From assembly GCF_001650025.1 (NCBI RefSeq), contig NZ_LVVY01000091.1:1-64000 (forward strand): a stretch of DNA of 64,000 bases, written 5' to 3'. Positions 1-64,000 of the stretch are shown in pieces; the first letter of the stretch is position 1, and each line of letters opens with the position of its first letter. Below the pieces are notes generated by a model, which had not been told where the DNA came from, searched no databases, and worked only from the letters and a program-made list of their open reading frames with translations. The translations under genes and the position numbers were made by a program. Source of the DNA: Devosia elaeis. Its GTDB lineage: Bacteria; Pseudomonadota; Alphaproteobacteria; Rhizobiales; Devosiaceae.

Positions 1-38
1 GCGGTGATGAGAACAGTTTTTCCGGCGAGATCGGTCAC
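1..38 (-). CDS. SDR family oxidoreductase, N-terminal fragment
   Basis: Only the first 12 codons lie in the window. Read on the minus strand from a GTG at 38 they give VTDLAGKTVLIT, the usual opening of a short-chain dehydrogenase just before its glycine-rich NAD(P)-binding loop. A strong ribosome binding site (AAGGAGG, 44-50) lies 5 nt upstream. The gene is divergent from the TRAP transporter operon and may act on the same substrate. The family call rests on very little sequence. Confidence 0.6.
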   Translation of the reverse strand, partial: MTDLAGKTVLIT

Positions 39-60
39 GCAAGCCTCCTTTTATCGCGGC

Positions 61-113
61 TTGACCCTGCTAGATCATCGCTATATGAAAAACAATTGTC
101 ATATATGAAAAAT
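61..113 (+). promoter_or_regulatory. Candidate promoter and operator of the TRAP operon
   Basis: TTGACC (61-66) and TATGAA (84-89) form a plausible -35/-10 pair with a 17-bp spacer. Over the -10 lies an inverted repeat ATATGA (83-88) / TCATAT (99-104), and the 11-mer TATATGAAAAA occurs twice (82-92 and 102-112), 20 bp apart, so both copies face the same side of the helix. The obvious candidate to bind here is the IclR regulator at 2961. The region also serves as upstream DNA for the divergent SDR gene. Confidence 0.5.
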
Positions 114-144
114 AGCTGCTGAACGCGGCTTCGGGAGAAACCTC

Positions 145-1128
145 ATGAAACTGACTATTGCCGCTTCGGCGGCCGCCTTGCTTGCTGCCGGCCTCGTGGC
201 CCCCGCCCAGGCCCAGAGCGTTGTGCGCTTCGCCCATATGAATTCGCCGGAGCACTTCGTTCACGTGGCGGCCCTGGACATGGCCAAGGCCGTCGAGGAG
301 CGCAGCAATGGTGAGATCAAGATGGAGCTGTTCCCCAGCGGCCAGCTGGGCGAGAACGGCGCGGTGACCGAGCAGATGTCCTTCGGCGCCGAGCTGATGG
401 GGCAGGTGGGTATCGGCATGCTGGCTGACTACGCCCCGGACTATTCCATCGTGCTCTATCCCTTCCTCTATCCCGATTTCGAAGGTGCCAAGCGCCTGCT
501 GGCCAGCGACCTGATCAAGGAACTGGAAGCCAAGGTTGCGGAGAACAACATCAAGGTGCTCTGCTACGCCCATTTCGGCGTCCGCGATCTCTATACGCGC
601 GACCGGGAAGTGCGCTCGCCCGCCGATTCGGAAGGCCTGAGCGTCCGCGTGCAGCCGGTGACCATCTATACCGAAATGGTGCGCCTGGTCTTCGGCGGCG
701 CCGCCACCCCGATGCCGTGGCCGGATGTCTACAGCGCCCTCGCCCAGGGCGTGATCGATGCCGCCGAAGCCCCGCCCTCGGCCATGATCGACCAGAAGCA
801 CTACGAGAACACCAAGTTCTTCATCCAGACCAACCACATGACGGACATCGTGCCGGTGACGGTCAGCGCCTCCTGGTTCAATGGCCTGTCGGAAGCCAAC
901 CAGGCCATCTTCCAGGAAGAGGCCAGCGCCGCTTGCGACAGCATGACCGCGGCCTCGATCGCCAGCTATGAAGAAGGTATCCAGACCCTGGCCGACGCCG
1001 GCATGACCATCATTTCCGATGTCGATCGCGCCGCCTTCGCCGAACGCGCCGCCGGCATTGCCGACGCCTTCCCCGAATGGAGCGAAGGTCTCTACGACCG
1101 CGCCAAGGCCATCGTCGACGGCCAGTAA
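145..1128 (+). CDS. TRAP transporter solute-binding protein, DctP family
   Basis: A 327-residue periplasmic binding protein. It starts with a Sec signal peptide of about 22-24 residues (MKLTIAASAAALLAAGLVAP, then AQAQ) and continues with the DctP pattern VVRFAHMNSPEHFVHVAALDM. The sequence around VRVQPVTIYTEMVRLVFGG holds the arginine region that in this family contacts the carboxylate of the ligand. It is first in an operon with the two TRAP membrane subunits (dctQ 53 nt downstream). Family members bind organic acids; the substrate cannot be read from sequence. Confidence 0.93.
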   Translation: MKLTIAASAAALLAAGLVAPAQAQSVVRFAHMNSPEHFVHVAALDMAKAVEERSNGEIKMELFPSGQLGENGAVTEQMSFGAELMGQVGIGMLADYAPDYSIVLYPFLYPDFEGAKRLLASDLIKELEAKVAENNIKVLCYAHFGVRDLYTRDREVRSPADSEGLSVRVQPVTIYTEMVRLVFGGAATPMPWPDVYSALAQGVIDAAEAPPSAMIDQKHYENTKFFIQTNHMTDIVPVTVSASWFNGLSEANQAIFQEEASAACDSMTAASIASYEEGIQTLADAGMTIISDVDRAAFAERAAGIADAFPEWSEGLYDRAKAIVDGQ

Positions 1129-1181
1129 CAGCCAGCCGGCCCGGGCACGCGTCCGGGCCGGCCATCTTTTGCAAGGAGGGG

Positions 1182-1673
1182 ATGTTGCAGGCAATCTCCA
1201 GAAAAATAGACGCCGCTCTGGGCGGCCTCGACCGGGCGCTGATCGCGCTGAGCATCGTGGCGCTGGTGGTCCTGGTCGGCGTGGTCTTCATGGCCGTGGC
1301 CATGCGCTATCTGTTCAATGCGCCGCTGATCTTCTCCTTCGATCTCTCGACGCTGATCTTCGCCTGGATCGTGTTCGTGGGCCTGGCCATCGCCGATCGC
1401 GACGATGCGCATATGGGGCTCGACCTGGTCGCCAATATCGGCAATGCCACGGTTCGCCAGGCCCTGGTGGCGCTGCGGCTCATCCTGGTGCTGGCGCTCT
1501 CCGTTTATCTGGCCTGGATCGGCTGGCAGCTCTATCTGCGCACCGGCGCCCAGATCTCCTCGCTGCGCATTTCCGCGAAGTGGCTTTATCTTTCCATGCC
1601 GATCGGGTTCGGGCTGCTGGCCCTTTCCTATATCGGCCGTATCATCCGGCTCGCCGCCGGTGGAGCGCGCTGA
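1182..1673 (+). CDS. TRAP transporter small permease subunit, DctQ family
   Basis: A 163-residue membrane protein with four hydrophobic segments, the small subunit of a tripartite ATP-independent periplasmic transporter. I chose the ATG at 1182 because AAGGAGGGG sits directly in front of it; the longer open frame upstream would overlap dctP and has no membrane character. Its TGA (1671-1673) overlaps the ATG of the large permease, so the two are translationally coupled. Confidence 0.92.
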   Translation: MLQAISRKIDAALGGLDRALIALSIVALVVLVGVVFMAVAMRYLFNAPLIFSFDLSTLIFAWIVFVGLAIADRDDAHMGLDLVANIGNATVRQALVALRLILVLALSVYLAWIGWQLYLRTGAQISSLRISAKWLYLSMPIGFGLLALSYIGRIIRLAAGGAR

Positions 1674-2944
1674 TGCTCTGGGTCGTTCTCGCCCTTTTCC
1701 TCTTCCTGCTGCCGCTCGGCGTCCCCGTCGGCCTGATCCTGCTCATGCTCTCGGTCGCCTATGTGCTGATGGAGCCGGCGCTGATGGACGTGGTGCTGGC
1801 GCAGCGCATCGTGCAGGGCACGCAAAGCTTCCCGCTCCTGGCCGTGCCGCTTTTCATCCTGGTCGGCGAATTGATGAACATTTCCGGCATCAGCCGGCGC
1901 GTCATGGATTTCGCCGCCGTGCTGACCCGCCGCGTCTGGGGCGGGCTGGCGCAAACCAATGTGCTGCTGTCCACGCTCCTGGCCGGCATGTCCGGCTCGG
2001 CCAATGGCGACGCGGCCATGCAGGCCAAGATCATCGTGCCGGAAATGACCAAAAGAGGCTATCCGGTAGCCTATTCGGCGGCGCTGACCGCCGTGTCCTC
2101 GCTGATCGCCCCGATGATTCCGCCGGGCATCGGCCTCATTCTTTTCGGCTTCGTCACCAATACCTCGATCGGCCAGCTCTTTGCGGCGGCCATTCTCCCG
2201 GGCTTCCTGATGGCGTTCATGATGCTGGTCCAGGCCTATTTTACGAGCCGCATCAACAAGTGGGATCCGCCGCGCGGCGTGCAGCCGGGCGACCCCTCGC
2301 TGGGCCGTTCCTTTCTCGGCGCCCTGCCGGCGATCATGCTGCCGGTGCTCATCATTCTGGGCATCCGCGGCGGCGTGTTCACCCCCGCCGAGGCGGCCGG
2401 CATCGCCGTGGTCTACACGGTAATCTGCGTGATCGTCTATCGCGAGGCCGATTGGGCCATGGTGTGGAAGGCCCTGCGCTCGACCGTTTCGACTACCGCC
2501 GCCATCCTGCTGATCCTGGCCGCCTCGACCGCCTTCAGCTGGGTGCTGACCTTCGAGCAGGTGCCCCAGACCATTGCCGGCGGGCTGCTCTCCTTCACCG
2601 ACAACCCGACCCTGATGCTGGCGCTGATCGCCGTGGTCATCCTGATTGCCGGCGCGGTGATCGAGGGCACGGCGCTGATCCTGATCCTGGGCCCCATCTT
2701 CCTGCCGGTGACCAACGCGCTGGGGATCGACCCGGTGCATTACGGGGTGGTCTTCGTGCTGATGGCGCATCTGGGCGGGGTGACCCCGCCGGTGGGCACC
2801 ATCATGTTCACCACCTGCACCATCACCAAGACGCCGCTCATCGCCTTCACCAAGGCGGCCTTCCCGATGATCCTGGCCTATCTCGCCTTTGCGCTGGTCT
2901 TGATCTTCGTACCCGTGTTCAGCACTGGTCTGGCGCATCTCTAG
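1673..2944 (+). CDS. TRAP transporter large permease subunit, DctM family
   Basis: A 423-residue polytopic membrane protein (about 12 hydrophobic segments), the ion-coupled translocation subunit. Typical DctM stretches include GMSGSANGDAAMQAKIIVP, ALTAVSSLIAPMIPPGIGL and the C-terminal VTPPVGTIMFTTCTI. The ATG at 1673 overlaps the dctQ stop by one base, and the length matches the family (about 425). An in-frame open stretch reaches back to 1019 but runs across dctP and dctQ in another frame and is not coding. Confidence 0.95.
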   Translation: MLWVVLALFLFLLPLGVPVGLILLMLSVAYVLMEPALMDVVLAQRIVQGTQSFPLLAVPLFILVGELMNISGISRRVMDFAAVLTRRVWGGLAQTNVLLSTLLAGMSGSANGDAAMQAKIIVPEMTKRGYPVAYSAALTAVSSLIAPMIPPGIGLILFGFVTNTSIGQLFAAAILPGFLMAFMMLVQAYFTSRINKWDPPRGVQPGDPSLGRSFLGALPAIMLPVLIILGIRGGVFTPAEAAGIAVVYTVICVIVYREADWAMVWKALRSTVSTTAAILLILAASTAFSWVLTFEQVPQTIAGGLLSFTDNPTLMLALIAVVILIAGAVIEGTALILILGPIFLPVTNALGIDPVHYGVVFVLMAHLGGVTPPVGTIMFTTCTITKTPLIAFTKAAFPMILAYLAFALVLIFVPVFSTGLAHL

Positions 2945-2960
2945 CGGAAGGGGAACGAGG

Positions 2961-3722
2961 GTGAGCAAGGACGATACGGATCTGGGGCCGAGCTATTCGG
3001 CCCCCGCGGTGGACAAGGCCTTCGAGATCATCGATCTGCTGGCCGGGGAAATGTCGGGGCTGACCGTGACGGACATGGCGCTGCGCCTGGGCCGCTCGAC
3101 CAGCCAGATCTACCGGATCGTGGTGTCGCTGCATCGCCTGGGCCTGTTGCGGCGAAACGAGCAGAGCGACCGCTATGAACTAACGCTCAAGCTCTATGAG
3201 GTGGCGACCCGCCATCCGCCACTGCAGAAACTGATCTATCACGCCGATCCCATCCTGGAGCGGTTGGCCGAAGAGACCGACCAGTCGTGTCACCTGGCGA
3301 CCGTCACCGGGACCTCCGTGGTGATCCTGGCGCAGGCCGACAGCCCGATGCCGATGCATTACACGGTCAAGCTCGGCTCGCGCTTTCCAGCCATGGAAAC
3401 CAGCTCCGGCGTGGTGATCGCCGCCTTGTCCGCGCCGAACCGGCAGCACATGCTGCTGGCCGAATTTTCCGAGGCCGAGCGGGAGCAATTCCGCGCCCGC
3501 TTCGAGGCGATCCGCGCAAGCGGCCATGAGCGCCGCGAAAGCGACGTCACCGCCGGCGTCATCAACCTGTCCAAGCCGGTGCTCGACGCGGCCGGACATC
3601 CCCTGGGCGCCATCACCGTGCCGTTCCTGCCCCAGCGCCGCATGCGCATGCAGGCCGAAGCGGTGCTCGAAAAGGTCGTCGCGGCGGCCGGCATGCTCAC
3701 CACCATCATGCAGAACACCTGA
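2961..3722 (+). CDS. IclR family transcriptional regulator
   Basis: A 253-residue regulator. The N-terminal winged helix (about residues 15-75) contains LTVTDMALRLGRSTSQIYRIVVSLHRLG, and the C-terminal effector domain (about 85-250) contains the family pattern of a late conserved block ending in VINLSKPVLDAAGHPLGAI. The start is GTG at 2961, 16 nt after dctM, with a purine-rich leader. Lying in the same direction as the TRAP genes, it most likely controls them in response to the transported acid; the repeats at 82-112 are a candidate site. Confidence 0.9.
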   Translation: MSKDDTDLGPSYSAPAVDKAFEIIDLLAGEMSGLTVTDMALRLGRSTSQIYRIVVSLHRLGLLRRNEQSDRYELTLKLYEVATRHPPLQKLIYHADPILERLAEETDQSCHLATVTGTSVVILAQADSPMPMHYTVKLGSRFPAMETSSGVVIAALSAPNRQHMLLAEFSEAEREQFRARFEAIRASGHERRESDVTAGVINLSKPVLDAAGHPLGAITVPFLPQRRMRMQAEAVLEKVVAAAGMLTTIMQNT

Positions 3723-3753
3723 GGTTCTGCGCCCCTTCCTGACGGAGACTGAC

Positions 3754-4878
3754 TTGACGACGCTCAAAGGCATGACCTGGCGCCATCCCCGCGGCTTTGA
3801 CCCCATGGTGGCGACCTCCCGCACCTGGTTCGAAAAGACCGGCGTGACCATCGAATGGGACCAGCGGAGCCTGCAGGATTTCGAGAGCTATCCGGTCGAG
3901 GACCTGGCGCGCAATTACGACCTGATCGTCATCGATCATCCCCATGTCGGCCAGATCGCGGCGGAAAACTGCCTGGCCGCCTTCGACCGTCCGGAACGCC
4001 AGGCGGCGCTGGCCGAGCTGGCGCGCCAATCTGTGGGGCAGTCCTTTCCGAGCTATAATTGGCAGGGCCGCCAATGGGGCCTGCCCATCGACGCCGCCAC
4101 CCAGGTGCAGGCCTATCGCGCCGATGCGCTGGGCGGGCCGGCCGTGCAATGGAGCGACGTGATCGCGCTGGCGCGCGAGGGCAAGGTGACGCTGCCCATG
4201 CGCTCGCCGCACGCCCTCATGGTCTTCTATACGCTGGCCGCCAATCTGGGCACGCCTTGCCGCTCCGAGGCCGGTGGCGAACTGATCGGGCGCGAAGCGG
4301 GCATCCGCGTGCTGAAGCTGATGAGCGAATTGCTCGCTCTTGTGCAGTCCGATTGCTGGGACATGGACCCGATCGCCGCATTGGAATTGATCGCTTCGGG
4401 CACGCGCAGCGAAGTGCTGCTGCCGCTGACCTATGGCTATCTGAGCTATGCGACGGACGGGTTCCGGCCGCATCGCGTGGCCTTCGCCGATATCGCGGCC
4501 GCCGGCGGCAAGGGCCCGCTGGGCGCCGCCCTGGGCGGCACGGGCATTGCGGTTTCCGCCTATTCCAGAGATGTCGATGCCGCGCTCGACTATGCTTTCT
4601 GGGTGGCGGGCGCCGAGGTGCAGAAGACGCTCTATACGCAGAATGGCGGCCAGGCCGGCAATCTCGACGCCTGGCAGGACGAAGCGGTCAATGCGCCGGT
4701 GCATGGCTTTTACCGCAATACGCTGGCGACGCTGGAGCAATCCTGGATCCGCCCGCGCCATGACGGCTATATGACCTTCCAGGCCCTCGGCTCGGAAATC
4801 CTCGAGGCCGGATTGCGCAACGGCAAGGATGCCGGCGAGATCATCGACCGCATGAACGCGGCCTTTGCGGCGAATTAG
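3754..4878 (+). CDS. Solute-binding-like protein without signal peptide
   Basis: A 374-residue protein resembling the extracellular solute-binding proteins of carbohydrate ABC transporters (family 1 fold): an early WFEKTGVTIEWDQRSLQDFE block, YDLIVIDHPHVGQI, a substrate-lobe LPIDAATQVQAYRADAL, and a late QNGGQAGNLDAW. I chose the TTG at 3754 because GGAG (3744-3747) is 6 nt upstream; the next ATG is at 3772. Neither start gives a signal peptide or lipobox, and no ABC permease or ATPase is next to it. It follows the IclR gene by 31 nt and ends the operon. It may act as a cytoplasmic ligand-binding protein; function unknown. Confidence 0.7.
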   Translation: MTTLKGMTWRHPRGFDPMVATSRTWFEKTGVTIEWDQRSLQDFESYPVEDLARNYDLIVIDHPHVGQIAAENCLAAFDRPERQAALAELARQSVGQSFPSYNWQGRQWGLPIDAATQVQAYRADALGGPAVQWSDVIALAREGKVTLPMRSPHALMVFYTLAANLGTPCRSEAGGELIGREAGIRVLKLMSELLALVQSDCWDMDPIAALELIASGTRSEVLLPLTYGYLSYATDGFRPHRVAFADIAAAGGKGPLGAALGGTGIAVSAYSRDVDAALDYAFWVAGAEVQKTLYTQNGGQAGNLDAWQDEAVNAPVHGFYRNTLATLEQSWIRPRHDGYMTFQALGSEILEAGLRNGKDAGEIIDRMNAAFAAN

Positions 4879-4903
4879 GGCTGGATGGTTCCGGCCAGCG
4901 GCA

Positions 4904-4928
4904 CACCTCCCCCGTCACGGGGGAGGTG
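4904..4928. terminator. Hairpin after the TRAP operon
   Basis: A 10-bp perfect stem (CACCTCCCCC / GGGGGAGGTG) with a 5-base loop lies 25 nt after the last operon gene and before the convergent cobM. It has no T-tract on either side. The stem sequence is one arm of the CTCCCC-type repeats found elsewhere in the window, so it may be a lone repeat half acting as a transcript end. Confidence 0.5.
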
Positions 4929-4956
4929 CAGGGTCGCCTGCCGCAATATCCGCGGT

Positions 4957-5712
4957 CTACCGCCCGCGGAAGCGGCGCTGGTAATCGGGGTCGTAGAGCG
5001 AGCTTTCGCGAAAATCCTCCGCGCCCAGGCCTCGCCCGACGAAGATGAGCGCGGTGCGCTCCACCGGCTGGGCTGCGAATTTCTCTTCGATATCGCCCAG
5101 CGTGCCGCGCAGAATGGTCTGGTTGGGCCAGCTGGCATGGGCGATTATGGCGACCGAGCAGTCGGCGCCGTAGAAGGGCGTCAGCTCTGCCACCACCCTG
5201 TCGAGCCCATGAATGGCGAGGTGGATGGCCAGCGTTGCGCCGGTGGCGGCGAAGGCGGCCAGGTTCTCGCCTTCCGGCATGGGCGACGCGCGGCCGCCGA
5301 TGCGCGTGAGCACCAGGCTCTGCGCCAGGCCGGGAATGGTCAGTTCGCGCCCCAGGGCGGCTGCGGCGGCGGCGAAAGCGGGCACGCCGGGGGTGAGCGT
5401 ATAGCCAATGCCCAGCCGGTCGAGGCGGCGCATCTGTTCGGCCACGGCGCTCCAGACCGAGAGGTCGCCGGAATGCAGCCGCGCGACGTCTTCGCCCGCT
5501 TCATGGGCGCGGATATATTCGGCTTCGATCTCGTCCAGCGACATCGGCGCGGTATCGACCAGGCGCGCACCGGGCGGGCACCAATCCAGCATTTCCCTGG
5601 GCACGATGGACCCGGCATAGAGGCAGACCGGACAGCGGGCGAGCAGGTCGCGGCCGCGCACGGTGATGAGATCGGCCGCGCCGGGGCCGGCGCCGATGAA
5701 GTGGATTGTCAT
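4957..5712 (-). CDS. cobM: Precorrin-4 C11-methyltransferase
   Basis: A 251-residue SAM-dependent tetrapyrrole methylase, the usual length for CobM/CbiF. The N terminus [18 protein letters not shown] is the family's first glycine loop; [19 protein letters not shown] and the [18 protein letters not shown] block are typical of CobM. It adds the C11 methyl group in aerobic cobalamin synthesis. The start is ATG at 5712; an in-frame extension to 5784 runs into a repeat and is rejected. It is last in the cob cluster, separated from cobL by a 169-bp repeat. Confidence 0.93.
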
Positions 5713-5736
5713 GGGCAGACTCGCAGCGTGTGGAGA

Positions 5737-5880
5737 GAACCCCTCACCCGTCTCGCGCTGCGCGCGATCCACCCTCTCCCACAAGGGGCGAGGGGAGAGC
5801 TGGTGCTTGGGGAGGCGGAGTGCCTCCCTTCTCCCCTTGTGGGAGAAGGTGCCCGGAGGGCGGATGAGGGGTTCTGCATG
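5737..5880. repeat. Paired palindromic repeat between cobM and cobL
   Basis: Two inverted arms, about CACCCTCTCCCACAAGGGG (5770-5788) and CCCCTTGTGGGAGAAGGTG (5834-5852), are flanked by short CCTCACCC / GATGAGGGG ends. The same composite occurs at 46228-46366, with variants at 22539-22655, 58410-58535 and 58915-59045. The layout (two REP-like palindromes facing each other, about 130-140 bp) resembles a REPIN. It separates cobL from cobM inside one transcription unit. Confidence 0.75.
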
Positions 5881-5881
5881 C

Positions 5882-7093
5882 TCATCCCTTCACCCAACGC
5901 CATTGCGTGATCGGCATGGCCGGACGCCAGCCCGTCATCGTGCCCAGCGGCTCGGCATGGGCAATGGAGAGCCGCACGAGATCGCCGCCATGCCGGGTGT
6001 GCAGCGCCAGCAGGGCCTGCTCCATTTCCAGCGTGACCGCATTGGCCACGAGGCGCCCGCCGGGACGGAGGGCCGCGATTGCGGTCTCCATGACGCCCGG
6101 TTCCGAGCCGCCGCCGCCGATGAAGATGGCGTGGGGGGCATCGAGGCCGGCCAGGGCTTCCGGCGCACGCCCCGTGATGACGCGCAGGTCGGGCACGCCG
6201 AAACTGGCGGCATTGCGGGCGATGCGTTCGGCGCGGGCGGCATTGTCCTCGATGGCGATGGCCCTGAGGCTGGGATCGGCCAGCATCCATTCGATACCGA
6301 TGGAGCCGGAGCCGGCACCGATGTCCCAGAGCGTTTCATGGCGGCGCGGGGCCAGGGCGGCGAGGGTGAGCGCGCGGATATCGCGCTTGGTGATCTGGCC
6401 GTCATGCTCGAACAGCGCATCGTCCAGCCCCGGCGTCAGCGGCAGGATGCGGGCGTCGGGCAGGGGCACGGCGGTTACCGCGCAGATATTGAGCGGGTTG
6501 ATATCGGTGAGCGCAAAGAGCTCGGCCATCTGCGAGCGGACCCGTTCATCGGCACCGCCCAGGGCCTCCATGACGGTGATGATGGAGCGGCCGAACCCGG
6601 CCTCGGTGAGGAGCTTGGCGAGGGCGGCGGGGCCGTGTTCGTCCGAGGTGAGGGCGAGGATGCGGGCAGCCGGATGCAGGTGCGGGCGGATAAGGTCGAG
6701 GGGGCGGCCATGCAGCGAGAGGCTGATCACGTCCTGCAAGGCCCAGCCCAACCGCGCGGCGGCGAGGCTGAAGGCGGAGGCATGCGGGATGACGCGCATC
6801 TGCGCCGCATCGACATGGCGGGCCAGCGTCGCGCCGACGCCGTAATGGAAGGGGTCGCCCGAGGCGAGGACGCAGACATTCCTGCCCTTCTCGGCGAGCA
6901 CGGCGTCGATGGCGGCGGAGAAGGGCGATGGCCATGCATGCGGCGCGCCCCTGATGGCGGGGGCTGCCAGCTCGAGATGGCGGGCGCCGCCAAAGACGAT
7001 CTCGGCCGCTTCGATGGCCTGGCGGGCGGCGGGAGACAGGCCGGGCACGCCATCCTCGCCGATACCGACAATGGTGAGCCAGGGATCAGCCAT
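5882..7093 (-). CDS. cobL: Precorrin-6Y C5,15-methyltransferase (decarboxylating)
   Basis: A 403-residue fusion of two enzymes. The N-terminal half (about 1-215) is the CbiE-type methylase ([16 protein letters not shown] start; [18 protein letters not shown]). The C-terminal half is the CbiT-type methyltransferase/decarboxylase with a SAM loop [15 protein letters not shown] near residue 255 and [16 protein letters not shown]. It methylates C5 and C15 and decarboxylates the C12 acetate. It starts 6 nt after the end of cobJ. The gene cobK, which often lies between cobJ and cobL, is absent. Confidence 0.95.
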
Positions 7094-7099
7094 GGGCCG

Positions 7100-7855
7100 T
7101 CACATTCCCACGCCCCGCGGCGAATAGACCAGCGGGTCCATGCCGGGCCGTTCGATGATGCGGGTTTCGGCCGAGCCGATGATGATGCAGGTGGCCATGT
7201 CGGCGGGCTGCTGATGCGCCTCGCCCAGGGGAGCGACGGCGAAATGCTCGTCCGGGCGGCCCACGGCGCGGCCGAAGATCACCGGCGTCGTCACCGGCAG
7301 CACTTCGCGCAGGATCTTGAAGGCATTGGGCAATTGCCAGGGCCGGGCCTTGGAAATGGGATTGTAGAGCGCGATGACCAGGCCCGCTTCGGCCACGGCG
7401 CGCAGACGCCGCTCGATCAGCTCCCACGGCTTGAGGTTGTCGGAAAGCGAAATGGCGCAGAAATCGTGGCCCAGGGGCGCGCCGGCGCGGGCGGCCACGG
7501 CCAGCATGGCGGTGACGCCGGGCAGCACTTTGACATCGAGCCGGCGCCACGTTTCCGGGCCCGTCTCGATGGCTTCGCACACGGCCGCGGCCATGGCGAA
7601 GACTCCCGGATCGCCGCCGGACACCACGCAGACCCGTGCGCCGCGCGTGGCAGCATCGAGCGCGGCCCTGGCGCGGTGGATTTCCTCGCGATTGTCGGAA
7701 GCGATACGGCTCTGGTCGGGGCGCAGATCGAGCCGGTCGAGATAGGGCCCGTAGCCGAAGAACATTTCGCCGGCGGCGATGGCCTCGAGGGCCTGCGGCG
7801 TGGTCTGCCCGGGATTGCCGGGGCCGGTGCCGATGATGGTGAGGCTGCCGGTCAT
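7100..7855 (-). CDS. cobJ: Precorrin-3B C17-methyltransferase
   Basis: A 251-residue SAM-dependent methylase of the CobJ/CbiH group: LTIIGTGPGNPGQTTPQALEA at the start, VVSGGDPGVFAMAAAVCEA, and the late VTTPVIFGRAVGRPDEH. It contracts the macrocycle and methylates C17. The length is the usual one for a CobJ without the extra C-terminal domain found in some anaerobic versions. Its ATG overlaps the end of cobI by 4 nt, which suggests translational coupling. Confidence 0.94.
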   Translation of the reverse strand: MTGSLTIIGTGPGNPGQTTPQALEAIAAGEMFFGYGPYLDRLDLRPDQSRIASDNREEIHRARAALDAATRGARVCVVSGGDPGVFAMAAAVCEAIETGPETWRRLDVKVLPGVTAMLAVAARAGAPLGHDFCAISLSDNLKPWELIERRLRAVAEAGLVIALYNPISKARPWQLPNAFKILREVLPVTTPVIFGRAVGRPDEHFAVAPLGEAHQQPADMATCIIIGSAETRIIERPGMDPLVYSPRGVGM

Positions 7856-8577
7856 GGTCGCGTGCTCCAGCCGGGGACGAGGATCAGCGAGAAATAGGGC
7901 GCAAGGTCATCCGCCTTCTCGCTGAGCGACTGGGAAAAGCCGGCCTCCATGGTGCCGCGCTCAACATAGACGGCGCCGGACAGGCGCCCCGCCTCGGCCA
8001 GCGCGGCGCGCACCTTGGGCAGGTTGCGGCCGAGCTTCATGATGACGGCGCCTTCCGTGCCGCCGAGACGACGAACGAGATCGGCGTGGTCGAGCGTGCC
8101 GGGGAGGATGGTGAGGATATCGTCGCCCTGCACCAGCGGCAGGCCTGCATGCGACCAGGCGCCGGACATCGCGGTGATCCCGGCAATGACCTCCGTGTCG
8201 TAGCGCGGCGCGAGGCGGACATGGAGATGCATATAGCTGCCATAGAGCAGGGGGTCGCCCTCGCTGAGCACGCCGACGATCCGCCCCGCGTCGAGATGGG
8301 CGGCGAGACGCTTGGCCGCCTCGGCATAGAAGGCCTCGATCTGCGCCTTGTAGCCGTTCTCGTGGCGGTGGATTTCGGTGGTGACCGGGTAATCCAGCCG
8401 CTCCTCGATCTGGCCGGGGCGAAAATGGGCGGCGGCGATGGCCCGGGCATTGCTGGCATTGCCGCTCTTGGCGAAAAAGGCGATGACATCGGCGCTTTCG
8501 ATAGCGCGCACCGCCTTGAGCGTGAGCAGTTCCGGATCGCCGGGTCCGGTGCCGATGCCGATGAGCTTGCCGGTCAC
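7852..8577 (-). CDS. cobI: Precorrin-2 C20-methyltransferase
   Basis: A 241-residue methylase with the CobI/CbiL pattern: GKLIGIGTGPGDPELLTLKAV, SEGDPLLYGSYMHLHVRL and IAGITAMSGAWSHAGLPLV. It adds the C20 methyl group to precorrin-2, the step that commits the intermediate to cobalamin rather than siroheme. The start is GTG at 8577, in a GTGA overlap with the end of cobH; it overlaps cobJ by 4 nt at its end. Confidence 0.94.
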   Translation of the reverse strand: MTGKLIGIGTGPGDPELLTLKAVRAIESADVIAFFAKSGNASNARAIAAAHFRPGQIEERLDYPVTTEIHRHENGYKAQIEAFYAEAAKRLAAHLDAGRIVGVLSEGDPLLYGSYMHLHVRLAPRYDTEVIAGITAMSGAWSHAGLPLVQGDDILTILPGTLDHADLVRRLGGTEGAVIMKLGRNLPKVRAALAEAGRLSGAVYVERGTMEAGFSQSLSEKADDLAPYFSLILVPGWSTRP

Positions 8578-9206
8578 AGGCCCGGCCTCGCCAGGGCGTT
8601 GAGGCAGGCCGAGGTGATGGCGCTGCCCCCCAGGCGGCCGCGCACGATGGCAAAGGGCACGCCGTAGGAATTTTCGGCTAGGGCGTCCTTGGATTCAGCC
8701 GCGCCAACGAAGCCCACCGGCATGCCGAGAATGGCCGCCGGTTTCGGCGCGCCGTCGCGCAGCATTTCCAATAGATGGAACAGGGCGGTGGGCGCATTGC
8801 CGATGGCCACGACGGCACCAGCGAGATGCTCGGACCAGAGATCGAGTGCAGCGGCCGAGCGGGTATTGCCGATCGCTGCCGCCAGGGCCGGTGTGCGCGC
8901 ATCGCGCAGGGTGCAGATAACCTTGTTGTCGGCGGGAAGGCGGGCGGCGGTGATGCCGCGCGCGACCATTTCCGCGTCGCAGAGAATGGGCGCGCCGGCC
9001 TCAAGCGCCTTGCGGGCCGCCGAAACGAAACCGGCGCCGAAGACGAAATGCTGGGCGGCCTCGACCATGCCGGCGGCATGGATCATGCGTACGGCAAGCT
9101 CGGCCTCGTCTTCGGCAAAGCCGGACAGATCGGCCTCGCTGCGGATGATGGCGAAAGATTGCCGGTAAATGGCGTCGCCATCCTTGATGTAGTCGTATTG
9201 CGTCAT
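8574..9206 (-). CDS. cobH: Precorrin-8X methylmutase
   Basis: A 210-residue CobH/CbiC. His43 in VRMIHAAGMVEAAQHF aligns with the catalytic histidine described for CobH, and ILCDAEMVARGI and PVGFVGAAESKDAL are family blocks. It moves the methyl group from C11 to C12, giving hydrogenobyrinate. It overlaps cobI by 4 nt and cobG by 4 nt, so cobG-H-I-J form a tightly coupled unit. Confidence 0.95.
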   Translation of the reverse strand: MTQYDYIKDGDAIYRQSFAIIRSEADLSGFAEDEAELAVRMIHAAGMVEAAQHFVFGAGFVSAARKALEAGAPILCDAEMVARGITAARLPADNKVICTLRDARTPALAAAIGNTRSAAALDLWSEHLAGAVVAIGNAPTALFHLLEMLRDGAPKPAAILGMPVGFVGAAESKDALAENSYGVPFAIVRGRLGGSAITSACLNALARPGL

Positions 9207-10450
9207 CGGCCTTCCCGGCAGGCGAGAGCGGGGATCAGCCCGGCCTCGTCAACAATTTCATCAGGCGTATCGCCCGCGCGGCCCTGGAAGACAAGGCCAA
9301 TCCCATCGGCGCGGCCGACAAGCGTGATATCGGCCGGGCGCGGATGGGCGCAGCCCTTGGCGCAGCCGGAAACATGGAGGTGTTTGCCGACCGGAACATG
9401 CGGCGCGAGCGCGGCGCCCAGCCGGCGCGCGGCGACATGGCCGGAGGCGCAGCCTTCATTGCCGACACAGGCGCTGACCCGTCGGCGCGGATCGGTTGGA
9501 TCGGTAATGAAGCCGAGGCCGGTGGCGGCGGCGATGAGGCCGGCGGGGGCGTCGTCGAGAAGCAGGCTGTGGTTGGGCGCTAGGCGGAATGTGGTGAGCT
9601 TGGCGGCAGCGGCCAGATCGGCCAGGGCGATGAGGGCGCTGCCGTGGATTTGGGCGAAGGGCAGGGCTATGGGAGCGGTGCGGCCGTTGAGAATTTCGAG
9701 CGTGTGGCCCCCCCACCCCGTCCTTCCCCGCAAGGGGGAGGGTGTTGGGCCGGCTTTTGGCGCAAAATCGAGGCCCATCCTCGATGCAGCACCTCCCCCC
9801 TTGCGGGGGAGGTTGGGAGGGGGGGATGGCATACGCTGTGCCGGAAACAAATCCGCCGCCCGCGCCTCGACGCCTAGAGCCGCCAGCGCACCGAGCGTTG
9901 CGAGGGTGGCGGAGACCGCGCCATCGGTATCCATCACCTGTGGCTTGCCGCCGCCCAGCGTCACCGCCCAGTGTTTATCGTCGATGGCGAGCAACCGGAT
10001 ATCGGCCTTGAGCGCGGCGAGGGAAACCTGGCCGCCGCTGTCGATTACCACGCTGACCTTGGGGCCGAGCTTGCCCTCCATCGGCGCGGCGGCCTTGCGG
10101 ATCGCTTCGGCAAGCGCACGGGGATCGGCCTTTTCGGTGGGATCGTCGCCGGCGATGGGAGAGAGATCGACCACCAGCCCGGTTTCGATGGGCAAGCCGG
10201 CGCCGGCGGCGCGGGCGAAGAGCGGGGCGCTGGCCGGCGTCAGGCCGCGCACTTGGAGATTGCCACGGGCGGTGATTTCAACGATGCCATTGCCATGGGC
10301 GATGGCGAGCCGCGCGAGATCGGCAAGCTGGGATGGCGCCAGCCGATTGCCGGCAATGCGGAGGCGGGCGAGCAGGCCGTCGCCGGTCCGCATCGGCGCG
10401 TCCAGCGTCGGACAGGCGCCGCGACGATTGGGGGCGGTGATATTTATCAC
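9203..10450 (-). CDS. cobG: Precorrin-3B synthase with an in-frame repeat insertion
   Basis: A 415-residue CobG, an iron-sulfur monooxygenase related to sulfite/nitrite reductases that forms precorrin-3B in the oxygen-dependent pathway. The C-terminal half holds GNEGCASGHVAARRLG and HVSGCAKGCAHPRP, the cysteine-rich cluster-binding region. The start is GTG at 10450. Residues about 203-251 do not fit the family: they are proline/glycine-rich (SPPPNLPRKGGG; TPSPLRGRTGWGG) and are encoded by a paired palindromic repeat that keeps the frame open. Whether the enzyme still works cannot be told from sequence. Confidence 0.88.
   Translation of the reverse strand: MINITAPNRRGACPTLDAPMRTGDGLLARLRIAGNRLAPSQLADLARLAIAHGNGIVEITARGNLQVRGLTPASAPLFARAAGAGLPIETGLVVDLSPIAGDDPTEKADPRALAEAIRKAAAPMEGKLGPKVSVVIDSGGQVSLAALKADIRLLAIDDKHWAVTLGGGKPQVMDTDGAVSATLATLGALAALGVEARAADLFPAQRMPSPPPNLPRKGGGAASRMGLDFAPKAGPTPSPLRGRTGWGGHTLEILNGRTAPIALPFAQIHGSALIALADLAAAAKLTTFRLAPNHSLLLDDAPAGLIAAATGLGFITDPTDPRRRVSACVGNEGCASGHVAARRLGAALAPHVPVGKHLHVSGCAKGCAHPRPADITLVGRADGIGLVFQGRAGDTPDEIVDEAGLIPALACREGR
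9703..9830. repeat. REPIN-like repeat inside the cobG reading frame
   Basis: Arms about CTTCCCCGCAAGGGGGAGGG (9723-9742) and CCTCCCCCCTTGCGGGGGAGG (9791-9811) face each other, and each is flanked by a CCCCACCC or GGGAGGGGGGG tail. The same architecture occurs in intergenic DNA at 15335, 17685, 18793, 35970 and 53190. Here it lies inside cobG without stop codons in that frame. Confidence 0.8.
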
Positions 10451-10453
10451 GGG

Positions 10454-10520
10454 GTCATCCCCGCGAAAGCGGGGACCTCCGTTGCAGCAAACAGGGGTTC
10501 CCGCTTTCGCGGGAATGACA
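10454..10520. repeat. Palindromic repeat pair between cobF and cobG
   Basis: GTCATCCCCGCGAAAGCGGG (from 10455) and its complement TCCCGCTTTCGCGGGAATGAC (10499-10519) form a long hairpin with a 22-nt centre. Each arm also contains its own small palindrome (CCCGCGAAAGCGGG). This type of repeat is common between genes in many proteobacteria. It may cut transcription between cobF and cobG. The rest of 10451-10585 shows no gene and no recognisable cobalamin riboswitch. Confidence 0.7.
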
Positions 10521-10585
10521 TTGTGACTGTCTGAAAGAGTCCAAACGCTGCATGGGATTATCTTACCAGCCCGCCGCCCGGCGCA

Positions 10586-11311
10586 CTACTGCGCCTTGCG
10601 GAGGAGATAGGTATCCATGATCCAGCCATGGCGGGCGCGGGCTTCGGTGCGGGTGGCGACGATGTCCTCGGCCACATCGCCCAGCCGACCGGCGATGAGC
10701 AACTGGTCGGGCGTGCCGAGATAGGCGCCCCAGAAGATTTGCAGGTCCGGATCGGCCTCTTGGAAGGCCAGGCGCCCGTCGAGCATGACGATGGTGTCGG
10801 TTTCGACCGAACCCAATTGGCGGCCGGTGGTGATCAGCACCGGTTCGCCGATGCGATTGAGCGCGATGCCATGGGCGGCGGTAAGCGCCTGGATGGCGGT
10901 GATGCCGGGGATGACTTCCACCCGGATCGGCGTATCGACGCGCTCGAGAATGCGCAGGGTGGAATCATAGAGGCCGGGATCGCCCCAGACGAGGAAGGCG
11001 CCGGCGCCACTATCCGGCACCTGGGCGATGAGATCGCCGAAAATCCGGCCCAGCGCATCGTGCCAATCATCGACGCCCTGGCCGTAATCGGGATTGGCCG
11101 CATCGCGCCGGGGCACGGCATAGCCGATCTGGCGCGGCGCGCCGGTGACGAAGCGGGCGATGATGGTGCGGCGGATATCGGCCAGGTCGGCCTTGTTCGC
11201 GCCCTTGTCGGGCACGAACAGCACATCGGCGCGGTTCAGCGCTTCGATGGCGGCCATGGTCATGTGGTCGGGGCTGCCGGTGCCGATGCCGACGACGAGA
11301 ATGGTCTTCAT
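10586..11311 (-). CDS. cobF: Precorrin-6A synthase (deacetylating)
   Basis: A 241-residue CobF, specific to the aerobic pathway: it methylates C1 and removes the C20-derived acetate. Family blocks are TILVVGIGTGSPDHMTMAAIEAL, VLFVPDKGANKADL and GDPGLYDSTLRILERV. I used the ATG at 11311; the open frame goes back to 11383 but that part overlaps the upstream regulator. It starts only 13 nt after the Lrp-type gene, so the two may share a transcript. Confidence 0.94.
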   Translation of the reverse strand: MKTILVVGIGTGSPDHMTMAAIEALNRADVLFVPDKGANKADLADIRRTIIARFVTGAPRQIGYAVPRRDAANPDYGQGVDDWHDALGRIFGDLIAQVPDSGAGAFLVWGDPGLYDSTLRILERVDTPIRVEVIPGITAIQALTAAHGIALNRIGEPVLITTGRQLGSVETDTIVMLDGRLAFQEADPDLQIFWGAYLGTPDQLLIAGRLGDVAEDIVATRTEARARHGWIMDTYLLRKAQ

Positions 11312-11324
11312 GCCGGGCTCTCTA

Positions 11325-11789
11325 TCATTCCGCATCGTCCTTGACTGCCTCCATCGACACATGGGTGGAGGTGTGGGCGACATGGGGCAGGGCGGAAATC
11401 TTCTCGCCCAGCACTTCGCGATAGGCCGAGATGTCCTTGGTCCGCACTTTCAGCAGATAATCGAAGCTGGAGGCGATCATATGGGCCTGCTCGACCTCGG
11501 ACAAAGCGCGGACCGCCTTGTTGAAGGCTTCGAGCGCCGCCTTGCGGGTATCGCTGAGCCGCACTTCCACAAATGCGACATGCGGCAGGCCGAGGCGCTC
11601 GGGATCGATGACGGCGCGATAGCCCAGGATATAGCCGTCGCGCTCCAGCCGCTTGATGCGGGCCTGCAGCGGCGTCTTGGACAGGTTTACCCGCCGGCTG
11701 AGTTCGGCCACGCTGATGCGGCCGTCGCGGGCCAGCTCGGTGAGGATGCGGCGATCGATTTGATCCAAAGGACTGTCTTGGTCGGACAT
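11325..11789 (-). CDS. putR: Lrp/AsnC family regulator, probable PutR
   Basis: A 154-residue Lrp-type regulator: helix-turn-helix about residues 8-60 (LDQIDRRILTELARDGRISVAELSRRVNLSKTPLQ) and a ligand-binding RAM domain after residue 70. It is divergent from putA with 123 bp between the start codons. In alphaproteobacteria such a gene next to putA (PutR) activates putA in response to proline, and the PutA here has no N-terminal DNA-binding domain of its own, which fits. The start is ATG at 11789; a longer frame to 11822 lacks support. Confidence 0.87.
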   Translation of the reverse strand: MSDQDSPLDQIDRRILTELARDGRISVAELSRRVNLSKTPLQARIKRLERDGYILGYRAVIDPERLGLPHVAFVEVRLSDTRKAALEAFNKAVRALSEVEQAHMIASSFDYLLKVRTKDISAYREVLGEKISALPHVAHTSTHVSMEAVKDDAE

Positions 11790-11912
11790 GGTGGGCGGAA
11801 TGGCTGGAAAAGACCACAACATCGTATCACAAGTATCGCAGAAGGCGATAGATCAGGCAAAACGGCTATCGCCGCTCTGGCAATATGGGCCATTCGTTCT
11901 CCGAGCCCTGCC
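11790..11912. promoter_or_regulatory. putR-putA divergent control region
   Basis: The 123 bp between the two start codons must hold both promoters. Two related short stretches, CGTATCACAAGTATCGC (from about 11822) and GCGATAGATCAGG (from about 11847), contain GTATC/GATA half-sites in opposed orientation. This is a weak candidate for a PutR site. I see no convincing -35/-10 pair. Confidence 0.35.
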
Positions 11913-14900
11913 ATGACCCAAGCCGATATCGCCCGCGCCGCCCTCCGCCAGTCCCTTTATGCCGACGAAACCGATCTCGTTCGCGATATCATCGCGCGGA
12001 CCGGGCTCGACGACGCGGCGCGACAGGCCGTTTCCGCCAGTGCCGCCGGACTGGTCCAGGCCGTGCGCCGGGGCACGAGGCTCGGCCTGATGGAGAGCTT
12101 TCTCTCCGAATACGGCCTCGACAGCGAGGAAGGCCTGGCGCTGATGTCGCTGGCCGAAGCGCTGCTGCGCGTGCCCGACAGCGAGACGGTGGATGCCCTG
12201 ATCCACGACAAGGTCGGCGGCGCCGACTGGGCCAGCCATTTCGGCGGCTCGTCCAGCCCGCTGGTCAATTTCTCCTCCTGGGCGCTGAACCTGACAGCCG
12301 AAGTGCTGGGCGATCCGGAAGTGGGCCCGAAATCGGCGCTGCACCGGGCGGTGGCGCGGCTGGGCGAACCGGTGATCCGCAAGGCCGTGGGCCATGCCAT
12401 GCGGCTGATGGGCAGCCAATTCGTCTTCGGGCGCACCATCGACGAGGCGATCGGCAATGCCAAAAAGCCCGAGGCCCTGGGCTATCGCTATTCCTATGAC
12501 ATGCTGGGCGAGGCGGCGCGAACCGCCGAGGATGCGCGGCGATATTTCGACGCTTATCTCAACGCGATCAATGCCTTGGCGCCGCATTGCGTCAATGGAT
12601 CGGTGCGGGATAATCCGGGCATTTCGGTCAAGCTCAGCGCGCTGCATCCGCGCTATGAAGTGGCCCAGCGCCAGCGGGTGATGGCCGAACTGGTCGAGGT
12701 GACCCGCAAGCTGGCCATCGCGGCGGCCAGGGCCAATATGGGATTCAATATCGACGCCGAGGAAATGGATCGGCTGGACCTGTCGCTCGACGTGATCGAG
12801 GTGGTGCTGGATACGCCGGAACTGGCGGGCTGGAACGGTTTCGGCGTCGTGGTGCAGGCCTATGGCAAGCGGGTCCTGCCGCTGATCGACTGGCTGGAAG
12901 CGACGGCCGCGCGGCTGGATCGCAGGATCATGGTGCGGCTGGTCAAGGGCGCCTATTGGGATGCCGAGATCAAGCGGGCGCAGGTGCTGGGCCTGCCGGG
13001 CTATCCGGTGTTCACGCGCAAGGCGGCGACGGATGCGAGCTATATCGCTGCGGCCAAAAAGCTGTTTGATTGCAAGCACATCTACCCGCAATTCGCCACG
13101 CACAATGCCCACACGGCGGCGGCCGTGCTGCATCTGGCGGCCGAGGCGGGGCGTTTCAACGACAGCTATGAATTCCAGCGCCTGCACGGCATGGGCGAGC
13201 AGCTGCACGAAGTGCTGCGCAAGAATCATGCAGTCACCACAAGGATTTACGCGCCGGTCGGGGCGCACAAGGATTTGCTGGCCTATCTGGTGCGGCGGCT
13301 GCTGGAAAACGGCGCCAATGGCTCCTTCGTGTACCAGATCGCCGACGAGGGCATTCCGGCCGAGAAGGTCGCCGAGGACCCCATCGGCAAGCTGCAGGCC
13401 CTGGGCGCGGCCATCCCCAATCCGGCTATTCCGGCGCCGGAAGGGATTTTCGGAAAGCGCCGCAATTCCAAGGGTTTGGACCTGACCGATCCGGTCGCCT
13501 TCACGGCGATGTCTGAGGCGAGGGCGGGGTTCGAGACGCGGCAATGGCAGGCCGCTCCGCTCGGCGCCATGAGGCCGGATGCGACCGGATCGGCGCAGAA
13601 GGTGATCAATCCAGCCAACCATGCCGACCGGGTCGGCATGGTGGTCGAGGCGACGAAAGATCAGGTAGATCAGGCACTTGCCGCCGCGACGGCATCGGGC
13701 TGGGCCAATTGGCCGCGGGGCGAGCGCGCCGACCTGCTGCGCCGGGCCGCCGATCTCTACGAGGCCAATGCCGCCGAGTTCTTCGCGCTTTTGGCGCGGG
13801 AGGCGGGCAAGAGCTGGGCCGACGCCGTGGCGGAACTGCGCGAAGCCGTTGATTTCCTTCGCTATTATGCGGAGGAAGCGGAGGCGTTGCACGATGCGCC
13901 GCGGGGACCTTTCGTGTGCATTTCGCCGTGGAATTTCCCGCTCGCCATCTTCACCGGCCAGATCGCGGCGGCCCTGGTGGCGGGCAATCCGGTGCTGGCC
14001 AAGCCGGCGCCGCAGACGCCGCTGATCGCCTATCGCGCGGTGCAATTGCTGCATGAGGCAGGCATTCCCAGGGATGCACTTCAGCTTCTCACCGGAGGCC
14101 CTGAGGTTGGCAGACTGTTGACGTCGAGTGTCGCACTTGGCGGCATAGCGTTCACCGGCTCGCTAAAAACGGCGAAAAGCATCGAAACCGCCATGGCGGA
14201 ACATGCCTCTCCCCATGCGCCGCTCATCGCCGAGACCGGTGGCCTCAATGCGATGGTGGTCGATACGACCGCGCTGACCGAGCAGGCCGTGCGCGACATC
14301 ATCGCCTCGGCGTTCCAGTCGGCGGGGCAGCGCTGCTCGGCTTTGCGCATTCTCTATGTGCAGGAAGAAGCGGCCGAGCGGACTATCGACATGCTCAAGG
14401 GCGCGATGGACGAATTGGTGCTGGGCGATCCCTGGGCGCTGTCCACCGATGTCGGGCCGATCATCGATGCGCAGGCCAGGGACAAGATTGCCGCCTATGT
14501 CGCCGAGCGCGAGGATCGGGTGATCCATCGGCTGGCCGCGCCGCAGGGCGGAACGTTCATTGCGCCGACGGTGTTGCGCGTGTCGGGCATCGCGGAAATG
14601 CCGGAGGAAATCTTCGGGCCGGTCCTGCATGTGGCGACGTTCAAGGGCGACGAACTGGACAAGGTGATCGCCGCCATCAATGCCTCGGGCTATGGGCTGA
14701 CCTTCGGCATGCATACGCGCATTTCCTCGCGGGTGCGCAAGCTGGCGGGACAGGTGCATGCGGGCAATATCTATGTGAACCGCAACCAGATCGGCGCGGT
14801 GGTGGGCAGCCAGCCCTTTGGCGGCGAGGGCCTGTCGGGCACCGGGCCCAAGGCGGGCGGGCCGCATTATCTCAAGCGGTTTACCCGCGGGGCAATGGAT

Positions 14901-15290
14901 CTGCAGGCCGGCGCGCTGGAACTGCCGGGGCCGACGGGCGAGAGCAATGTGCTGCATGTGATGCCGCGCGGCACGCTGCTCTGCCTGGGGCCTAGCGAGG
15001 CCGATATGGCGGCGCAGCAGGCAATGGCCGAACGGGCCGGATGCCGGGCGGAGACCGCCGCGTTCGATGCGGACCACCTGGTGGCGGGGCAGGGCTTTGA
15101 TGCCGTGGCCTGGTTCGGCGATGCGGCAGGGCTGAAGGCGGTGCGGCAGGCGCTGGGCCAGCGGACCGGGGCGCTGCTGCCGATCCTCATCGGGCCGGAC
15201 GATATCGGCCGGCTGCAATTGGAGCGGCATGTCTGCATCGACACGACGGCGGCGGGCGGCAATGCCTCGCTGATGGCGTCGGCGGTTTAG
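11913..15290 (+). CDS. putA: Bifunctional proline dehydrogenase / P5C dehydrogenase
   Basis: A 1125-residue PutA that oxidises proline to glutamate in two steps. The FAD-dependent PRODH domain is in the first half (FNIDAEEMDRLDLSLDVIEVVL, RLVKGAYWDAEIKRAQ, YPQFATHNAHTAAAV, YEFQRLHGMGE). The NAD-dependent aldehyde dehydrogenase domain follows, with Glu774 (AETGGLN) and Cys808 (AGQRCSALR) as catalytic residues. There is no N-terminal ribbon-helix-helix domain. A C-terminal tail (about 1020-1125) is present as in long rhizobial PutA. The ATG at 11913 has only a weak ribosome binding site. Confidence 0.96.
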   Translation: MTQADIARAALRQSLYADETDLVRDIIARTGLDDAARQAVSASAAGLVQAVRRGTRLGLMESFLSEYGLDSEEGLALMSLAEALLRVPDSETVDALIHDKVGGADWASHFGGSSSPLVNFSSWALNLTAEVLGDPEVGPKSALHRAVARLGEPVIRKAVGHAMRLMGSQFVFGRTIDEAIGNAKKPEALGYRYSYDMLGEAARTAEDARRYFDAYLNAINALAPHCVNGSVRDNPGISVKLSALHPRYEVAQRQRVMAELVEVTRKLAIAAARANMGFNIDAEEMDRLDLSLDVIEVVLDTPELAGWNGFGVVVQAYGKRVLPLIDWLEATAARLDRRIMVRLVKGAYWDAEIKRAQVLGLPGYPVFTRKAATDASYIAAAKKLFDCKHIYPQFATHNAHTAAAVLHLAAEAGRFNDSYEFQRLHGMGEQLHEVLRKNHAVTTRIYAPVGAHKDLLAYLVRRLLENGANGSFVYQIADEGIPAEKVAEDPIGKLQALGAAIPNPAIPAPEGIFGKRRNSKGLDLTDPVAFTAMSEARAGFETRQWQAAPLGAMRPDATGSAQKVINPANHADRVGMVVEATKDQVDQALAAATASGWANWPRGERADLLRRAADLYEANAAEFFALLAREAGKSWADAVAELREAVDFLRYYAEEAEALHDAPRGPFVCISPWNFPLAIFTGQIAAALVAGNPVLAKPAPQTPLIAYRAVQLLHEAGIPRDALQLLTGGPEVGRLLTSSVALGGIAFTGSLKTAKSIETAMAEHASPHAPLIAETGGLNAMVVDTTALTEQAVRDIIASAFQSAGQRCSALRILYVQEEAAERTIDMLKGAMDELVLGDPWALSTDVGPIIDAQARDKIAAYVAEREDRVIHRLAAPQGGTFIAPTVLRVSGIAEMPEEIFGPVLHVATFKGDELDKVIAAINASGYGLTFGMHTRISSRVRKLAGQVHAGNIYVNRNQIGAVVGSQPFGGEGLSGTGPKAGGPHYLKRFTRGAMDLQAGALELPGPTGESNVLHVMPRGTLLCLGPSEADMAAQQAMAERAGCRAETAAFDADHLVAGQGFDAVAWFGDAAGLKAVRQALGQRTGALLPILIGPDDIGRLQLERHVCIDTTAAGGNASLMASAV

Positions 15291-15334
15291 GGCGCCGCAC
15301 CGCGCCGTTTTTGGTGAGCCACGATATGCACTCT

Positions 15335-15425
15335 CCCCTTGACGGGGAGGGTTGCTCACACGCTCGGAGATCGGGGCTCCCGCACCCCCTCCCGGCCTCC
15401 CCCGTCAAGGGGGAGGTGTTGCGCC
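15335..15425. repeat. Paired palindromic repeat after putA
   Basis: Arms CTCCCCTTGACGGGGAGGG (about 15333-15351) and CCTCCCCCGTCAAGGGGGAGG (about 15397-15417) face each other across about 45 bp. It lies between the convergent putA and GAF genes and belongs to the same class as the repeats at 17685 and 18793. Confidence 0.75.
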
Positions 15426-15460
15426 GGCGGGTGGGATAGGTCGAGCGCTGAGGGAGGTGA

Positions 15461-15952
15461 TCACCCCCGCGCGGCCAGTACGGCCAGCTTGGCGGGGATG
15501 GAGAGCACGTCGCGGATCGTTTGCAGGCGTTCTTCGGTATAGTGGTGGGCGACGTCGAGCAGGTTCATGCAGCCGACCAGTTCGTCCTTGAGGATGATCG
15601 GCACGTTGACGACGGACTGGCAGCCCAGCGAATTGATCAGCTCGTGGTCGAACAGCACCTTGGCGATGTCCTCGATGGTGTTGGCGACGAAGAATTCGCG
15701 CTTGCCGTGGACGATGTCGAACCAGGGGCCGTAATTGAGCGGCTTGGTGGCCGAGGTCGGGTAGCTGACCGGATCGCTGGTAAAGGCGCGGCGGGAGAGC
15801 TCGGCTTCCATATCGACCAGCATGATGGTGAAGAGCTTGGCGCCGACCACGGCGCGGGCCAGGTCCTGGAGGGCGGTGAAGGCTTCGTCGGCGGTTTTCG
15901 CCTTGGCGATGGCGGCGTCGAAGGTGGCGAGGGCGGGGATGTGGTCGGTCAT
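15461..15952 (-). CDS. GAF domain-containing protein
   Basis: A 163-residue protein made up mainly of one GAF domain (AFTALQDLARAVVGAKLFTIMLVD ... YPTSATKPLNYGPWFDIVHG ... INSLGCQSVVNVPIILKDELVGCMNLLDVAHHYTEERL). No output domain is attached. Small single-GAF proteins of this type bind small molecules or sense redox state, but the ligand is unknown. I used the ATG at 15952 rather than the frame start at 15997. It stands alone between repeat elements. Confidence 0.8.
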   Translation of the reverse strand: MTDHIPALATFDAAIAKAKTADEAFTALQDLARAVVGAKLFTIMLVDMEAELSRRAFTSDPVSYPTSATKPLNYGPWFDIVHGKREFFVANTIEDIAKVLFDHELINSLGCQSVVNVPIILKDELVGCMNLLDVAHHYTEERLQTIRDVLSIPAKLAVLAARG

Positions 15953-15995
15953 GGGGTGGTCCTTGGTGGTAGTCTTGTGACTGCAGAGGCGTCGC

Positions 15996-16085
15996 ATGGA
16001 TCACCCGGACAAGCCGGGTGATGACGGTGTGGGGGGCTCGGTGCCACGCTCATCCGTCATTGCCGGGCTTGTCCCGGCAATCCAG
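15996..16085. repeat. REP-type palindromes
   Basis: ATCACCCGGACAAGCCGGGT (from 16000) with its completing GAT, and GTCATTGCCGGGCTTGTCCC (from 16055) followed by GGCAAT, are two short hairpins of the same family in opposed orientation. A related degenerate pair lies at 26620-26665. They separate the GAF gene from the end of the ABC operon. Confidence 0.7.
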
Positions 16086-16089
16086 GCGC

Positions 16090-16824
16090 TTATCCGCCTT
16101 CTGTCGCCGCGAGAAGTTCCTGGGAATAGGGCTCGCGCAATTGGCCCGCCTTGAGCTGGGCGACATCGGCGATCTCCACGATGCGGCCATGGCGCATGAC
16201 CGCGAGGCGGTCGCAGAGGAAGCTGACGACGGGAAGATTGTGGGTGACCATGAGATAGGTCAGGCCCTGCTCGCGACGCAGGCGCTTGAGCAGGTTGAGG
16301 ATTTCGGCCTGCACCGACACGTCGAGCGCCGAGGTGGGCTCGTCCAGCAGCAGCACTTTGGGTTCCAGCATCAGGGCGCGGGCAATGGCGACGCGCTGGC
16401 GCTGGCCGCCGGAAAGCTGGTGGGGAAAGCGGAAGCGGAAGCGCTGGTCGAGCCCCACGGCCTTGAGCTGGGCCTCGACGCGCTCGCCGCGATTGCCGAT
16501 GCCGTGGATGGCCAGCGGTTCGGACAGGGCGGCGTCGATGGTCTTGCGGGGATGGAGCGAGCCATAGGGGTCCTGGAACACCATCTGGGCCTGCCGCGAC
16601 ACGGCGCGATCCACATGATGGCTGCGCGGCTTGCCCATGACGGAGATCGAGCCGGTCCAGTCCGGCGCGAGGCCGGCAATGGCGCGCAGGATGGTGGATT
16701 TGCCGGACCCGGATTCACCCACCAGCGCGAAGCTCTCGCCCTCGGGAATGGCCAGGTTCACGTCGAAGACGACCTTGGTGTCGCCATAGGAAATATCGAG
16801 ATTCTGGAGGTCGATGGCGTTCAT
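16090..16824 (-). CDS. Peptide-type ABC transporter ATPase, DppF-like
   Basis: A 244-residue ATPase: Walker A GESGSGKST at about residues 37-45, signature LSGGQRQRVAIARAL, Walker B VLLLDEPTSALD and the H-loop THN. It belongs to the dipeptide/oligopeptide/nickel group but is shorter than most DppF because it lacks the C-terminal oligopeptide extension. Its ATG overlaps the stop of the preceding ATPase (ATGA). It is the last gene of the split dipeptide-type operon. Confidence 0.9.
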   Translation of the reverse strand: MNAIDLQNLDISYGDTKVVFDVNLAIPEGESFALVGESGSGKSTILRAIAGLAPDWTGSISVMGKPRSHHVDRAVSRQAQMVFQDPYGSLHPRKTIDAALSEPLAIHGIGNRGERVEAQLKAVGLDQRFRFRFPHQLSGGQRQRVAIARALMLEPKVLLLDEPTSALDVSVQAEILNLLKRLRREQGLTYLMVTHNLPVVSFLCDRLAVMRHGRIVEIADVAQLKAGQLREPYSQELLAATEGG

Positions 16825-17654
16825 GTGCCGGCCCATTGGGTGCGGTCGAGCACGGGAAGCTCGTCGCGGTTTTCGTCGATCACCGGCATGGCGGCGAGCA
16901 GGCCCCGCGTATAGGGATGCTGGGCGTTTTCGAGCTGGCCGGCAGCGCATTCCTCCACCACGCGGCCGGCATTCATCACCAGGATGCGGTCGCAATAGCG
17001 GCTGACCAGAGCCAGGTCGTGGCTGATGAGGATCAGGCCCATGCCCTTGCGGGTGACCAGGTCATCGATGATGTCGAGGACCTGCGCCTGCACCGAGACG
17101 TCGAGCGCGGACGTAGGCTCGTCGGCGATCAGCAATTCCGGCTCGGGAATCAGCATCATGGCGATCATGATGCGCTGGCCCATGCCGCCGGAGACTTCGT
17201 GCGGATAGAGTTTTGCCACGCGCTCGGGATCGTTGATGCGCACGGCCTTGAGCATGTCGAGAATGCGCGCCTGCACGTCGCGGCGCGGCAGCTTCTGGTG
17301 GGTGACAAGGGCCTCGGCAATCTGCTCGCCGACGGTCATCACCGGATTGAGCGAGAATTTGGGGTCCTGCATGACCATGGAGATGCGGGCGCCGCGAATG
17401 GCGCGCATCTGCTTCTCGTTCTGGGCCAGGATGTCGATGCCGTCGAAGCTGAGCTTGTCGGCGGTGACCTGGCCCGGCTTGCGGATGAGTTTCAGGATCG
17501 AGCGGCCGGTCATGGATTTGCCGGAACCGGATTCGCCCACAATGCCCAGCCGCTCGCGGCCGAGGGTGAAGGAAAGGCCTTTCACCACCTCGACCCGGCC
17601 CGAATGCGTGGGGAAGGAAACGCGGAGATTTTCGACTTCGAGAAGGGGGGGCAT
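16821..17654 (-). CDS. Peptide-type ABC transporter ATPase, DppD-like
   Basis: A 277-residue ATPase: Walker A GESGSGKSM (the usual Thr/Ser after Lys-Ser is Met), signature VSGGMGQRIMIAMML, Walker B LLIADEPTSALDVSVQ. The ATG at 17654 has GGGAG 8 nt upstream; an in-frame GTG at 17672 lacks this. It pairs with the DppF-like subunit. The C-terminal PYTRGLLAAMPVIDENRDELP is typical of the DppD/OppD group. Confidence 0.92.
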   Translation of the reverse strand: MPPLLEVENLRVSFPTHSGRVEVVKGLSFTLGRERLGIVGESGSGKSMTGRSILKLIRKPGQVTADKLSFDGIDILAQNEKQMRAIRGARISMVMQDPKFSLNPVMTVGEQIAEALVTHQKLPRRDVQARILDMLKAVRINDPERVAKLYPHEVSGGMGQRIMIAMMLIPEPELLIADEPTSALDVSVQAQVLDIIDDLVTRKGMGLILISHDLALVSRYCDRILVMNAGRVVEECAAGQLENAQHPYTRGLLAAMPVIDENRDELPVLDRTQWAGT

Positions 17655-17684
17655 GAGGTGGCTCCCGCACACTCTGGATGCACG

Positions 17685-17815
17685 GCTGCGCCCTCCCTCC
17701 CCCTTGAGGGGAGGGTAGCGAAGCTTGGCCGAAGGCTTAGCGGAGCTGGGGTGGGGGTAGTGCGGTGATGCATTGATGGACCCCCACCCTCGATCCCTCC
17801 CCTCAAGGGGGAGGG
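17685..17815. repeat. Paired palindromic repeat inside the ABC operon
   Basis: CCCTCCCCCTTGAGGGGAGG (about 17695-17716) and TCCCTCCCCTCAAGGGGGAG (about 17796-17815) face each other, with GGGGTGGGGG / CCCCCACCC inner tails (17749-17793). At about 130 bp it is one of the best-preserved members of the CTTGAGGGG class. It lies between the permease and ATPase genes and could change their relative expression. Confidence 0.8.
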
Positions 17816-17841
17816 AGGCGAAAGAACCGACAGATCGAGGA

Positions 17842-18744
17842 TCATGACTTCCCCTCGCTCTTGGGATCGAGCACGTCGCGCAGTCCGTCGCCGAGGAAGC
17901 AGAAGCCGAGGCTGACGATGATGATGGCGAAGCCCGGCATGGTGGCGACCCACCATTGATCGAGAATGAAGGTGCGGCCGCGGCTGATCATGGCGCCCCA
18001 TTCGGGCAGGGGCGGCTGGGCGCCCAGCCCGAGAAAGCCCAGGCCTGCCGCGGTGAGGATGACGCCGGCCATGTCCAGGGTGACGCGCACGATCATCGAG
18101 GAGGTGCAGAGCGGCAGGATATGCTGGACGATGATGCGGAGGGGTCCGCCGCCGGCCAATTGCACCGCCGAGATATATTCGGCATTGCGGATGGTCAGCG
18201 TTTCGGCTCGGGCAATGCGCGCATAGGCCGGCCAGGAGGTGATGGCGATGGCGATGATGGCATTGTTGATGCCGGGGCCGAGCGCGGCGACGAAAGCCAG
18301 GGCCAGGATCAGCTTGGGCAGCGACAGGAAGATATCGGTGAAGCCCATCAGCATCCGATCCACCCAGCCGCCGAAATAGCCGGCAATTGCCCCGATGAAC
18401 AGGCCCAGCGGGGCGGAGATCAGCGCGACCAGCGCGACGATGGTGAGGGTGATCTGGCTGCCCCAGACCACGCGGGAGAAGATGTCGCGGCCCAGCTCGT
18501 CCGTGCCCATCCAATATTGCGCGGAGGGCGGGAGGAGGCGGGCGGAGAGATTCTGCCCGGTGGGCGAATAGGGCGCGATCCACGGCGCGAAGGCGGCCGT
18601 GAGCAGCAGGACGAGGATGATGATGCCGCCGAGCACGGACAGGGGATTGCGCAGGAGGGCGGTGAACACGCGATAGGCGCGCCCGGCATTGGCCTGCATG
18701 CGGGAAGTGGGGCTATCGGCAAGGAGCCAGTCGCGGGTGGTCAT
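17842..18744 (-). CDS. Peptide-type ABC transporter permease, DppC-like
   Basis: A 300-residue inner-membrane permease with five to six membrane segments. It begins with the DppC N-terminal pattern (LLRNPLSVLGGIIILVLLLTAAFAPWIAPYSP), contains HWMGTDELGRDIFSR-type sequence (YWMGTDELGRDIFSRVVWG) and the EAA loop AETLTIRNAEYISAVQLAGG. It forms a heterodimer with the DppB-like subunit. A repeat separates it from each neighbour in the operon. Confidence 0.93.
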   Translation of the reverse strand: MTTRDWLLADSPTSRMQANAGRAYRVFTALLRNPLSVLGGIIILVLLLTAAFAPWIAPYSPTGQNLSARLLPPSAQYWMGTDELGRDIFSRVVWGSQITLTIVALVALISAPLGLFIGAIAGYFGGWVDRMLMGFTDIFLSLPKLILALAFVAALGPGINNAIIAIAITSWPAYARIARAETLTIRNAEYISAVQLAGGGPLRIIVQHILPLCTSSMIVRVTLDMAGVILTAAGLGFLGLGAQPPLPEWGAMISRGRTFILDQWWVATMPGFAIIIVSLGFCFLGDGLRDVLDPKSEGKS

Positions 18745-18792
18745 GCGGGGACTCCTTGTGAGTTTGACACTGATGCGAGAGAGCCGCGATGG

Positions 18793-18922
18793 GCACCCTC
18801 CCCCTTGAGGGGAGGGATGGGGTGGGGGTGCAGGCCTGTCAGCGGGGGGAACGGCTGCGATGGCGCAAGTGGCTGCCGCAGAACCCCCACCCCGGCCCTC
18901 CCCTCAAGGGGGAGGGGGCGGT
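18793..18922. repeat. Paired palindromic repeat inside the ABC operon
   Basis: Outer arms CCTCCCCCTTGAGGGGAGGG (about 18798-18817) and CCTCCCCTCAAGGGGGAGGG (about 18898-18917) with GGGGTGGGGGT and ACCCCCACCCC inner tails. It has the same architecture and length class as 17685-17815 and 35970-36100. It separates the DppB-like from the DppC-like permease gene. Confidence 0.8.
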
Positions 18923-18967
18923 TCTGTGGCTCCCAGGCGACCGCGACGACGTCGTGCGTTATCCCCA

Positions 18968-20041
18968 TCACTTCGCCCTCGGATCCAGGACGCGGTAGAG
19001 CACGTCCGAGACCTTGTTGATGACGATGAAGACCGCGCCGATGACCAGGGTGGCGCCGAGGACGGCGTTCATGTCGGCGTTGAGGAGGGCGGTGGTGAGG
19101 TAATTGCCGATGCCGGGCCAGGAGAACACGGTCTCGATCATCACCGAGCCTTCGAGCAGCCCCGCATAGGAGAGGCCGATGACGGTGATGAGCGGCACGC
19201 GGATCGGGTTGAAGGCGTGGCGCCAGACGACGATGCGTTCCGGCACGCCCTTGACCCGGGCGGTGGTGACGAATTCCTGGCTCAGCTGGTCGAGCATGAA
19301 GCTCCGGGTCATGCGGGCGATATAGGCGAGGCTGAAAAAGCCCAGCACCGAGGCGGGCAGCACGATATGGGAGACCGCGTTCCAGAAGATGTCGATCTCC
19401 CCGCGCAGGAGGGAATCGACGAGGATCATGCCGGTGACCGGCTGGACAAGGCCATCGTAGAAAATGTCGAGCCGGCCCGGCCCGCCGACCCAGCGCAGGC
19501 GGGCGTAGAACAGGGCGAGGCCCACCAGGCCGAGCCAGAAGGCGGGCACCGAATAGCCGAGCAGGCCCACCACGCGGATCGCCTGATCGAGCCAGGAGCC
19601 CTGGCGGGCGGCGGCGGTGACCCCCAGCGGCACGCCGAGCGCCACGCCGATCAGGATGCCCAGGGTCGCCATTTCGAACGTGGCGGGGAAGAAGCGCGAC
19701 AAATCCTCGATCACCGGGCGGCCGGTGGACACCGAACGGCCCAGATCGCCGGTAAAGACATTGCCGACATAGGAGATGAATTGCTGCCAGAGCGGGCGAT
19801 CCAGCCCCATGGCGATCCGGGCGGCATCATATTGCGCCTGGGTGGCGCGGTCGCCGACCACCGAAAGCACCGGATCGATGGGAATGATGCGCCCGATGAA
19901 GAAGGTGATGGCGAGCAGGCCAAGAAAAGTGAGGAAAAGCGTGAGCACAAAGCCGCCCAGCGTCAGCACATTGCGGCCCAGGCGCTTGTTGCGCAGGCTG
20001 GGCGCCAGAGGCGGCGGGGCGGTTTGCTGATCAAGCGCCAA
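18968..20041 (-). CDS. Peptide-type ABC transporter permease, DppB-like
   Basis: A 357-residue permease with the DppB pattern: an N-terminal membrane helix, RIIPIDPVLSVVGDRAT, MGLDRPLWQQFISYVGNVFTGDLGRSVSTGRPV and an EAA loop (LSQEFVTTARVKGVPERIVVWRHA). The start is TTG at 20041, which has GAGG 8 nt upstream; no ATG gives a better fit. It opens the minus-strand half of the system and is divergent from the XRE-cupin regulator. Confidence 0.92.
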   Translation of the reverse strand: MALDQQTAPPPLAPSLRNKRLGRNVLTLGGFVLTLFLTFLGLLAITFFIGRIIPIDPVLSVVGDRATQAQYDAARIAMGLDRPLWQQFISYVGNVFTGDLGRSVSTGRPVIEDLSRFFPATFEMATLGILIGVALGVPLGVTAAARQGSWLDQAIRVVGLLGYSVPAFWLGLVGLALFYARLRWVGGPGRLDIFYDGLVQPVTGMILVDSLLRGEIDIFWNAVSHIVLPASVLGFFSLAYIARMTRSFMLDQLSQEFVTTARVKGVPERIVVWRHAFNPIRVPLITVIGLSYAGLLEGSVMIETVFSWPGIGNYLTTALLNADMNAVLGATLVIGAVFIVINKVSDVLYRVLDPRAK

Positions 20042-20174
20042 TGAAAATTCCTCTTGAATAACAGGTTATTGACCTCGCCAACCGCAAGAGTGGGCAAGTC
20101 GCAGAACCTTCACATTTCGCTTTCACCATACAAGAAACTTTGCTTATATCAAAAAAATTTTGGTGAGGCGAAGC
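20042..20174. promoter_or_regulatory. Divergent control region of the peptide ABC system
   Basis: On the plus strand TTCACC (20122-20127) and TATATC (20145-20150) are 17 bp apart and could drive the regulator/binding-protein operon. Towards the minus-strand permease gene lies an inverted repeat AATAAC-AG-GTTATT (20057-20070), a candidate operator for the XRE-cupin protein encoded next to it. Confidence 0.45.
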
Positions 20175-20843
20175 GTGGCGGAGGCAATGGCGAACAGGCA
20201 GGACGGGCATCCCAAGGTGGGTGCGCTGATCCGTGCGCGCCGCCGCCAGCAGCATATGACGCTGATGGAACTGGGCGAGGCGGCCGAGGTTTCGGTGGGC
20301 TATCTGAGCCAGGTCGAGCGCGACCATGCCACCCCCTCGCTGGGCACGCTTGCGCAGATCGCGCGGGCGCTGGGCGTGGGCATCGATTACTTCATCGCCT
20401 CGCCGGCCAGCCACAATGCGCTGACGCGCCAAAGCGAGCGCAACCGCTTCTCACTGGACGGCTCCTCCATTCTCTACGAGCGGCTGGGGGCCGATTTCCC
20501 GGGTAACCAGCTCTCGAGCTTCCTCATGCTCGTGCCGCCCGGCTATCGCTCGGAAACGGTAGCGCATGAGGGCGAAGAAATCCTCTTCGTGCTCGAAGGC
20601 GCGATCACCCAGAGGCTCGACGGCGAGGAAATGATCATGCAGGCCGGCGACAGCCTGCATTTCCGGGGCAATCGCCCCCATTCCTGGTCGAACCATACCG
20701 ATCAGCCGGCCCGTCTGTTGTGGACGGGCACGCTGGCGCTCTTTCGCTCCACGGCCCGGCCCAGGCCGGTCGTGGCGAAGCCCAAAACCGGCAGCGACAA
20801 GCCGGTCCGCAAAAAAGTCATTCCCAAGGAGAAACGCTCATGA
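20175..20843 (+). CDS. XRE family regulator with C-terminal cupin domain
   Basis: A 222-residue regulator: helix-turn-helix at about residues 15-70 (VGALIRARRRQQHMTLMELGEAAEVSVGYLSQVERDHATPSLGTL) followed by a cupin barrel (EGEEILFVLEGAITQRLDGEEMIMQAGDSLHFRGNRPHSW). I chose GTG at 20175 because GAGG (20165-20168) is 6 nt upstream; the ATG at 20187 has its GGAGG only 2 nt away. The C terminus is basic. It overlaps the binding-protein gene by 4 nt, so regulator and binding protein are coupled; the ligand sensed may be the imported compound. Confidence 0.88.
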   Translation: MAEAMANRQDGHPKVGALIRARRRQQHMTLMELGEAAEVSVGYLSQVERDHATPSLGTLAQIARALGVGIDYFIASPASHNALTRQSERNRFSLDGSSILYERLGADFPGNQLSSFLMLVPPGYRSETVAHEGEEILFVLEGAITQRLDGEEMIMQAGDSLHFRGNRPHSWSNHTDQPARLLWTGTLALFRSTARPRPVVAKPKTGSDKPVRKKVIPKEKRS

Positions 20844-22426
20844 AGCTCTTCCGTGCTGCCTTGATGGCATCCGCCCTGGCCCTGCCGCTCGCGGCCGGCG
20901 CCGCCTATGCCGCGACGCCCGCCGATGCGCTGGTCATTGCCCAGAACATCGACGATATCGTCGCGCTCGATCCCGCCCAGGCCTACGAATTCTCGGCCGG
21001 CGAAATCAACGCCAACCTCTATGACAAGCTGGTGCAGTACGACGCGGAGGACACCACCGTGCTCGCGCCGGGCCTGGCCAGCGAATGGGTTGCCGACGAG
21101 GAAGCCAAGTCGCTGACCTTCACCATGCGCGAAGGCGCGACCTTCGCCTCGGGCAATCCGGTGCGCGCTGAGGACGTGAAATTCTCGTTCACCCGCGTGG
21201 TGACGCTGAACCTCACCCCCGCCTTCATCCTCACCCAGCTCGGCTGGACCCCGGACAATATCGGCGAGATGGTCACGGTCGACGGCAACAAGGTCACCGT
21301 CAAGTGGACCGGCGATTTCGCTTCGGCCTTCGTGCTGAACGTGCTGGCCGCCCGCCCCGGCGCCATCGTCGATGAAGTGCTGGTGATGCAGAACGAGGTG
21401 GACGGCGACTGGGGCAATGCCTGGCTCAACACCAATTCGGCCGGCTCCGGCCCCTTCGTGCTGACCGATTACCGTCCGGCCGAACTCGTGCGCCTCACCG
21501 CCAACGAGAATTACTGGAACGGCGCGCCGGCCATGAAGCAGGTGCTGATCCGTCACGTCGCCGAAGCGGCCACCCAGCAATTGCTGCTGACCTCGGGCGA
21601 CATCGATATCGCCAAGAACCTGACCCCCGACCAGATCGGCGGCCTGGGCGAGAACGTGAAGGTGGAAACCTATCCGCAGGCGGCCGTCCACTTCCTCTCG
21701 TTCAACCAGAAGACCGAGGAACTGACCGACCCGGCCATCTGGGAAGCCGCGCGTTACCTCGTCGATTATGACGGGATGACCGAGACCTTCCTCAAGGGCC
21801 AGATGGAAAAGCACCAGGCCTTCTGGCCCAAGGGCTTCCCCGGCTCCTATGACGAGACGCCCTATAGCTATGACGTGGAAAAGGCCAAGCAGATCCTGGC
21901 CGATGCCGGTATCGAAACCCCGATCAACGTCACGCTCGACGTGATCAATTCGGCGCCCTTCACCGATATCGCCCAGTCCCTGCAGGCCGGCTTCTCCGAA
22001 GCGGGAATCAATTTCGACATCCTGCCCGGCACCGGCGCCCAGGTGATCACGAAATATCGTGAGCGCACCCACCAGGCCATGCTGCTCTATTGGGGCCCGG
22101 ACTTCATGGATCCCCATTCCAACGCCAAGGCCTTCGCCTACAATTCCAACAATGCGGACGACGCCTATGCGGCGACCACGACCTGGCGCAATGCCTGGGC
22201 CGTGCCGCAGGAGATGAACGACGAGGTCAACGCCGCCCTGGCCGAAGCCGACCAGAGCGTGCGCAACGAGATGTATGTCGACCTGCAGCAGAAGGTTCAG
22301 GCTGAAAGCCCGATCATCATCATGTTCCAGGCCGCACTGCAGATCGGCATGGCCAATAATGTCGAAGGCTATGTGAACGGGTCCAATTCGGACTTCGTCT
22401 ACTATCGGCTGGTGACCAAGGACTAA
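20840..22426 (+). CDS. ABC transporter substrate-binding protein, family 5 (DppA-like)
   Basis: A 528-residue periplasmic binding protein with a signal peptide (MKLFRAALMASALALPLAAG, then AAYA) and family 5 blocks: ALDPAQAYEFSAGEINANLYDKLVQYD, LAPGLASEWVADEEAKSLTF, FSFTRVVTL and the late EANINFDI-like region SEAGINFDILPG. AAGGAG is 8 nt before the ATG. The family binds peptides, nickel or opines. The permeases and ATPases for it are on the opposite strand (20041 to 16090). Confidence 0.93.
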   Translation: MKLFRAALMASALALPLAAGAAYAATPADALVIAQNIDDIVALDPAQAYEFSAGEINANLYDKLVQYDAEDTTVLAPGLASEWVADEEAKSLTFTMREGATFASGNPVRAEDVKFSFTRVVTLNLTPAFILTQLGWTPDNIGEMVTVDGNKVTVKWTGDFASAFVLNVLAARPGAIVDEVLVMQNEVDGDWGNAWLNTNSAGSGPFVLTDYRPAELVRLTANENYWNGAPAMKQVLIRHVAEAATQQLLLTSGDIDIAKNLTPDQIGGLGENVKVETYPQAAVHFLSFNQKTEELTDPAIWEAARYLVDYDGMTETFLKGQMEKHQAFWPKGFPGSYDETPYSYDVEKAKQILADAGIETPINVTLDVINSAPFTDIAQSLQAGFSEAGINFDILPGTGAQVITKYRERTHQAMLLYWGPDFMDPHSNAKAFAYNSNNADDAYAATTTWRNAWAVPQEMNDEVNAALAEADQSVRNEMYVDLQQKVQAESPIIIMFQAALQIGMANNVEGYVNGSNSDFVYYRLVTKD

Positions 22427-22440
22427 GGTCCGACATCGAA

Positions 22441-22520
22441 CAAGCGGCGGCTTCCGTTCCCTCGGGCCGCCGCTTGCGGAGCCGGACATCTCCTCCTCCC
22501 GTCCGGCTCCGCTCTTATTT
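22441..22520. terminator. Double hairpin after the binding-protein gene
   Basis: CAAGCGGCGGC (22441-22451) pairs with GCCGCCGCTTG (22466-22476), and CGGAGCCGGAC (22477-22487) pairs with GTCCGGCTCCG (22501-22511), followed by CTCTTATTTG. Both stems are perfect 11-mers. They can end or attenuate the transcript, or protect the abundant binding-protein mRNA, before the peptidase gene. Confidence 0.75.
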
Positions 22521-22538
22521 GTCGCCGCCGCCTTTCCT

Positions 22539-22655
22539 TCGCCCCTCCGGCGAGAAGGGGCGCGTAGCGCCGGATGAGGGGTGCCGGCTTCTCGATTCTT
22601 GCCGAGAGGCCCGCACCCCTCACCCTGACCCTCTCCCCTGAGGGGCGAGGGAATA
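22539..22655. repeat. Paired palindromic repeat upstream of the M24 peptidase
   Basis: Arms about CGCCCCTCCGGCGAGAAGGG (from 22540) and CCCTCTCCCCTGAGGGGCGA (from 22629) with inner GGATGAGGGGTG / CACCCCTCACCC tails. This is the variant that also occurs upstream of nirD at 58410-58535. Confidence 0.7.
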
Positions 22656-22713
22656 CCACCGAGTGCTTTGCTGCAATGGTGCCAGCCCTGTCCCAACAAG
22701 ACGAGACCAGATC

Positions 22714-23814
22714 ATGAACCCCATCCTCGCCACCCGCATGGAAAAGCTGCGCGCCCGCATGGCCGAGACCGGCACCGACCTCGTGGTGATCGGGCCATCC
22801 AGCCATATGCGCTACCTGGCCGACCTGTCGCCGCATGGCGACGAGCGTCCGGTGCTACTGATGGTGAGTAAGGATTTCGCCGGCTTCCTCATGCCGGCCT
22901 TGAACGTGGATTCTTCGCGCCAGCACACCGATCTGCCCTTCTTCCCCTGGGCCGATGCCGACGGGCCCGATGCGGCGCTGGCGCAATTGATCGACGCGAC
23001 GGGCGTGTCGCGGATCAGCCCCTCCATCGTGCTGGACGAAACCATGCGCGCCGATTTCGCCCTCCTGGTGCTCGACGCGCTGCCCGGCGCCAAGCGGCGC
23101 TTCACCGCCGACAGCGTGGGCTATCTGCGCTCGCGCAAGGACGAGGCCGAATACAGGCTGCTGAAAGCCTCGCACCTGCTCAATGACCGGGCCATGGCGG
23201 CCGGCTTCGCGGCGCTGAAGGACGGCGTGACCGAGGCGGAAGTGGCCGAGGTGATCGGCAATTTCTACAAGGAAAACGGCGCGACCACGCAGTTCATCTC
23301 GGTCTGCTTCGGCCCCAATGGCGCCTTTCCGCACCACCATACCGGCGCGACGAAGCTCAAGCAGGGCGATGCCGTATTGATCGATATCGGCGGGCGTATC
23401 GGCGGCTATCCCTCCGACATGACCCGCGTTGGCTATTTCGGCAGCAAGCCGGAAGGGTTCGACGACATCCACGCCATCCTCGACCGTGCCGTCGAGGCGG
23501 CCATTGCGGCATCTTTGCCCGGCGCCAAAGCCATGGACGTGGACAAGGCTGCGCGGGACGTGATCGCCCAGGCCGGCTATGGCGAATATTTCCTGCACCG
23601 CACCGGGCATGGCTTGGGCATCGACGTGCATGAGGCGCCCTATATCACCGGCACCAGCGAGACGGTGCTGGACGAGGGCATGGTGTTCTCCATCGAGCCC
23701 GGCATCTATCTGCAGGGCCGCTTCGGCCTGCGCCTCGAAGAGATCGTCATCATCCGCAACGGCAAGGCGGAAATCTTTTCGGAAATGCCGCGCGCCGCCA
23801 TCGCCGCCGGATAA
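22714..23814 (+). CDS. M24 family metallopeptidase (Xaa-Pro peptidase type)
   Basis: A 366-residue protein with a creatinase-type N-terminal domain (about 1-130) and the pita-bread catalytic domain. The metal ligands are visible in DIGGRIGGYPSDMTRVG (two Asp), HRTGHGLGIDVHE (His), SIEPGIYL (Glu) and LRLEEIVII (Glu). It probably hydrolyses Xaa-Pro or a related amide bond. Lying after the binding protein and regulator, it may process the imported peptide. The ATG is at 22714; the GNAT gene overlaps its stop by one base. Confidence 0.9.
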   Translation: MNPILATRMEKLRARMAETGTDLVVIGPSSHMRYLADLSPHGDERPVLLMVSKDFAGFLMPALNVDSSRQHTDLPFFPWADADGPDAALAQLIDATGVSRISPSIVLDETMRADFALLVLDALPGAKRRFTADSVGYLRSRKDEAEYRLLKASHLLNDRAMAAGFAALKDGVTEAEVAEVIGNFYKENGATTQFISVCFGPNGAFPHHHTGATKLKQGDAVLIDIGGRIGGYPSDMTRVGYFGSKPEGFDDIHAILDRAVEAAIAASLPGAKAMDVDKAARDVIAQAGYGEYFLHRTGHGLGIDVHEAPYITGTSETVLDEGMVFSIEPGIYLQGRFGLRLEEIVIIRNGKAEIFSEMPRAAIAAG

Positions 23815-24323
23815 TGGTCCCGCGGCTGGAGACAGAGCGGCTGGTCCTGCGCGGGCATCGCGCCGGCGACCATGCCGCCTGCTGCGCGCTGTGGGGCCAG
23901 GAGACGGTGACGCGCTTCATCGGCGGCCGGCCCAGCACCGGGGAAGAGGTCTGGTCGCGCATCCTGCGCTATGCCGGCCATTGGCAGATGCTCGGCTTCG
24001 GCTATTTCGCGGTGACCGAGCGCGGCAGCGACCGGGTGATCGGCGAGGTCGGCCTGGCCGATTTTCGGCGCGATATATCCCCGCCGCTCGACGCGCCCGA
24101 AGCCGGCTGGGTCTTCCACCCCGATTGGCATGGCAAGGGCCTGGCGCGCGAGGCGGTGGCGGCGCTGCTGGATTGGGCCGCTGGGCGCGGCATGGCCCGC
24201 ACGCTCTGCCTCATCGACCCGGACAATGAAGCCTCCCTCGGCCTCGCCCTGCGCCTGGGGTTCCGCGAGACCCAGCGCATCGATTATTACGGCAAGCCAT
24301 CCCTGCTGCTGCGCCGGGAATAA
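23814..24323 (+). CDS. GNAT family N-acetyltransferase (RimJ/RimL type)
   Basis: A 169-residue acetyltransferase. It begins with the RimJ/RimL signature LETERLVLRGHRAGDHAA, and the acetyl-CoA-binding stretch is HPDWHGKGLAREAVAALLDWAAGRG, followed by IDPDNEASLGLALRLGFRE. The ATG overlaps the TAA of the M24 peptidase (TAATG), so it is translated with it. The substrate is unknown; the neighbours suggest an amine or amino acid released from the imported compound. Confidence 0.88.
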   Translation: MVPRLETERLVLRGHRAGDHAACCALWGQETVTRFIGGRPSTGEEVWSRILRYAGHWQMLGFGYFAVTERGSDRVIGEVGLADFRRDISPPLDAPEAGWVFHPDWHGKGLAREAVAALLDWAAGRGMARTLCLIDPDNEASLGLALRLGFRETQRIDYYGKPSLLLRRE

Positions 24324-24325
24324 GG

Positions 24326-24900
24326 GCATCTGACCCAATCGGGATCGTTTAAGGGCATCTAACCCAATCCGGATCGTCACCCTCGGGCCTGATCGAGGGT
24401 TCTTTGGTTTTGGGTGTATCGCAAACGCCCTCGGGTCGAGCCCGAGGGTGACGATCCGTGGGTGAGGGTAGTTCGGTTATTCACTGGTGGCCCCCTCCCT
24501 CAAGCCCTTCTTTTTAGGGTAAAGGCAGCAAAAGAGCAGCGATCCCAGCTGAATGTGGACTGCTTTGAGGGCATCAAACCCAGTCCGGATCGTTTAAGGG
24601 CGTCTAACCCAACCCCGATCGTCACCCTCGGGCGTGACCCGAGGATTCTTTGTTTTTGTGTATATCGCAAACGCCCTCGGGTCGAGCCGAGGGTGACGAT
24701 CCGTGGGTGAGGGTGGCAGTTATCCACTGATGGATCCCCTCCCTCATTCCCTCCCCTCAAGGGGGAGGGAAGCAAAAGAGCCGTGATTTCAGCTCAAATG
24801 TCGGCTGCTTTAAGGGCATCTAACCCAATCCCGGTCGTCACCCTCGGGCGTGACCCGAGGGTTCTTCGTTTTTGGAAGCATTCGCAAACGCCCGCGATTT
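24326..24900. repeat. Tandem array of composite repeats
   Basis: This 640-bp stretch without genes holds three copies of a composite unit, measured at GATCGTCACCCTCGGG-type cores at 24372, 24617 and 24832 (spacing 245 and about 216 bp). Each of the first two copies has inverted arms CGTCACCCTCGGGC and GCCCTCGGGT...GAGGGTGACGAT. The third copy is cut short. A CTTGAGGGG-type half-palindrome lies in the second copy (24757-24771). Related single copies are at 31700-31822 and 43055-43105. The open frames here are repeat artefacts. Confidence 0.85.
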
Positions 24901-24910
24901 CCGCTTGATC

Positions 24911-24951
24911 ATAATTCAACCAATTAGTATTATACTGATAAGTTGAATTAT
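24911..24951. promoter_or_regulatory. Perfect inverted repeat, likely ArsR operator
   Basis: ATAATTCAAC (24911-24920) and GTTGAATTAT (24942-24951) are exact complements, 21 bp apart, and the right arm ends next to the ribosome binding site GGAGG (24952-24956) of the ArsR gene. The AT-rich centre (TTAGTATTATACTGATA) could hold a -10 element. The layout suggests autorepression by the ArsR protein. Confidence 0.65.
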
Positions 24952-24961
24952 GGAGGTGGTG

Positions 24962-25303
24962 ATGACCGACAGCTTGAGCGCGACTTTGGGGGCGCTGGCC
25001 GATCCGACGCGGCGCGCGATCCTGGCGCGGCTGGCAAAGGGGGAGGCGAGCGTCAACGAGATCGCCGAGCCTTTCGACATGACGCTGGCGGCGGTCTCCA
25101 AGCATATCAAGGTGCTGGAAAATGCCGGCTTGGTGCGCCGCGGTCGGCAGGCTCAATACCGGCCCTGCGCGCTGGAGCCGGGGCCACTGCGCGAGGCGGC
25201 CTCCTATCTCGAACTCTATCGCCGGTTCTGGGAGCAGAACCTCAACCAGCTCGAAGCCTATCTGGCCCAGGTGCAGCGCCCGCGCACCGACACGAAAAAC
25301 TGA
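24962..25303 (+). CDS. ArsR family transcriptional regulator
   Basis: A 113-residue winged-helix protein: LGALADPTRRAILARLAKGEASVNEIAEPFDMTLAAVSKHIKVLENAGLVRRGRQAQYR covers nearly the whole DNA-binding fold. It lacks the CxC metal-binding motif of metal-sensing ArsR proteins. I chose ATG at 24962 over ATG at 24950 because GGAGG is 5 nt upstream of the former. The AHSA1 gene follows by 11 nt; ArsR-AHSA1 pairs of this kind are widespread. Confidence 0.92.
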   Translation: MTDSLSATLGALADPTRRAILARLAKGEASVNEIAEPFDMTLAAVSKHIKVLENAGLVRRGRQAQYRPCALEPGPLREAASYLELYRRFWEQNLNQLEAYLAQVQRPRTDTKN

Positions 25304-25314
25304 GGAGAAGACCG

Positions 25315-25809
25315 ATGGATACCCAGAATTTCGCCAATCCCTTCAAGACCGAATTGCCCGACGACCAGCCGCTCATCATCATGTCGCGCAGTTTCGAGGC
25401 GCCGCTGGCCCTGGTCTGGAAAGTGTGGACCGAAAAGGAACACGTCGCCCATTGGTGGGGCTTCGGCAAGAACGAGGTGATCGAATACGACGTGCGCACC
25501 GGCGGTAAATGGCGGATCGTGGGTCTGTCCCCCGACGGGACGCGATGGGTGATGTTCGGCACCTATCTCGCCGTCGAGCCGAAGCGGATGATCCGCAATA
25601 CCTTCGTGGTCGAGGGCATGTTCGAGGAAGACGAACGCTATTACGAAGAGCACCATTTCGAGGAGCGGGACGGCAGGACCCATTACCGCTCGATTTCGAA
25701 TTTCCCCGATATCGAGATGCGCAACGCCACGGTCGATACCGGCATGGAATGGGGCGCCAATGTCTCCATGGCCAAGTTCGACACCATCCTGGAACGGCTG
25801 AAGGGCTGA
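25315..25809 (+). CDS. SRPBCC/AHSA1 domain protein
   Basis: A 164-residue START-like (AHSA1) protein: IIMSRSFEAPLALVWKVWTEKEHVAHWWGFGKN at the start, then GGKWRIVGLSPDGTRWVMFGTYLAVEPKRMI. The fold forms a hydrophobic pocket. AGGAG is 7 nt before the ATG. It is co-transcribed with the ArsR gene. The ligand and role are unknown; in related ArsR-AHSA1 pairs the second protein is often described only by fold. Confidence 0.9.
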   Translation: MDTQNFANPFKTELPDDQPLIIMSRSFEAPLALVWKVWTEKEHVAHWWGFGKNEVIEYDVRTGGKWRIVGLSPDGTRWVMFGTYLAVEPKRMIRNTFVVEGMFEEDERYYEEHHFEERDGRTHYRSISNFPDIEMRNATVDTGMEWGANVSMAKFDTILERLKG

Positions 25810-25839
25810 GCGGGCAGGGCGCTGGCGCCGGGGAAGGCT

Positions 25840-26127
25840 CTAGGCTTCCCCGGACAGGCGGCGCGCATGCAGCCAATGTTCGGCCGCGCCCAAAGCGTCG
25901 CGCTCGATGCGGCAGGTGCGGACGCGGCCGACCTTTTCCGAGCTCACCAGGCCGCTGGCCTCCAGCGCCTGCAGATGCTGCACCACGGCGGGCAGGCTCA
26001 TCTCGAAGGGCCTGGCCAATTCGCTGACCGCCGCCGGCCCCTGGCTGAGCCGCTCGAGCATGGCGCGGCGTGTCGGATCGGCCAGCGCCTGGAAGATCAG
26101 GTCGAGATCGGGCTTTTTGTTAAGCAT
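25840..26127 (-). CDS. ArsR family transcriptional regulator (second)
   Basis: A 95-residue winged-helix protein (FQALADPTRRAMLERLSQGPAAVSELARPFEMSLPAVVQHLQALEASGLV), related to but clearly different from the one at 24962, and again without metal-binding cysteines. It converges on the AHSA1 gene. No ribosome binding site precedes its ATG (26127), and its promoter lies very close, so the transcript may be leaderless. No target gene is adjacent except perhaps the divergent DUF305 gene. Confidence 0.88.
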   Translation of the reverse strand: MLNKKPDLDLIFQALADPTRRAMLERLSQGPAAVSELARPFEMSLPAVVQHLQALEASGLVSSEKVGRVRTCRIERDALGAAEHWLHARRLSGEA

Positions 26128-26162
26128 TTAATTAAGTAACAAGTGGGCGCCGGCGCTGTCAA
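26128..26162 (-). promoter_or_regulatory. Candidate promoter of the second ArsR gene
   Basis: A consensus -35 TTGACA is read on the minus strand from 26162 to 26157. The AT-rich stretch GTTACTTAATTAAATG follows, with weak -10 candidates 17-19 bp downstream, ending right at the start codon. TTAATTAA (26128-26135) is a palindrome and could be an operator core. Confidence 0.4.
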
Positions 26163-26232
26163 CGTGGCGACGCCGGCTTGACCTTCCCATTTTGGAAGGC
26201 GGCAGAAAGGGGCATCACCAATGGAGGTTGCC

Positions 26233-26586
26233 ATGAAAACCGTTCTGCTCGCCGCTGTCCTCGTGCTCTTGCCGCTGCCGGCCCTCGCCCAGGATCATTC
26301 CGGCCATGGCGGCCACGCCGCCGCCGGCGACAGCGCCGCCACGATCGCCTATCGTGACGCCAATGCGCGCATGCATACCCAGATGGACATTGCCTATACC
26401 GGCAATGCCGACGCCGATTTCATCCTCGGCATGATCCCCCATCACCAGGGCGCGGTGGACATGGCGCGCATCGTGCTGGAGCACGGCGCCGATCCGGAAG
26501 TGCGCGCCTTGGCCGAAGCGGTGATCGAAGCGCAGGAAGCCGAAATCGCCTGGATGCAGGAATGGCTGGACAAGAACGGGTATTGA
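26233..26586 (+). CDS. DUF305 family secreted protein
   Basis: A 117-residue exported protein: signal peptide [20 protein letters not shown], a His/Gly-rich mature N terminus ([12 protein letters not shown]) and the DUF305 core [25 protein letters not shown] with a C-terminal [11 protein letters not shown] helix. DUF305 proteins are four-helix proteins often near copper-resistance genes, and the histidines suggest metal binding; the copper operon is 6 kb away. GGAGG (26223-26227) precedes the ATG at 26233, so the ATG at 26221 is not used. Confidence 0.88.
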
Positions 26587-26599
26587 GAACCCGGCGGTT

Positions 26600-26668
26600 C
26601 TTGAGGGTCGATATTCTCCCGGCGGCACCACCCGGGTGGTCCACCCGGACCAGCCGGGCAATGACGAT
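26600..26668. repeat. REP-type palindromes
   Basis: CCACCCGGGTGG (26628-26639) and CCACCCGGACCAGCCGGGCA (from 26641) form short hairpins of the family seen at 15996-16085. They lie between the convergent DUF305 and LacI genes and may serve as their shared transcript end. Confidence 0.55.
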
Positions 26669-26704
26669 GGCGGGGAGGGATAGGGCGCAGGAGCCGATGA
26701 TCGG

Positions 26705-27727
26705 CTAGCGCGCCGGCCGGGCCACCGAATTGCGCACGATCAGCTCTGCCCGCAGCAGCACTTCGCGCGATTTCGGGGTTTCGCCGGCCAAGAGAGCCAG
26801 CAGCAATTCCATGGCCGCCTCGCCGATACGGTGGCGGGGCTGCTTCATGGTGGTCAGCGAGGGGCTGACGAAGCTGGAAAAGGAAATGTCGTCGAACCCC
26901 ATGATGGAAAATTGCCGGGGCAATTCGTAATGGCGGGTATTGAGCGCGATGATGACGCCCAGCGCCGTGGCGTCGTTGACGCAGAGAAAGGCCGTCGGCA
27001 GGGCATCGCGCACGAACATCAGCTCGGCGGCGGCGCGGCCGCTTTCGGTGGTGCCGTCGCCATCCAGGATCAGGCGCGGATCGATGACGATGCCGGCCCC
27101 TTCCAGGGCGGCGCGGTAGCCGGCCTCGCGCAGGCGATTGATCTCGCGGCTACTGGAGCGGCCGATAAAGGCGATGCGGCGATGGCCCTGCGAAATCAGA
27201 TGCTCGGCGGCGACGCGGGCCCCTTCCAGGTTGTCGACGCCCACGAAAGGCACGTCCTGGCCCATGACCGGCTCATTGACCGCGACCATGGGGGGCAGGC
27301 GGGTCTCGCCGCGATCCTGCCCGAAGCCGAAGGGCAGGTGGCCGGTGAACAGGATCAGCCCGTCCGCCTGGTTTGAGCTGATGAAGCGCAGGTAATCGGT
27401 CTCGCGGCTGGGATCGTTCTGGGTATTGCCGATGAGCAGGCCATAGCCGCGCTTGCTGGCCTCGGTTTCGAGGCCCACCAGAATGTTGGAGAAATTCGGG
27501 TCGCCCACGTCGGGCGCCAGAATCAGGATCATGTTGGAGCGCCGCATCCGCAGCGAGCGGGCCATGGCATTGGTGGTATAGCCGGTGCGGGCAATGGCCT
27601 CGGTGACCCGGCGGCGCGTGGCGTCGGCGACCTTGGTGGGTTCGTTGATCGCGCGGCTGACCGTGGCGATGGAGACCCCGGCCATGGCCGCAACATCTTC
27701 GATTGTCGCCAGCTTATGCTGCTGCAC
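26705..27727 (-). CDS. LacI family transcriptional regulator
   Basis: A 340-residue LacI-type repressor: the helix-turn-helix LATIEDVAAMAGVSIATVSRAIN at about residues 6-28 is followed by a periplasmic-binding-protein-like sensor domain (ILILAPDVGDPNFSNILVGLETEA; GRSSSREINRLREAGYRAAL; FLCVNDATALGVI). I chose GTG at 27727 because GGAG lies 8 nt upstream and the length then fits the family; earlier in-frame starts at 27829 or 27823 would add a 34-residue tail before the DNA-binding domain. It is divergent from a sugar ABC operon that it probably represses. Confidence 0.9.
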   Translation of the reverse strand: MQQHKLATIEDVAAMAGVSIATVSRAINEPTKVADATRRRVTEAIARTGYTTNAMARSLRMRRSNMILILAPDVGDPNFSNILVGLETEASKRGYGLLIGNTQNDPSRETDYLRFISSNQADGLILFTGHLPFGFGQDRGETRLPPMVAVNEPVMGQDVPFVGVDNLEGARVAAEHLISQGHRRIAFIGRSSSREINRLREAGYRAALEGAGIVIDPRLILDGDGTTESGRAAAELMFVRDALPTAFLCVNDATALGVIIALNTRHYELPRQFSIMGFDDISFSSFVSPSLTTMKQPRHRIGEAAMELLLALLAGETPKSREVLLRAELIVRNSVARPAR

Positions 27728-27840
27728 TTGGCTCGCTCCGCCCCTCACACCGAACCGAAAATCCAGCGCGCTTCCGCCTTTAGCAGATGACGCTTCCTCC
27801 GCCACGGCATCGCTCACAGGCATATACACTTATGCCCCTG

Positions 27841-27875
27841 TGTAAACCTTTACATCATTCATGAAAACCTTTACA
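27841..27875. promoter_or_regulatory. Two LacI-type operators
   Basis: TGTAAACCTTTACA (27841-27854) is an inverted repeat (TGTAAA-N2-TTTACA). TGAAAACCTTTACA (27862-27875), one base different, starts 21 bp later, two helical turns away. Both lie between the LacI gene and the ABC ATPase gene, 60-94 bp before the latter's start codon. They are good candidates for cooperative binding by the LacI protein. Confidence 0.75.
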
Positions 27876-27934
27876 TCGGCAGGAGAGCAGAGAGCCCGCG
27901 GCAAAGCGGCGCCCGCTCGGGAGGGGCAGACAGC

Positions 27935-29456
<1,522 letters not shown>

Positions 29457-29476
<20 letters not shown>

Positions 29477-30461
29477 GATTCCGGCTAAGACCACGAGCCG
29501 TTTCAAGTGGGATCTCAAGACCATAGGTCCATTGGCGGCATTGGCCCTGCTGGTGCTGCTGGGCATTACGCTCAACGAGAATTTTCTCACTTACAACAAT
29601 ATCACCAACGTCCTGGCGCGCTCGAGCTTCATCGGGATCATCGCCATCGGCGCGACCTTCGTGATCACTGCGGGCGGGCTCGACCTGTCCGTGGGCTCCA
29701 TGGCTGCGGTCATCGCCGGCGTCATGATCATGGTGATGAACTGGCTGATCCCGGTTTTCGGCATCGGCTGGGGCGTCATTCTTGCCGGCATGGCGGCAGG
29801 CGTCCTGCTTGGCGGCGTGGCGGGCGTCGGCAACGGCATCATGATCACCCGTGGCCGCATCGAAGCGTTCATCGTGACCCTTGGCACGATGGGCATCTTC
29901 CGCTCGCTGGTGACCTTCCTCGCCGATGGCGGCACGCTCTCGCTCAATTTCCAGGTCGCCGACGTCTATCGTCCGGTCTACTACAATGGCTTCCTGGGCG
30001 TTCCTTATCCGATCCTGGTCTTTGCGCTCGTGGCCATTGCCGGCGAAGTCGTCATGCGCCGCACTGCCTTTGGCCGCCATTGCGCCGCGATCGGCTCGAA
30101 CGAGCAGGTGGCCCGCTATTCCTCGATCAACGTCGATAATGTCCGGCTGATTACCTACATTCTCCAGGGTGTATTGGTGGCTGTCGCCGTGCTGCTCTAC
30201 GTGCCCCGTCTTGGCTCGGCGTCGAGCACGACCGGCGTGCTCTGGGAGCTGGAAGCCATCGCCGCGGTGATCATCGGCGGCACCACGCTAAAGGGCGGCT
30301 ATGGCCGCGTCTGGGGCACGGTGGCGGGCGTGATCATCCTTGGCCTGATCGGCAACATCCTCAACCTGCAAAGCTTCATCAGCCCATATCTGAATGGGGC
30401 TTTCCAGGGTGTGATCATCATTCTCGCCGTGCTGCTTCAGCGCCCCAAGCGCGCCAGCTGA
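29457..30461 (+). CDS. Sugar ABC transporter permease (RbsC type)
   Basis: A 334-residue inner-membrane permease with eight to ten membrane segments. Family blocks are IIAIGATFVITAGGLDLSVGSMAAVIAGV, ITRGRIEAFIVTLGTMGIFRSL, RTAFGRHCAAIGSNEQVARYSSINV and IAAVIIGGTTLKGGYGRVWGT. The start is ATG at 29457; the frame is open upstream inside the ATPase gene, but that part is hydrophilic and not homologous. The binding protein gene follows 56 nt later. Confidence 0.93.
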
Positions 30462-30517
30462 CGACGACATCAAGTTTTACATCGCCCACAAACGGGCATT
30501 TTGGGAGGACTAAAAGA

Positions 30518-31471
30518 ATGAAACTGGCAAAAACCCTGATGGCGTCCGTCGTCATCGCGGCCGGCCTGGGTGGCGTTGCCCTGGCCCAGGACGACAAGGT
30601 CACCATCGGCGTCTCGGTTCCGGCCGCAACGCATGGCTGGACCGGCGGTGTCAACTATTTCGCCCAGCAGGCCATCACCCGCCTTAGCGAAACCTATCCG
30701 AACGTTGAATTCGTCTTTGCCTCTTCGCCTGACTCGCCCAAGCAGATCGCCGACATCGAGGACATGGTTTCCACCCGCGGCATCGATGCTCTGGTCATCC
30801 TGCCGGGTGATCCGGACGCCATGACTTCGGCCATCAAGCAGGTCAAGGACGCCGGCAAGTTCGTGACCGTGGTGGACCGCCAGCTGTCGATCGACGGCGT
30901 GGAAAACCTCTATGTCGCCGGCGACAATCCGGGTCTTGGCGCCAACGCTGCCGAGTACATCAAGAGTGCTCTGCCGGACGGCGGCAACGTGGTCATCCTG
31001 CGCGGCCTGCCGATCCCGATCGATCAGCAGCGCTTCGATGGCTTCATGGGCAGCATCGAAGGCTCCAACATCATGGTTCTCGAAAACCAGTTCGCCAACT
31101 GGAACCGCGATGATGGCTTCCGCGTGATGCAGGACTTCCTGACCCGCTTCCCGGAAATCGATGCCGTCTGGACCCAGGACGACGATATCTCCCTGGGCGC
31201 CATCGAGGCCATCAAGCAGGCTGGCCGTGAAGACGAAATGTTCGTGGTCGGCGGCGCCGGCATGCAGCAGATCATCCAGGCCGTTGCCAATGGCGACCCG
31301 CTGACCCCGGTCGACGTGAGCTATAGCCCGGCAATGATCGCCACCGCCATCGAACTGACGACGTCGCACTTCACCGGCGGCATCCAGGTGGCTGGTCGCT
31401 ATATCCTCGACTCGACCCTGATCACCAAGGACAATGCCGAGCAGTTCCTAGACGCCGACAGCCCGTTCTGA
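30518..31471 (+). CDS. Sugar ABC transporter substrate-binding protein
   Basis: A 317-residue periplasmic binding protein of the ribose/galactose type: signal peptide MKLAKTLMASVVIAAGLGGV, then ALAQ, TIGVSVPAATHGWTGGVNYFAQQAI, IDALVILPGDPDAM, VTVVDRQLSIDGVENLYVAGDN and AVWTQDDDISLGAIEAIKQAG. GGAGG is upstream of the ATG. It is the last of the three transporter genes, whereas it usually comes first in CUT2 operons. The sugar is unknown. Confidence 0.94.
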   Translation: MKLAKTLMASVVIAAGLGGVALAQDDKVTIGVSVPAATHGWTGGVNYFAQQAITRLSETYPNVEFVFASSPDSPKQIADIEDMVSTRGIDALVILPGDPDAMTSAIKQVKDAGKFVTVVDRQLSIDGVENLYVAGDNPGLGANAAEYIKSALPDGGNVVILRGLPIPIDQQRFDGFMGSIEGSNIMVLENQFANWNRDDGFRVMQDFLTRFPEIDAVWTQDDDISLGAIEAIKQAGREDEMFVVGGAGMQQIIQAVANGDPLTPVDVSYSPAMIATAIELTTSHFTGGIQVAGRYILDSTLITKDNAEQFLDADSPF

Positions 31472-31493
31472 GGCTTTGAGCTGTCCCGCAGGG

Positions 31494-31518
31494 CCAATCG
31501 CTCCGGTGGAGCGATTGG
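31494..31518 (+). terminator. Hairpin after the sugar-binding protein gene
   Basis: CCAATCGCTCC (31494-31504) and GGAGCGATTGG (31508-31518) form a perfect 11-bp stem with a 3-base loop, 23 nt after the stop codon. There is no T-tract, so it may mainly stabilise the mRNA; the stronger terminator follows at 31566. Confidence 0.6.
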
Positions 31519-31565
31519 GGGCGAGAAGGCCATGAGAGCTATGCTCGAATGGCGAACCGAACGGG

Positions 31566-31592
31566 AAAGGGGCGCCGCGAGGCGCCCCTTTT
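31566..31592 (+). terminator. Rho-independent terminator of the sugar ABC operon
   Basis: AAAGGGGCGCC (31566-31576), a GCGA loop and GGCGCCCCTTTT (31581-31592) form an 11-bp GC-rich stem followed by TTTT, the classical shape of an intrinsic terminator. Confidence 0.88.
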
Positions 31593-31687
31593 GTGTTTGG
31601 GGCGCAGCGGTCAGAGGGGCTGGGGAGGTGTCTATTCATCCTTACACTCCTCACTGCCCTCGGGCGTGACCTGCCGGCACCCCGCAT

Positions 31688-32050
31688 GCCTCCTCTCCCA
31701 CCGGATCGTCACCCTCGGGCTTGACCCGAGGGCGTTTTGCTTGAGGCGACCGGGTGCCTCGCCTGGCATGACGTATAGAGCCCTCGGGTCAAGCCCGAGG
31801 GTGACGAGCGGTGGGTAGAGGAGGTCCTGCCATACGAGGCGTCGCTTTGGCTTCTGGGGCGCTTGGGTGTCAGAGGAATGAGGTTGTGAGGATGCTGGCG
31901 GGCAGGTGCCATATGCCGGGCGCCGGCGCTTGCCGGCACCCCCTCCCAGCTTCGCTAGGCCGATCGGCCAAGCTGCGCTACCTCCCCCATCAAGGGGGAG
32001 GTGGGGCTGCGGCGTTGGCCGCGCGGTCCGGCCCCACCCGCAGTTCGTCA
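31688..32050. repeat. Repeat-rich spacer before copZ
   Basis: No gene is supported between the terminator and copZ (31593-32100). The stretch contains a single copy of the composite repeat of 24326-24900: CGTCACCCTCGGGCTTGACC (from 31708) faces GGTCAAGCCCGAGGGTGACG (from 31786). Further on, a CTCCCCC-type element (31946-32005) has the arm CCTCCCCCATCAAGGGGGAG at its right side and a GGCCGATCGGCC centre. Confidence 0.75.
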
Positions 32051-32100
32051 CCCTGGCGCCTCACCCGAGGGCGCAAGGACGGAACAGCGTATCGCGGTGC

Positions 32101-32301
32101 CTATGGCGCTTCAGGCGTATAGCCCGCCTCGCGGATGGCCGCTTCGCCCCGGGTCTTGTCGCCGGTGAAGCTGACCTTGTGGGTGTCCAGGTCGATCTGG
32201 ATTTCGGCGCCGGGCAGGGCGGTTTCGAGGGCGGTGCGGACGGTGCCGACGCAATGGCCGCAGGTCATGTCGTTGACGATGAGAATGTGCTTGTCGGTCA
32301 T
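32101..32301 (-). CDS. copZ: Copper chaperone, CopZ type
   Basis: A 66-residue heavy-metal-associated domain protein with the metal motif MTCGHC (Cys14, Cys17). It binds Cu(I) in the cytoplasm and delivers it to the copper ATPase. It is last in the operon copA-cueR-copZ and starts one base before the regulator's stop codon region ends. The length is typical for single-domain CopZ. Confidence 0.93.
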   Translation of the reverse strand: MTDKHILIVNDMTCGHCVGTVRTALETALPGAEIQIDLDTHKVSFTGDKTRGEAAIREAGYTPEAP

Positions 32302-32302
32302 G

Positions 32303-32706
32303 TCAGTGTCCTTTGTGGGCCGGTTCGCCGGCGAGATCGTCGAGGATGGGGCAATCGGGGCGGTTGTCGCCCTGACAGCAATGAACCAGGTGTTTCAGCG
32401 TCTTCACCATGCCCTGGAGTTCGGCGATCTTGGTTTCGAGCGCGGCGATATGGTCGCTGGCTATGTCCTTCACCTCGCCGCTGGCCCGGCTCTTGTCCTG
32501 CCAGAGGGCGAGCAGGGCGCCGGTTTCCTCCACCGAGAAACCGAGCGTGCGCGCCCGCTTGATGAAGCGCAGGACATGCACTTCGTCGCTGCCATAGACC
32601 CGGTAATTGCTGCCGGTGCGATGGGGCGCCGAAATGAGGCCGATCTGCTCGTAATAGCGGATCATCTTGGCCGAGACGCCGGATTGCTCGGCGGCTTGTC
32701 CGATAT

Positions 32707-32710
<4 letters not shown>
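32303..32710 (-). CDS. cueR: MerR family copper-responsive regulator, CueR type
   Basis: A 135-residue MerR-type regulator: helix-turn-helix [26 protein letters not shown], a dimerisation helix, and Cys112 and Cys120 in [10 protein letters not shown], the positions that bind Cu(I) in CueR. It activates copper export by unwinding a promoter with a 19-bp spacer, and such a promoter lies upstream of copA (34984-35014). Its ATG overlaps the copA stop, so the regulator is part of the operon it controls. Confidence 0.93.
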
Positions 32711-34962
<2,252 letters not shown>

Positions 34963-34983
34963 GATTTCTACCTCGTCCGCAAG

Positions 34984-35014
34984 CATATAATCCTTCCCAT
35001 CATGGGAAGGTCAA
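34984..35014 (-). promoter_or_regulatory. CueR-type promoter with 19-bp spacer
   Basis: Read on the minus strand, TTGACC (35014-35009) and TATATG (34989-34984) are separated by 19 bp, the hallmark of MerR-family promoters. The spacer contains the perfect palindrome CCTTCCCAT-N-ATGGGAAGG (34992-35010), very close to known CueR/CopR operators. It drives copA-cueR-copZ. Confidence 0.92.
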
Positions 35015-35180
35015 GGGGTGTTTCCTTTCCTTCTCCGCGAGGGCGCCGCTATCGCACATGGGTGGATACGCTCGAATGACTCATCCCCATTCCAAATGCG
35101 ACCTGTTGGCACAGCGACAAAGCCACAGGTTAAACCACTGCCCGCATGCGCATATCTCTTGGATGGTCAGGAGGCCGATC

Positions 35181-35903
35181 ATGCAGACGGTTCGCAAAGA
35201 CATCCACAATTCCGAGCTTCCCCTTCTCTGCCAGAGCTGTGAGGCGCGGCATCAGGGCGTGTGTGGCGCGCTCAATCCCGAACAATTGCTGGCCCTGGCC
35301 AGGTCGACCCGCCGGGTCCGCCGGCAGGCGGGCGAGGAATTGATGGCCGACGCCATGCCGATCTCCTCCTATTCCAACGTGCTGCGCGGCGTGGTGAAGC
35401 TGACCAAGGTGCTCGAAGACGGACGCCAGCAGGTGGTGGGCCTGCAATTCGCGCCCGACCTGCTCGGCCGGCCCTTCGCGGCGGAAAGCCGGGTCAGCGC
35501 CGAAGCGGCCTCGGAGGTCGATCTCTGCGTCATTCCCAAGGCGGCGCTGGAAGCCCTGATGCAGGACAGCGCGCCCCTCGAACATCGGGTGATGATGCAG
35601 GCGCTGCGCGAACTGGACGAGGCGCGCGACTGGATGGTGACGCTGGGCCGCAAGACCGCCGCCGAGAAGGTGGCGAGCTTCCTGTTCATGATCGCCAGCC
35701 ATATCGACCCCACCGACGAGTTCGAGGCCGCCACTTTCGACCTGCCGCTCAGCCGCTCCGACATCGCCGATTTCCTGGGCCTGACCATCGAGACGGTGAG
35801 CCGCCAGATCAGCAAGCTCAAGGCCGATGGGGTGATCGAGATCGTCAATTACCGGCACGTGACCGTGCCCGACCTGGCGCGGTTAAGGGTGTTGTGCGGG
35901 TAG
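35181..35903 (+). CDS. Crp/Fnr family regulator, oxygen-sensing type
   Basis: A 240-residue Fnr-like activator. Cys17, Cys20 and Cys28 (CX2CX7C, the spacing of rhizobial FnrN/FnrL) plus Cys116 can hold an oxygen-labile [4Fe-4S] cluster. A cyclic-nucleotide-type barrel follows, and the C-terminal helix-turn-helix DIADFLGLTIETVSRQISKLK carries the ETVSR recognition pattern that reads TTGAT-N4-ATCAA. AGGAGG (35169-35174) precedes the ATG. The cyd operons next to it have a perfect site at 39104. Confidence 0.92.
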   Translation: MQTVRKDIHNSELPLLCQSCEARHQGVCGALNPEQLLALARSTRRVRRQAGEELMADAMPISSYSNVLRGVVKLTKVLEDGRQQVVGLQFAPDLLGRPFAAESRVSAEAASEVDLCVIPKAALEALMQDSAPLEHRVMMQALRELDEARDWMVTLGRKTAAEKVASFLFMIASHIDPTDEFEAATFDLPLSRSDIADFLGLTIETVSRQISKLKADGVIEIVNYRHVTVPDLARLRVLCG

Positions 35904-35969
35904 GGGCTGACCCCAGGATACGTCCAGTCTGGGCTGCTTGTTTTTGCGCCAGAGTGTCGGTTCCTGCGC

Positions 35970-36100
35970 ATCCCTCCCCCTTGAGGGGAGGGAATGAGGG
36001 TGGGGGTTCAGACCTGTCAGCAATCCCGCTGCCGTGGGAGCATGCTGCACCTTCAGAACCCCCACACCAGCCCTCCCCTCAAGGGGGAGGGGGCGAAAGA
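35970..36100. repeat. Paired palindromic repeat
   Basis: CCCTCCCCCTTGAGGGGAGG (from 35972) and CCCTCCCCTCAAGGGGGAGG (from 36073) face each other, with GGGTGGGGGTTC / GAACCCCCAC inner tails. It is a full-length member of the class at 17685 and 18793, lying between the convergent fnr-type gene and cydX. Confidence 0.8.
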
Positions 36101-36135
36101 GCCGAGAGTGCAGCGATATCCGGGTTCTTAAACCT

Positions 36136-36273
36136 CTACTCGGTCGCCCCCACCGGCTCCTTGCCCTCTTCGCGGGCGAGGCGCCGGTCTTCGCGCATTT
36201 CGAACCACATGGCGTTGAGGATGCCGAAGCTGCAGGCCAGGCTGACGCCGAGAATCCACGAGAAATACCACAT
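36136..36273 (-). CDS. cydX: Cytochrome bd small subunit CydX
   Basis: A 45-residue protein beginning MWYFSWILGVSLACSFGILN and continuing AMWFEMRE, one membrane helix followed by a charged tail. This is the CydX/YbgT pattern (W-Y-F-W-I-L-G and the A-x-W-x-E motif). CydX stabilises the bd oxidase. AGGAG lies 5-9 nt before its ATG, and it starts 10 nt after cydB. Confidence 0.92.
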   Translation of the reverse strand: MWYFSWILGVSLACSFGILNAMWFEMREDRRLAREEGKEPVGATE

Positions 36274-36283
36274 CGAGCTTCTC

Positions 36284-37429
36284 CTAATAGGCGTTGGGGT
36301 TCTTGCCGAGGCTGTCGCTGGTCACCGGTCCGCGCATGACGCGGAAGACCCAGCCGGTATACATGACGATGATCGGCAGGAAGAACGCGGTGACCAGCAG
36401 CATGATGAACAGCGTCATGTGGCTGGACGAGGAATCCCACAGCGTCAGCCCGCTATTGGGGACGCTCGAGGACGGCAGGAAGAACGGGAAGATCGATAGC
36501 CCCGCCGTGCTGACGATGCCGAAAATGCCGGTGCTGCTGGCGAGGTAGGCGAGCCATTTGCGGCGGGCGGCGAGGCCGAACACGGCTAGCGCCATGCCCC
36601 CGAACCCCAGGACCGGCGCGGCGATCATCCAGGGATAGGTGCTATAATTGCTGAGCCACCCACCCGGCACCAGTTCGACGGACTTGTTGAGCGGATTGAT
36701 CGGCGCATTGGGATCGATGACGCTGGTGATCACATGGCCGCTCATGAAGGATATCCAGACCCCGCCCAGGGCGAACAGGACGAGGGTGGCGAGGCCGGCC
36801 CAGATGCCGTAGCTGCGCGCCCGCTCGGCAATGATGCCTTCGGTGCGACCGGCCAGGAGCGCGGCGCCATGGGTGACCACCATGCCGACGCTGACCAGCC
36901 CGGCCAGCAGCGCGAAGGGCGTCAGCAACTGGAAGAAATTGCCGGTATAGAAGATGCGCATCGTGTGATCGAGGTGGAACGGCGCGCCCAGCAGCACATT
37001 GCCCACGGCCACGCCCATGATCAGCGCGGGCACGAAGCCGCCGATGAACAGGCCCCAGTCCCAGGCGGTGCGCCAGCGCTTGTCCTCGACCTTGCCGCGG
37101 AACTTGAAGCCGACTGGCCGCAGGATCAGCGCCACGAGGATGACCATCATGGCCAGGTAAAAGCCCGAGAAGCTGACGGCATAGAGCGAGGGGAAGGCGG
37201 CGAAGATGGCGCCACCGCCCAGGATCAGCCAGACCTGATTGCCTTCCCAGGTCGGCCCGATCAGGTTGAGCAGCACCCGTCGTTCCGCATCGGTGCGGGC
37301 GGCGAAGGGCAACAGGGTCCCCACGCCCAGGTCGCGCCCGCCCATGATGGCGAAACCGATCAGCAGGACACCGAGCAGCAGCCACCAGATCAGCCGCAGC
37401 GTTTCGTAATCGAGTGGAATGGTGCTCAC
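36284..37429 (-). CDS. cydB: Cytochrome bd ubiquinol oxidase subunit II
   Basis: A 381-residue membrane protein with eight or nine helices: LRLIWWLLLGVLLIGFAIMGGRDLGVGTLLPF at the N terminus, then NLIGPTWEGNQVWLILGGGAIFAAFP, a CydB hallmark. It supports the haem-carrying CydA. The start is GTG at 37429, overlapping cydA by 4 nt. Confidence 0.96.
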   Translation of the reverse strand: MSTIPLDYETLRLIWWLLLGVLLIGFAIMGGRDLGVGTLLPFAARTDAERRVLLNLIGPTWEGNQVWLILGGGAIFAAFPSLYAVSFSGFYLAMMVILVALILRPVGFKFRGKVEDKRWRTAWDWGLFIGGFVPALIMGVAVGNVLLGAPFHLDHTMRIFYTGNFFQLLTPFALLAGLVSVGMVVTHGAALLAGRTEGIIAERARSYGIWAGLATLVLFALGGVWISFMSGHVITSVIDPNAPINPLNKSVELVPGGWLSNYSTYPWMIAAPVLGFGGMALAVFGLAARRKWLAYLASSTGIFGIVSTAGLSIFPFFLPSSSVPNSGLTLWDSSSSHMTLFIMLLVTAFFLPIIVMYTGWVFRVMRGPVTSDSLGKNPNAY

Positions 37430-39024
37430 GATCCGAGCTCCTTGTTTGCGGGCGTGGCGGGGATGGCGGCCATGACGAAATCATCGGCGTCGTCATCGTC
37501 GGCGAACAGCTTGTCCTTGGGACCGGCCTTGATGACGCGGACCATGAGGAAGACCATGATGATCAGCAGGACGGTATAGAGCAGCACGAAGAAGCTCAGC
37601 GAAAGGACGAGATCGAGCACGGTGAGGCCCGATGCGGCGTAGAAGGTGGGCAATACCCCCTCCACCACCCAGGGCTGCCGGCCGAATTCGGCGATGAACC
37701 AGCCGCTTTCGATGGCCACCCAGGGCAGGGGCAGGGTGACGAAGCTGAACCACAGCAAGGGCTTGTTGGTATCGATCCAGCCGCGCGATGCCCGGTAGAA
37801 CCACATCGCGAAGAAGGCGATGTAGAAGAAGCCCAACCCCATCATGATGCGGAAGGTCCAGAACAGCGGCCAGACGCCCGGCACCGTATCCTGCGCCGCC
37901 ATGGCGATTTCCGCCTCGGTGGCGTTCTCGATGTCCACGCGATATTTTTTCAGCAACAGGCCATAGCCCAGGTCGGGCCAATATTCGTCGAATATGGCGC
38001 GGGCTTCTTCATTGCTGCCATCGGCGCGGATATCCTGGAGCGCGCTATAGGCGATGATGCCGGTGCGGATGCGGTCCTCGGCGCGCTCCACCAGCTCGTT
38101 GATGCCCGGAAGTTCCTCGGTGAAGGAGCGCGTGGTGATGAGCCCGCCGACCCAGGGGATCGAAATGTGGAAGCCCGGCTCGCCATTCTCGCCCGGCCAG
38201 GCGATCAGCGTCCAGGGCGCGGGCGCCTCTTCGGTATGGTACATGGCCTCGAGCGCCGCGATCTTCATCTTCTGGTGCTCGGTGGCGACATAGCCGCTCT
38301 CATCGCCCAGCACCACGACCGAAAGCGCCGAAGCGAGGCCGAAACTGGCCGCGACGACGGCCGAGCGCTTGGCCAGCTCGACATGCCGGCCCTTGATCAG
38401 GAAGAAGGACGAAATGGCCAGGATGAACACCGCGCCCGAGAGATAGCCGGCGCTGACCGTGTGCACGAACTTGGCCTGGGCCACGGGATTGAAGATCACC
38501 GCCATGAAATCGGTGATTTCCATGCGCATCGTATCGGGGTTGAACTTGGCGCCGACCGGGTTCTGCATCCAGCCATTGGCGATCAGGATCCACAGGGCCG
38601 AGAAATTGGCGCCCAGGGCAGTGAGCCAGGTGACGACCAGGTGGCCGACTTTGCTCAGCCGGTCCCAGCCGAAGAAGAACAGGCCGATAAAGGTGGCTTC
38701 GAGGAAGAAGGCCATGAGGCCCTCGATGGCCAAAGGCGCGCCGAAGATGTCGCCGACATAATGGCTGTAATAGCTCCAGTTCATGCCGAACTGGAATTCC
38801 ATGACGATGCCCGTGGCCACGCCCATGGCGAAATTGATGCCGAACAACGTGCCCCAGAACAGGGTCGCCTTGCGCCAGATCTGGCGCCCGGTCATCACAT
38901 AGACGCTTTCCATGATCGCCATCATGAAAGAGAGGCCCAGCGTCAGGGGCACGAAGATGAAGTGGTACATCGCGGTGGCGGCGAATTGCCACCGCGATAA
39001 ATCGACGACGAGCATATCGATCAT
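37426..39024 (-). CDS. cydA: Cytochrome bd ubiquinol oxidase subunit I
   Basis: A 532-residue CydA, the haem- and quinol-binding subunit of a high-affinity terminal oxidase. His21 (TAMYHFIFVPLTLGL) corresponds to the haem b595 ligand, VHTVSAGYLSGA contains the haem b558 histidine, and GRQPW is the conserved Q-loop motif. The length matches forms with a full Q-loop. Its promoter region is shared with cydDC and carries an FNR box, which suggests induction at low oxygen. Confidence 0.97.
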   Translation of the reverse strand: MIDMLVVDLSRWQFAATAMYHFIFVPLTLGLSFMMAIMESVYVMTGRQIWRKATLFWGTLFGINFAMGVATGIVMEFQFGMNWSYYSHYVGDIFGAPLAIEGLMAFFLEATFIGLFFFGWDRLSKVGHLVVTWLTALGANFSALWILIANGWMQNPVGAKFNPDTMRMEITDFMAVIFNPVAQAKFVHTVSAGYLSGAVFILAISSFFLIKGRHVELAKRSAVVAASFGLASALSVVVLGDESGYVATEHQKMKIAALEAMYHTEEAPAPWTLIAWPGENGEPGFHISIPWVGGLITTRSFTEELPGINELVERAEDRIRTGIIAYSALQDIRADGSNEEARAIFDEYWPDLGYGLLLKKYRVDIENATEAEIAMAAQDTVPGVWPLFWTFRIMMGLGFFYIAFFAMWFYRASRGWIDTNKPLLWFSFVTLPLPWVAIESGWFIAEFGRQPWVVEGVLPTFYAASGLTVLDLVLSLSFFVLLYTVLLIIMVFLMVRVIKAGPKDKLFADDDDADDFVMAAIPATPANKELGS

Positions 39025-39103
39025 GGCATATGGGCCTCGGTCTTGCGGCGGCCGGAATCGGGTCGCCCTTGTCCCCTCATAATTATGCAGGGTGTTGAAC
39101 GCC

Positions 39104-39117
39104 TTGATTCAGATCAA
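39104..39117. promoter_or_regulatory. Perfect FNR box between cydAB and cydDC
   Basis: TTGATTCAGATCAA is an exact TTGAT-N4-ATCAA site, in the 130 bp between the start codons of cydA (minus) and cydD (plus). For cydA it would be centred at -41.5 from a start near 39069, with TATGAG (39081-39076) as -10 and a 45-nt leader, the classical position for activation. The same site could act on cydDC. Confidence 0.9.
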
Positions 39118-39154
39118 GACAGCCTGGCTGACCTGCCGCTAGGGTGGTCCGACC

Positions 39155-40897
39155 ATGAACAGGACGCCTGCCACACCGAAGGATGCCGATCGCCAGGCCG
39201 GCAAGCTGCTGAGCCGGCTGCAACGCCATGGCGGGGTCGCCCTGTGGGTGGCGCTGCTGCTGCCGCTGGCCGGCGGCGGACTTCTCGTCTGGCAGGCCTG
39301 GACGCTGGCCGATGTGCTCGGCCGGGCCATCGAGAGCGGGGAGGCGCCAGCTTTGCTGCTGCCTTCCGTCGGGCTCATCCTGGCCCTGCTCGCCATCCGC
39401 GCCGGGCTGGGCGCCCTGGGCGAACAGGCCGGCATAGCCGCCGCGGAACGCATCAAGCAGCATCTGCGCCAGGCCTTGTTCCAGAATCTGTTGGCGCGCT
39501 CGCCGCGCGATGCGGACAAGGCCTCGTCCGGGCTTGCCGCGGCCGCCATCGTCGACCAGGTGGAGGCGCTGGACGGCTATTTCGCGCGCTATCTGCCCGC
39601 CGCGCTGCAGGCCGCGCTGCTGCCCCTGATATTCGGCGCCATCATCCTGCCGCTGGATTGGGTGGCGGGCGTGCTGTTTCTGGTCACCGCGCCGCTCATT
39701 CCCATCTTCATGGCCCTGGTCGGCTGGGGCGCGCAGATCGCCACGGACCGCCAGGCGCGAGCGCTCAGCCACCTCTCGGGCCGCTTCGCCGACCGGCTCA
39801 AAGGCCTGCTGACACTAAAGTTGTTCGGGCGCGCCGAGGCGGAAACCGCCGGCATCGTCGCCGCCAGCGAGGCCTTGCGCAAACGCACGCTCAAGGTCTT
39901 GCGCATCGCCTTCCTGTCCTCGGCGGTGCTGGAATTCTTCGCGGCGCTGGGCGTCGCCGGCATCGCGCTCTATGTCGGCCTGACCTTCATCGACTATCTG
40001 CATCTGCGCGCCAGCCCGCTGACGCTGCATGTGGGCATGTTCCTGCTGCTCATGGCGCCTGAAATCTACAATCCGCTGCGCTTGCTCGCCTCTCATTACC
40101 ATGACCGGGCCACGGCCAAGGCGGGCCTCGTCGAGATCGAGCGGCAATTGGGCGCCATTCCCGAAGCCGGATCGGCACCGGTCGATATCGCGCCGCGCTC
40201 CGGCCCGGCCATCGGCATCGTGCTCGACAAGCTCATTCTGCGCACGCCGGACCGCATGCGTGCCGTGCTGGACGAAGCGGACCTGACCATCGCGCCGGGG
40301 CAGCACGTGGCCATTCTGGGCAGCAGTGGCTCGGGCAAGACCAGCCTTCTCGAAACCATTGCCGGCCTGCGCCCGCCGGAAAGCGGCATCAGCCTTGATG
40401 GCCGGCCGCTGGCCGAATGGAGCGCGGCGGAATTGCGCGGCCGGGTCTTCATGCTGACGCAGAAGCCCCGGCTGATCCATGCCAGTATTGCCGACAATAT
40501 CGCGCTGGCCCGGCCCGATGCCAGCCGCCACGATATCGAGCGGGCGGCGGAAGGCGCCGCTATCGGCGGCTTTGCCGCGGCCCTGCCCGAGGGGCTGGAT
40601 ACGCTGATCGGCGAGGATGGGATCGGGCTGTCCGGCGGGCAGGCGCAGCGCGTGGCGCTGGCGCGGATGTTCCTGCGCGATGCCGGCCTGGTCCTGCTCG
40701 ACGAGCCCACGGCGCATCTCGATCCCGCGCTCGAGGACGAAATCATCGGCAAGGTGCTCGATTATTGCGCCGGCCGCACGCTGGTCATCGCCACCCATTC
40801 GCACAATCTCGCCAATCGCCTCGACAAGGCCTGGCGCATTGCCGGGCACGGGCTGGTCGAGGCGCCGCATCATCGGCGCAAGCGGGGTGTCGCATGA
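39155..40897 (+). CDS. cydD: Cysteine/glutathione ABC exporter subunit CydD
   Basis: A 580-residue half-transporter: six membrane helices (about residues 20-310) then an ATPase domain with Walker A GSSGSGKTSL near residue 388, signature LSGGQAQRVALARMF and Walker B LVLLDEPTAHLDP. With CydC it exports glutathione and cysteine and is needed to assemble cytochrome bd. It is divergent from cydAB and shares the FNR box. cydC overlaps its stop (ATGA). Confidence 0.95.
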   Translation: MNRTPATPKDADRQAGKLLSRLQRHGGVALWVALLLPLAGGGLLVWQAWTLADVLGRAIESGEAPALLLPSVGLILALLAIRAGLGALGEQAGIAAAERIKQHLRQALFQNLLARSPRDADKASSGLAAAAIVDQVEALDGYFARYLPAALQAALLPLIFGAIILPLDWVAGVLFLVTAPLIPIFMALVGWGAQIATDRQARALSHLSGRFADRLKGLLTLKLFGRAEAETAGIVAASEALRKRTLKVLRIAFLSSAVLEFFAALGVAGIALYVGLTFIDYLHLRASPLTLHVGMFLLLMAPEIYNPLRLLASHYHDRATAKAGLVEIERQLGAIPEAGSAPVDIAPRSGPAIGIVLDKLILRTPDRMRAVLDEADLTIAPGQHVAILGSSGSGKTSLLETIAGLRPPESGISLDGRPLAEWSAAELRGRVFMLTQKPRLIHASIADNIALARPDASRHDIERAAEGAAIGGFAAALPEGLDTLIGEDGIGLSGGQAQRVALARMFLRDAGLVLLDEPTAHLDPALEDEIIGKVLDYCAGRTLVIATHSHNLANRLDKAWRIAGHGLVEAPHHRRKRGVA

Positions 40898-42549
40898 AGG
40901 CGCTGCTGGCTTTTCTCCCCCTGTTCCGCCAGCGCGGCCGCGCCTTCGGGTTGGCGCTGCTGCTGTCGCTGGTAACCCTGCTGGCCGGCGTGGCGCTGCT
41001 GGGAACCTCGGGCTGGTTCATCACCGCGACGGCGCTGACCACGCTGGGGCTGGGCTTCAACCTCTTCGTGCCGTCCTCGCTGGTGCGCGGCTTTTCCTTC
41101 ATCCGCATCCTGGCGCGCTATGGCGAGCGACTGGTGGGCCACAATGCCACGCTGAAGCTGCTTTCGGACCTGCGTGGCTGGCTCTTTGCGCTGCTGTTTC
41201 CGAAATTGCCGCTGCCCGACCGCTCGCTGCGCCATGGCGACCTGGTGAGCCGGCTGACGGCCGATGTAGACGCGCTCGACACTGCCTTCCTCGTGGCCGT
41301 CGGCCCCTGGATGGCGGCCCTGCTGGTGGGCGGCGGCATGACGGCGCTGCTCGGCTTCTTCCTGCCCGGGGCGGCGCTGGCCTATGGCCTGGCAATGCTG
41401 GGTGCCGCCTTACTGGTGCCGATCGGCCTCGTCTGGCTCAGCCGGTCGGCGGGGCGGGCCAGCGTCGCGGCCCAGGCCGATATGCGCATGGCCGTGCTCG
41501 ACGGCGCCATCGGGCACGCCGACCTCACGGCCCTGGGCGCGCTGGGCACGGCGGCGCGCCGGTTCGAGGCGGCCAGCGCCATCGCTGCGTCCCTGCGCCG
41601 TCGCCTCGGCGCCTATACGGCCGGCGCCGCGGCCATGGTGCAAATGCTGGCCGCCTTGGCCCTGATCAGCACCTTGTGGATGGGGCTCCTGGCCGTGGAT
41701 GCGGGGCATGTCGAAGGCCCCGTCATGGCCGGATTGCTGCTGGCCGTGCTCGGCAGCTTCGAGGTGACCGGCATGATCGTGCGCAGCGTCGGCAAGGCCG
41801 GCGCCGCCATGGCCGCCGCCGAACGCCTCAATGCGCTGGCGGCCCTGGCCCCGCCGGTGGCCGAACCGGCAAAGCCGCGCGACATCCCCGAAGATGGCGC
41901 CATTGCGTTCGAGGAGGTCAGCTTCGCCTATCCGGGCCTACCGCCCGTGCTCTCGGGATTTTCACTGACAATCGCACCGGGCGAGCGTATCGCCATTGCC
42001 GGCCCGAGCGGCAGCGGCAAGTCGACCCTGCTGCGGCTGCTGCTGCGCCTGGCCGAGCCGCAGGATGGCGCGATCGGCATTGGCGGGATCGGGCTCGAGC
42101 AATTCCGCAGCGCCGATATCCATGCGCATATGGCGCTGCTGAGCCAGGACAGTCCGGTCTTCATCGATACGATCCGCAACAACCTGCTGATCGGGCGGCC
42201 CGACGCCAGCGATGCCGATCTCTGGGCCGCCCTGGCGGAGGCGCAATTGGATGCGCATATTGCCGCGCTGCCCAAGGGGCTCGACAGCATTGTCGGCGAG
42301 GCCGGCCGTACGCTTTCGGCGGGCCAGGCCCGGCGGCTTTGCCTAGCCCGGGCGCTGGTCAGCCGGGCGCCGGTGCTGCTGCTCGATGAGCCCAGTGACG
42401 CGCTGGACCGCGCCACGGAACTGGCCTTTTTCGGCGTTCTCGCGGCAGCGGCGGCGGAGCGTACCATCATCATGGTGACCCATGCCGCCCTGCCGGAGGG
42501 CGTGGTGGATCGGGTGCTGACGCTGCGCAACGGGCGGCTTTGCACCTGA
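40894..42549 (+). CDS. cydC: Cysteine/glutathione ABC exporter subunit CydC
   Basis: A 551-residue half-transporter. The N-terminal LLAGVALLGTSGWFITATAL is a CydC hallmark. The ATPase domain has Walker A GPSGSGKST at about 370-378, LSAGQARRLCLARAL as signature and LLLDEPSDALD as Walker B. It works as a heterodimer with CydD. The ATG at 40894 gives a protein of the usual length; the longer open frame to 40417 lies inside cydD in another frame. Confidence 0.95.
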   Translation: MKALLAFLPLFRQRGRAFGLALLLSLVTLLAGVALLGTSGWFITATALTTLGLGFNLFVPSSLVRGFSFIRILARYGERLVGHNATLKLLSDLRGWLFALLFPKLPLPDRSLRHGDLVSRLTADVDALDTAFLVAVGPWMAALLVGGGMTALLGFFLPGAALAYGLAMLGAALLVPIGLVWLSRSAGRASVAAQADMRMAVLDGAIGHADLTALGALGTAARRFEAASAIAASLRRRLGAYTAGAAAMVQMLAALALISTLWMGLLAVDAGHVEGPVMAGLLLAVLGSFEVTGMIVRSVGKAGAAMAAAERLNALAALAPPVAEPAKPRDIPEDGAIAFEEVSFAYPGLPPVLSGFSLTIAPGERIAIAGPSGSGKSTLLRLLLRLAEPQDGAIGIGGIGLEQFRSADIHAHMALLSQDSPVFIDTIRNNLLIGRPDASDADLWAALAEAQLDAHIAALPKGLDSIVGEAGRTLSAGQARRLCLARALVSRAPVLLLDEPSDALDRATELAFFGVLAAAAAERTIIMVTHAALPEGVVDRVLTLRNGRLCT

Positions 42550-42828
42550 AGAGCAACGCCGCAGATGCATGGCTGTTGACCGGATGGTCAAAAATCAAAA
42601 ATACGCCATAATCGTGCCGTTCGGCAAGAATTTCATTTAAATATCAATGGCATGAAAGCTCTCAAGGGTGGGCGGGTCCGGCGCGTTCATCGGCAGGACT
42701 GGCAAGGTTTCATGAACCTTATGCCTCTTTCGAATGCATGTAGTGCATAACGGATGTGCAGTTTGGCTACCTACTAATCACGACCCCAATGATCTAGATA
42801 AGGGTCATCAAAACGAAGGGGAACCAAA
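42550..42828. promoter_or_regulatory. Non-coding region upstream of the DUF1127 gene
   Basis: No gene is supported in these 279 bp. The stretch 42590-42655 is AT-rich compared with its surroundings. ATGCA-N5-TGCAT (42734-42748) is a short inverted repeat that could be an operator. The promoter of the following small gene must lie here, but I cannot fix it. Confidence 0.35.
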
Positions 42829-42975
42829 ATGAACATCGCCAAGAAGATTGCCGACTTTGCCCGTTACCAGCGCACCCTGCGCGAGCTGAACAGCCTCGAC
42901 AGCCGTCAGCTGCACGACCTGGGCATCACCAAGGGCGACATCAAGTCGATCGCTCGCGGCACCTATATCGGCTAA
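42829..42975 (+). CDS. DUF1127 small protein
   Basis: A 48-residue basic protein: MNIAKKIADFARYQRTLREL followed by NSLDSRQLHDLGITKGDIKSIARG. The L-D-x-R-x-L-x-D-x-G-I pattern is the DUF1127 (YjiS) core. Such proteins in Alphaproteobacteria bind RNA or affect phosphate and carbon metabolism. AAGGGGA is 7 nt before the ATG and an intrinsic terminator follows, so it is a monocistronic unit, probably strongly expressed. Confidence 0.92.
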   Translation: MNIAKKIADFARYQRTLRELNSLDSRQLHDLGITKGDIKSIARGTYIG

Positions 42976-43003
42976 GCCAAACGCATAGCTGAACTGTCCG
43001 ACG

Positions 43004-43027
43004 AAGGCGTCCTCCAGGGCGCCTTTT
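43004..43027 (+). terminator. Terminator of the DUF1127 gene
   Basis: AAGGCGTCC (43004-43012), loop TCCA, and GGGCGCCTT (43017-43025) form a 9-bp stem with one G-U pair, followed by TT and GTCGTTT. It lies 29 nt after the stop codon. Confidence 0.75.
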
Positions 43028-43054
43028 GTCGTTTCTAGGGGCTTCGGAACCAAT

Positions 43055-43105
43055 CCGGATCGTCATCCTCGGGTCAAGCCCGAGGGTGACGATTTGTGGG
43101 TGGGG
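43055..43105. repeat. Single copy of the CCTCGGG composite repeat
   Basis: CCGGATCGTCATCCTCGGGT (from 43055) directly faces GCCCGAGGGTGACGAT (43078-43093) to form a hairpin with a 3-base centre, followed by the TGTGGGTGGGG tail also seen at 24460 and 24700. It separates the DUF1127 gene from the convergent ybaK. Confidence 0.75.
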
Positions 43106-43127
43106 ATGCTGCCTCGCCCGAACCGCT

Positions 43128-43601
43128 CTAACGCACGAGATCCGCGACGACGCAGTCCAGCGCCGTGACGAGGTCGGCCGGCCGGATGCGGATTTGCAGG
43201 CCGCGCTGGCCGCCATTGAGAAAAATCTCGTCGTAGAGCATGGCCAGTTCGTCGAGCGCGGTGGGGACCGGCTTGCGCTGGCCCAGGGGGCTGATGCCGC
43301 CGACCTTGTAGCCGGTCAGGCGTTCGGCATCGACGGGCTTCATCATCTGGGCGGATTTGCCACCCAGGGCCGCGGCGAGCTTTTTCATGTTCACCTCCTC
43401 GTCGGAAGGCAGGATGGCGCAGACGGGCTTGCCGTCGAGTTCGGCCATCAAGGTCTTGAACACTTCGCCGGGCGAAGCGCCCATGGCCTCGGCCGCCTGC
43501 AATCCCACGCGCTCCGCATTGGGATCGTAGTCATAGGTGGCGAGCGTGAAGGCCAGGCCGGCCTTCGCCAGGGCCTGCGTGGCGGGAGTCGTCTTGGACA
43601 T
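43128..43601 (-). CDS. ybaK: YbaK-type aminoacyl-tRNA deacylase (Cys-tRNA(Pro))
   Basis: A 157-residue YbaK/EbsC protein: TPATQALAKAGLAFTLATYDYDPNAERVGLQAAEAMG, EVFKTLMAELDGKPVCAILPSDEEVNMKKLAAALGGKSA and YKVGGISPLGQRKPVPTALDE are typical blocks. It hydrolyses Cys-tRNA(Pro) made by mistake by prolyl-tRNA synthetase. The length matches the family. It stands alone on the minus strand, with the small DUF1127-like gene upstream by 37 nt. Confidence 0.93.
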   Translation of the reverse strand: MSKTTPATQALAKAGLAFTLATYDYDPNAERVGLQAAEAMGASPGEVFKTLMAELDGKPVCAILPSDEEVNMKKLAAALGGKSAQMMKPVDAERLTGYKVGGISPLGQRKPVPTALDELAMLYDEIFLNGGQRGLQIRIRPADLVTALDCVVADLVR

Positions 43602-43638
43602 GGCCCTGTTTTAGGCCAATGGCGGCAAACGGCAAGCC

Positions 43639-43839
43639 TCAGCGCTCGAGGTCCTTGCGCTGTATCCAGCGCGGATCGTCGGCGGGATTGTGCGCGGCTT
43701 CCATGCCGACATCCTGCAAGAGATGCGGCGACAGGCGCAGCGCCTGAAGGGCGCGCCGGCGGCGCTGGCCGACCTGCTCCTCTCCGCCGCCATTGCGGGC
43801 CGCGGGCAGGGGCAGGAGAAAAGCGAGAAAACCAAGCAT
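43639..43839 (-). CDS. Small protein with DUF1127-like core
   Basis: A 66-residue frame on the minus strand. The centre, RRRRALQALRLSPHLLQDVG followed by MEA, resembles the DUF1127 pattern (arginine-rich helix, then L-x-x-x-L-L-x-D-x-G-M/L). The N terminus MLGFLAFLLPLPAA is hydrophobic, unusual for this family. There is no clear ribosome binding site before the ATG at 43839. It lies between ybaK and the divergent LysR gene, in a gap that otherwise has no gene. I think it is real but short enough to be uncertain. Confidence 0.6.
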   Translation of the reverse strand: MLGFLAFLLPLPAARNGGGEEQVGQRRRRALQALRLSPHLLQDVGMEAAHNPADDPRWIQRKDLER

Positions 43840-43959
43840 TTTGCATTCGCTGGCCTTATGGCCAGCGCTCTCATGCGATTGACAACGCCTGGAATATGCG
43901 CCTCACTCTGGCCGGATACCAACTAAAGCTCGGCAAGTACGCATAAGGAGATTTTATCC

Positions 43960-44856
43960 ATGTCGTTGCCGCCCATGGCCGCCATAAGAGCCTTCGAAGC
44001 CGTGGCGCGCCATTTGAGCTTCACCCGCGCCGCCGACGAATTGGGCATGACGCAGGCGGCGGTGAGCTATCAGATCAAGCTGCTGGAGGAGCGCATTGCC
44101 GCCCCGCTCTTCGTGCGCCGGCCCAGGCAGGTGGAATTGAGCGAAACCGGCCGCAAGCTGGCGCCGCAAATCCGCCAGGCCTTCGAGCTCATGCGTGAGG
44201 CCTTTGCCGATACCAAGGGGGAAGTCGACAGCCTGCTCTCGATCTCCACCGTGCCCACCTTTGCCAGCCAATGGCTGGCCAAGAATCTCGGCCTGTTCCA
44301 GATCGCGCATCCCGATATTGCCGTGCGGCTCGACAGCACCAGCGACATGGTCGATCTGAGCGGTGACGCCTTCGATATCGGGATCCGCACGCTGGCGGAG
44401 CCGCGAGGGAAGGGGCTGGTATACCACCTGCTGGTCAAGGCGGACTTCACCCCGCTTCTAAGCCCCGCGCTGGCGGAAAGCATTGGCGGGATCAGGGAGC
44501 CGGCGGACCTTCTCAAGCTGCCGATGCTCGATCCGCAGGATGAATGGTGGGGCATGTGGTTCAGCGCGGCGGGGGTGCCGGGCTTTTCGGGGGAGGGGCG
44601 GCCCAAAAGCGTGATGAACCTGCAGAGCCTGCTCGGCGCGGCCGCCATTGCGGGGCGCGGGGCGACCATGCTGACGCCGGCGCTGTTCCATGACGAGATT
44701 GCCGCGGACCAGTTGATCCGGCCCTTTCCGCTGCTGGCCAATGCCGGGCGGGGCTATTACCTGGCCTATGCGGAAAGCCGCCGAAACGTGCCTAAGATCA
44801 AGAGGTTCCGCGACTGGATGCTGGAGGCGACGGCTTTCATGCGCGCCGAATCCTGA
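43960..44856 (+). CDS. LysR family regulator, GcvA-like
   Basis: A 298-residue LysR-type regulator. The N terminus PPMAAIRAFEAVARHLSFTRAADELGMTQAAVSYQIKLLE is of the GcvA/AmpR subgroup, and VSTVPTFASQWLAKNLGLFQ-type sequence (ISTVPTFASQWLAKNL) opens the effector domain. AAGGAG lies 9 nt before the ATG. No metabolic gene is adjacent on its left except the small frame at 43639, so the target is unclear. Confidence 0.92.
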   Translation: MSLPPMAAIRAFEAVARHLSFTRAADELGMTQAAVSYQIKLLEERIAAPLFVRRPRQVELSETGRKLAPQIRQAFELMREAFADTKGEVDSLLSISTVPTFASQWLAKNLGLFQIAHPDIAVRLDSTSDMVDLSGDAFDIGIRTLAEPRGKGLVYHLLVKADFTPLLSPALAESIGGIREPADLLKLPMLDPQDEWWGMWFSAAGVPGFSGEGRPKSVMNLQSLLGAAAIAGRGATMLTPALFHDEIAADQLIRPFPLLANAGRGYYLAYAESRRNVPKIKRFRDWMLEATAFMRAES

Positions 44857-44864
44857 ACAAGGCA

Positions 44865-44897
44865 AAGGGCCCGGAGACGTGTTCCGGGCCCTTGTTT
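44865..44897. terminator. Bidirectional terminator between lysR and rhaI
   Basis: AAGGGCCCGGA (44865-44875) and TCCGGGCCCTT (44883-44893) form a perfect 11-bp stem with a 7-base loop. GTTT follows on the plus side, and TTTGCCTTGTT on the minus side. It separates the convergent LysR and rhaI genes and can serve both. Confidence 0.85.
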
Positions 44898-44923
44898 CCG
44901 CGGCGGGGAGGTGCCTTGGAAAG

Positions 44924-46213
44924 CTAGACGATGCCGCTCGACCCGGCCGCGATTTCCGGGCGGATTTCGGCGACCTTGGCGCGGTAGCCGGCGGCACGAT
45001 AGGCGGCGAGCGGGTCGATGGCGCCGCCCTGTTCCAGCCGGGCCATGGCCAGAATGGGCTCCACATCGGTGCGGAAGGCCTTGCGCAGTTCGAGCGCTGC
45101 GGCCAGCGCATCATTGGCGTTCTGCGCCGCGACGAGTGAATTCCGATCGACCAGCAGGGCCTGGGCATAGGCTCGCTGCACATCGGCCGCGGAGAGCATC
45201 AGCGACTCGATGGGGTCGGTGACGTTGTGTGACTGGTCGAGCATGTGCGCGGGGTGGAAATCGGCGTCGCGGCTTTCGGCGTCTACCAGCTCGTTGAAGA
45301 CGAGGAAGAGACGGAACGGATCGATGGAGCCGGCGTCGAGATCGTCGTCGCCATATTTGCTGTCATTGAAGTGGAAGCCGCCAAGCTTGCCGAACTGAGC
45401 GAGGCGGGCGACGATCATTTCAATGTTCACATTGGGCGCATGGTGGCCGAGATCGACGAGGCAGAAGGCCTTGTCGCCCAGTTCCTTGGCGATCAGGTAA
45501 TTGGTGCCCCAATCCTGCACGACGGTCGAATAGAAGGCCGGCTCGTACATCTTGTGCTCGGTATAGAGCCGCCAGTCATCGGGCAGGGCGGCGTGGATCG
45601 ATTTCATCGAGTCGAGATAATGCTCGAATTGCGATGTGAAATTGACCTGGCCGGGGAAGTTGGAGCCGTCGCCGATCCAAACGGTGAGGGCCTTGGAGCC
45701 GATGGTTTTGCCGATCTCGATGCATTCCAGATTATGCTCGATCGCCTGGTCGCGGGTGGCCTTGTCATAGGCCGAGAGCGAGCCGAACTTGTAGGACTGG
45801 ATCTGCCCCTTGGCGTCCGAGAAGGTATTGGAATTCATGGCGTCGAAGCCGAGATTGAAACGGCTGGCGGCCTGCTTCAGCCGGTTCGGATCGGCCTTGT
45901 CCCAGGGAATGTGGAGGGAGACGGTACGCGTCGCCCGGGTCAGCTGGGCGATGACGGCGCAATCCTCGATCTTGTCGAAGATGTCGCGCGGCTCGCCCTT
46001 GCCCGGGAAGCGGGCAAAACGGGTGCCGCCGGTGCCGACGCCCCAGGAGGGCACGGCGACGGAGAAATTCGCGACCTTTTCCTTGATGGCGTCGATGGCA
46101 ATGCCGCGTCGGTCGAGGCGTTCGCCGAGGCTGTCATAGTCGTTGCGAAGGTCGGTTGAGAGCCTGGCGTTCTCGGCGGCGATGATGGATGGGTCGATGA
46201 TGTGTTCGGTCAT
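44924..46213 (-). CDS. rhaI: L-rhamnose isomerase (RhaI type)
   Basis: A 429-residue xylose-isomerase-fold enzyme of the RhaI group found in rhizobia and pseudomonads rather than the RhaA of enterics. Blocks are VPSWGVGTGGTRFARFPGKGEPRD, LHIPWDKADPNRLKQAA, WIGDGSNFPGQVNF, YTEHKMYEPAFYSTVVQDWG and LVDLGHHAPNVNIEMIVARL, with acidic and His residues placed for the metal site. It converts L-rhamnose to L-rhamnulose. GGAG is upstream of the ATG at 46213. It follows rhaD in the operon after a repeat. Confidence 0.95.
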   Translation of the reverse strand: MTEHIIDPSIIAAENARLSTDLRNDYDSLGERLDRRGIAIDAIKEKVANFSVAVPSWGVGTGGTRFARFPGKGEPRDIFDKIEDCAVIAQLTRATRTVSLHIPWDKADPNRLKQAASRFNLGFDAMNSNTFSDAKGQIQSYKFGSLSAYDKATRDQAIEHNLECIEIGKTIGSKALTVWIGDGSNFPGQVNFTSQFEHYLDSMKSIHAALPDDWRLYTEHKMYEPAFYSTVVQDWGTNYLIAKELGDKAFCLVDLGHHAPNVNIEMIVARLAQFGKLGGFHFNDSKYGDDDLDAGSIDPFRLFLVFNELVDAESRDADFHPAHMLDQSHNVTDPIESLMLSAADVQRAYAQALLVDRNSLVAAQNANDALAAALELRKAFRTDVEPILAMARLEQGGAIDPLAAYRAAGYRAKVAEIRPEIAAGSSGIV

Positions 46214-46227
46214 TGTTTTCTCCCGAA

Positions 46228-46366
46228 GATACCCCTCACCCGTCTCGGCCTTCGGCCGATCCACCCTCTCCCACAAGGGGCGAGGGGGGGCTCCGCGTTC
46301 GGGGAGGCTAAGTGCCTTCCTTCTCCCCTTGTGGGAGAAGGTGCCCGAAGGGCGGATGAGGGGGCT
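46228..46366. repeat. Paired palindromic repeat between rhaD and rhaI
   Basis: CACCCTCTCCCACAAGGGGC (from 46262) and CCCCTTGTGGGAGAAGGTGC (from 46326) face each other, with CCCCTCACCC and GGATGAGGGG ends. The sequence is nearly the same as the element between cobL and cobM (5737-5880), 40 kb away. Confidence 0.8.
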
Positions 46367-46379
46367 CTTCCCCAATTAA

Positions 46380-48476
46380 TTACCGCGGAAACGACTGGGC
46401 GTTGCCCGCATCGACGTTGAGGATGTTGCCGGTGGACTTGGCCGAAGCGTCCGACGCGAAGAAATAGATGGCCTCGGCGATGTCTTCGGGGAAGACGCTC
46501 CGCTTGAGCATGGAGCGCTCGCGGTACATTTCCTCGAGGCCATCCTTGTCGGTCTTGTAGGTTGAGGCGCGCTGCTCGAGCCATTCGCCGGCCCAGATCT
46601 TGGAGCCGCGCAGCACCGCGTCGGGATTGACGGTGTTGACGCGGATCTGCTCGGCGGCGCCTTCGAGGGCCAGGCAGCGCGCGAGGTGGATTTCGGCGGC
46701 CTTGGCGGTACAATAGGCGGCGGCATTGGGCGAGGCGGCGAGGCCGTTCTTGGAGGCCACGAAGACGACATTGCCGCCGATCTTCTGCTGGCGGAACAGG
46801 CGGAAGGCCTCGCGGGAAACCAGGAAATAGCCCGTGGACAGGATATCCATGTTCTTGTTCCAGAGCTCCAGCGTCGTTTCCTCGATGGGGGCCGAGGATG
46901 CGAGGCCTGCATTGGAGACCAGGATGTCGAGGCCGCCGAATTCCACCACGGCATGGGCGAAGCCGGAAATGACCTGGTCTTCCCTGGTGACGTTGATATT
47001 GACCGGGCGGACGAAATCCTTGCCGAAGGCGGAGCCAAGTTCTTCATTGGCGGCGTCGAGCGCGGCCTGATCGATATCGGCCAGGACGACGCAGGCGCCT
47101 TCGCGCAGCAGGCGGACGGCCGTTGCCTTGCCGATGCCGCCGGCGCCGCCGGTGACGAGGGCGATCTTGCCCGCGAGCGATTTCGGCTTCGGCATGCGCT
47201 GGAGCTTGGCTTCTTCGAGCAGCCAATATTCGATGTCGAAGGCTTCCTGCTCGGGCAGCCCCTGATATTCGGACACGGTCGAAGCGCCGCGCATCACGTT
47301 GATGGCGTTGACATAGAACTCGCCGGAAATGCGGGCGGTAGCCTTGTCCTTGGCGAAGGTGATCATGCCGACGCCGGGGATGAGATAGACCACGGCATTG
47401 GGATCGCGGATGGCGGGCGAATTGTCGTGGCGGCAGCGCTCGTAATAGGCCGCGTAATCGGCGCGGTAATCGGCAATCTGCTGGTCGAGACCGGCAATGA
47501 CGGCATCGACGTCCGGCTTGGCCGGATCGAAGTCGATCACCAGCGGGCGGATCTTGGTGCGCAGGAAATGGTCGGGGCAGGACGTGCCCAGGGCCGCCAG
47601 CGGCCGCAGATCGTTGGAATTGACGAATTCGAGCACGGCGGCGCTGTCATCGAAATGGCCGAGCTTGTGGCTGTCTTCGGAGATGAACCCGCGAATCTTG
47701 GGCATCAGGCGGGCTGCAACGGCGCGGCGTTCCTCGGCGGGCAGGCTATCGACTTTTTTTCCGCCGAAGATCGTCTTGCCCTCGGTCTCCTTCTCGAACC
47801 AGTCCATGGCCTGGTTGATGATGGCGATGGTGGTTTCGTAGCACTCTTTGGGCGTGTCGCCCCAGGTGAAGAGGCCATGGGACTCGAGCACGACGCCCTT
47901 GGCCTCGGGGTTTTCGAGGCAGAATTTTTCCAGCCACAGGCCCAGCTCGAAGCCTGGCTTCTTCCAGGGGAGCCAGCCGATCACATCGCCAAAAATCTGC
48001 CGGGTCAGCTCCTTGGAATTCTTCGAGGCCGCGATGGCGATGATCGCGTCGGGATGCATGTGATCGACATAGGGCCGGTTCACATAGGCATGGAGCGGGG
48101 TATCGATGGAGGAGGCGCGGGGATTGAGATTGAACGTGGCGTGGGGGAGGTAGCCCACCACCTCGTCTTCGAATTCGACGCCGCGATAGAGGCCCTTCAG
48201 CGCCCGCAGCTTGTCCATGTAGAGCGTGGCGAAACCATCGAGCTTGATCGAGGCATTGTCGCCGCCCGAGCCCTTGACCCAGAGAACCTCGACCATTTCG
48301 CCCGTCAGCGGGTCTTGCTGCATGATCTTGGAGGAGGTGTTGCCGCCACCGTAATTGGTGACGCGCTTGTCGCTGCCGAGCAGGTTGGAGCGATAGACGA
48401 GGCGCTCCGGCTCGCTCATAGACGCGGCCTTGGCATCATCCCACAAATTGGCGAGGCGCTTGGGCGCGGTGGACAT
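46380..48476 (-). CDS. rhaD: Bifunctional rhamnulose-1-phosphate aldolase / short-chain dehydrogenase
   Basis: A 698-residue fusion. The N-terminal class II aldolase/adducin domain (about 1-400) has NYGGGNTSSKI, VLWVKGSGGDNASIKLDGFA, YVDHMHPDAIIAIAAS and VLESHGLFTWG, which carry the metal histidines. The C-terminal short-chain dehydrogenase domain starts with IALVTGGAGGIGKATAVRLL and has YCTAKAAEIHLARCLALEGA (Tyr-x3-Lys). It cleaves rhamnulose 1-phosphate to dihydroxyacetone phosphate and lactaldehyde, and the second domain oxidises lactaldehyde. AGGAGG precedes the ATG. Divergent from rhaR. Confidence 0.95.
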   Translation of the reverse strand: MSTAPKRLANLWDDAKAASMSEPERLVYRSNLLGSDKRVTNYGGGNTSSKIMQQDPLTGEMVEVLWVKGSGGDNASIKLDGFATLYMDKLRALKGLYRGVEFEDEVVGYLPHATFNLNPRASSIDTPLHAYVNRPYVDHMHPDAIIAIAASKNSKELTRQIFGDVIGWLPWKKPGFELGLWLEKFCLENPEAKGVVLESHGLFTWGDTPKECYETTIAIINQAMDWFEKETEGKTIFGGKKVDSLPAEERRAVAARLMPKIRGFISEDSHKLGHFDDSAAVLEFVNSNDLRPLAALGTSCPDHFLRTKIRPLVIDFDPAKPDVDAVIAGLDQQIADYRADYAAYYERCRHDNSPAIRDPNAVVYLIPGVGMITFAKDKATARISGEFYVNAINVMRGASTVSEYQGLPEQEAFDIEYWLLEEAKLQRMPKPKSLAGKIALVTGGAGGIGKATAVRLLREGACVVLADIDQAALDAANEELGSAFGKDFVRPVNINVTREDQVISGFAHAVVEFGGLDILVSNAGLASSAPIEETTLELWNKNMDILSTGYFLVSREAFRLFRQQKIGGNVVFVASKNGLAASPNAAAYCTAKAAEIHLARCLALEGAAEQIRVNTVNPDAVLRGSKIWAGEWLEQRASTYKTDKDGLEEMYRERSMLKRSVFPEDIAEAIYFFASDASAKSTGNILNVDAGNAQSFPR

Positions 48477-48636
48477 GGATTTCCTCCTGTAGTTTCGGCG
48501 GTCTCAGGAGCCGTCCCCATCCACGGGCGTCATCCCGGCCGGCGCCGGGTGACTTCGGGTATGGGGACCATTCCTGGCTTTGCCCGCACGCAAGTTCGGT
48601 CCGGACATGGCCATACCACTCCGATAGTGTCAATCA

Positions 48637-48683
48637 GAAACAGTCATGTTTCGTCATTCATGCTCGAATATGACAGAAACATG
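48637..48683. promoter_or_regulatory. Candidate RhaR operator cluster
   Basis: Three copies of GAAACA/TGTTTC lie between rhaD and rhaR: GAAACA (48637-48642), TGTTTC (48647-48652) and GAAACA (48676-48681). The first two form an inverted repeat with a 4-bp centre. The wider arms CATGTTTCGTCAT (48645-48657) and ATGACAGAAACATG (48670-48683) are also complementary apart from one inserted base. A -35-like TTGACA for rhaD is at 48633-48628. DeoR-type regulators often bind GAAA/TTTC repeats. Confidence 0.65.
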
Positions 48684-48745
48684 CGGAATGATGATTGACT
48701 CTGCATGAGTTTGATGGGAACGAATGCAATCAGGGAGGATCGGCC

Positions 48746-49552
48746 TTGCACGAAACGGAACGTCATCGCGTCATATTGGCAGCCGCACAAAGTCGCCCCG
48801 TGGTGACCGTGGCGGAGCTTTGCGACGTGACCAGCTCGTCCGAAGCCACTATTCGTCGGGACATTGCGGCGCTGCATGTGCAGGGCAAGCTGCGGCGGGT
48901 GCGCGGCGGCGCCGAGGCGATCAATCCGCCGGAACAGGGCGGATTGATGGGGCGGCCCTTCTCGGTCAACGAAACGATCAATATCGCGCAAAAGCGGGCA
49001 ATCGCCCGTGCTGCCGCCGAGATGTGCAATGACGGCGAGCCGATCATCATCAATGGCGGCACCACCACCTATCAGATGGTGCATCACCTTCTGGGCAAAC
49101 GGCTGAGCGTCTTCACCAACAGCTTCGCCATCGCCGAATTCCTCATTCACAATTCGCGCAATTCGGTCGTCATTCCCGGCGGTACGATCTATCGCGAGCA
49201 GAACGTCATCCTCTCGCCCTTCGGCGGCGTGGTGGCGAGCCATTTTTACGCCAAGCGCATGTTCATCGGCTGCCAGGGCATCGGCGCCCATGGCCTGATG
49301 GAGGCCGACCCCATGGTCGTGCAATCGGAGCTGGCGCTGATCGGACAGGCAGACGAACTCGTCGTCCTCGCCGATTCATCGAAATTTTCGGGACGCTCCA
49401 GCCTCATTCTCTGCGGGCTGGACCGAATTGCCGCTGTCATCACCGATAGCGGTATCCGCGACGAGGACCGCCAGATGCTGGAAAACGCAGGCGTGCGACT
49501 CATCGTGGCGGATGCGGCCGCTCAGGCCGAGCCAGAAACGAAAACGGCCTGA
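48746..49552 (+). CDS. rhaR: DeoR family regulator of rhamnose genes
   Basis: A 268-residue DeoR-type regulator: winged helix (TERHRVILAAAQSRPVVTVAELCDVTSSSEATIRRDIAALHVQGKLRRVRGGA) and a sugar-phosphate sensor domain (NGGTTTYQMVHHLLGKRLSVFTNSF; CQGIGAHGLMEADPMVVQSE; VVLADSSKF). I chose TTG at 48746 because GGGAGG lies 7 nt upstream; an ATG at 48695 is in frame but has no such site. In rhizobia RhaR of this kind is a repressor of the rha operons. The transporter genes follow. Confidence 0.9.
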   Translation: MHETERHRVILAAAQSRPVVTVAELCDVTSSSEATIRRDIAALHVQGKLRRVRGGAEAINPPEQGGLMGRPFSVNETINIAQKRAIARAAAEMCNDGEPIIINGGTTTYQMVHHLLGKRLSVFTNSFAIAEFLIHNSRNSVVIPGGTIYREQNVILSPFGGVVASHFYAKRMFIGCQGIGAHGLMEADPMVVQSELALIGQADELVVLADSSKFSGRSSLILCGLDRIAAVITDSGIRDEDRQMLENAGVRLIVADAAAQAEPETKTA

Positions 49553-49595
49553 GCATTCAATGACGATAACCAGATCATTCCCGGGAGGAATTCAT

Positions 49596-50582
49596 ATGAA
49601 ACTCTGGACACTGCTTGCTGCAACGGCAACCGCCGCCGTGCTGATGGCCGCGCCGGCCGCCGCCCAGACCCGTATCGCGCTGGTCGTGAAATCGCTCGGC
49701 AACGGCTTTTTCGACGCCGCCGCCAAGGGCGCTGAGGAAGCCGCCGCCGAGCTGGGCGATGTCGAGCTGATCTATACCGGCCCGACCGCGGCCACCGCCG
49801 AAGCGCAGATCGAAGTCGTCAATTCGCTGATCGCCCAGCAGGTGGATGCCATCGCCATCTCCGCCAACGATCCCGACGCCCTGGTGCCGGCCCTGCAGCG
49901 CGCCATGGACCGCGGCATCAAGGTCATCTCCTGGGATTCGGGCGTCGCGCCCGAAGGCCGCCAGATCCACCTCAACCCGTCGGACATCGACCTGATCGGC
50001 GAAACCATCATCAAGCTCGCCGCCGATTACCTGCCCGAAGGGGGTGACGTGGCCATTCTCTCGGCCGCCTCGACCGCGACCAACCAGAATGCCTGGATCG
50101 AGGCCGCCAAGGCCGCGATCCCCGAGAAGTTCCCCAATATCAACCTCGTCGCCACCGTCTATGGCGATGACGATTCGGTGAAATCCACCGAAGAAGCGCG
50201 CGGCCTGATCGCCGCTTACCCCGACCTCAAGGCCATCATCGCCCCGACCACGGTCGGTGTCGTTGCCGCCGCCCAGGTGGTGACCGACCAGAACCTCATC
50301 GGCCAGATCAACGTCACCGGCCTGGCCCTGCCGTCCGAGTTCAAGCAGTTCATCGACAATGGCGCTTCGCAGGCCGTGGCGCTGTGGAACCCGATCGATC
50401 TCGGCTATTCGGCTGTCTACCTCGCCAATGCGCTGGTCGAGGGGCAGGAAGCGGCACCGGGCGCCACCTTCTCCATCGGCAAGGTGGGCGAAGTGACCCT
50501 GGACGACACCAACTCGGCCGCCATGGCCGCGCCGTTCCAGTTCGATAAGACCAATATCGAGGAATTCTCGAAGATTTATTGA
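49596..50582 (+). CDS. rhaS: Rhamnose ABC transporter substrate-binding protein
   Basis: A 328-residue periplasmic binding protein of the ribose type: signal peptide MKLWTLLAATATAAVLMAAPAAAQ; IALVVKSLGNGFFDAAAKGAEEAA; LVPALQRAMDRGIKVISWDSGVAPEGRQIHLNPSD; and AIIAPTTVGVVAAAQVVTD. These stretches match RhaS in rhizobial rhamnose loci. GGGAGGAA precedes the ATG at 49596. It is followed by two strong hairpins before the ATPase gene, as for many highly expressed binding proteins. Confidence 0.94.
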   Translation: MKLWTLLAATATAAVLMAAPAAAQTRIALVVKSLGNGFFDAAAKGAEEAAAELGDVELIYTGPTAATAEAQIEVVNSLIAQQVDAIAISANDPDALVPALQRAMDRGIKVISWDSGVAPEGRQIHLNPSDIDLIGETIIKLAADYLPEGGDVAILSAASTATNQNAWIEAAKAAIPEKFPNINLVATVYGDDDSVKSTEEARGLIAAYPDLKAIIAPTTVGVVAAAQVVTDQNLIGQINVTGLALPSEFKQFIDNGASQAVALWNPIDLGYSAVYLANALVEGQEAAPGATFSIGKVGEVTLDDTNSAAMAAPFQFDKTNIEEFSKIY

Positions 50583-50592
50583 TCTTTCCCAT

Positions 50593-50667
50593 CCCGGCGC
50601 TTCGGCGCCGGGGTAACCCCCACCCCTGTCCCCTCCCCACAAGGGGGGAGGGGACAGGGGTGGGGGT
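50593..50667 (+). promoter_or_regulatory. Two strong intra-operon hairpins between rhaS and rhaT
   Basis: CCCGGCGC (50593-50600), a TTCG tetraloop and GCGCCGGG (50605-50612) form the first hairpin. The second has a perfect 23-bp stem (50616-50638 with 50645-50667; left arm begins ACCCCCACCCCTGTCCCC) and the loop ACAAGG. Neither has a T-tract, so they are more likely to protect the rhaS message or to attenuate downstream expression than to stop it. The second arm is related to the repeats elsewhere in the window. Confidence 0.75.
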
Positions 50668-50685
50668 ATTAACGAGCACAAACCC

Positions 50686-52191
50686 ATGACCGAGCCCATC
50701 CTCACCCTTTCCGGCATATCGAAAAGCTTTCCCGGCGTGCGGGCGCTTAGCGATGTGTCGCTGGAACTCTATCCCGGCGCGGTGACGGCGCTGATCGGCG
50801 AGAATGGCGCGGGCAAGTCGACGCTGGTGAAGACCATGACCGGCATCTACCAGTCCGATAGCGGGGAAATCCGCGTCAATGGCCAGGTGGTGAGCCTGCC
50901 GACGGCCATTTCGGCTTCCCAGGCCGGCATTACCGCCATCCACCAGGAAACGGTCTTGTTCGACGAATTGAGCGTCGCCGAGAACATCTATCTCGGGCAT
51001 GCGCCGCGCAATCGGCTGGGGCTGATCGATTGGGGCACGATGCGGCGCGAGGCGCAGGAAACGCTTGATTCCATGGCGGCAGGCATCGATGCGGGCATGC
51101 CGCTCAAGGAATTGGGCATCGCCAAGAAGCACCTGGTCGCCGTGGCGCGGGCGCTGTCGGTGGATGCGCAGGTCGTCATCATGGACGAGCCGACGGCGGC
51201 CTTGAGCCAGAAGGAAATCGAAGAGCTTTACGTGCTGGTCGACCTGCTCAAGCAGGACGGCAAGGCCATCCTCTTCATCTCGCACAAATTCGACGAAATC
51301 TATCGTATCGCCGACCGCTATACCGTGTTCCGCGACGGGGAAATGGTGGGCAAGGGGTTCATCAAGGATACGCCGCAAGCCGAAATCGTCCGGCTGATGG
51401 TGGGGCGCTCGGTGGACCATATCTTCCCCGCGCGCGAGGCCGCGATCGGCGACGTTGTGCTGGACGTGCAAGGGCTCAGCCATCCCACCGAATTCGACGA
51501 CGTCGCCTTCGCCGTGAAGAAGGGCGAAATCCTGGGCTTTTACGGGCTGGTCGGCGCCGGGCGCTCCGAGGTGATGCAGGCCGTGTTCGGCATGACCAAG
51601 CCTTCGGGCGGCGTCATGGTGCTGGACGGCCGGACCATTGCCCCGCGCTCACCGGCCGATGCGGTGGAAGCGGGCATCGTCTATGTGCCCGAGGAACGTG
51701 GCAAGCAGGGCGTCATCACGGGCGAGCCGATCTTCAAGAATGTCTCGCTGCCGAGCCTCAATAAAACCAGCCGCTCCGGCTTTCTGCGCATGGCCGAGGA
51801 ATTTGCGCTGGCGCGGACCTATACCGAGCGGCTGGACCTGCGCGCCTCCTCGCTGAGCCAGAATGTCTCGACGCTGTCGGGCGGCAACCAGCAGAAGGTG
51901 GTGATCGCCAAATGGCTGGCCACCTTGCCCAAGGTCATCATCCTCGACGAGCCGACCAAGGGTATCGATATCGGCTCCAAGGCAGCCGTGCATGAATTCA
52001 TGGGGGAACTCGTGGCGCAGGGGCTCTCGGTCATCATGGTCTCCTCCGAACTGCCCGAAGTGCTGGGCATGAGCGACCGCATCGTGGTCATGCGCGAAGG
52101 GCTGGTGGTGGACATATTGGACAACAAAGACCTTAAACCCGAGACGCTGGTGCGCCTGGCCGCGGGGATCGTCGAGGACGAGGCGGCATGA
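50686..52191 (+). CDS. rhaT: Rhamnose ABC transporter ATPase (two domains)
   Basis: A 501-residue CUT2-type double ATPase: first domain Walker A GENGAGKSTLVKTM at about 39-52, second-domain GLVGAGRSEVMQAVFG, LSGGNQQKVVIAKWL and VIILDEPTKGIDIGSK. It powers rhamnose uptake with RhaP and RhaQ. The gene name follows the rhizobial scheme, where rhaT is the ATPase; it is unrelated to the enteric RhaT symporter. It overlaps rhaP by 4 nt. Confidence 0.94.
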   Translation: MTEPILTLSGISKSFPGVRALSDVSLELYPGAVTALIGENGAGKSTLVKTMTGIYQSDSGEIRVNGQVVSLPTAISASQAGITAIHQETVLFDELSVAENIYLGHAPRNRLGLIDWGTMRREAQETLDSMAAGIDAGMPLKELGIAKKHLVAVARALSVDAQVVIMDEPTAALSQKEIEELYVLVDLLKQDGKAILFISHKFDEIYRIADRYTVFRDGEMVGKGFIKDTPQAEIVRLMVGRSVDHIFPAREAAIGDVVLDVQGLSHPTEFDDVAFAVKKGEILGFYGLVGAGRSEVMQAVFGMTKPSGGVMVLDGRTIAPRSPADAVEAGIVYVPEERGKQGVITGEPIFKNVSLPSLNKTSRSGFLRMAEEFALARTYTERLDLRASSLSQNVSTLSGGNQQKVVIAKWLATLPKVIILDEPTKGIDIGSKAAVHEFMGELVAQGLSVIMVSSELPEVLGMSDRIVVMREGLVVDILDNKDLKPETLVRLAAGIVEDEAA

Positions 52192-53168
52192 AAAGCGTGC
52201 TGAAAAATCGTGAAATCTGGCTGGCTTTGGCCATCGTGGCGGTGGTCATTCTGGTGACGCTGCGCTTTCCGCGCTTTTCCCAGCCGGGAAACCTGCTGAC
52301 CATCCTCAACGACACCTCCATCCTGATGATGCTGGCTTTGGGGCAGATGGTGGTGATCCTGACGCGCTCGATCGATCTGTCCATGGCCTCCAACCTGGCG
52401 CTGACCGGCATGATCGTCGCCATGGTCAATGCGGCCTTCCCCATGATCCCCATTCCGCTCCTGATCGCCGGCTGCGTTCTGGTCGGCGCGGCTCTGGGCG
52501 GCTTCAACGGCATGCTGGTCTGGAAGCTCGATATTCCGCCTATCGTCGTGACTTTGGGCACGCTCACCATTTTCCGCGGGCTGGTCTTCGTCATTTCCGG
52601 CGGCGCCTGGGTCAATGCGGCGCAGATGAGCCCGGATTTCATTGCCCTGCAGCGCGGCAGCTTTGTCGGCCTGCCGGTCCTGACCTGGTTCGCCATCGTC
52701 GTCGCGGCTCTGTTCTATGTGCTGATGACGCGCACGCCGGCCGGCCGGAGCTTTTACGCCATCGGCGTCAATCCCACGGCCTCGGTCTATACCGGCATCA
52801 ATGTGGGGCGGACCAAATTCCTCGCCTTCGTCATTTCCGGGGCGATTTCCGGGCTTTGCGGCTATCTCTGGATTTCCCGCTACGTCATCGCCTCGGTGGA
52901 AGTGGCCAGCGGCTATGAACTGACCATCATCGCCGCCTGCGTCATCGGCGGCGTCTCCATTGCCGGGGGCATCGGCACGGTGGCAGGCGCATTGCTCGGC
53001 GCGCTGTTCCTCGGCGTCGTCAACAATGCCCTGCCGGTCATCGGCGTCTCGCCTTTCTGGCAGATGGCCATTTCCGGCGCCGCGATCCTGCTGGCCGTGG
53101 TGCTCAATGCGCGCGGCGAGCGGAGCAAGGGCCGGGTGATCCTGAAAAAGGCGGAGGGGGTGGCGTGA
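52188..53168 (+). CDS. rhaP: Rhamnose ABC transporter permease 1
   Basis: A 326-residue CUT2 permease with eight to ten membrane segments: MLALGQMVVILTRSIDLSMASNLALTGM, WKLDIPPIVVTLGTLTIFRGLVFV, RTPAGRSFYAIGVNPTASVYTGINV and IAACVIGGVSIAGGIGTVAG. It pairs with RhaQ in a heterodimeric channel. Its ATG overlaps the rhaT stop. Confidence 0.93.
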   Translation: MKSVLKNREIWLALAIVAVVILVTLRFPRFSQPGNLLTILNDTSILMMLALGQMVVILTRSIDLSMASNLALTGMIVAMVNAAFPMIPIPLLIAGCVLVGAALGGFNGMLVWKLDIPPIVVTLGTLTIFRGLVFVISGGAWVNAAQMSPDFIALQRGSFVGLPVLTWFAIVVAALFYVLMTRTPAGRSFYAIGVNPTASVYTGINVGRTKFLAFVISGAISGLCGYLWISRYVIASVEVASGYELTIIAACVIGGVSIAGGIGTVAGALLGALFLGVVNNALPVIGVSPFWQMAISGAAILLAVVLNARGERSKGRVILKKAEGVA

Positions 53169-53189
53169 TGATAATGGACGCTTTTCTCC

Positions 53190-53306
53190 CCTCCCCCTTG
53201 AGGGAAGGGGCCGGGGGTGGGGGGTCAGACTTCTCCACGAACGCCAGTGCATTTTTCGGCGCCCGAACCCCCACCCTCAATCCCTCCCCTCAAGGGGGAG
53301 GGAAGC
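53190..53306. repeat. Paired palindromic repeat between rhaP and rhaQ
   Basis: CTCCCCCTTGAGGGAAGGGG (from 53193) and CCCTCCCCTCAAGGGGGAGG (from 53282) face each other, with GGGGTGGGGGG and AACCCCCACCC inner tails. The left arm carries one mismatch compared with the members at 17685 and 18793. It lies inside the rha operon. Confidence 0.8.
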
Positions 53307-53334
53307 CTGCCCTGTGGCTCCCGGATTTTTGCCC

Positions 53335-54336
53335 ATGACCGACATGATCACGACTGGCCGCCGTCTGCCCGACCGGCTCGACAATCCGGTGAAATCGGCC
53401 GCCCTGAGCTGGGAGAGCCTGCTCGTGCTGGTGGCGCTGGGCATTTTCATCGCCAACAGCTTCGCCTCGCCCTATTTCCTCAATGCGTGGAGCCTGAGCG
53501 ACCTCACCTTCAATTTTACCGAGAAGGCGCTGATCGCCCTGGCCATGGCGCTGGTGATCATCACCGGTGAAATCGACCTCTCGGTGGCCTCGATCATCGC
53601 GCTGGCCTCGACGCTGATGGGCCTGGCGCTGCAATATGGCGCGGACACGCCCATGCTGGTGGCGGTGGGTGTGGGCGTCGGCATCCTCTGCGGCGCCTTC
53701 AACGGCTTCCTCGTGACCGGGCTCAAGCTGCCCTCCATCGTGGTCACGATCGGCACGATGAGCCTGTTTCGCGGCATTGCCTACATCATCCTGGGCGACC
53801 AGAGCTTCAAAGGCTATCCGGCGAGCTTTTCCTGGTTCGGGCAGGGCTATGTCTGGTGGGTGATTTCCTTCGAACTGGTGCTGTTCCTTGTGGCGGCAGT
53901 GATTTTCTACGTGCTGCTGCACCACACCAATTTCGGCCGCCGGGTCTTCGCCATCGGCAATAATGCGACGGCGGCGCAATTTTCCGGCGTGCGCGTGGAC
54001 CGCATCAAGTTCGTCCTTTTCTGCCTCACCGGGCTGATGAGCGGCATCGCCGCCGTGTTGCTGACGGCCCGGCTGGGCTCGACCCGTCCCTCCATCGCGC
54101 AGGGCTTCGAGCTCGAGGTCATCACCATGGTGGTGCTGGGCGGGGTCTCGATCCTGGGCGGCGCCGGCTCGATCATCGGCGTGGTGCTGGCAGCCTTGAT
54201 CATTGGCCTCGTGACCTTCGGGCTGGGCCTGCTCAACGTGCCGGGCATTGTCATGTCGATCTTTACCGGCACGCTGCTGATCGTGGTCATCGCGCTGCCG
54301 ATCCTGTGGCGCATGTACAAGGAACGCCGGGCATGA
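53335..54336 (+). CDS. rhaQ: Rhamnose ABC transporter permease 2
   Basis: A 333-residue CUT2 permease: [78 protein letters not shown] and [20 protein letters not shown]. The ATG at 53335 is preferred; an in-frame ATG-like start at 53314 lies in the repeat tail. Its end overlaps rhaM by 4 nt. Confidence 0.93.
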
Positions 54337-54665
54337 TTGTCGACCAGGGCTACGAAAAGCACGCCTTCAAGATGCGGCTCAATCCCGGCATGGCGGCGGA
54401 ATACAAAAAACGCCATGACGAAATCTTCCCCGAACTGGTGGACCTGCTGCACGAGGCCGGGGTGAAGGATTATTCCATCCACCTGGATGAGGAGACCAAT
54501 ACGCTGTTCGGCGTGCTCTGGCGGCGGGTGGACCACACGATGGCCGACCTGCCCAGGACAGAGGTGATGCAGCGCTGGTGGGCGCATATGGCCGATATCA
54601 TGGCGACCAATGCGCAGAACGAGCCGGTCTCGATGGACTTGACGCCGATGTTCTGGATGAAGTGA
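54333..54665 (+). CDS. rhaM: L-rhamnose mutarotase
   Basis: A 110-residue protein of the RhaM family (called RhaU in rhizobia): [35 protein letters not shown] with His28 at the position of the catalytic histidine, and [16 protein letters not shown] near the end. It interconverts the anomers of L-rhamnose. It is the last recognisable rha gene; in the rhizobial order the kinase rhaK would follow, but the next gene is the convergent cysG. Confidence 0.94.
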
Positions 54666-55806
54666 GCGGCTGCCGGCGCGGCCATGTCCTGTCGCTGCGC
54701 TGACGGGCGGCGGGAAGGCCGGGGACCATATTGACGGCAATGCCCGCATCTTCGAGCCTGGTGATCATCTCGCCGCCGGTGTCGGATAGCGCGTCGCCGG
54801 TCCTGAGGCGAACGACATGCTTGCCCTGGCGGGCGAGCGCAACCATCTGCGCGACAGCATCGTCGGCGACCGGCAGGCGCCGGGCCTCGCGCCGGGCAAG
54901 CTCGAGAATTGCGGCCGGAACGCGCGCGTCGAAGAGGATGATATCGGCCGATTGCAGGGCCCGAACGGCCTTGACGGTGAGGAGGTCCGGCGCGCCCGGG
55001 CCGGCGCCGACCAGGCTGATGCGGCCCAAGGGCATTGCGGTAACGGGAGAGATTTCCTCGTCGGCGCGGACGGGCGGGGCCTCGCCGAACGCCTTGTCGG
55101 CCAGGCGCTCCCAGAAGACGCGGCGCTGGGGGCCCGGCGCGAGATTTTCCATCACCCTGTCGCGCAGCCGGGCGGCCAGTTGCGCCCAGAGCGCCAGCGA
55201 TCGCGGCAGCAGCGTCTCGATGCGCCGGCGCACGGCCTGGCCGAGAATGGGCGCGGCCCCGGCGGTGGAAATGCCGACGACGAGCGGCGAGCGATTGACG
55301 ATGGCGCCGAACTGGAACTGGCAGAATTCGGGCTGGTCGATGACGTTATAGGGCACGGACGCGGCCCTGGCGGCGGCGATGAAGGCACGGGCTTCGGCGT
55401 CGGATTCGAGGTCGGCTATGGCGAGGGCGGTGTTGGATAGATCTTCCGCACTCCAAGGCCGCAAATGCAGTGTGATGCCAGGCTCCCCTCCCCCTTGAGG
55501 GGAGGGGTTGGGGGTGGAGGTTCTGCGGCTGCCCAGGAATTCGATGTGTGTGGGAGCGCCTGCACCCCCACCCTCGTTCCCTCCCCTCAAGGGGGAGGGA
55601 GGCGCAAGAGCCGCCAGCTCCGCGCAAATCTCCTCCGCGTAAACATCGACATGTGCGCCCGCGGCGGCCAGCAATTCAGTCTTCCATGCCGCCGCTTCCG
55701 AGCCGCCGATGACGACGACGCGCTTGCCGCGCAGGTCGAAGAAGACCGGCAGCACCGCGAGCGGGGCGATCCTTGGGCTATTCGGCTGCGGCGAGACGGT
55801 TCGCAT
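54598..55806 (-). CDS. cysG: Siroheme synthase with degenerate methyltransferase half and repeat insertion
   Basis: A 402-residue CysG-like protein. The N-terminal half (about 1-205) is the NAD-dependent precorrin-2 dehydrogenase/ferrochelatase ([70 protein letters not shown]). Residues about 68-107 are an in-frame palindromic repeat ([13 protein letters not shown] ... PNPSPQGGG). The C-terminal half begins like uroporphyrinogen-III methyltransferase ([20 protein letters not shown]), but the GGDPxxFGRGGEE block is [12 protein letters not shown] and homology ends after VPGLPAA near residue 367; the rest overlaps rhaM. Probably no methyltransferase activity. Start ATG at 55806, overlapping nasA by 29 nt. 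Confidence 0.8.
55488..55605. repeat. REPIN-like repeat inside the cysG reading frame
   Basis: CTCCCCCTTGAGGGGAGGGG (from 55488) and CCCTCCCCTCAAGGGGGAGG (from 55581) face each other, with TTGGGGGTGGAGG / CCCCCACCCTC inner tails. It is the same class as the intergenic elements at 17685, 18793, 35970 and 53190, but here it lies within the dehydrogenase half of cysG without a stop in that frame. Confidence 0.85.
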
Positions 55807-58393
55807 CGAGAATGCTCCTGATTTCGGCGCGGCAGGAGCCGCAATTGGTGCCGGCGCGAGTGACGGCGCCGACGGCCTCGACGCTGGAACAGCCCTGGCG
55901 GGCGACCGCATCGGCGATGGTATTGATGCCCACCGAAAAGCACGAACAGACCACGGCGCCGCCATCGGGCCGGTCGCTGCCGGGGCGGCCGGCAAGAACG
56001 ATGGAGGCGCTGAGGCCGGTTTCGGCGAGGAGGCCGGCGGCCCATTGGCGGGAGACGAGGACCGGATCAGGCGATGTGTAGAGCGCGGCGACGAGGCGGC
56101 CATTTTCGATGAGCGCGAAGGCGCGGCGGCCATTGCGGTCGTCGCGGATGGACTGAAATTGCGACTCCGTGCCGAAGGTCACGGCGAGAAACGCAGGCCA
56201 ATCCGCCGGTTCGGCGGTGAAACCCAACTCGCCACGCCAGCCGCCCAGCGCCGGGGCGATGGCCCAGTATTCACTGGAGAGGCGCGGGTTTTCGGCGGCG
56301 ACGAAATAGCCGTGAAGCCGCATGGCGGCGGGCTCGGCATGGACCTGCGCCATTTTCAGCGCCGGCTGGCCGGAAACCGGATCGGTCTTGCCGGGGACGA
56401 GCGCGTCGATGCGGCCATTACTGGCGAATTGGTCCGTCCAATGCATGGGGGCGAACAATTGGCCGCGCTGCTGGCGATCGGTGACGAGGGCGCGGACCAG
56501 GGCAGTGCCATGCCGGCTCGACAGCCGCACCAGGCTGGCGCGGCGGATGCCGAGCCGGGCGGCGTCGTCGGGATGGATTTCGACGAAGGGCTCGGCCATG
56601 TGCGCGGAGAGGCGCGCGGCCTTGCCGGTGCGGGTCATGGTGTGCCAGTGATCGCGCACCCGGCCGGTATTGAGGATGAAACCGCCCGGCGCGGGGGCGA
56701 AGGGCGGCGGGGGCTGGATGGCGACGAAGCGCGCCTTGCGGTCCGGCGTGAAGAAACGGCCATCGCCGAACATGCGGGCGGCAGGCCTGGTGCGGATAGG
56801 CCATTGTACAGGGGCGAGGGTGTCGTAATCGGCATCGATCAGCCCGGAGAGATCGAAATCCCGGCTGCCGTCATTGTCGAAAGCCGAGAGCGCGACGTGT
56901 TCGGCGAAAATCTCTGACGGCGTTTCATAGTCGAAGGCCTTGGCATGCCCCATGCGGCGCGCGACTTCCTTGATGATCCACCAATCGGGGCGGGCCTCGC
57001 CGGGGAGCGGCAGGAAGGGGCGTTGGCGCGAGATGCGGCGTTCCGAATTGGTGACGGTGCCGTCCTTTTCGCCCCAGCCGGCGGCGGGCAGGCGGATATG
57101 GGCGAGGTCCATCGTATCGGTATGCCGGTTCATGTCGGACACCACCACCAAGGGGCAGGCGGCCAGAGCGGCGCGCACGGCATCGGCGTCGGGCATGGAA
57201 TCGACCGGATTGGTGGCCATGATCCAGACGGCCTTGATTTCGCCGCGCGCCATGGCGGCGAAGAGATCGACGGCCTTGAGGCCGGGCTTTCGCGCGATAT
57301 TGGGTGCATCCCAGAAGCGGGAGACGCGGTCGATGGCCTCGGGGGTGAAATCCATATGGGCGGCCAGCATGTTGGCGAGCCCACCGACCTCGCGCCCGCC
57401 CATGGCATTGGGCTGGCCGGTGACGGAAAAGGGGCCCATGCCCGGCCGGCCGATCCGGCCACTGGCCAGATGGCAATTGATGATGGCATTGACCTTGTCG
57501 CTGCCGGCGGCCGATTGATTAACGCCTTGGGAATAGACAGTGACGACCTTTTCGGTGCGGGCAAAGAGATCGTAGAAGTGCGAAATGGCAAGGGGAGCGA
57601 GACCGGTCGCCGCGGCCACGCGGGCGATGTCCCAGTCTTCGGCGGCGAGTAGAGCAGCGTCGAATCCGCTGGTATGGGCGGCGATATAGGCGGGGTCGGT
57701 AGCGCCAGTCTGCGCGAGATGGGCGAGGAGGCCGACAAACAGCGCGCTGTCGCCATCGGGGCCGATGGGCAGATGCAGATCGGCAATCTCGTTGGTCACG
57801 GTGCGGCGCGGATCGATGAGGACGATCTTCATCTCCGGGCGCTGGGCGCGGGCGGCGGCGATGCGCTGGTAAAGCACCGGATGGCACCAGCCCAGGTTCG
57901 AGCCGACCAGCACGATGAGATCGGCCTGTTCGAGATCCTCGTAATTGCCCGGAACCGTGTCGGAGCCGAAGGCGCGTTTGTGACCGGCGACCGACGAGGC
58001 CATGCAAAGGCGGGAATTGGTGTCGATATTGGCGGTGCCGACAAAGCCCTTCATCAGCTTGTTGGCGAGGTAATAATCCTCGGTGAGGAGCTGGCCGGAG
58101 CCATAGATGGCGACGGCATCGGGGCCGTGTTCGGCGATGATCCGGGTGAAGCGGCCGGCGATGTGGCCGAGCGCTTCGTCCCAGGTGACTCGTTTGTCGG
58201 CGATTTCGGGGTGCAGCAGGCGGCCATCGAGCGAAAGGGTTTCGCCCAAAGCCGAGCCCTTGGAGCAGAGGCGGCCGAAATTGGCGGGATGATCGGGATC
58301 GCCGGCTATGGTGACGCTGCCATCGGGCTGCGGGGTGGCAAGGACACCACAGCCAACACCGCAATAGGGGCAGGTGGTGCGGGTGGTTTTCAT
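55778..58393 (-). CDS. nasA: Assimilatory nitrate reductase catalytic subunit
   Basis: An 871-residue molybdopterin oxidoreductase. An N-terminal [4Fe-4S] site (Cys8, Cys11, Cys15, Cys43) precedes the Mo-bis-MGD domains (NIDTNSRLCMASSVAGHKRAFG contains the likely Mo-ligand cysteine; NCHLASGRIGRPGMGPFSVTGQPNAMGGREVGG). The C-terminal 60 residues form a BFD-like [2Fe-2S] domain (CSCFSVG ... GTNCGSC). There is no Tat signal, so it acts in the cytoplasm, reducing nitrate to nitrite. It lies between nirD and cysG in the nitrate operon. Confidence 0.95.
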   Translation of the reverse strand: MKTTRTTCPYCGVGCGVLATPQPDGSVTIAGDPDHPANFGRLCSKGSALGETLSLDGRLLHPEIADKRVTWDEALGHIAGRFTRIIAEHGPDAVAIYGSGQLLTEDYYLANKLMKGFVGTANIDTNSRLCMASSVAGHKRAFGSDTVPGNYEDLEQADLIVLVGSNLGWCHPVLYQRIAAARAQRPEMKIVLIDPRRTVTNEIADLHLPIGPDGDSALFVGLLAHLAQTGATDPAYIAAHTSGFDAALLAAEDWDIARVAAATGLAPLAISHFYDLFARTEKVVTVYSQGVNQSAAGSDKVNAIINCHLASGRIGRPGMGPFSVTGQPNAMGGREVGGLANMLAAHMDFTPEAIDRVSRFWDAPNIARKPGLKAVDLFAAMARGEIKAVWIMATNPVDSMPDADAVRAALAACPLVVVSDMNRHTDTMDLAHIRLPAAGWGEKDGTVTNSERRISRQRPFLPLPGEARPDWWIIKEVARRMGHAKAFDYETPSEIFAEHVALSAFDNDGSRDFDLSGLIDADYDTLAPVQWPIRTRPAARMFGDGRFFTPDRKARFVAIQPPPPFAPAPGGFILNTGRVRDHWHTMTRTGKAARLSAHMAEPFVEIHPDDAARLGIRRASLVRLSSRHGTALVRALVTDRQQRGQLFAPMHWTDQFASNGRIDALVPGKTDPVSGQPALKMAQVHAEPAAMRLHGYFVAAENPRLSSEYWAIAPALGGWRGELGFTAEPADWPAFLAVTFGTESQFQSIRDDRNGRRAFALIENGRLVAALYTSPDPVLVSRQWAAGLLAETGLSASIVLAGRPGSDRPDGGAVVCSCFSVGINTIADAVARQGCSSVEAVGAVTRAGTNCGSCRAEIRSILDANRLAAAE

Positions 58394-58409
58394 GGGGAGG
58401 CGCTTTGTT

Positions 58410-58535
58410 GAAGACCCCTCACCCCAGCCCTCTCCCCAGAGGGGCGAGGGAGCCAGATCGCGGCTATGGGAGCGCCGGAGGTTCGCCCATCGTCCCCTCG
58501 CCCCTCCGGGGGGAGGGTCAGGGTGAGGGGTGCGA
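58410..58535. repeat. Paired palindromic repeat between nirD and nasA
   Basis: CCCTCTCCCCAGAGGGGCGA (from 58429) and TCGCCCCTCCGGGGGGAGGG (from 58498) face each other, with CCTCACCCCAG and GTGAGGGGTG ends. It is a relative of the element at 22539-22655. Confidence 0.75.
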
Positions 58536-58553
58536 TGTGGAGAAGGAACGCCA

Positions 58554-58889
58554 TCACTCTGCCGCCACCTCCATCAGCACGTCCGGCGCGATCAGAATCC
58601 GCCCATCCATCACCTGCACGGGATAGGTGCGCACCTGTCCTTCGTCGGCGCCCTGCGCTGTGCCGGTCGATAGGTCGAAGACCCAATTGTGCAGCGGGCA
58701 GGTGACCGAGGCGCCGTGGACGATGCCTTCGGAAAGCGGGCCGCCCTTGTGGGGGCAGCGATTGTCCATGGCGAAGACCTGATCATCCGCCGTGCGGAAA
58801 ATGGCGATCTTGCCGTTGGGGGTATTGACGCAGCGGGCGCCGCGCTGGGGAATGGCGTTGATGGCGCCGATATCGATCCAGTCGGTCAT
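58554..58889 (-). CDS. nirD: Nitrite reductase small subunit with Rieske ligands
   Basis: A 111-residue Rieske-like protein, small subunit of NADH-dependent assimilatory nitrite reductase. It has a complete set of [2Fe-2S] ligands: Cys45-Pro-His47 and Cys64-Pro-Leu-His67 (RCPHKGGPLSEG; TCPLHNWVFDL). Many NirD proteins, including the enteric one, have lost these, so this subunit may be redox-active. It lies between nirB and nasA, with repeats on each side. Confidence 0.93.
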   Translation of the reverse strand: MTDWIDIGAINAIPQRGARCVNTPNGKIAIFRTADDQVFAMDNRCPHKGGPLSEGIVHGASVTCPLHNWVFDLSTGTAQGADEGQVRTYPVQVMDGRILIAPDVLMEVAAE

Positions 58890-58914
58890 TGGGGGCTCCT
58901 GGCGTGAGGGAAGA

Positions 58915-59045
58915 CCCCCTCATCCGGCGCTGCGCGCCACCTTCTCCCCGAGGGGGAGAAGAACGGGTCGACATTCGCCTCTATTCCTCTCCCCCTCGGG
59001 GAGAGGGTGGATCGGGCGAAGCCCGAGACGGGTGAGGGGGATTCC
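58915..59045. repeat. Paired palindromic repeat between nirB and nirD
   Basis: CACCTTCTCCCCGAGGGGGA (from 58939) and TCCCCCTCGGGGAGAGGGTG (from 58991) face each other, with CCCCTCATCC and GGTGAGGGGG ends. It resembles the element at 5737-5880 with a different core palindrome. Confidence 0.75.
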
Positions 59046-59052
59046 ATCCGCA

Positions 59053-61497
59053 TCACTCCGCCGCCACGGGAAGCCCGAATTCGGCCATGGCGGCGAATTC
59101 ATGGGCGTCCTTGCCGTTGACGCGCTCCTCCCAGGGATCAACCTGGGCGAATTGCTGGGAATAGGCGAAGCGCTCGGCATAGTGGCGGCGCTTGTCGAGG
59201 TCCTCGATGATGGCGGCCTTGATCGTGTCGACGCCGACGCGCCTGGCCCATTTGTAGATGCGCTCGAGATAATGGCCCTGTTCGCGATACATCTGCGTCA
59301 GGGCGGTGATGATCTCGAGGGCTTCGTCCTCGCTATTGGCGTGGCCGAGCAGTTCGGTGGGTTTGATGTCCAGCCCGGCCGCACCGGCGAAGTGGATGTC
59401 GTAGCCCGAATCCACGCAGATGACGCCGATATCCTTGCAGGTGGCTTCGGCGCAATTGCGCGGGCAGCCGGAGACGGCGAGCTTCAGTTTTGCCGGTGTC
59501 CAGGCACCCCACATGAACTTTTCAATGCGGATGCCGAGGCCGGTGGAATCCTGGGTGCCGAAGCGGCACCAGTCCGAGCCGACGCAGGTTTTGACGGTGC
59601 GGAGACCTTTGGCATAGGCGGCGCCCGAGACCATGCCGGCGGCGTTGAGATCGGCCCAGACGCCGGGCAGGTCCTCCTTCTTGACCCCGAGCAGGTCGAT
59701 GCGCTGGCCGCCGGTGACTTTTACGGCGGGAATGGCGAACTTGTCGGCCACGTCGGCGATGGCGCGCAATTCGCGTGGATTGGTCATGCCGCCCCACATG
59801 CGCGGCACCACCGAATAGGTGCCGTCTTTCTGGATATTGGCGTGGACGCGCTCGTTGATGAAGCGGGACTGGTTGTCGTCCTCGTATTCGCCGGGCCAGT
59901 CGGCAACGAGATAGTAGTTGAGCGCCGGGCGGCATTTGGCGCAGCCGCAGGACGTTTTCCATTCCAGTTCCTGCATGACGGCAGGAATGGATTTCAGCCC
60001 CTTGGCCACGATCAGGCGGCGGACCGTGCCGTGGTCGTGCTCGGTGCAGGGGCACATCGGCTTGACGGCGGCCGGGTTGTAGCTGTCGCCCAAGGTGATG
60101 GCCATGAGCTTTTCGACCAGATGCGTGCAGGAGCCGCACGAGGCCGAGGCCTTGGAATGGGCGCGCACACCATCCAGATCGGTGAGGCCTTTGGAGAGGA
60201 TCGCGCCGGTGATCGCTCCCTTGCAGACGCCGTTGCAGCCACAGATTTCTGCATCATCCGGCAAGGCTGCAACGGCCGCCATAGGGTCCAGGGCGGCCCC
60301 TCCCTGATAGGCCTGGCCGAAAATCAGGGTGTCGCGCATCTCCCGCGTGTCAGTGCCCTTGCGGATCATGTCGAAGAACCACGGGCCGTCCCCGGTTTCG
60401 CCGTAAAGCACGGCGCCGATGACGCGATCATCCTTGAGTACGAGTCGCTTGTAGATGCCCGATGTAGCGTCGCGCAAAACGATTTCCTCGCGGTCCTCGG
60501 CATCGGCGAAATCGCCCGCCGAATAGACCGAAACGCCCGTCACCTTGAGCTGCGTCGCGGTCTGCACCGGGCGGAAGGCCGCGTCATTTTTGGCGAGTGT
60601 TTTCGCCAGCACCTTGGCCTGGTCATAGAGCGGGGCGACCAGGCCGTAGACGATTTTCTCGTGCTCGACGCATTCGCCCAGGGCAAAGATGTCGGGGTCG
60701 GATGTGACCATCTGGTCGTTGACGACGATGCCGCGCTCGACATGCAGGCCGGCATCGACGGCGATGCGGGTTTCGGGGCGGATGCCGGCGGCCATGATGA
60801 CGATATCGGCGCCGTACACCGTGCCGTCATCGAGAGCGACGGCCTCGACGGCGTTCTGGCCGAGAATGGCCTTGGTCTGGGCCTTGCAATGCACCTTGAT
60901 GCCGCGGGATTCGAGCTCGCGCTGGAGCAGGTAACCAGCGGCGGGATCGAGCTGACGATCCATGACATGGCCGGTGAGGTGGAGGACCACCACCTCCATG
61001 CCGCGCAGACGCAGGGCCGCCGCCGCTTCGAGACCCAGCAATCCACCGCCGATGATGACGGCCTTGGCATTGGGACGTCTCGCGGCTGCGACCATGGCAT
61101 TGACGTCGTCGAGATCGCGAAACGCCATGACGCCAGGCAGGTCCTTGCCGGGCAGGGGGATGATGAAGGGCGCCGAGCCGGTGGCGATGATCAGCTTGTC
61201 ATAGGACGTTTCTCCGTTCCTGGAGATGACGATTTTGCGCTGCCGGTCTATGGCGGTGACGGTTTCGCCGAAGCGGGTATGGACGCCATTGGCCTCGTAC
61301 CACGCACTATCGTGGGTGATGATCTGCTCATATTCCTTCTCGCCGGCCAGGACGGGCGAGAGCATGAGCCGGTTGTAATTGCCGCGCGGCTCGGCGCCGA
61401 ACAGGGTGATGTCGAAACGGCCGGGGGCCTCCTCGAAGATATGTTCGAGGGCGCGGCCCGAGGCCATGCCGGCACCGATGACGACCAGTTTTTCCAT
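59053..61497 (-). CDS. nirB: Nitrite reductase large subunit
   Basis: An 814-residue siroheme enzyme that reduces nitrite to ammonium with NADH. Order of domains: FAD/NAD oxidoreductase (VVIGAGMASGRALEHI at the start; AVIIGGGLLGLEAAAAL), two BFD-like [2Fe-2S] segments (CGCNGVCKGAI ... SCGSC; CPCTEHDHGTVRR ... SCGCAKCRP), then the sulfite/nitrite reductase domains with the siroheme-[4Fe-4S] cysteines in KTCVGSDWCRFG and SGCPRNCAEATC. The siroheme depends on CysG-type enzymes. Confidence 0.96.
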   Translation of the reverse strand: MEKLVVIGAGMASGRALEHIFEEAPGRFDITLFGAEPRGNYNRLMLSPVLAGEKEYEQIITHDSAWYEANGVHTRFGETVTAIDRQRKIVISRNGETSYDKLIIATGSAPFIIPLPGKDLPGVMAFRDLDDVNAMVAAARRPNAKAVIIGGGLLGLEAAAALRLRGMEVVVLHLTGHVMDRQLDPAAGYLLQRELESRGIKVHCKAQTKAILGQNAVEAVALDDGTVYGADIVIMAAGIRPETRIAVDAGLHVERGIVVNDQMVTSDPDIFALGECVEHEKIVYGLVAPLYDQAKVLAKTLAKNDAAFRPVQTATQLKVTGVSVYSAGDFADAEDREEIVLRDATSGIYKRLVLKDDRVIGAVLYGETGDGPWFFDMIRKGTDTREMRDTLIFGQAYQGGAALDPMAAVAALPDDAEICGCNGVCKGAITGAILSKGLTDLDGVRAHSKASASCGSCTHLVEKLMAITLGDSYNPAAVKPMCPCTEHDHGTVRRLIVAKGLKSIPAVMQELEWKTSCGCAKCRPALNYYLVADWPGEYEDDNQSRFINERVHANIQKDGTYSVVPRMWGGMTNPRELRAIADVADKFAIPAVKVTGGQRIDLLGVKKEDLPGVWADLNAAGMVSGAAYAKGLRTVKTCVGSDWCRFGTQDSTGLGIRIEKFMWGAWTPAKLKLAVSGCPRNCAEATCKDIGVICVDSGYDIHFAGAAGLDIKPTELLGHANSEDEALEIITALTQMYREQGHYLERIYKWARRVGVDTIKAAIIEDLDKRRHYAERFAYSQQFAQVDPWEERVNGKDAHEFAAMAEFGLPVAAE

Positions 61498-61512
61498 TGG
61501 AGGGACTCCCGA

Positions 61513-62304
61513 TCAGGCCGCTTCCACGAAGCGGTGGCGCTCGTAGAGGAATTTGAGGACAGCTTCCCGGCACTTGAGGTAAGTCCGGTCGGATGCGAGC
61601 TCGAGCCGACGGCGCGGGCGCTCCAGCGGCACGTCCAGCACTTCACCGATCGTGGCGGCGGGGCCATTGGTCATCATGACGATGCGGTCCGAGAGCAGCA
61701 CCGCCTCGTCCACGTCATGGGTGATCATGATCATGGTGTTGCCGAGCCGGGCGTGGATTTCCATCATCTGGTCCTGCAGGTGTGCGCGGGTGAGCGCATC
61801 AAGCGCGCCAAAGGGTTCGTCCAGCAGCAGGATTTTTGGCTCCATGGCCAGCGCGCGGGCAATGCCGACGCGCTGCTTCATGCCGCCTGAAATCTCGGTG
61901 GGGCGCTTGTCTTTCGCGTGGGCCATCTGGACGAGATTGAGATTGTCCATGATCCAGTCATGGCGCTCGGCAGCGCTCTTCCGGCGGCCGAAGACCTTGG
62001 CGACGGCAAGGTTGACGTTTTCATATACGGTCAGCCAGGGCAGCAGGGAATGGTTCTGGAACACCACGGCGCGATCGGGGCCAGGCGTGTGCACCTCGGC
62101 ATTTTCGAGAATGATGCCGCCGGAGCTGACCTCATTGAGGCCGGCCACCAGATTGAGCAGCGTGGACTTGCCGCAGCCCGAATGGCCGATGATGGAGACG
62201 AACTCGCCCTTCTCGATATCGAGATTGATGTCGCGCAGCACCTCGGTGCTCGCTCTGCCCCGGGTGAAGGTTTTGCCGACGGCGGAGATTTGCAGGTAAG
62301 TCAT
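61513..62304 (-). CDS. nrtD: Nitrate ABC transporter ATPase (NrtC/NrtD group, single domain)
   Basis: A 263-residue ATPase: Walker A GHSGCGKST at residues 40-48, signature ISGGMKQRVGIARAL, Walker B ILLLDEPFGALDALTR and H-loop ITHDVDEA. It belongs to the nitrate/sulfonate/taurine group. It lacks the C-terminal sensor domain of cyanobacterial NrtC, so NrtD is the closer name. It lies between the permease and nirB. Confidence 0.9.
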   Translation of the reverse strand: MTYLQISAVGKTFTRGRASTEVLRDINLDIEKGEFVSIIGHSGCGKSTLLNLVAGLNEVSSGGIILENAEVHTPGPDRAVVFQNHSLLPWLTVYENVNLAVAKVFGRRKSAAERHDWIMDNLNLVQMAHAKDKRPTEISGGMKQRVGIARALAMEPKILLLDEPFGALDALTRAHLQDQMMEIHARLGNTMIMITHDVDEAVLLSDRIVMMTNGPAATIGEVLDVPLERPRRRLELASDRTYLKCREAVLKFLYERHRFVEAA

Positions 62305-62313
62305 GACGTCTCC

Positions 62314-63207
62314 TTAGCTGGCGCTGGCGCCGCGGGTGACCAGGGTGCCGATCAGGGCAACCAGCCGGTCGAGGACGAAACCGACGACGCCGATATAGAC
62401 CAGCGCCACGATGATGTCGGTGAGGCGGGAACTGTTCCACGCATCCCAGATGAAGAAGCCGATGCCGACCCCGCCGGTGAGCATTTCGGCGGCGACGATG
62501 GCGAGCCAGGACAGCCCCACGCCGATGCGCAACCCCGAGAAAATGTAGGGCGCGGCCGCCGGCACCATGATCCTGGTGAAGAATTCGAGCTGGTTGAGGC
62601 GCAGCACGCGGGCGACGTTGCGGTAATCCTGCGGGATATTGCGCACGCCCACGGCGGTATTGATGATCACCGGCCAGATGGCGGTGATGAAGATCACGAA
62701 AATGGCCGAGGGACCGCTATCCATGAAGGCGGCGAGAGAAATCGGCAGCCAGGCGAGCGGGGGCACGGTGCGCAGGATTTGGAAAATGGGATCGAGCCCG
62801 CGCATCGTCCAGATGGACTGCCCGATCACCGCGCCGACGGCGACGCCGACAATGGCGGCCAGCCCGAAGCCGATGGCCACGCGCTGCAGCGAGGTGAAGA
62901 CCCGCAGGCCCAGCCCGATATCCTGGCTTCCATAGACGAAGAAGGGATCGACGATCAGGTCATAGCTTTGCGCCCAGACCTCGCTGGGCGGCGGCAGCGA
63001 TGAGCCGGGCTGGGAGAACACCACCTGCCAGATCGCCAGGATGACGGCGAGCACGATGAGCGGCGGAATGACATTCTTACCGATCGTGCCGGTAAGGGCA
63101 GCGATATCGAGCTTGCGGGCCGAGGGCGCGATGGTCGTGACGGTCGCGGACTTGCCCTTGAGTGGCAGGGCGGTGATCTTGCTGTCGTCGGTGGCGGGCA
63201 GGGTCAT
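62314..63207 (-). CDS. nrtB: Nitrate ABC transporter permease
   Basis: A 297-residue membrane protein with about six helices: IPPLIVLAVILAIWQVVF, VFTSLQRVAIGFGLAAIVGVAVG, FQILRTVPPLAWLPISLAAF, IFVIFITAIWPVIINTAVGVRNIPQDYRNVARVL (the EAA-type loop) and WLAIVAAEMLTGGVGIGFFIWDAWN. These are typical NrtB stretches. It moves nitrate across the inner membrane with the NrtD-type ATPase and NrtA. Confidence 0.94.
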   Translation of the reverse strand: MTLPATDDSKITALPLKGKSATVTTIAPSARKLDIAALTGTIGKNVIPPLIVLAVILAIWQVVFSQPGSSLPPPSEVWAQSYDLIVDPFFVYGSQDIGLGLRVFTSLQRVAIGFGLAAIVGVAVGAVIGQSIWTMRGLDPIFQILRTVPPLAWLPISLAAFMDSGPSAIFVIFITAIWPVIINTAVGVRNIPQDYRNVARVLRLNQLEFFTRIMVPAAAPYIFSGLRIGVGLSWLAIVAAEMLTGGVGIGFFIWDAWNSSRLTDIIVALVYIGVVGFVLDRLVALIGTLVTRGASAS

Positions 63208-63257
63208 GGGGCTCTCCCTTAATGGTCAGCGTTCGATTTTCAGGGGTGGCAGGGCGC

Positions 63258-64000
63258 TCAAGCCAGCGTCTTGATCTCAAGGCTGTCGAGATAGGCCTGC
63301 GGATTGGCCGGGTCGAAGACCTTGCCGTCGAAGAAGGTTTCGGTGCCGCGGCTGTCGCCGGAGGGCAGGTTGGTGAGCCCGAGTTCATTGGCCGCTTCCA
63401 GCCAGAGATCGGCGCGGTTGGTCTGGTCGATCAGGGCCTTCACATCGGTGTCGGCGGGGAAATAGCCCCAGCGGATGTTTTCGGTCATGAACCAGGTGTC
63501 GAGGCTCTTCCAGGGATAGGAAGCCGCCCCGTTCTCGCCCCAGAATTTCATGTAGAGGTCGGTGCCGGTTTCGACCCGGCCATTGCCGTAATTGATGTCG
63601 CCCTTGATGCGGCCGATAATGTCGGCGACCGGCACATTGTACCATTGGCGGCGGCCGATGATTTCGGCCATTTCCTGCTTGTTCTCCATGGCTTCGCACC
63701 ATTGCTGGGCTTCCATCACCGCCATCAGGATGGCGCGGGTGGCGATGGGGTTGGCGTCGACCCAGTCGGCGCGCATGCCCAGGATTTTTTCCGGATGATT
63801 GGCCCAGAGCTCGCCCGTGGTGGCGGCGGTGAAGCCGATGCCCTGGTTGACCAGCTGTTCGTTCCACGGCTCGCCGACGCAGAAGGCATCCATGGTGCCG
63901 ACCTTCATATTGGCGACCATTTGCGGTGGTGGCACCACGATGACATCGACATCGACATTGGGCACGATGCCACCGGCGGCCAGCCAGTAGCGGAGCCAGA
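63258..64000 (-). CDS. nrtA: Nitrate-binding protein, C-terminal part
   Basis: The last 247 codons of an NrtA/CmpA-type periplasmic binding protein; the beginning is outside the window. Visible blocks are LRYWLAAGGIVPNVDVDVIVVPPPQMVANMKVGTMDAFCVGEPWNEQLV, HPEKILGMRADWVDANPIATRAILMAVMEAQQWCE and WKSLDTWFMTENIRWGYFP. It delivers nitrate to NrtB. It is upstream of nrtB by 50 nt in the nitrate operon, and the operon promoter must lie beyond the window. Confidence 0.93.
   Translation of the reverse strand, partial: WLRYWLAAGGIVPNVDVDVIVVPPPQMVANMKVGTMDAFCVGEPWNEQLVNQGIGFTAATTGELWANHPEKILGMRADWVDANPIATRAILMAVMEAQQWCEAMENKQEMAEIIGRRQWYNVPVADIIGRIKGDINYGNGRVETGTDLYMKFWGENGAASYPWKSLDTWFMTENIRWGYFPADTDVKALIDQTNRADLWLEAANELGLTNLPSGDSRGTETFFDGKVFDPANPQAYLDSLEIKTLA

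Follow-up and report, generated by a model that had tools for sequence, protein, structure and literature searches.

A palindromic repeat in frame within the CobG linker of Devosia elaeis, and the occupation of the same site by different repeat families in Hyphomicrobiales

Palindromic repeats in bacterial reading frames

Palindromes that lie in frame within genes are a known kind of element. The palindromic elements of Rickettsia (RPEs; Ogata 2000, 2002), in the parts of PMC2229807 and PMC10969869 available to us, are described as palindromes of about 105-150 bp that are found between genes and also in frame within conserved proteins, where they are likely tolerated. They reside in many unrelated genes, and ORFs contain nearly half of all copies (PMC10969869, in part). 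Intragenic REPs of the GTAG/CGTC type are present in ORFs of many bacteria, and it has been suggested that they are located in flexible linkers or loops (Di Nocera 2013, PMC3733652, in part). The same source includes one case of a shared site, recB in two Xanthomonas species, as well as a REP-tagged uvrB in R. conorii, and its main text does not mention cobalamin, Devosia or Mesorhizobium. Fusions of ORFs with bacterial MITEs, e.g., ERIC/RU-1 and Correia, have also been reported (Delihas 2007, PMC2229807, in part).

The repeat described here lies in cobG of Devosia elaeis, within a window of 64,000 nucleotides that belongs to contig C91 of a draft genome of 3.88 Mb in 151 contigs. This genome is labeled G000, and further G-numbers and L-numbers denote other genomes and loci, respectively. 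The element has the size of an RPE, with a core of 113 bp and about 146 bp including its flanks, while some other copies are longer and extend to an outer repeat. Like an RPE, it is in frame in the gene of a conserved protein and is matched by a gap in the relatives. In contrast to RPEs, copies within genes are rare here, and they return to the same two sites. RPE hosts belong to another bacterial order, and the likeness is drawn from the published description of RPEs. With the GTAG/CGTC REPs the element has in common that it is a short palindrome in an ORF, and uvrB is reported to be hit in R. conorii, while our own analysis found a repeat arm in uvrB of Mesorhizobium ciceri. However, the cobG element is longer than these REPs, its genome is devoid of Y1_Tnp matches, and the reuse of the site spans an order and several families. 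Its arms of 39 nt with a spacing of 39 nt differ from the stem of 8-9 bp and the loop of 4-5 bp of CGTC REPs, and by eye neither a CGTC end nor, in a flank alignment in which the copy ends are approximate, a GTAG end was seen. Bacterial MITEs, as far as the consulted part of the source goes, are likewise non-autonomous, have inverted repeats and form in-frame fusions; terminal inverted repeats are found in the family of the cobG repeat, but not at the cobG copy itself, and neither a target duplication nor a parent transposon has been identified for it. In the openly licensed literature we found no report of several repeat families reusing a single site throughout an order.

The cobG repeat and its family in the genome

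The gene cobG (9203..10450, minus strand) encodes a precorrin-3B synthase of 415 aa, which scores 255.9 bits against TIGR02435 (cut-off 234.8) and matches PF03460 above and PF01077 below the cut-off. It is followed on the same strand by the genes for precorrin-8X methylmutase (cobH, 8574..9206), precorrin-2 C20-methyltransferase (cobI, 7852..8577) and precorrin-3B C17-methyltransferase (cobJ, 7100..7855). The start of cobH overlaps the stop of cobG by 4 bp, and overlaps of 4 bp also join cobI to cobH and cobJ to cobI, which suggests translational coupling throughout 7100-10450. A second inverted repeat with arms of 37 nt (81% complementary) is located at 10447-10526 and covers the GTG start codon, so that cobG has two palindromes. 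Elsewhere in the genome a CobZ-like protein is encoded (G000:C119:21873-23348, minus strand), which is possibly redundant to CobG and reaches 235.3 bits, below the family cut-off of 372.55; in genome G044 a CobZ above the cut-off is present alongside CobG.

The in-frame repeat extends from about 9693 to 9838. These ends are approximate and were placed by eye, on the basis of a short end, TCGAGCGTGTG or a near form of it, which the cobG copy shares with only a few others (L041, twice, L043, and a second copy beside L049). An nhmmer profile matched the core at 9711..9823 on both strands, because the sequence is palindromic, and repeat-pair detection (pair I25, plus-strand coordinates) located the arms at 9709..9747 and 9787..9825, which are 79% complementary over 39 nt and separated by 39 nt. 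As DNA the hairpin has a z of -5.3, as coding-strand RNA it has -87.1 kcal/mol and a z of -4.9, and in both cases none of 200 shuffled sequences was equally stable. From 10450 to 9203 the reading frame of cobG passes through the repeat without a stop codon. The first-pass annotation had proposed such a palindrome in the cobG frame at 9703..9830, adding about 45-50 residues at 203-251. The palindrome was confirmed, and the element-derived part comprises 48-49 codons, about 203-251. Across 19 copies of the repeat 73% of the six frames are free of stops, and therefore the open frame by itself says little and was rejected as strong evidence.

With 177 nt the linker is longer than the 81-120 nt of 32 element-free Devosia genomes, which results in a net gain of 19-32 codons and implies that about 17-30 ordinary linker codons are missing. 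By this comparison of lengths, the repeat is not a clean insertion, since part of the usual linker is gone.

A BLAST search of the genome with 9690-9840 yielded 64 matches, with scores for 40 of the 158 candidates from the first look. The number of distinct places is smaller, since a palindrome is matched in both orientations and hits to one arm were also counted. The long matches are located on other contigs and have 74-83% identity over 98-131 bp. An iterated profile built from 20 fetched stretches and the window gave 60 hits, 31 of them non-overlapping and 24 with a length of 85 bp or more; the last of these 24 (window 36060) belongs by eye to a different family. A two-armed shape in common with the window repeats at 17685, 18793, 35970 and 53190 had been noted at first; an arm of the cobG copy indeed pairs with the repeat at 18793 (89% complementary) and was also grouped, at 64%, with copies at 18862 and 36037, but its nearer kin are on the other contigs.

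Many copies of the family are bordered by an outer inverted repeat, GGGCTATCGCATATGG, and some extend to it, while it is missing from the cobG copy. It was found at 16 places with at most two mismatches, compared to none for the backward control. Inward-facing pairs are 79-194 bp apart, and none of them encloses a gene-sized stretch in this genome of 151 contigs. Y1_Tnp (PF01797) had no match at E 0.001 in the draft genome, whereas the control was positive in 5 of 14 genomes, and for this genome a REP/RAYT system driven by Y1_Tnp was rejected. The analysis of the genome and the copies revealed no transposase, target duplication or exact ends, and no close empty site was found at the DNA level among the Devosia linkers compared, which are too divergent. 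We consider it probable that the cobG repeat is a non-autonomous palindromic element of a family that is dispersed in the genome and in the genus, and it would have been moved by an enzyme acting in trans.

In an AlphaFold model of the window CobG, based on 42 sequences, both halves of the protein are confident (pLDDT 88.9 overall), and residues 217-244, between a helix (198-201) and a strand (251-253), are below 50. The model thus places the insert in the linker that joins the two halves, and its low confidence is taken as disorder. In structure, the model comes closest to NirA and to assimilatory nitrite and sulfite reductases. In comparison to five relatives both halves have a dN/dS of 0.19-0.47 (dN 0.19-0.32, dS 0.43-1.55). 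The invariant columns include C328, C334, C363, and C367, presumably the Fe-S ligands, and all four are kept in the window protein. Because both halves are conserved, have a dN/dS below 0.5 and are confidently folded, the insert-bearing CobG probably works.

Repeats in the CobG linker of Devosia and other Hyphomicrobiales

In alignments of 15 and then 30 Devosia CobG sequences the flanks of the insert align, and at its position all sequences but those of the window and of G020 have a gap or a short variable stretch. The linkers were read in 36 of 75 Devosia genomes, one of which (G053) has a divergent CobG-like protein, and four contain an insert, i.e., the window, G020, G064, and G061. Of the clean gap expected in relatives, the absence of the element was found, but not the clean insertion. 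None of the Devosia linkers that were read has, at equal length, a conserved stretch unrelated to the repeat, which would have spoken against an insertion. The likeness to an RPE-type insert tolerated in a flexible segment, also raised at first sight, is supported by the insert-free relatives, the copies elsewhere in the genome and the AlphaFold model.

G064 and G061 are sisters with similar inserts. Within the insert of G020 (L016:2089-2355, plus strand), the element together with flanking codons seems by eye to be partly duplicated in tandem. As a query this insert had 46 matches in its own genome, 21 in G064 and 2 in the genome of M. composti (L135). In a quick tree of 44 Devosia CobG sequences, including G061, the window groups with G020 at 88 and G064 with G061 at 100*, and two changes suffice. 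One ancestral insertion and several insertions within Devosia CobG would both be compatible with the trees.

The cobG gene of G061 has stop codons inside the insert and a frameshift upstream of it, which may represent decay or an assembly error. This raises the question whether the insert damages cobG and impairs the aerobic B12 pathway also in the strain of the window, as the first-pass annotation had offered as one of two outcomes, and the CobZ-like protein of G000, in spite of its score below the cut-off, might relieve selection on cobG. However, the window cobG is open, passes TIGR02435, has kept its invariant cysteines and low dN/dS in both halves, and retains the 4-bp overlaps of cobGHIJ. 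Judged from these sequence features, an impairment in this genome is very unlikely, and it may rather apply to G061.

Outside of Devosia, the relatives were sampled with an alignment query, after a single-CobG query had given none, and the following counts refer to the best 80 of at least 577 relatives found, among which broken cobG copies may be under-represented. Most Mesorhizobium species and some neighbors in this sample have a different palindrome in the CobG linker, which is translated as ...SVLPDISP...ISPLVGEMSGRTEGG... At four loci (L072, L078, L088, and L095) only the outer arms are present and the middle is missing, and the frame is still kept. Two loci of the Rhizobium type contain a third kind of insert, in full length at L123, where it includes CGTC, and as a remnant at L102. 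A fourth kind was found in M. composti (L135), the arms of which resemble the Devosia type. Two of these kinds have many matches, namely, 92 for the M. ciceri insert in its own genome, and 33 for the L123 insert in its own genome and 23 in that of L102. Across Devosia, Mesorhizobium, and other Hyphomicrobiales, one and the same CobG linker hosts at least three clearly distinct kinds of palindromic repeat.

We classed 95 CobG rows without G061 (L079 has unread bases) by a text criterion applied to the linker peptide, which resulted in 3 rows of class A, 40 of B, 2 of C, 1 of D, and 49 with none. When G061 is added, 46 of the 47 insert-bearing rows are in frame and free of stops, the exception being G061. 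The 95-row tree requires 11 changes if all five states are distinguished and 10 for insert versus none, and at least 5 of these 10 are forced by the starred branches; this is a quick tree without a mixture model, in which long branches are flagged and the placement of the window, G020, and G013 is unsettled. We also folded 129 linker rows (duplicates included, L079 excluded), and all with a z of -3.3 or lower carry an insert or a remnant. For the linker of the window, two rounds with 40 shuffles each gave z values of -3.6 and -2.6. Three element-free linkers fold at about -2, and a few linkers fold weakly in spite of an insert or remnant (L135, -0.7; G061, -1.0; L090, -1.5; L121, -1.7).

The hairpin might have a role of its own, in that it slows ribosomes or RNA polymerase in cobG and thereby tunes the coupled downstream genes cobH-cobI-cobJ. 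The very stable RNA fold, the 4-bp overlaps of the genes and the additional inverted repeat over the cobG start agree with such a function. However, the element is absent from 32 of the 36 Devosia linkers read, its sequence varies between the families, and remnants with a deleted middle persist in Mesorhizobium, and we assign this explanation a very small probability. Four linkers of at least 135 nt (L107, L117, L133, and L134) are without a recognized repeat, which indicates that the linker also lengthens by other routes. Together with the missing 17-30 ordinary codons and the variable, partly Pro-rich linkers of element-free relatives, this could be taken to mean that no insertion took place and that a Pro/Gly-rich linker drifted to low complexity. 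The identity of 74-83% at the DNA level over 98-131 bp to many places of the genome and the palindromic symmetry argue against it, and drift, which has a practically negligible probability, was rejected: the stretch in cobG is a dispersed palindromic repeat.

The CysG turn and the tolerance of in-gene copies

The window contains a second gene with an in-frame palindrome, which the first-pass annotation had missed. A cysG-like ORF (54601..56178, minus strand, stop to stop) was recognized by the N-terminal domains of siroheme synthase, and a repeat of another family, identified by repeat pairs and by comparison of CysG sequences, lies at 55479..55603, where it falls into a turn of the NAD-binding domain. 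For this domain, the Pfam match comprises 148 residues, compared to 104 positions of the model, and further copies of the family are present in the window. The C-terminal methylase domain of this CysG (54601-55000, minus strand) is incomplete and matches positions 2-120 of a profile of 212 positions. Among 31 CysG rows, one from the window and 30 from the best loci of 75 genomes searched, nine have an insert in the turn, and the other 22 have 18-36 nt there. By eye, the nine inserts represent four families, two of which were shown to be dispersed, with 48-56 and 40-85 matches of the queries per genome. In two of the CysG inserts, L236 (G004) and L240 (G063), the first arm of the repeat seems by eye to enclose a further small palindrome-like stretch.

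Copies within genes are rare. Copies were located by their likeness to the cobG copy, and an open frame of at least 30-33 codons beyond both ends was demanded, with a Pfam scan of the longer ORFs. In the genome of the window cobG is the sole recognized gene with a copy inside, among 24 copies and 17 further places (1/41); in this count, the best through-ORFs of 110-197 aa and some second-best frames lie outside the Pfam scan. In M. ciceri, with 28 and 12 places, three genes carry a repeat and a fourth is disrupted. Besides cobG, these are the gene of the E2 acyltransferase (L285:1645-3075, plus strand), with a repeat in frame between the lipoyl and the E3-binding domains, uvrB (L288:1904-4201, minus strand), with a one-arm fragment in the region for the C-terminal tail, and the gene of an ABC transporter ATPase (L176), which is broken out of frame. 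The analysis also covered 20 further Devosia places, selected because their open frames are long, and a single one is inside a recognized domain, namely, in the CysG of G001. Other long through-ORFs (L047, which is MutY-like, L210, L212, L213, L270, and L278) were discarded, either for lack of a Pfam match or because the repeat precedes the domain.

The explanation that we favor, and hold to be probable, is a passive tolerance at rare permissive sites. A palindromic copy would have entered cobG at the linker between the two nitrite/sulfite-reductase-like halves, and as its frame is free of stops, it would be translated into about 48 disordered residues rich in Pro and Gly. Selection would clear most insertions into genes and spare those that are in frame in flexible segments, such as the CobG linker, the CysG turn, the E2 linker and the UvrB tail. 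The same sites would be hit and refilled by different families because permissive sites are few and the genomes are rich in palindromes. The repeat itself, its frame, the gap in relatives, the low model confidence and the recurrence with different families are direct observations, whereas we infer that the enzyme works, that tolerance rather than targeting underlies the recurrence, and that the mover acts in trans. Two findings do not fit easily: in-gene copies are rare (1/41 in the genome of the window, and cobG, E2, UvrB and a broken ABC ATPase gene among 40 places in M. ciceri), and pure tolerance would predict more varied genes than the same two tetrapyrrole enzymes.

An alternative explanation treats the CobG linker and the CysG turn as hot spots, which are preferentially targeted or in which palindromes are swapped by recombination between their arms, resulting in a turnover of cassettes. 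In the sisters G001 and G045 (97* in a quick tree), the same turn of CysG is occupied by repeats that differ in family, and the CysG tree requires 8 changes for five states compared to only 3 for insert versus none. The families are not clustered on this tree (shuffled mean 8.8; 42 of 200 shuffles were as low). The possible nesting in L236 and L240 and the tandem partial copy in G020 would also agree with exchange in place. However, the trees are unsettled in part and contain flagged long branches, they do not separate gain from loss, and no common target sequence was noticed in passing. A direct replacement was not seen, because there is one genome per species. We regard targeting or cassette turnover as rather unlikely, and it is unlikely that the two sites are hot-spot cassette slots for mobile hairpins, possibly kept for the tuning of the tetrapyrrole pathway.

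The recurrence has consequences for annotation, namely, that long Pro/Gly-rich stretches in some CobG proteins of Devosia and Mesorhizobium and in some CysG proteins of Devosia are translated repeats and not domains. In-frame palindromic repeats are usually told as scattered accidents, but here one position per enzyme is reoccupied by different families, for CysG across a genus and for CobG across an order, with remnants that are still in frame. This constitutes a natural experiment on the tolerance of proteins to insertions, on the spread of short mobile hairpins without a known transposase, and on exchange in place. The recurrence suggests that there are a few protein loops in which mobile DNA can land safely and more than once.
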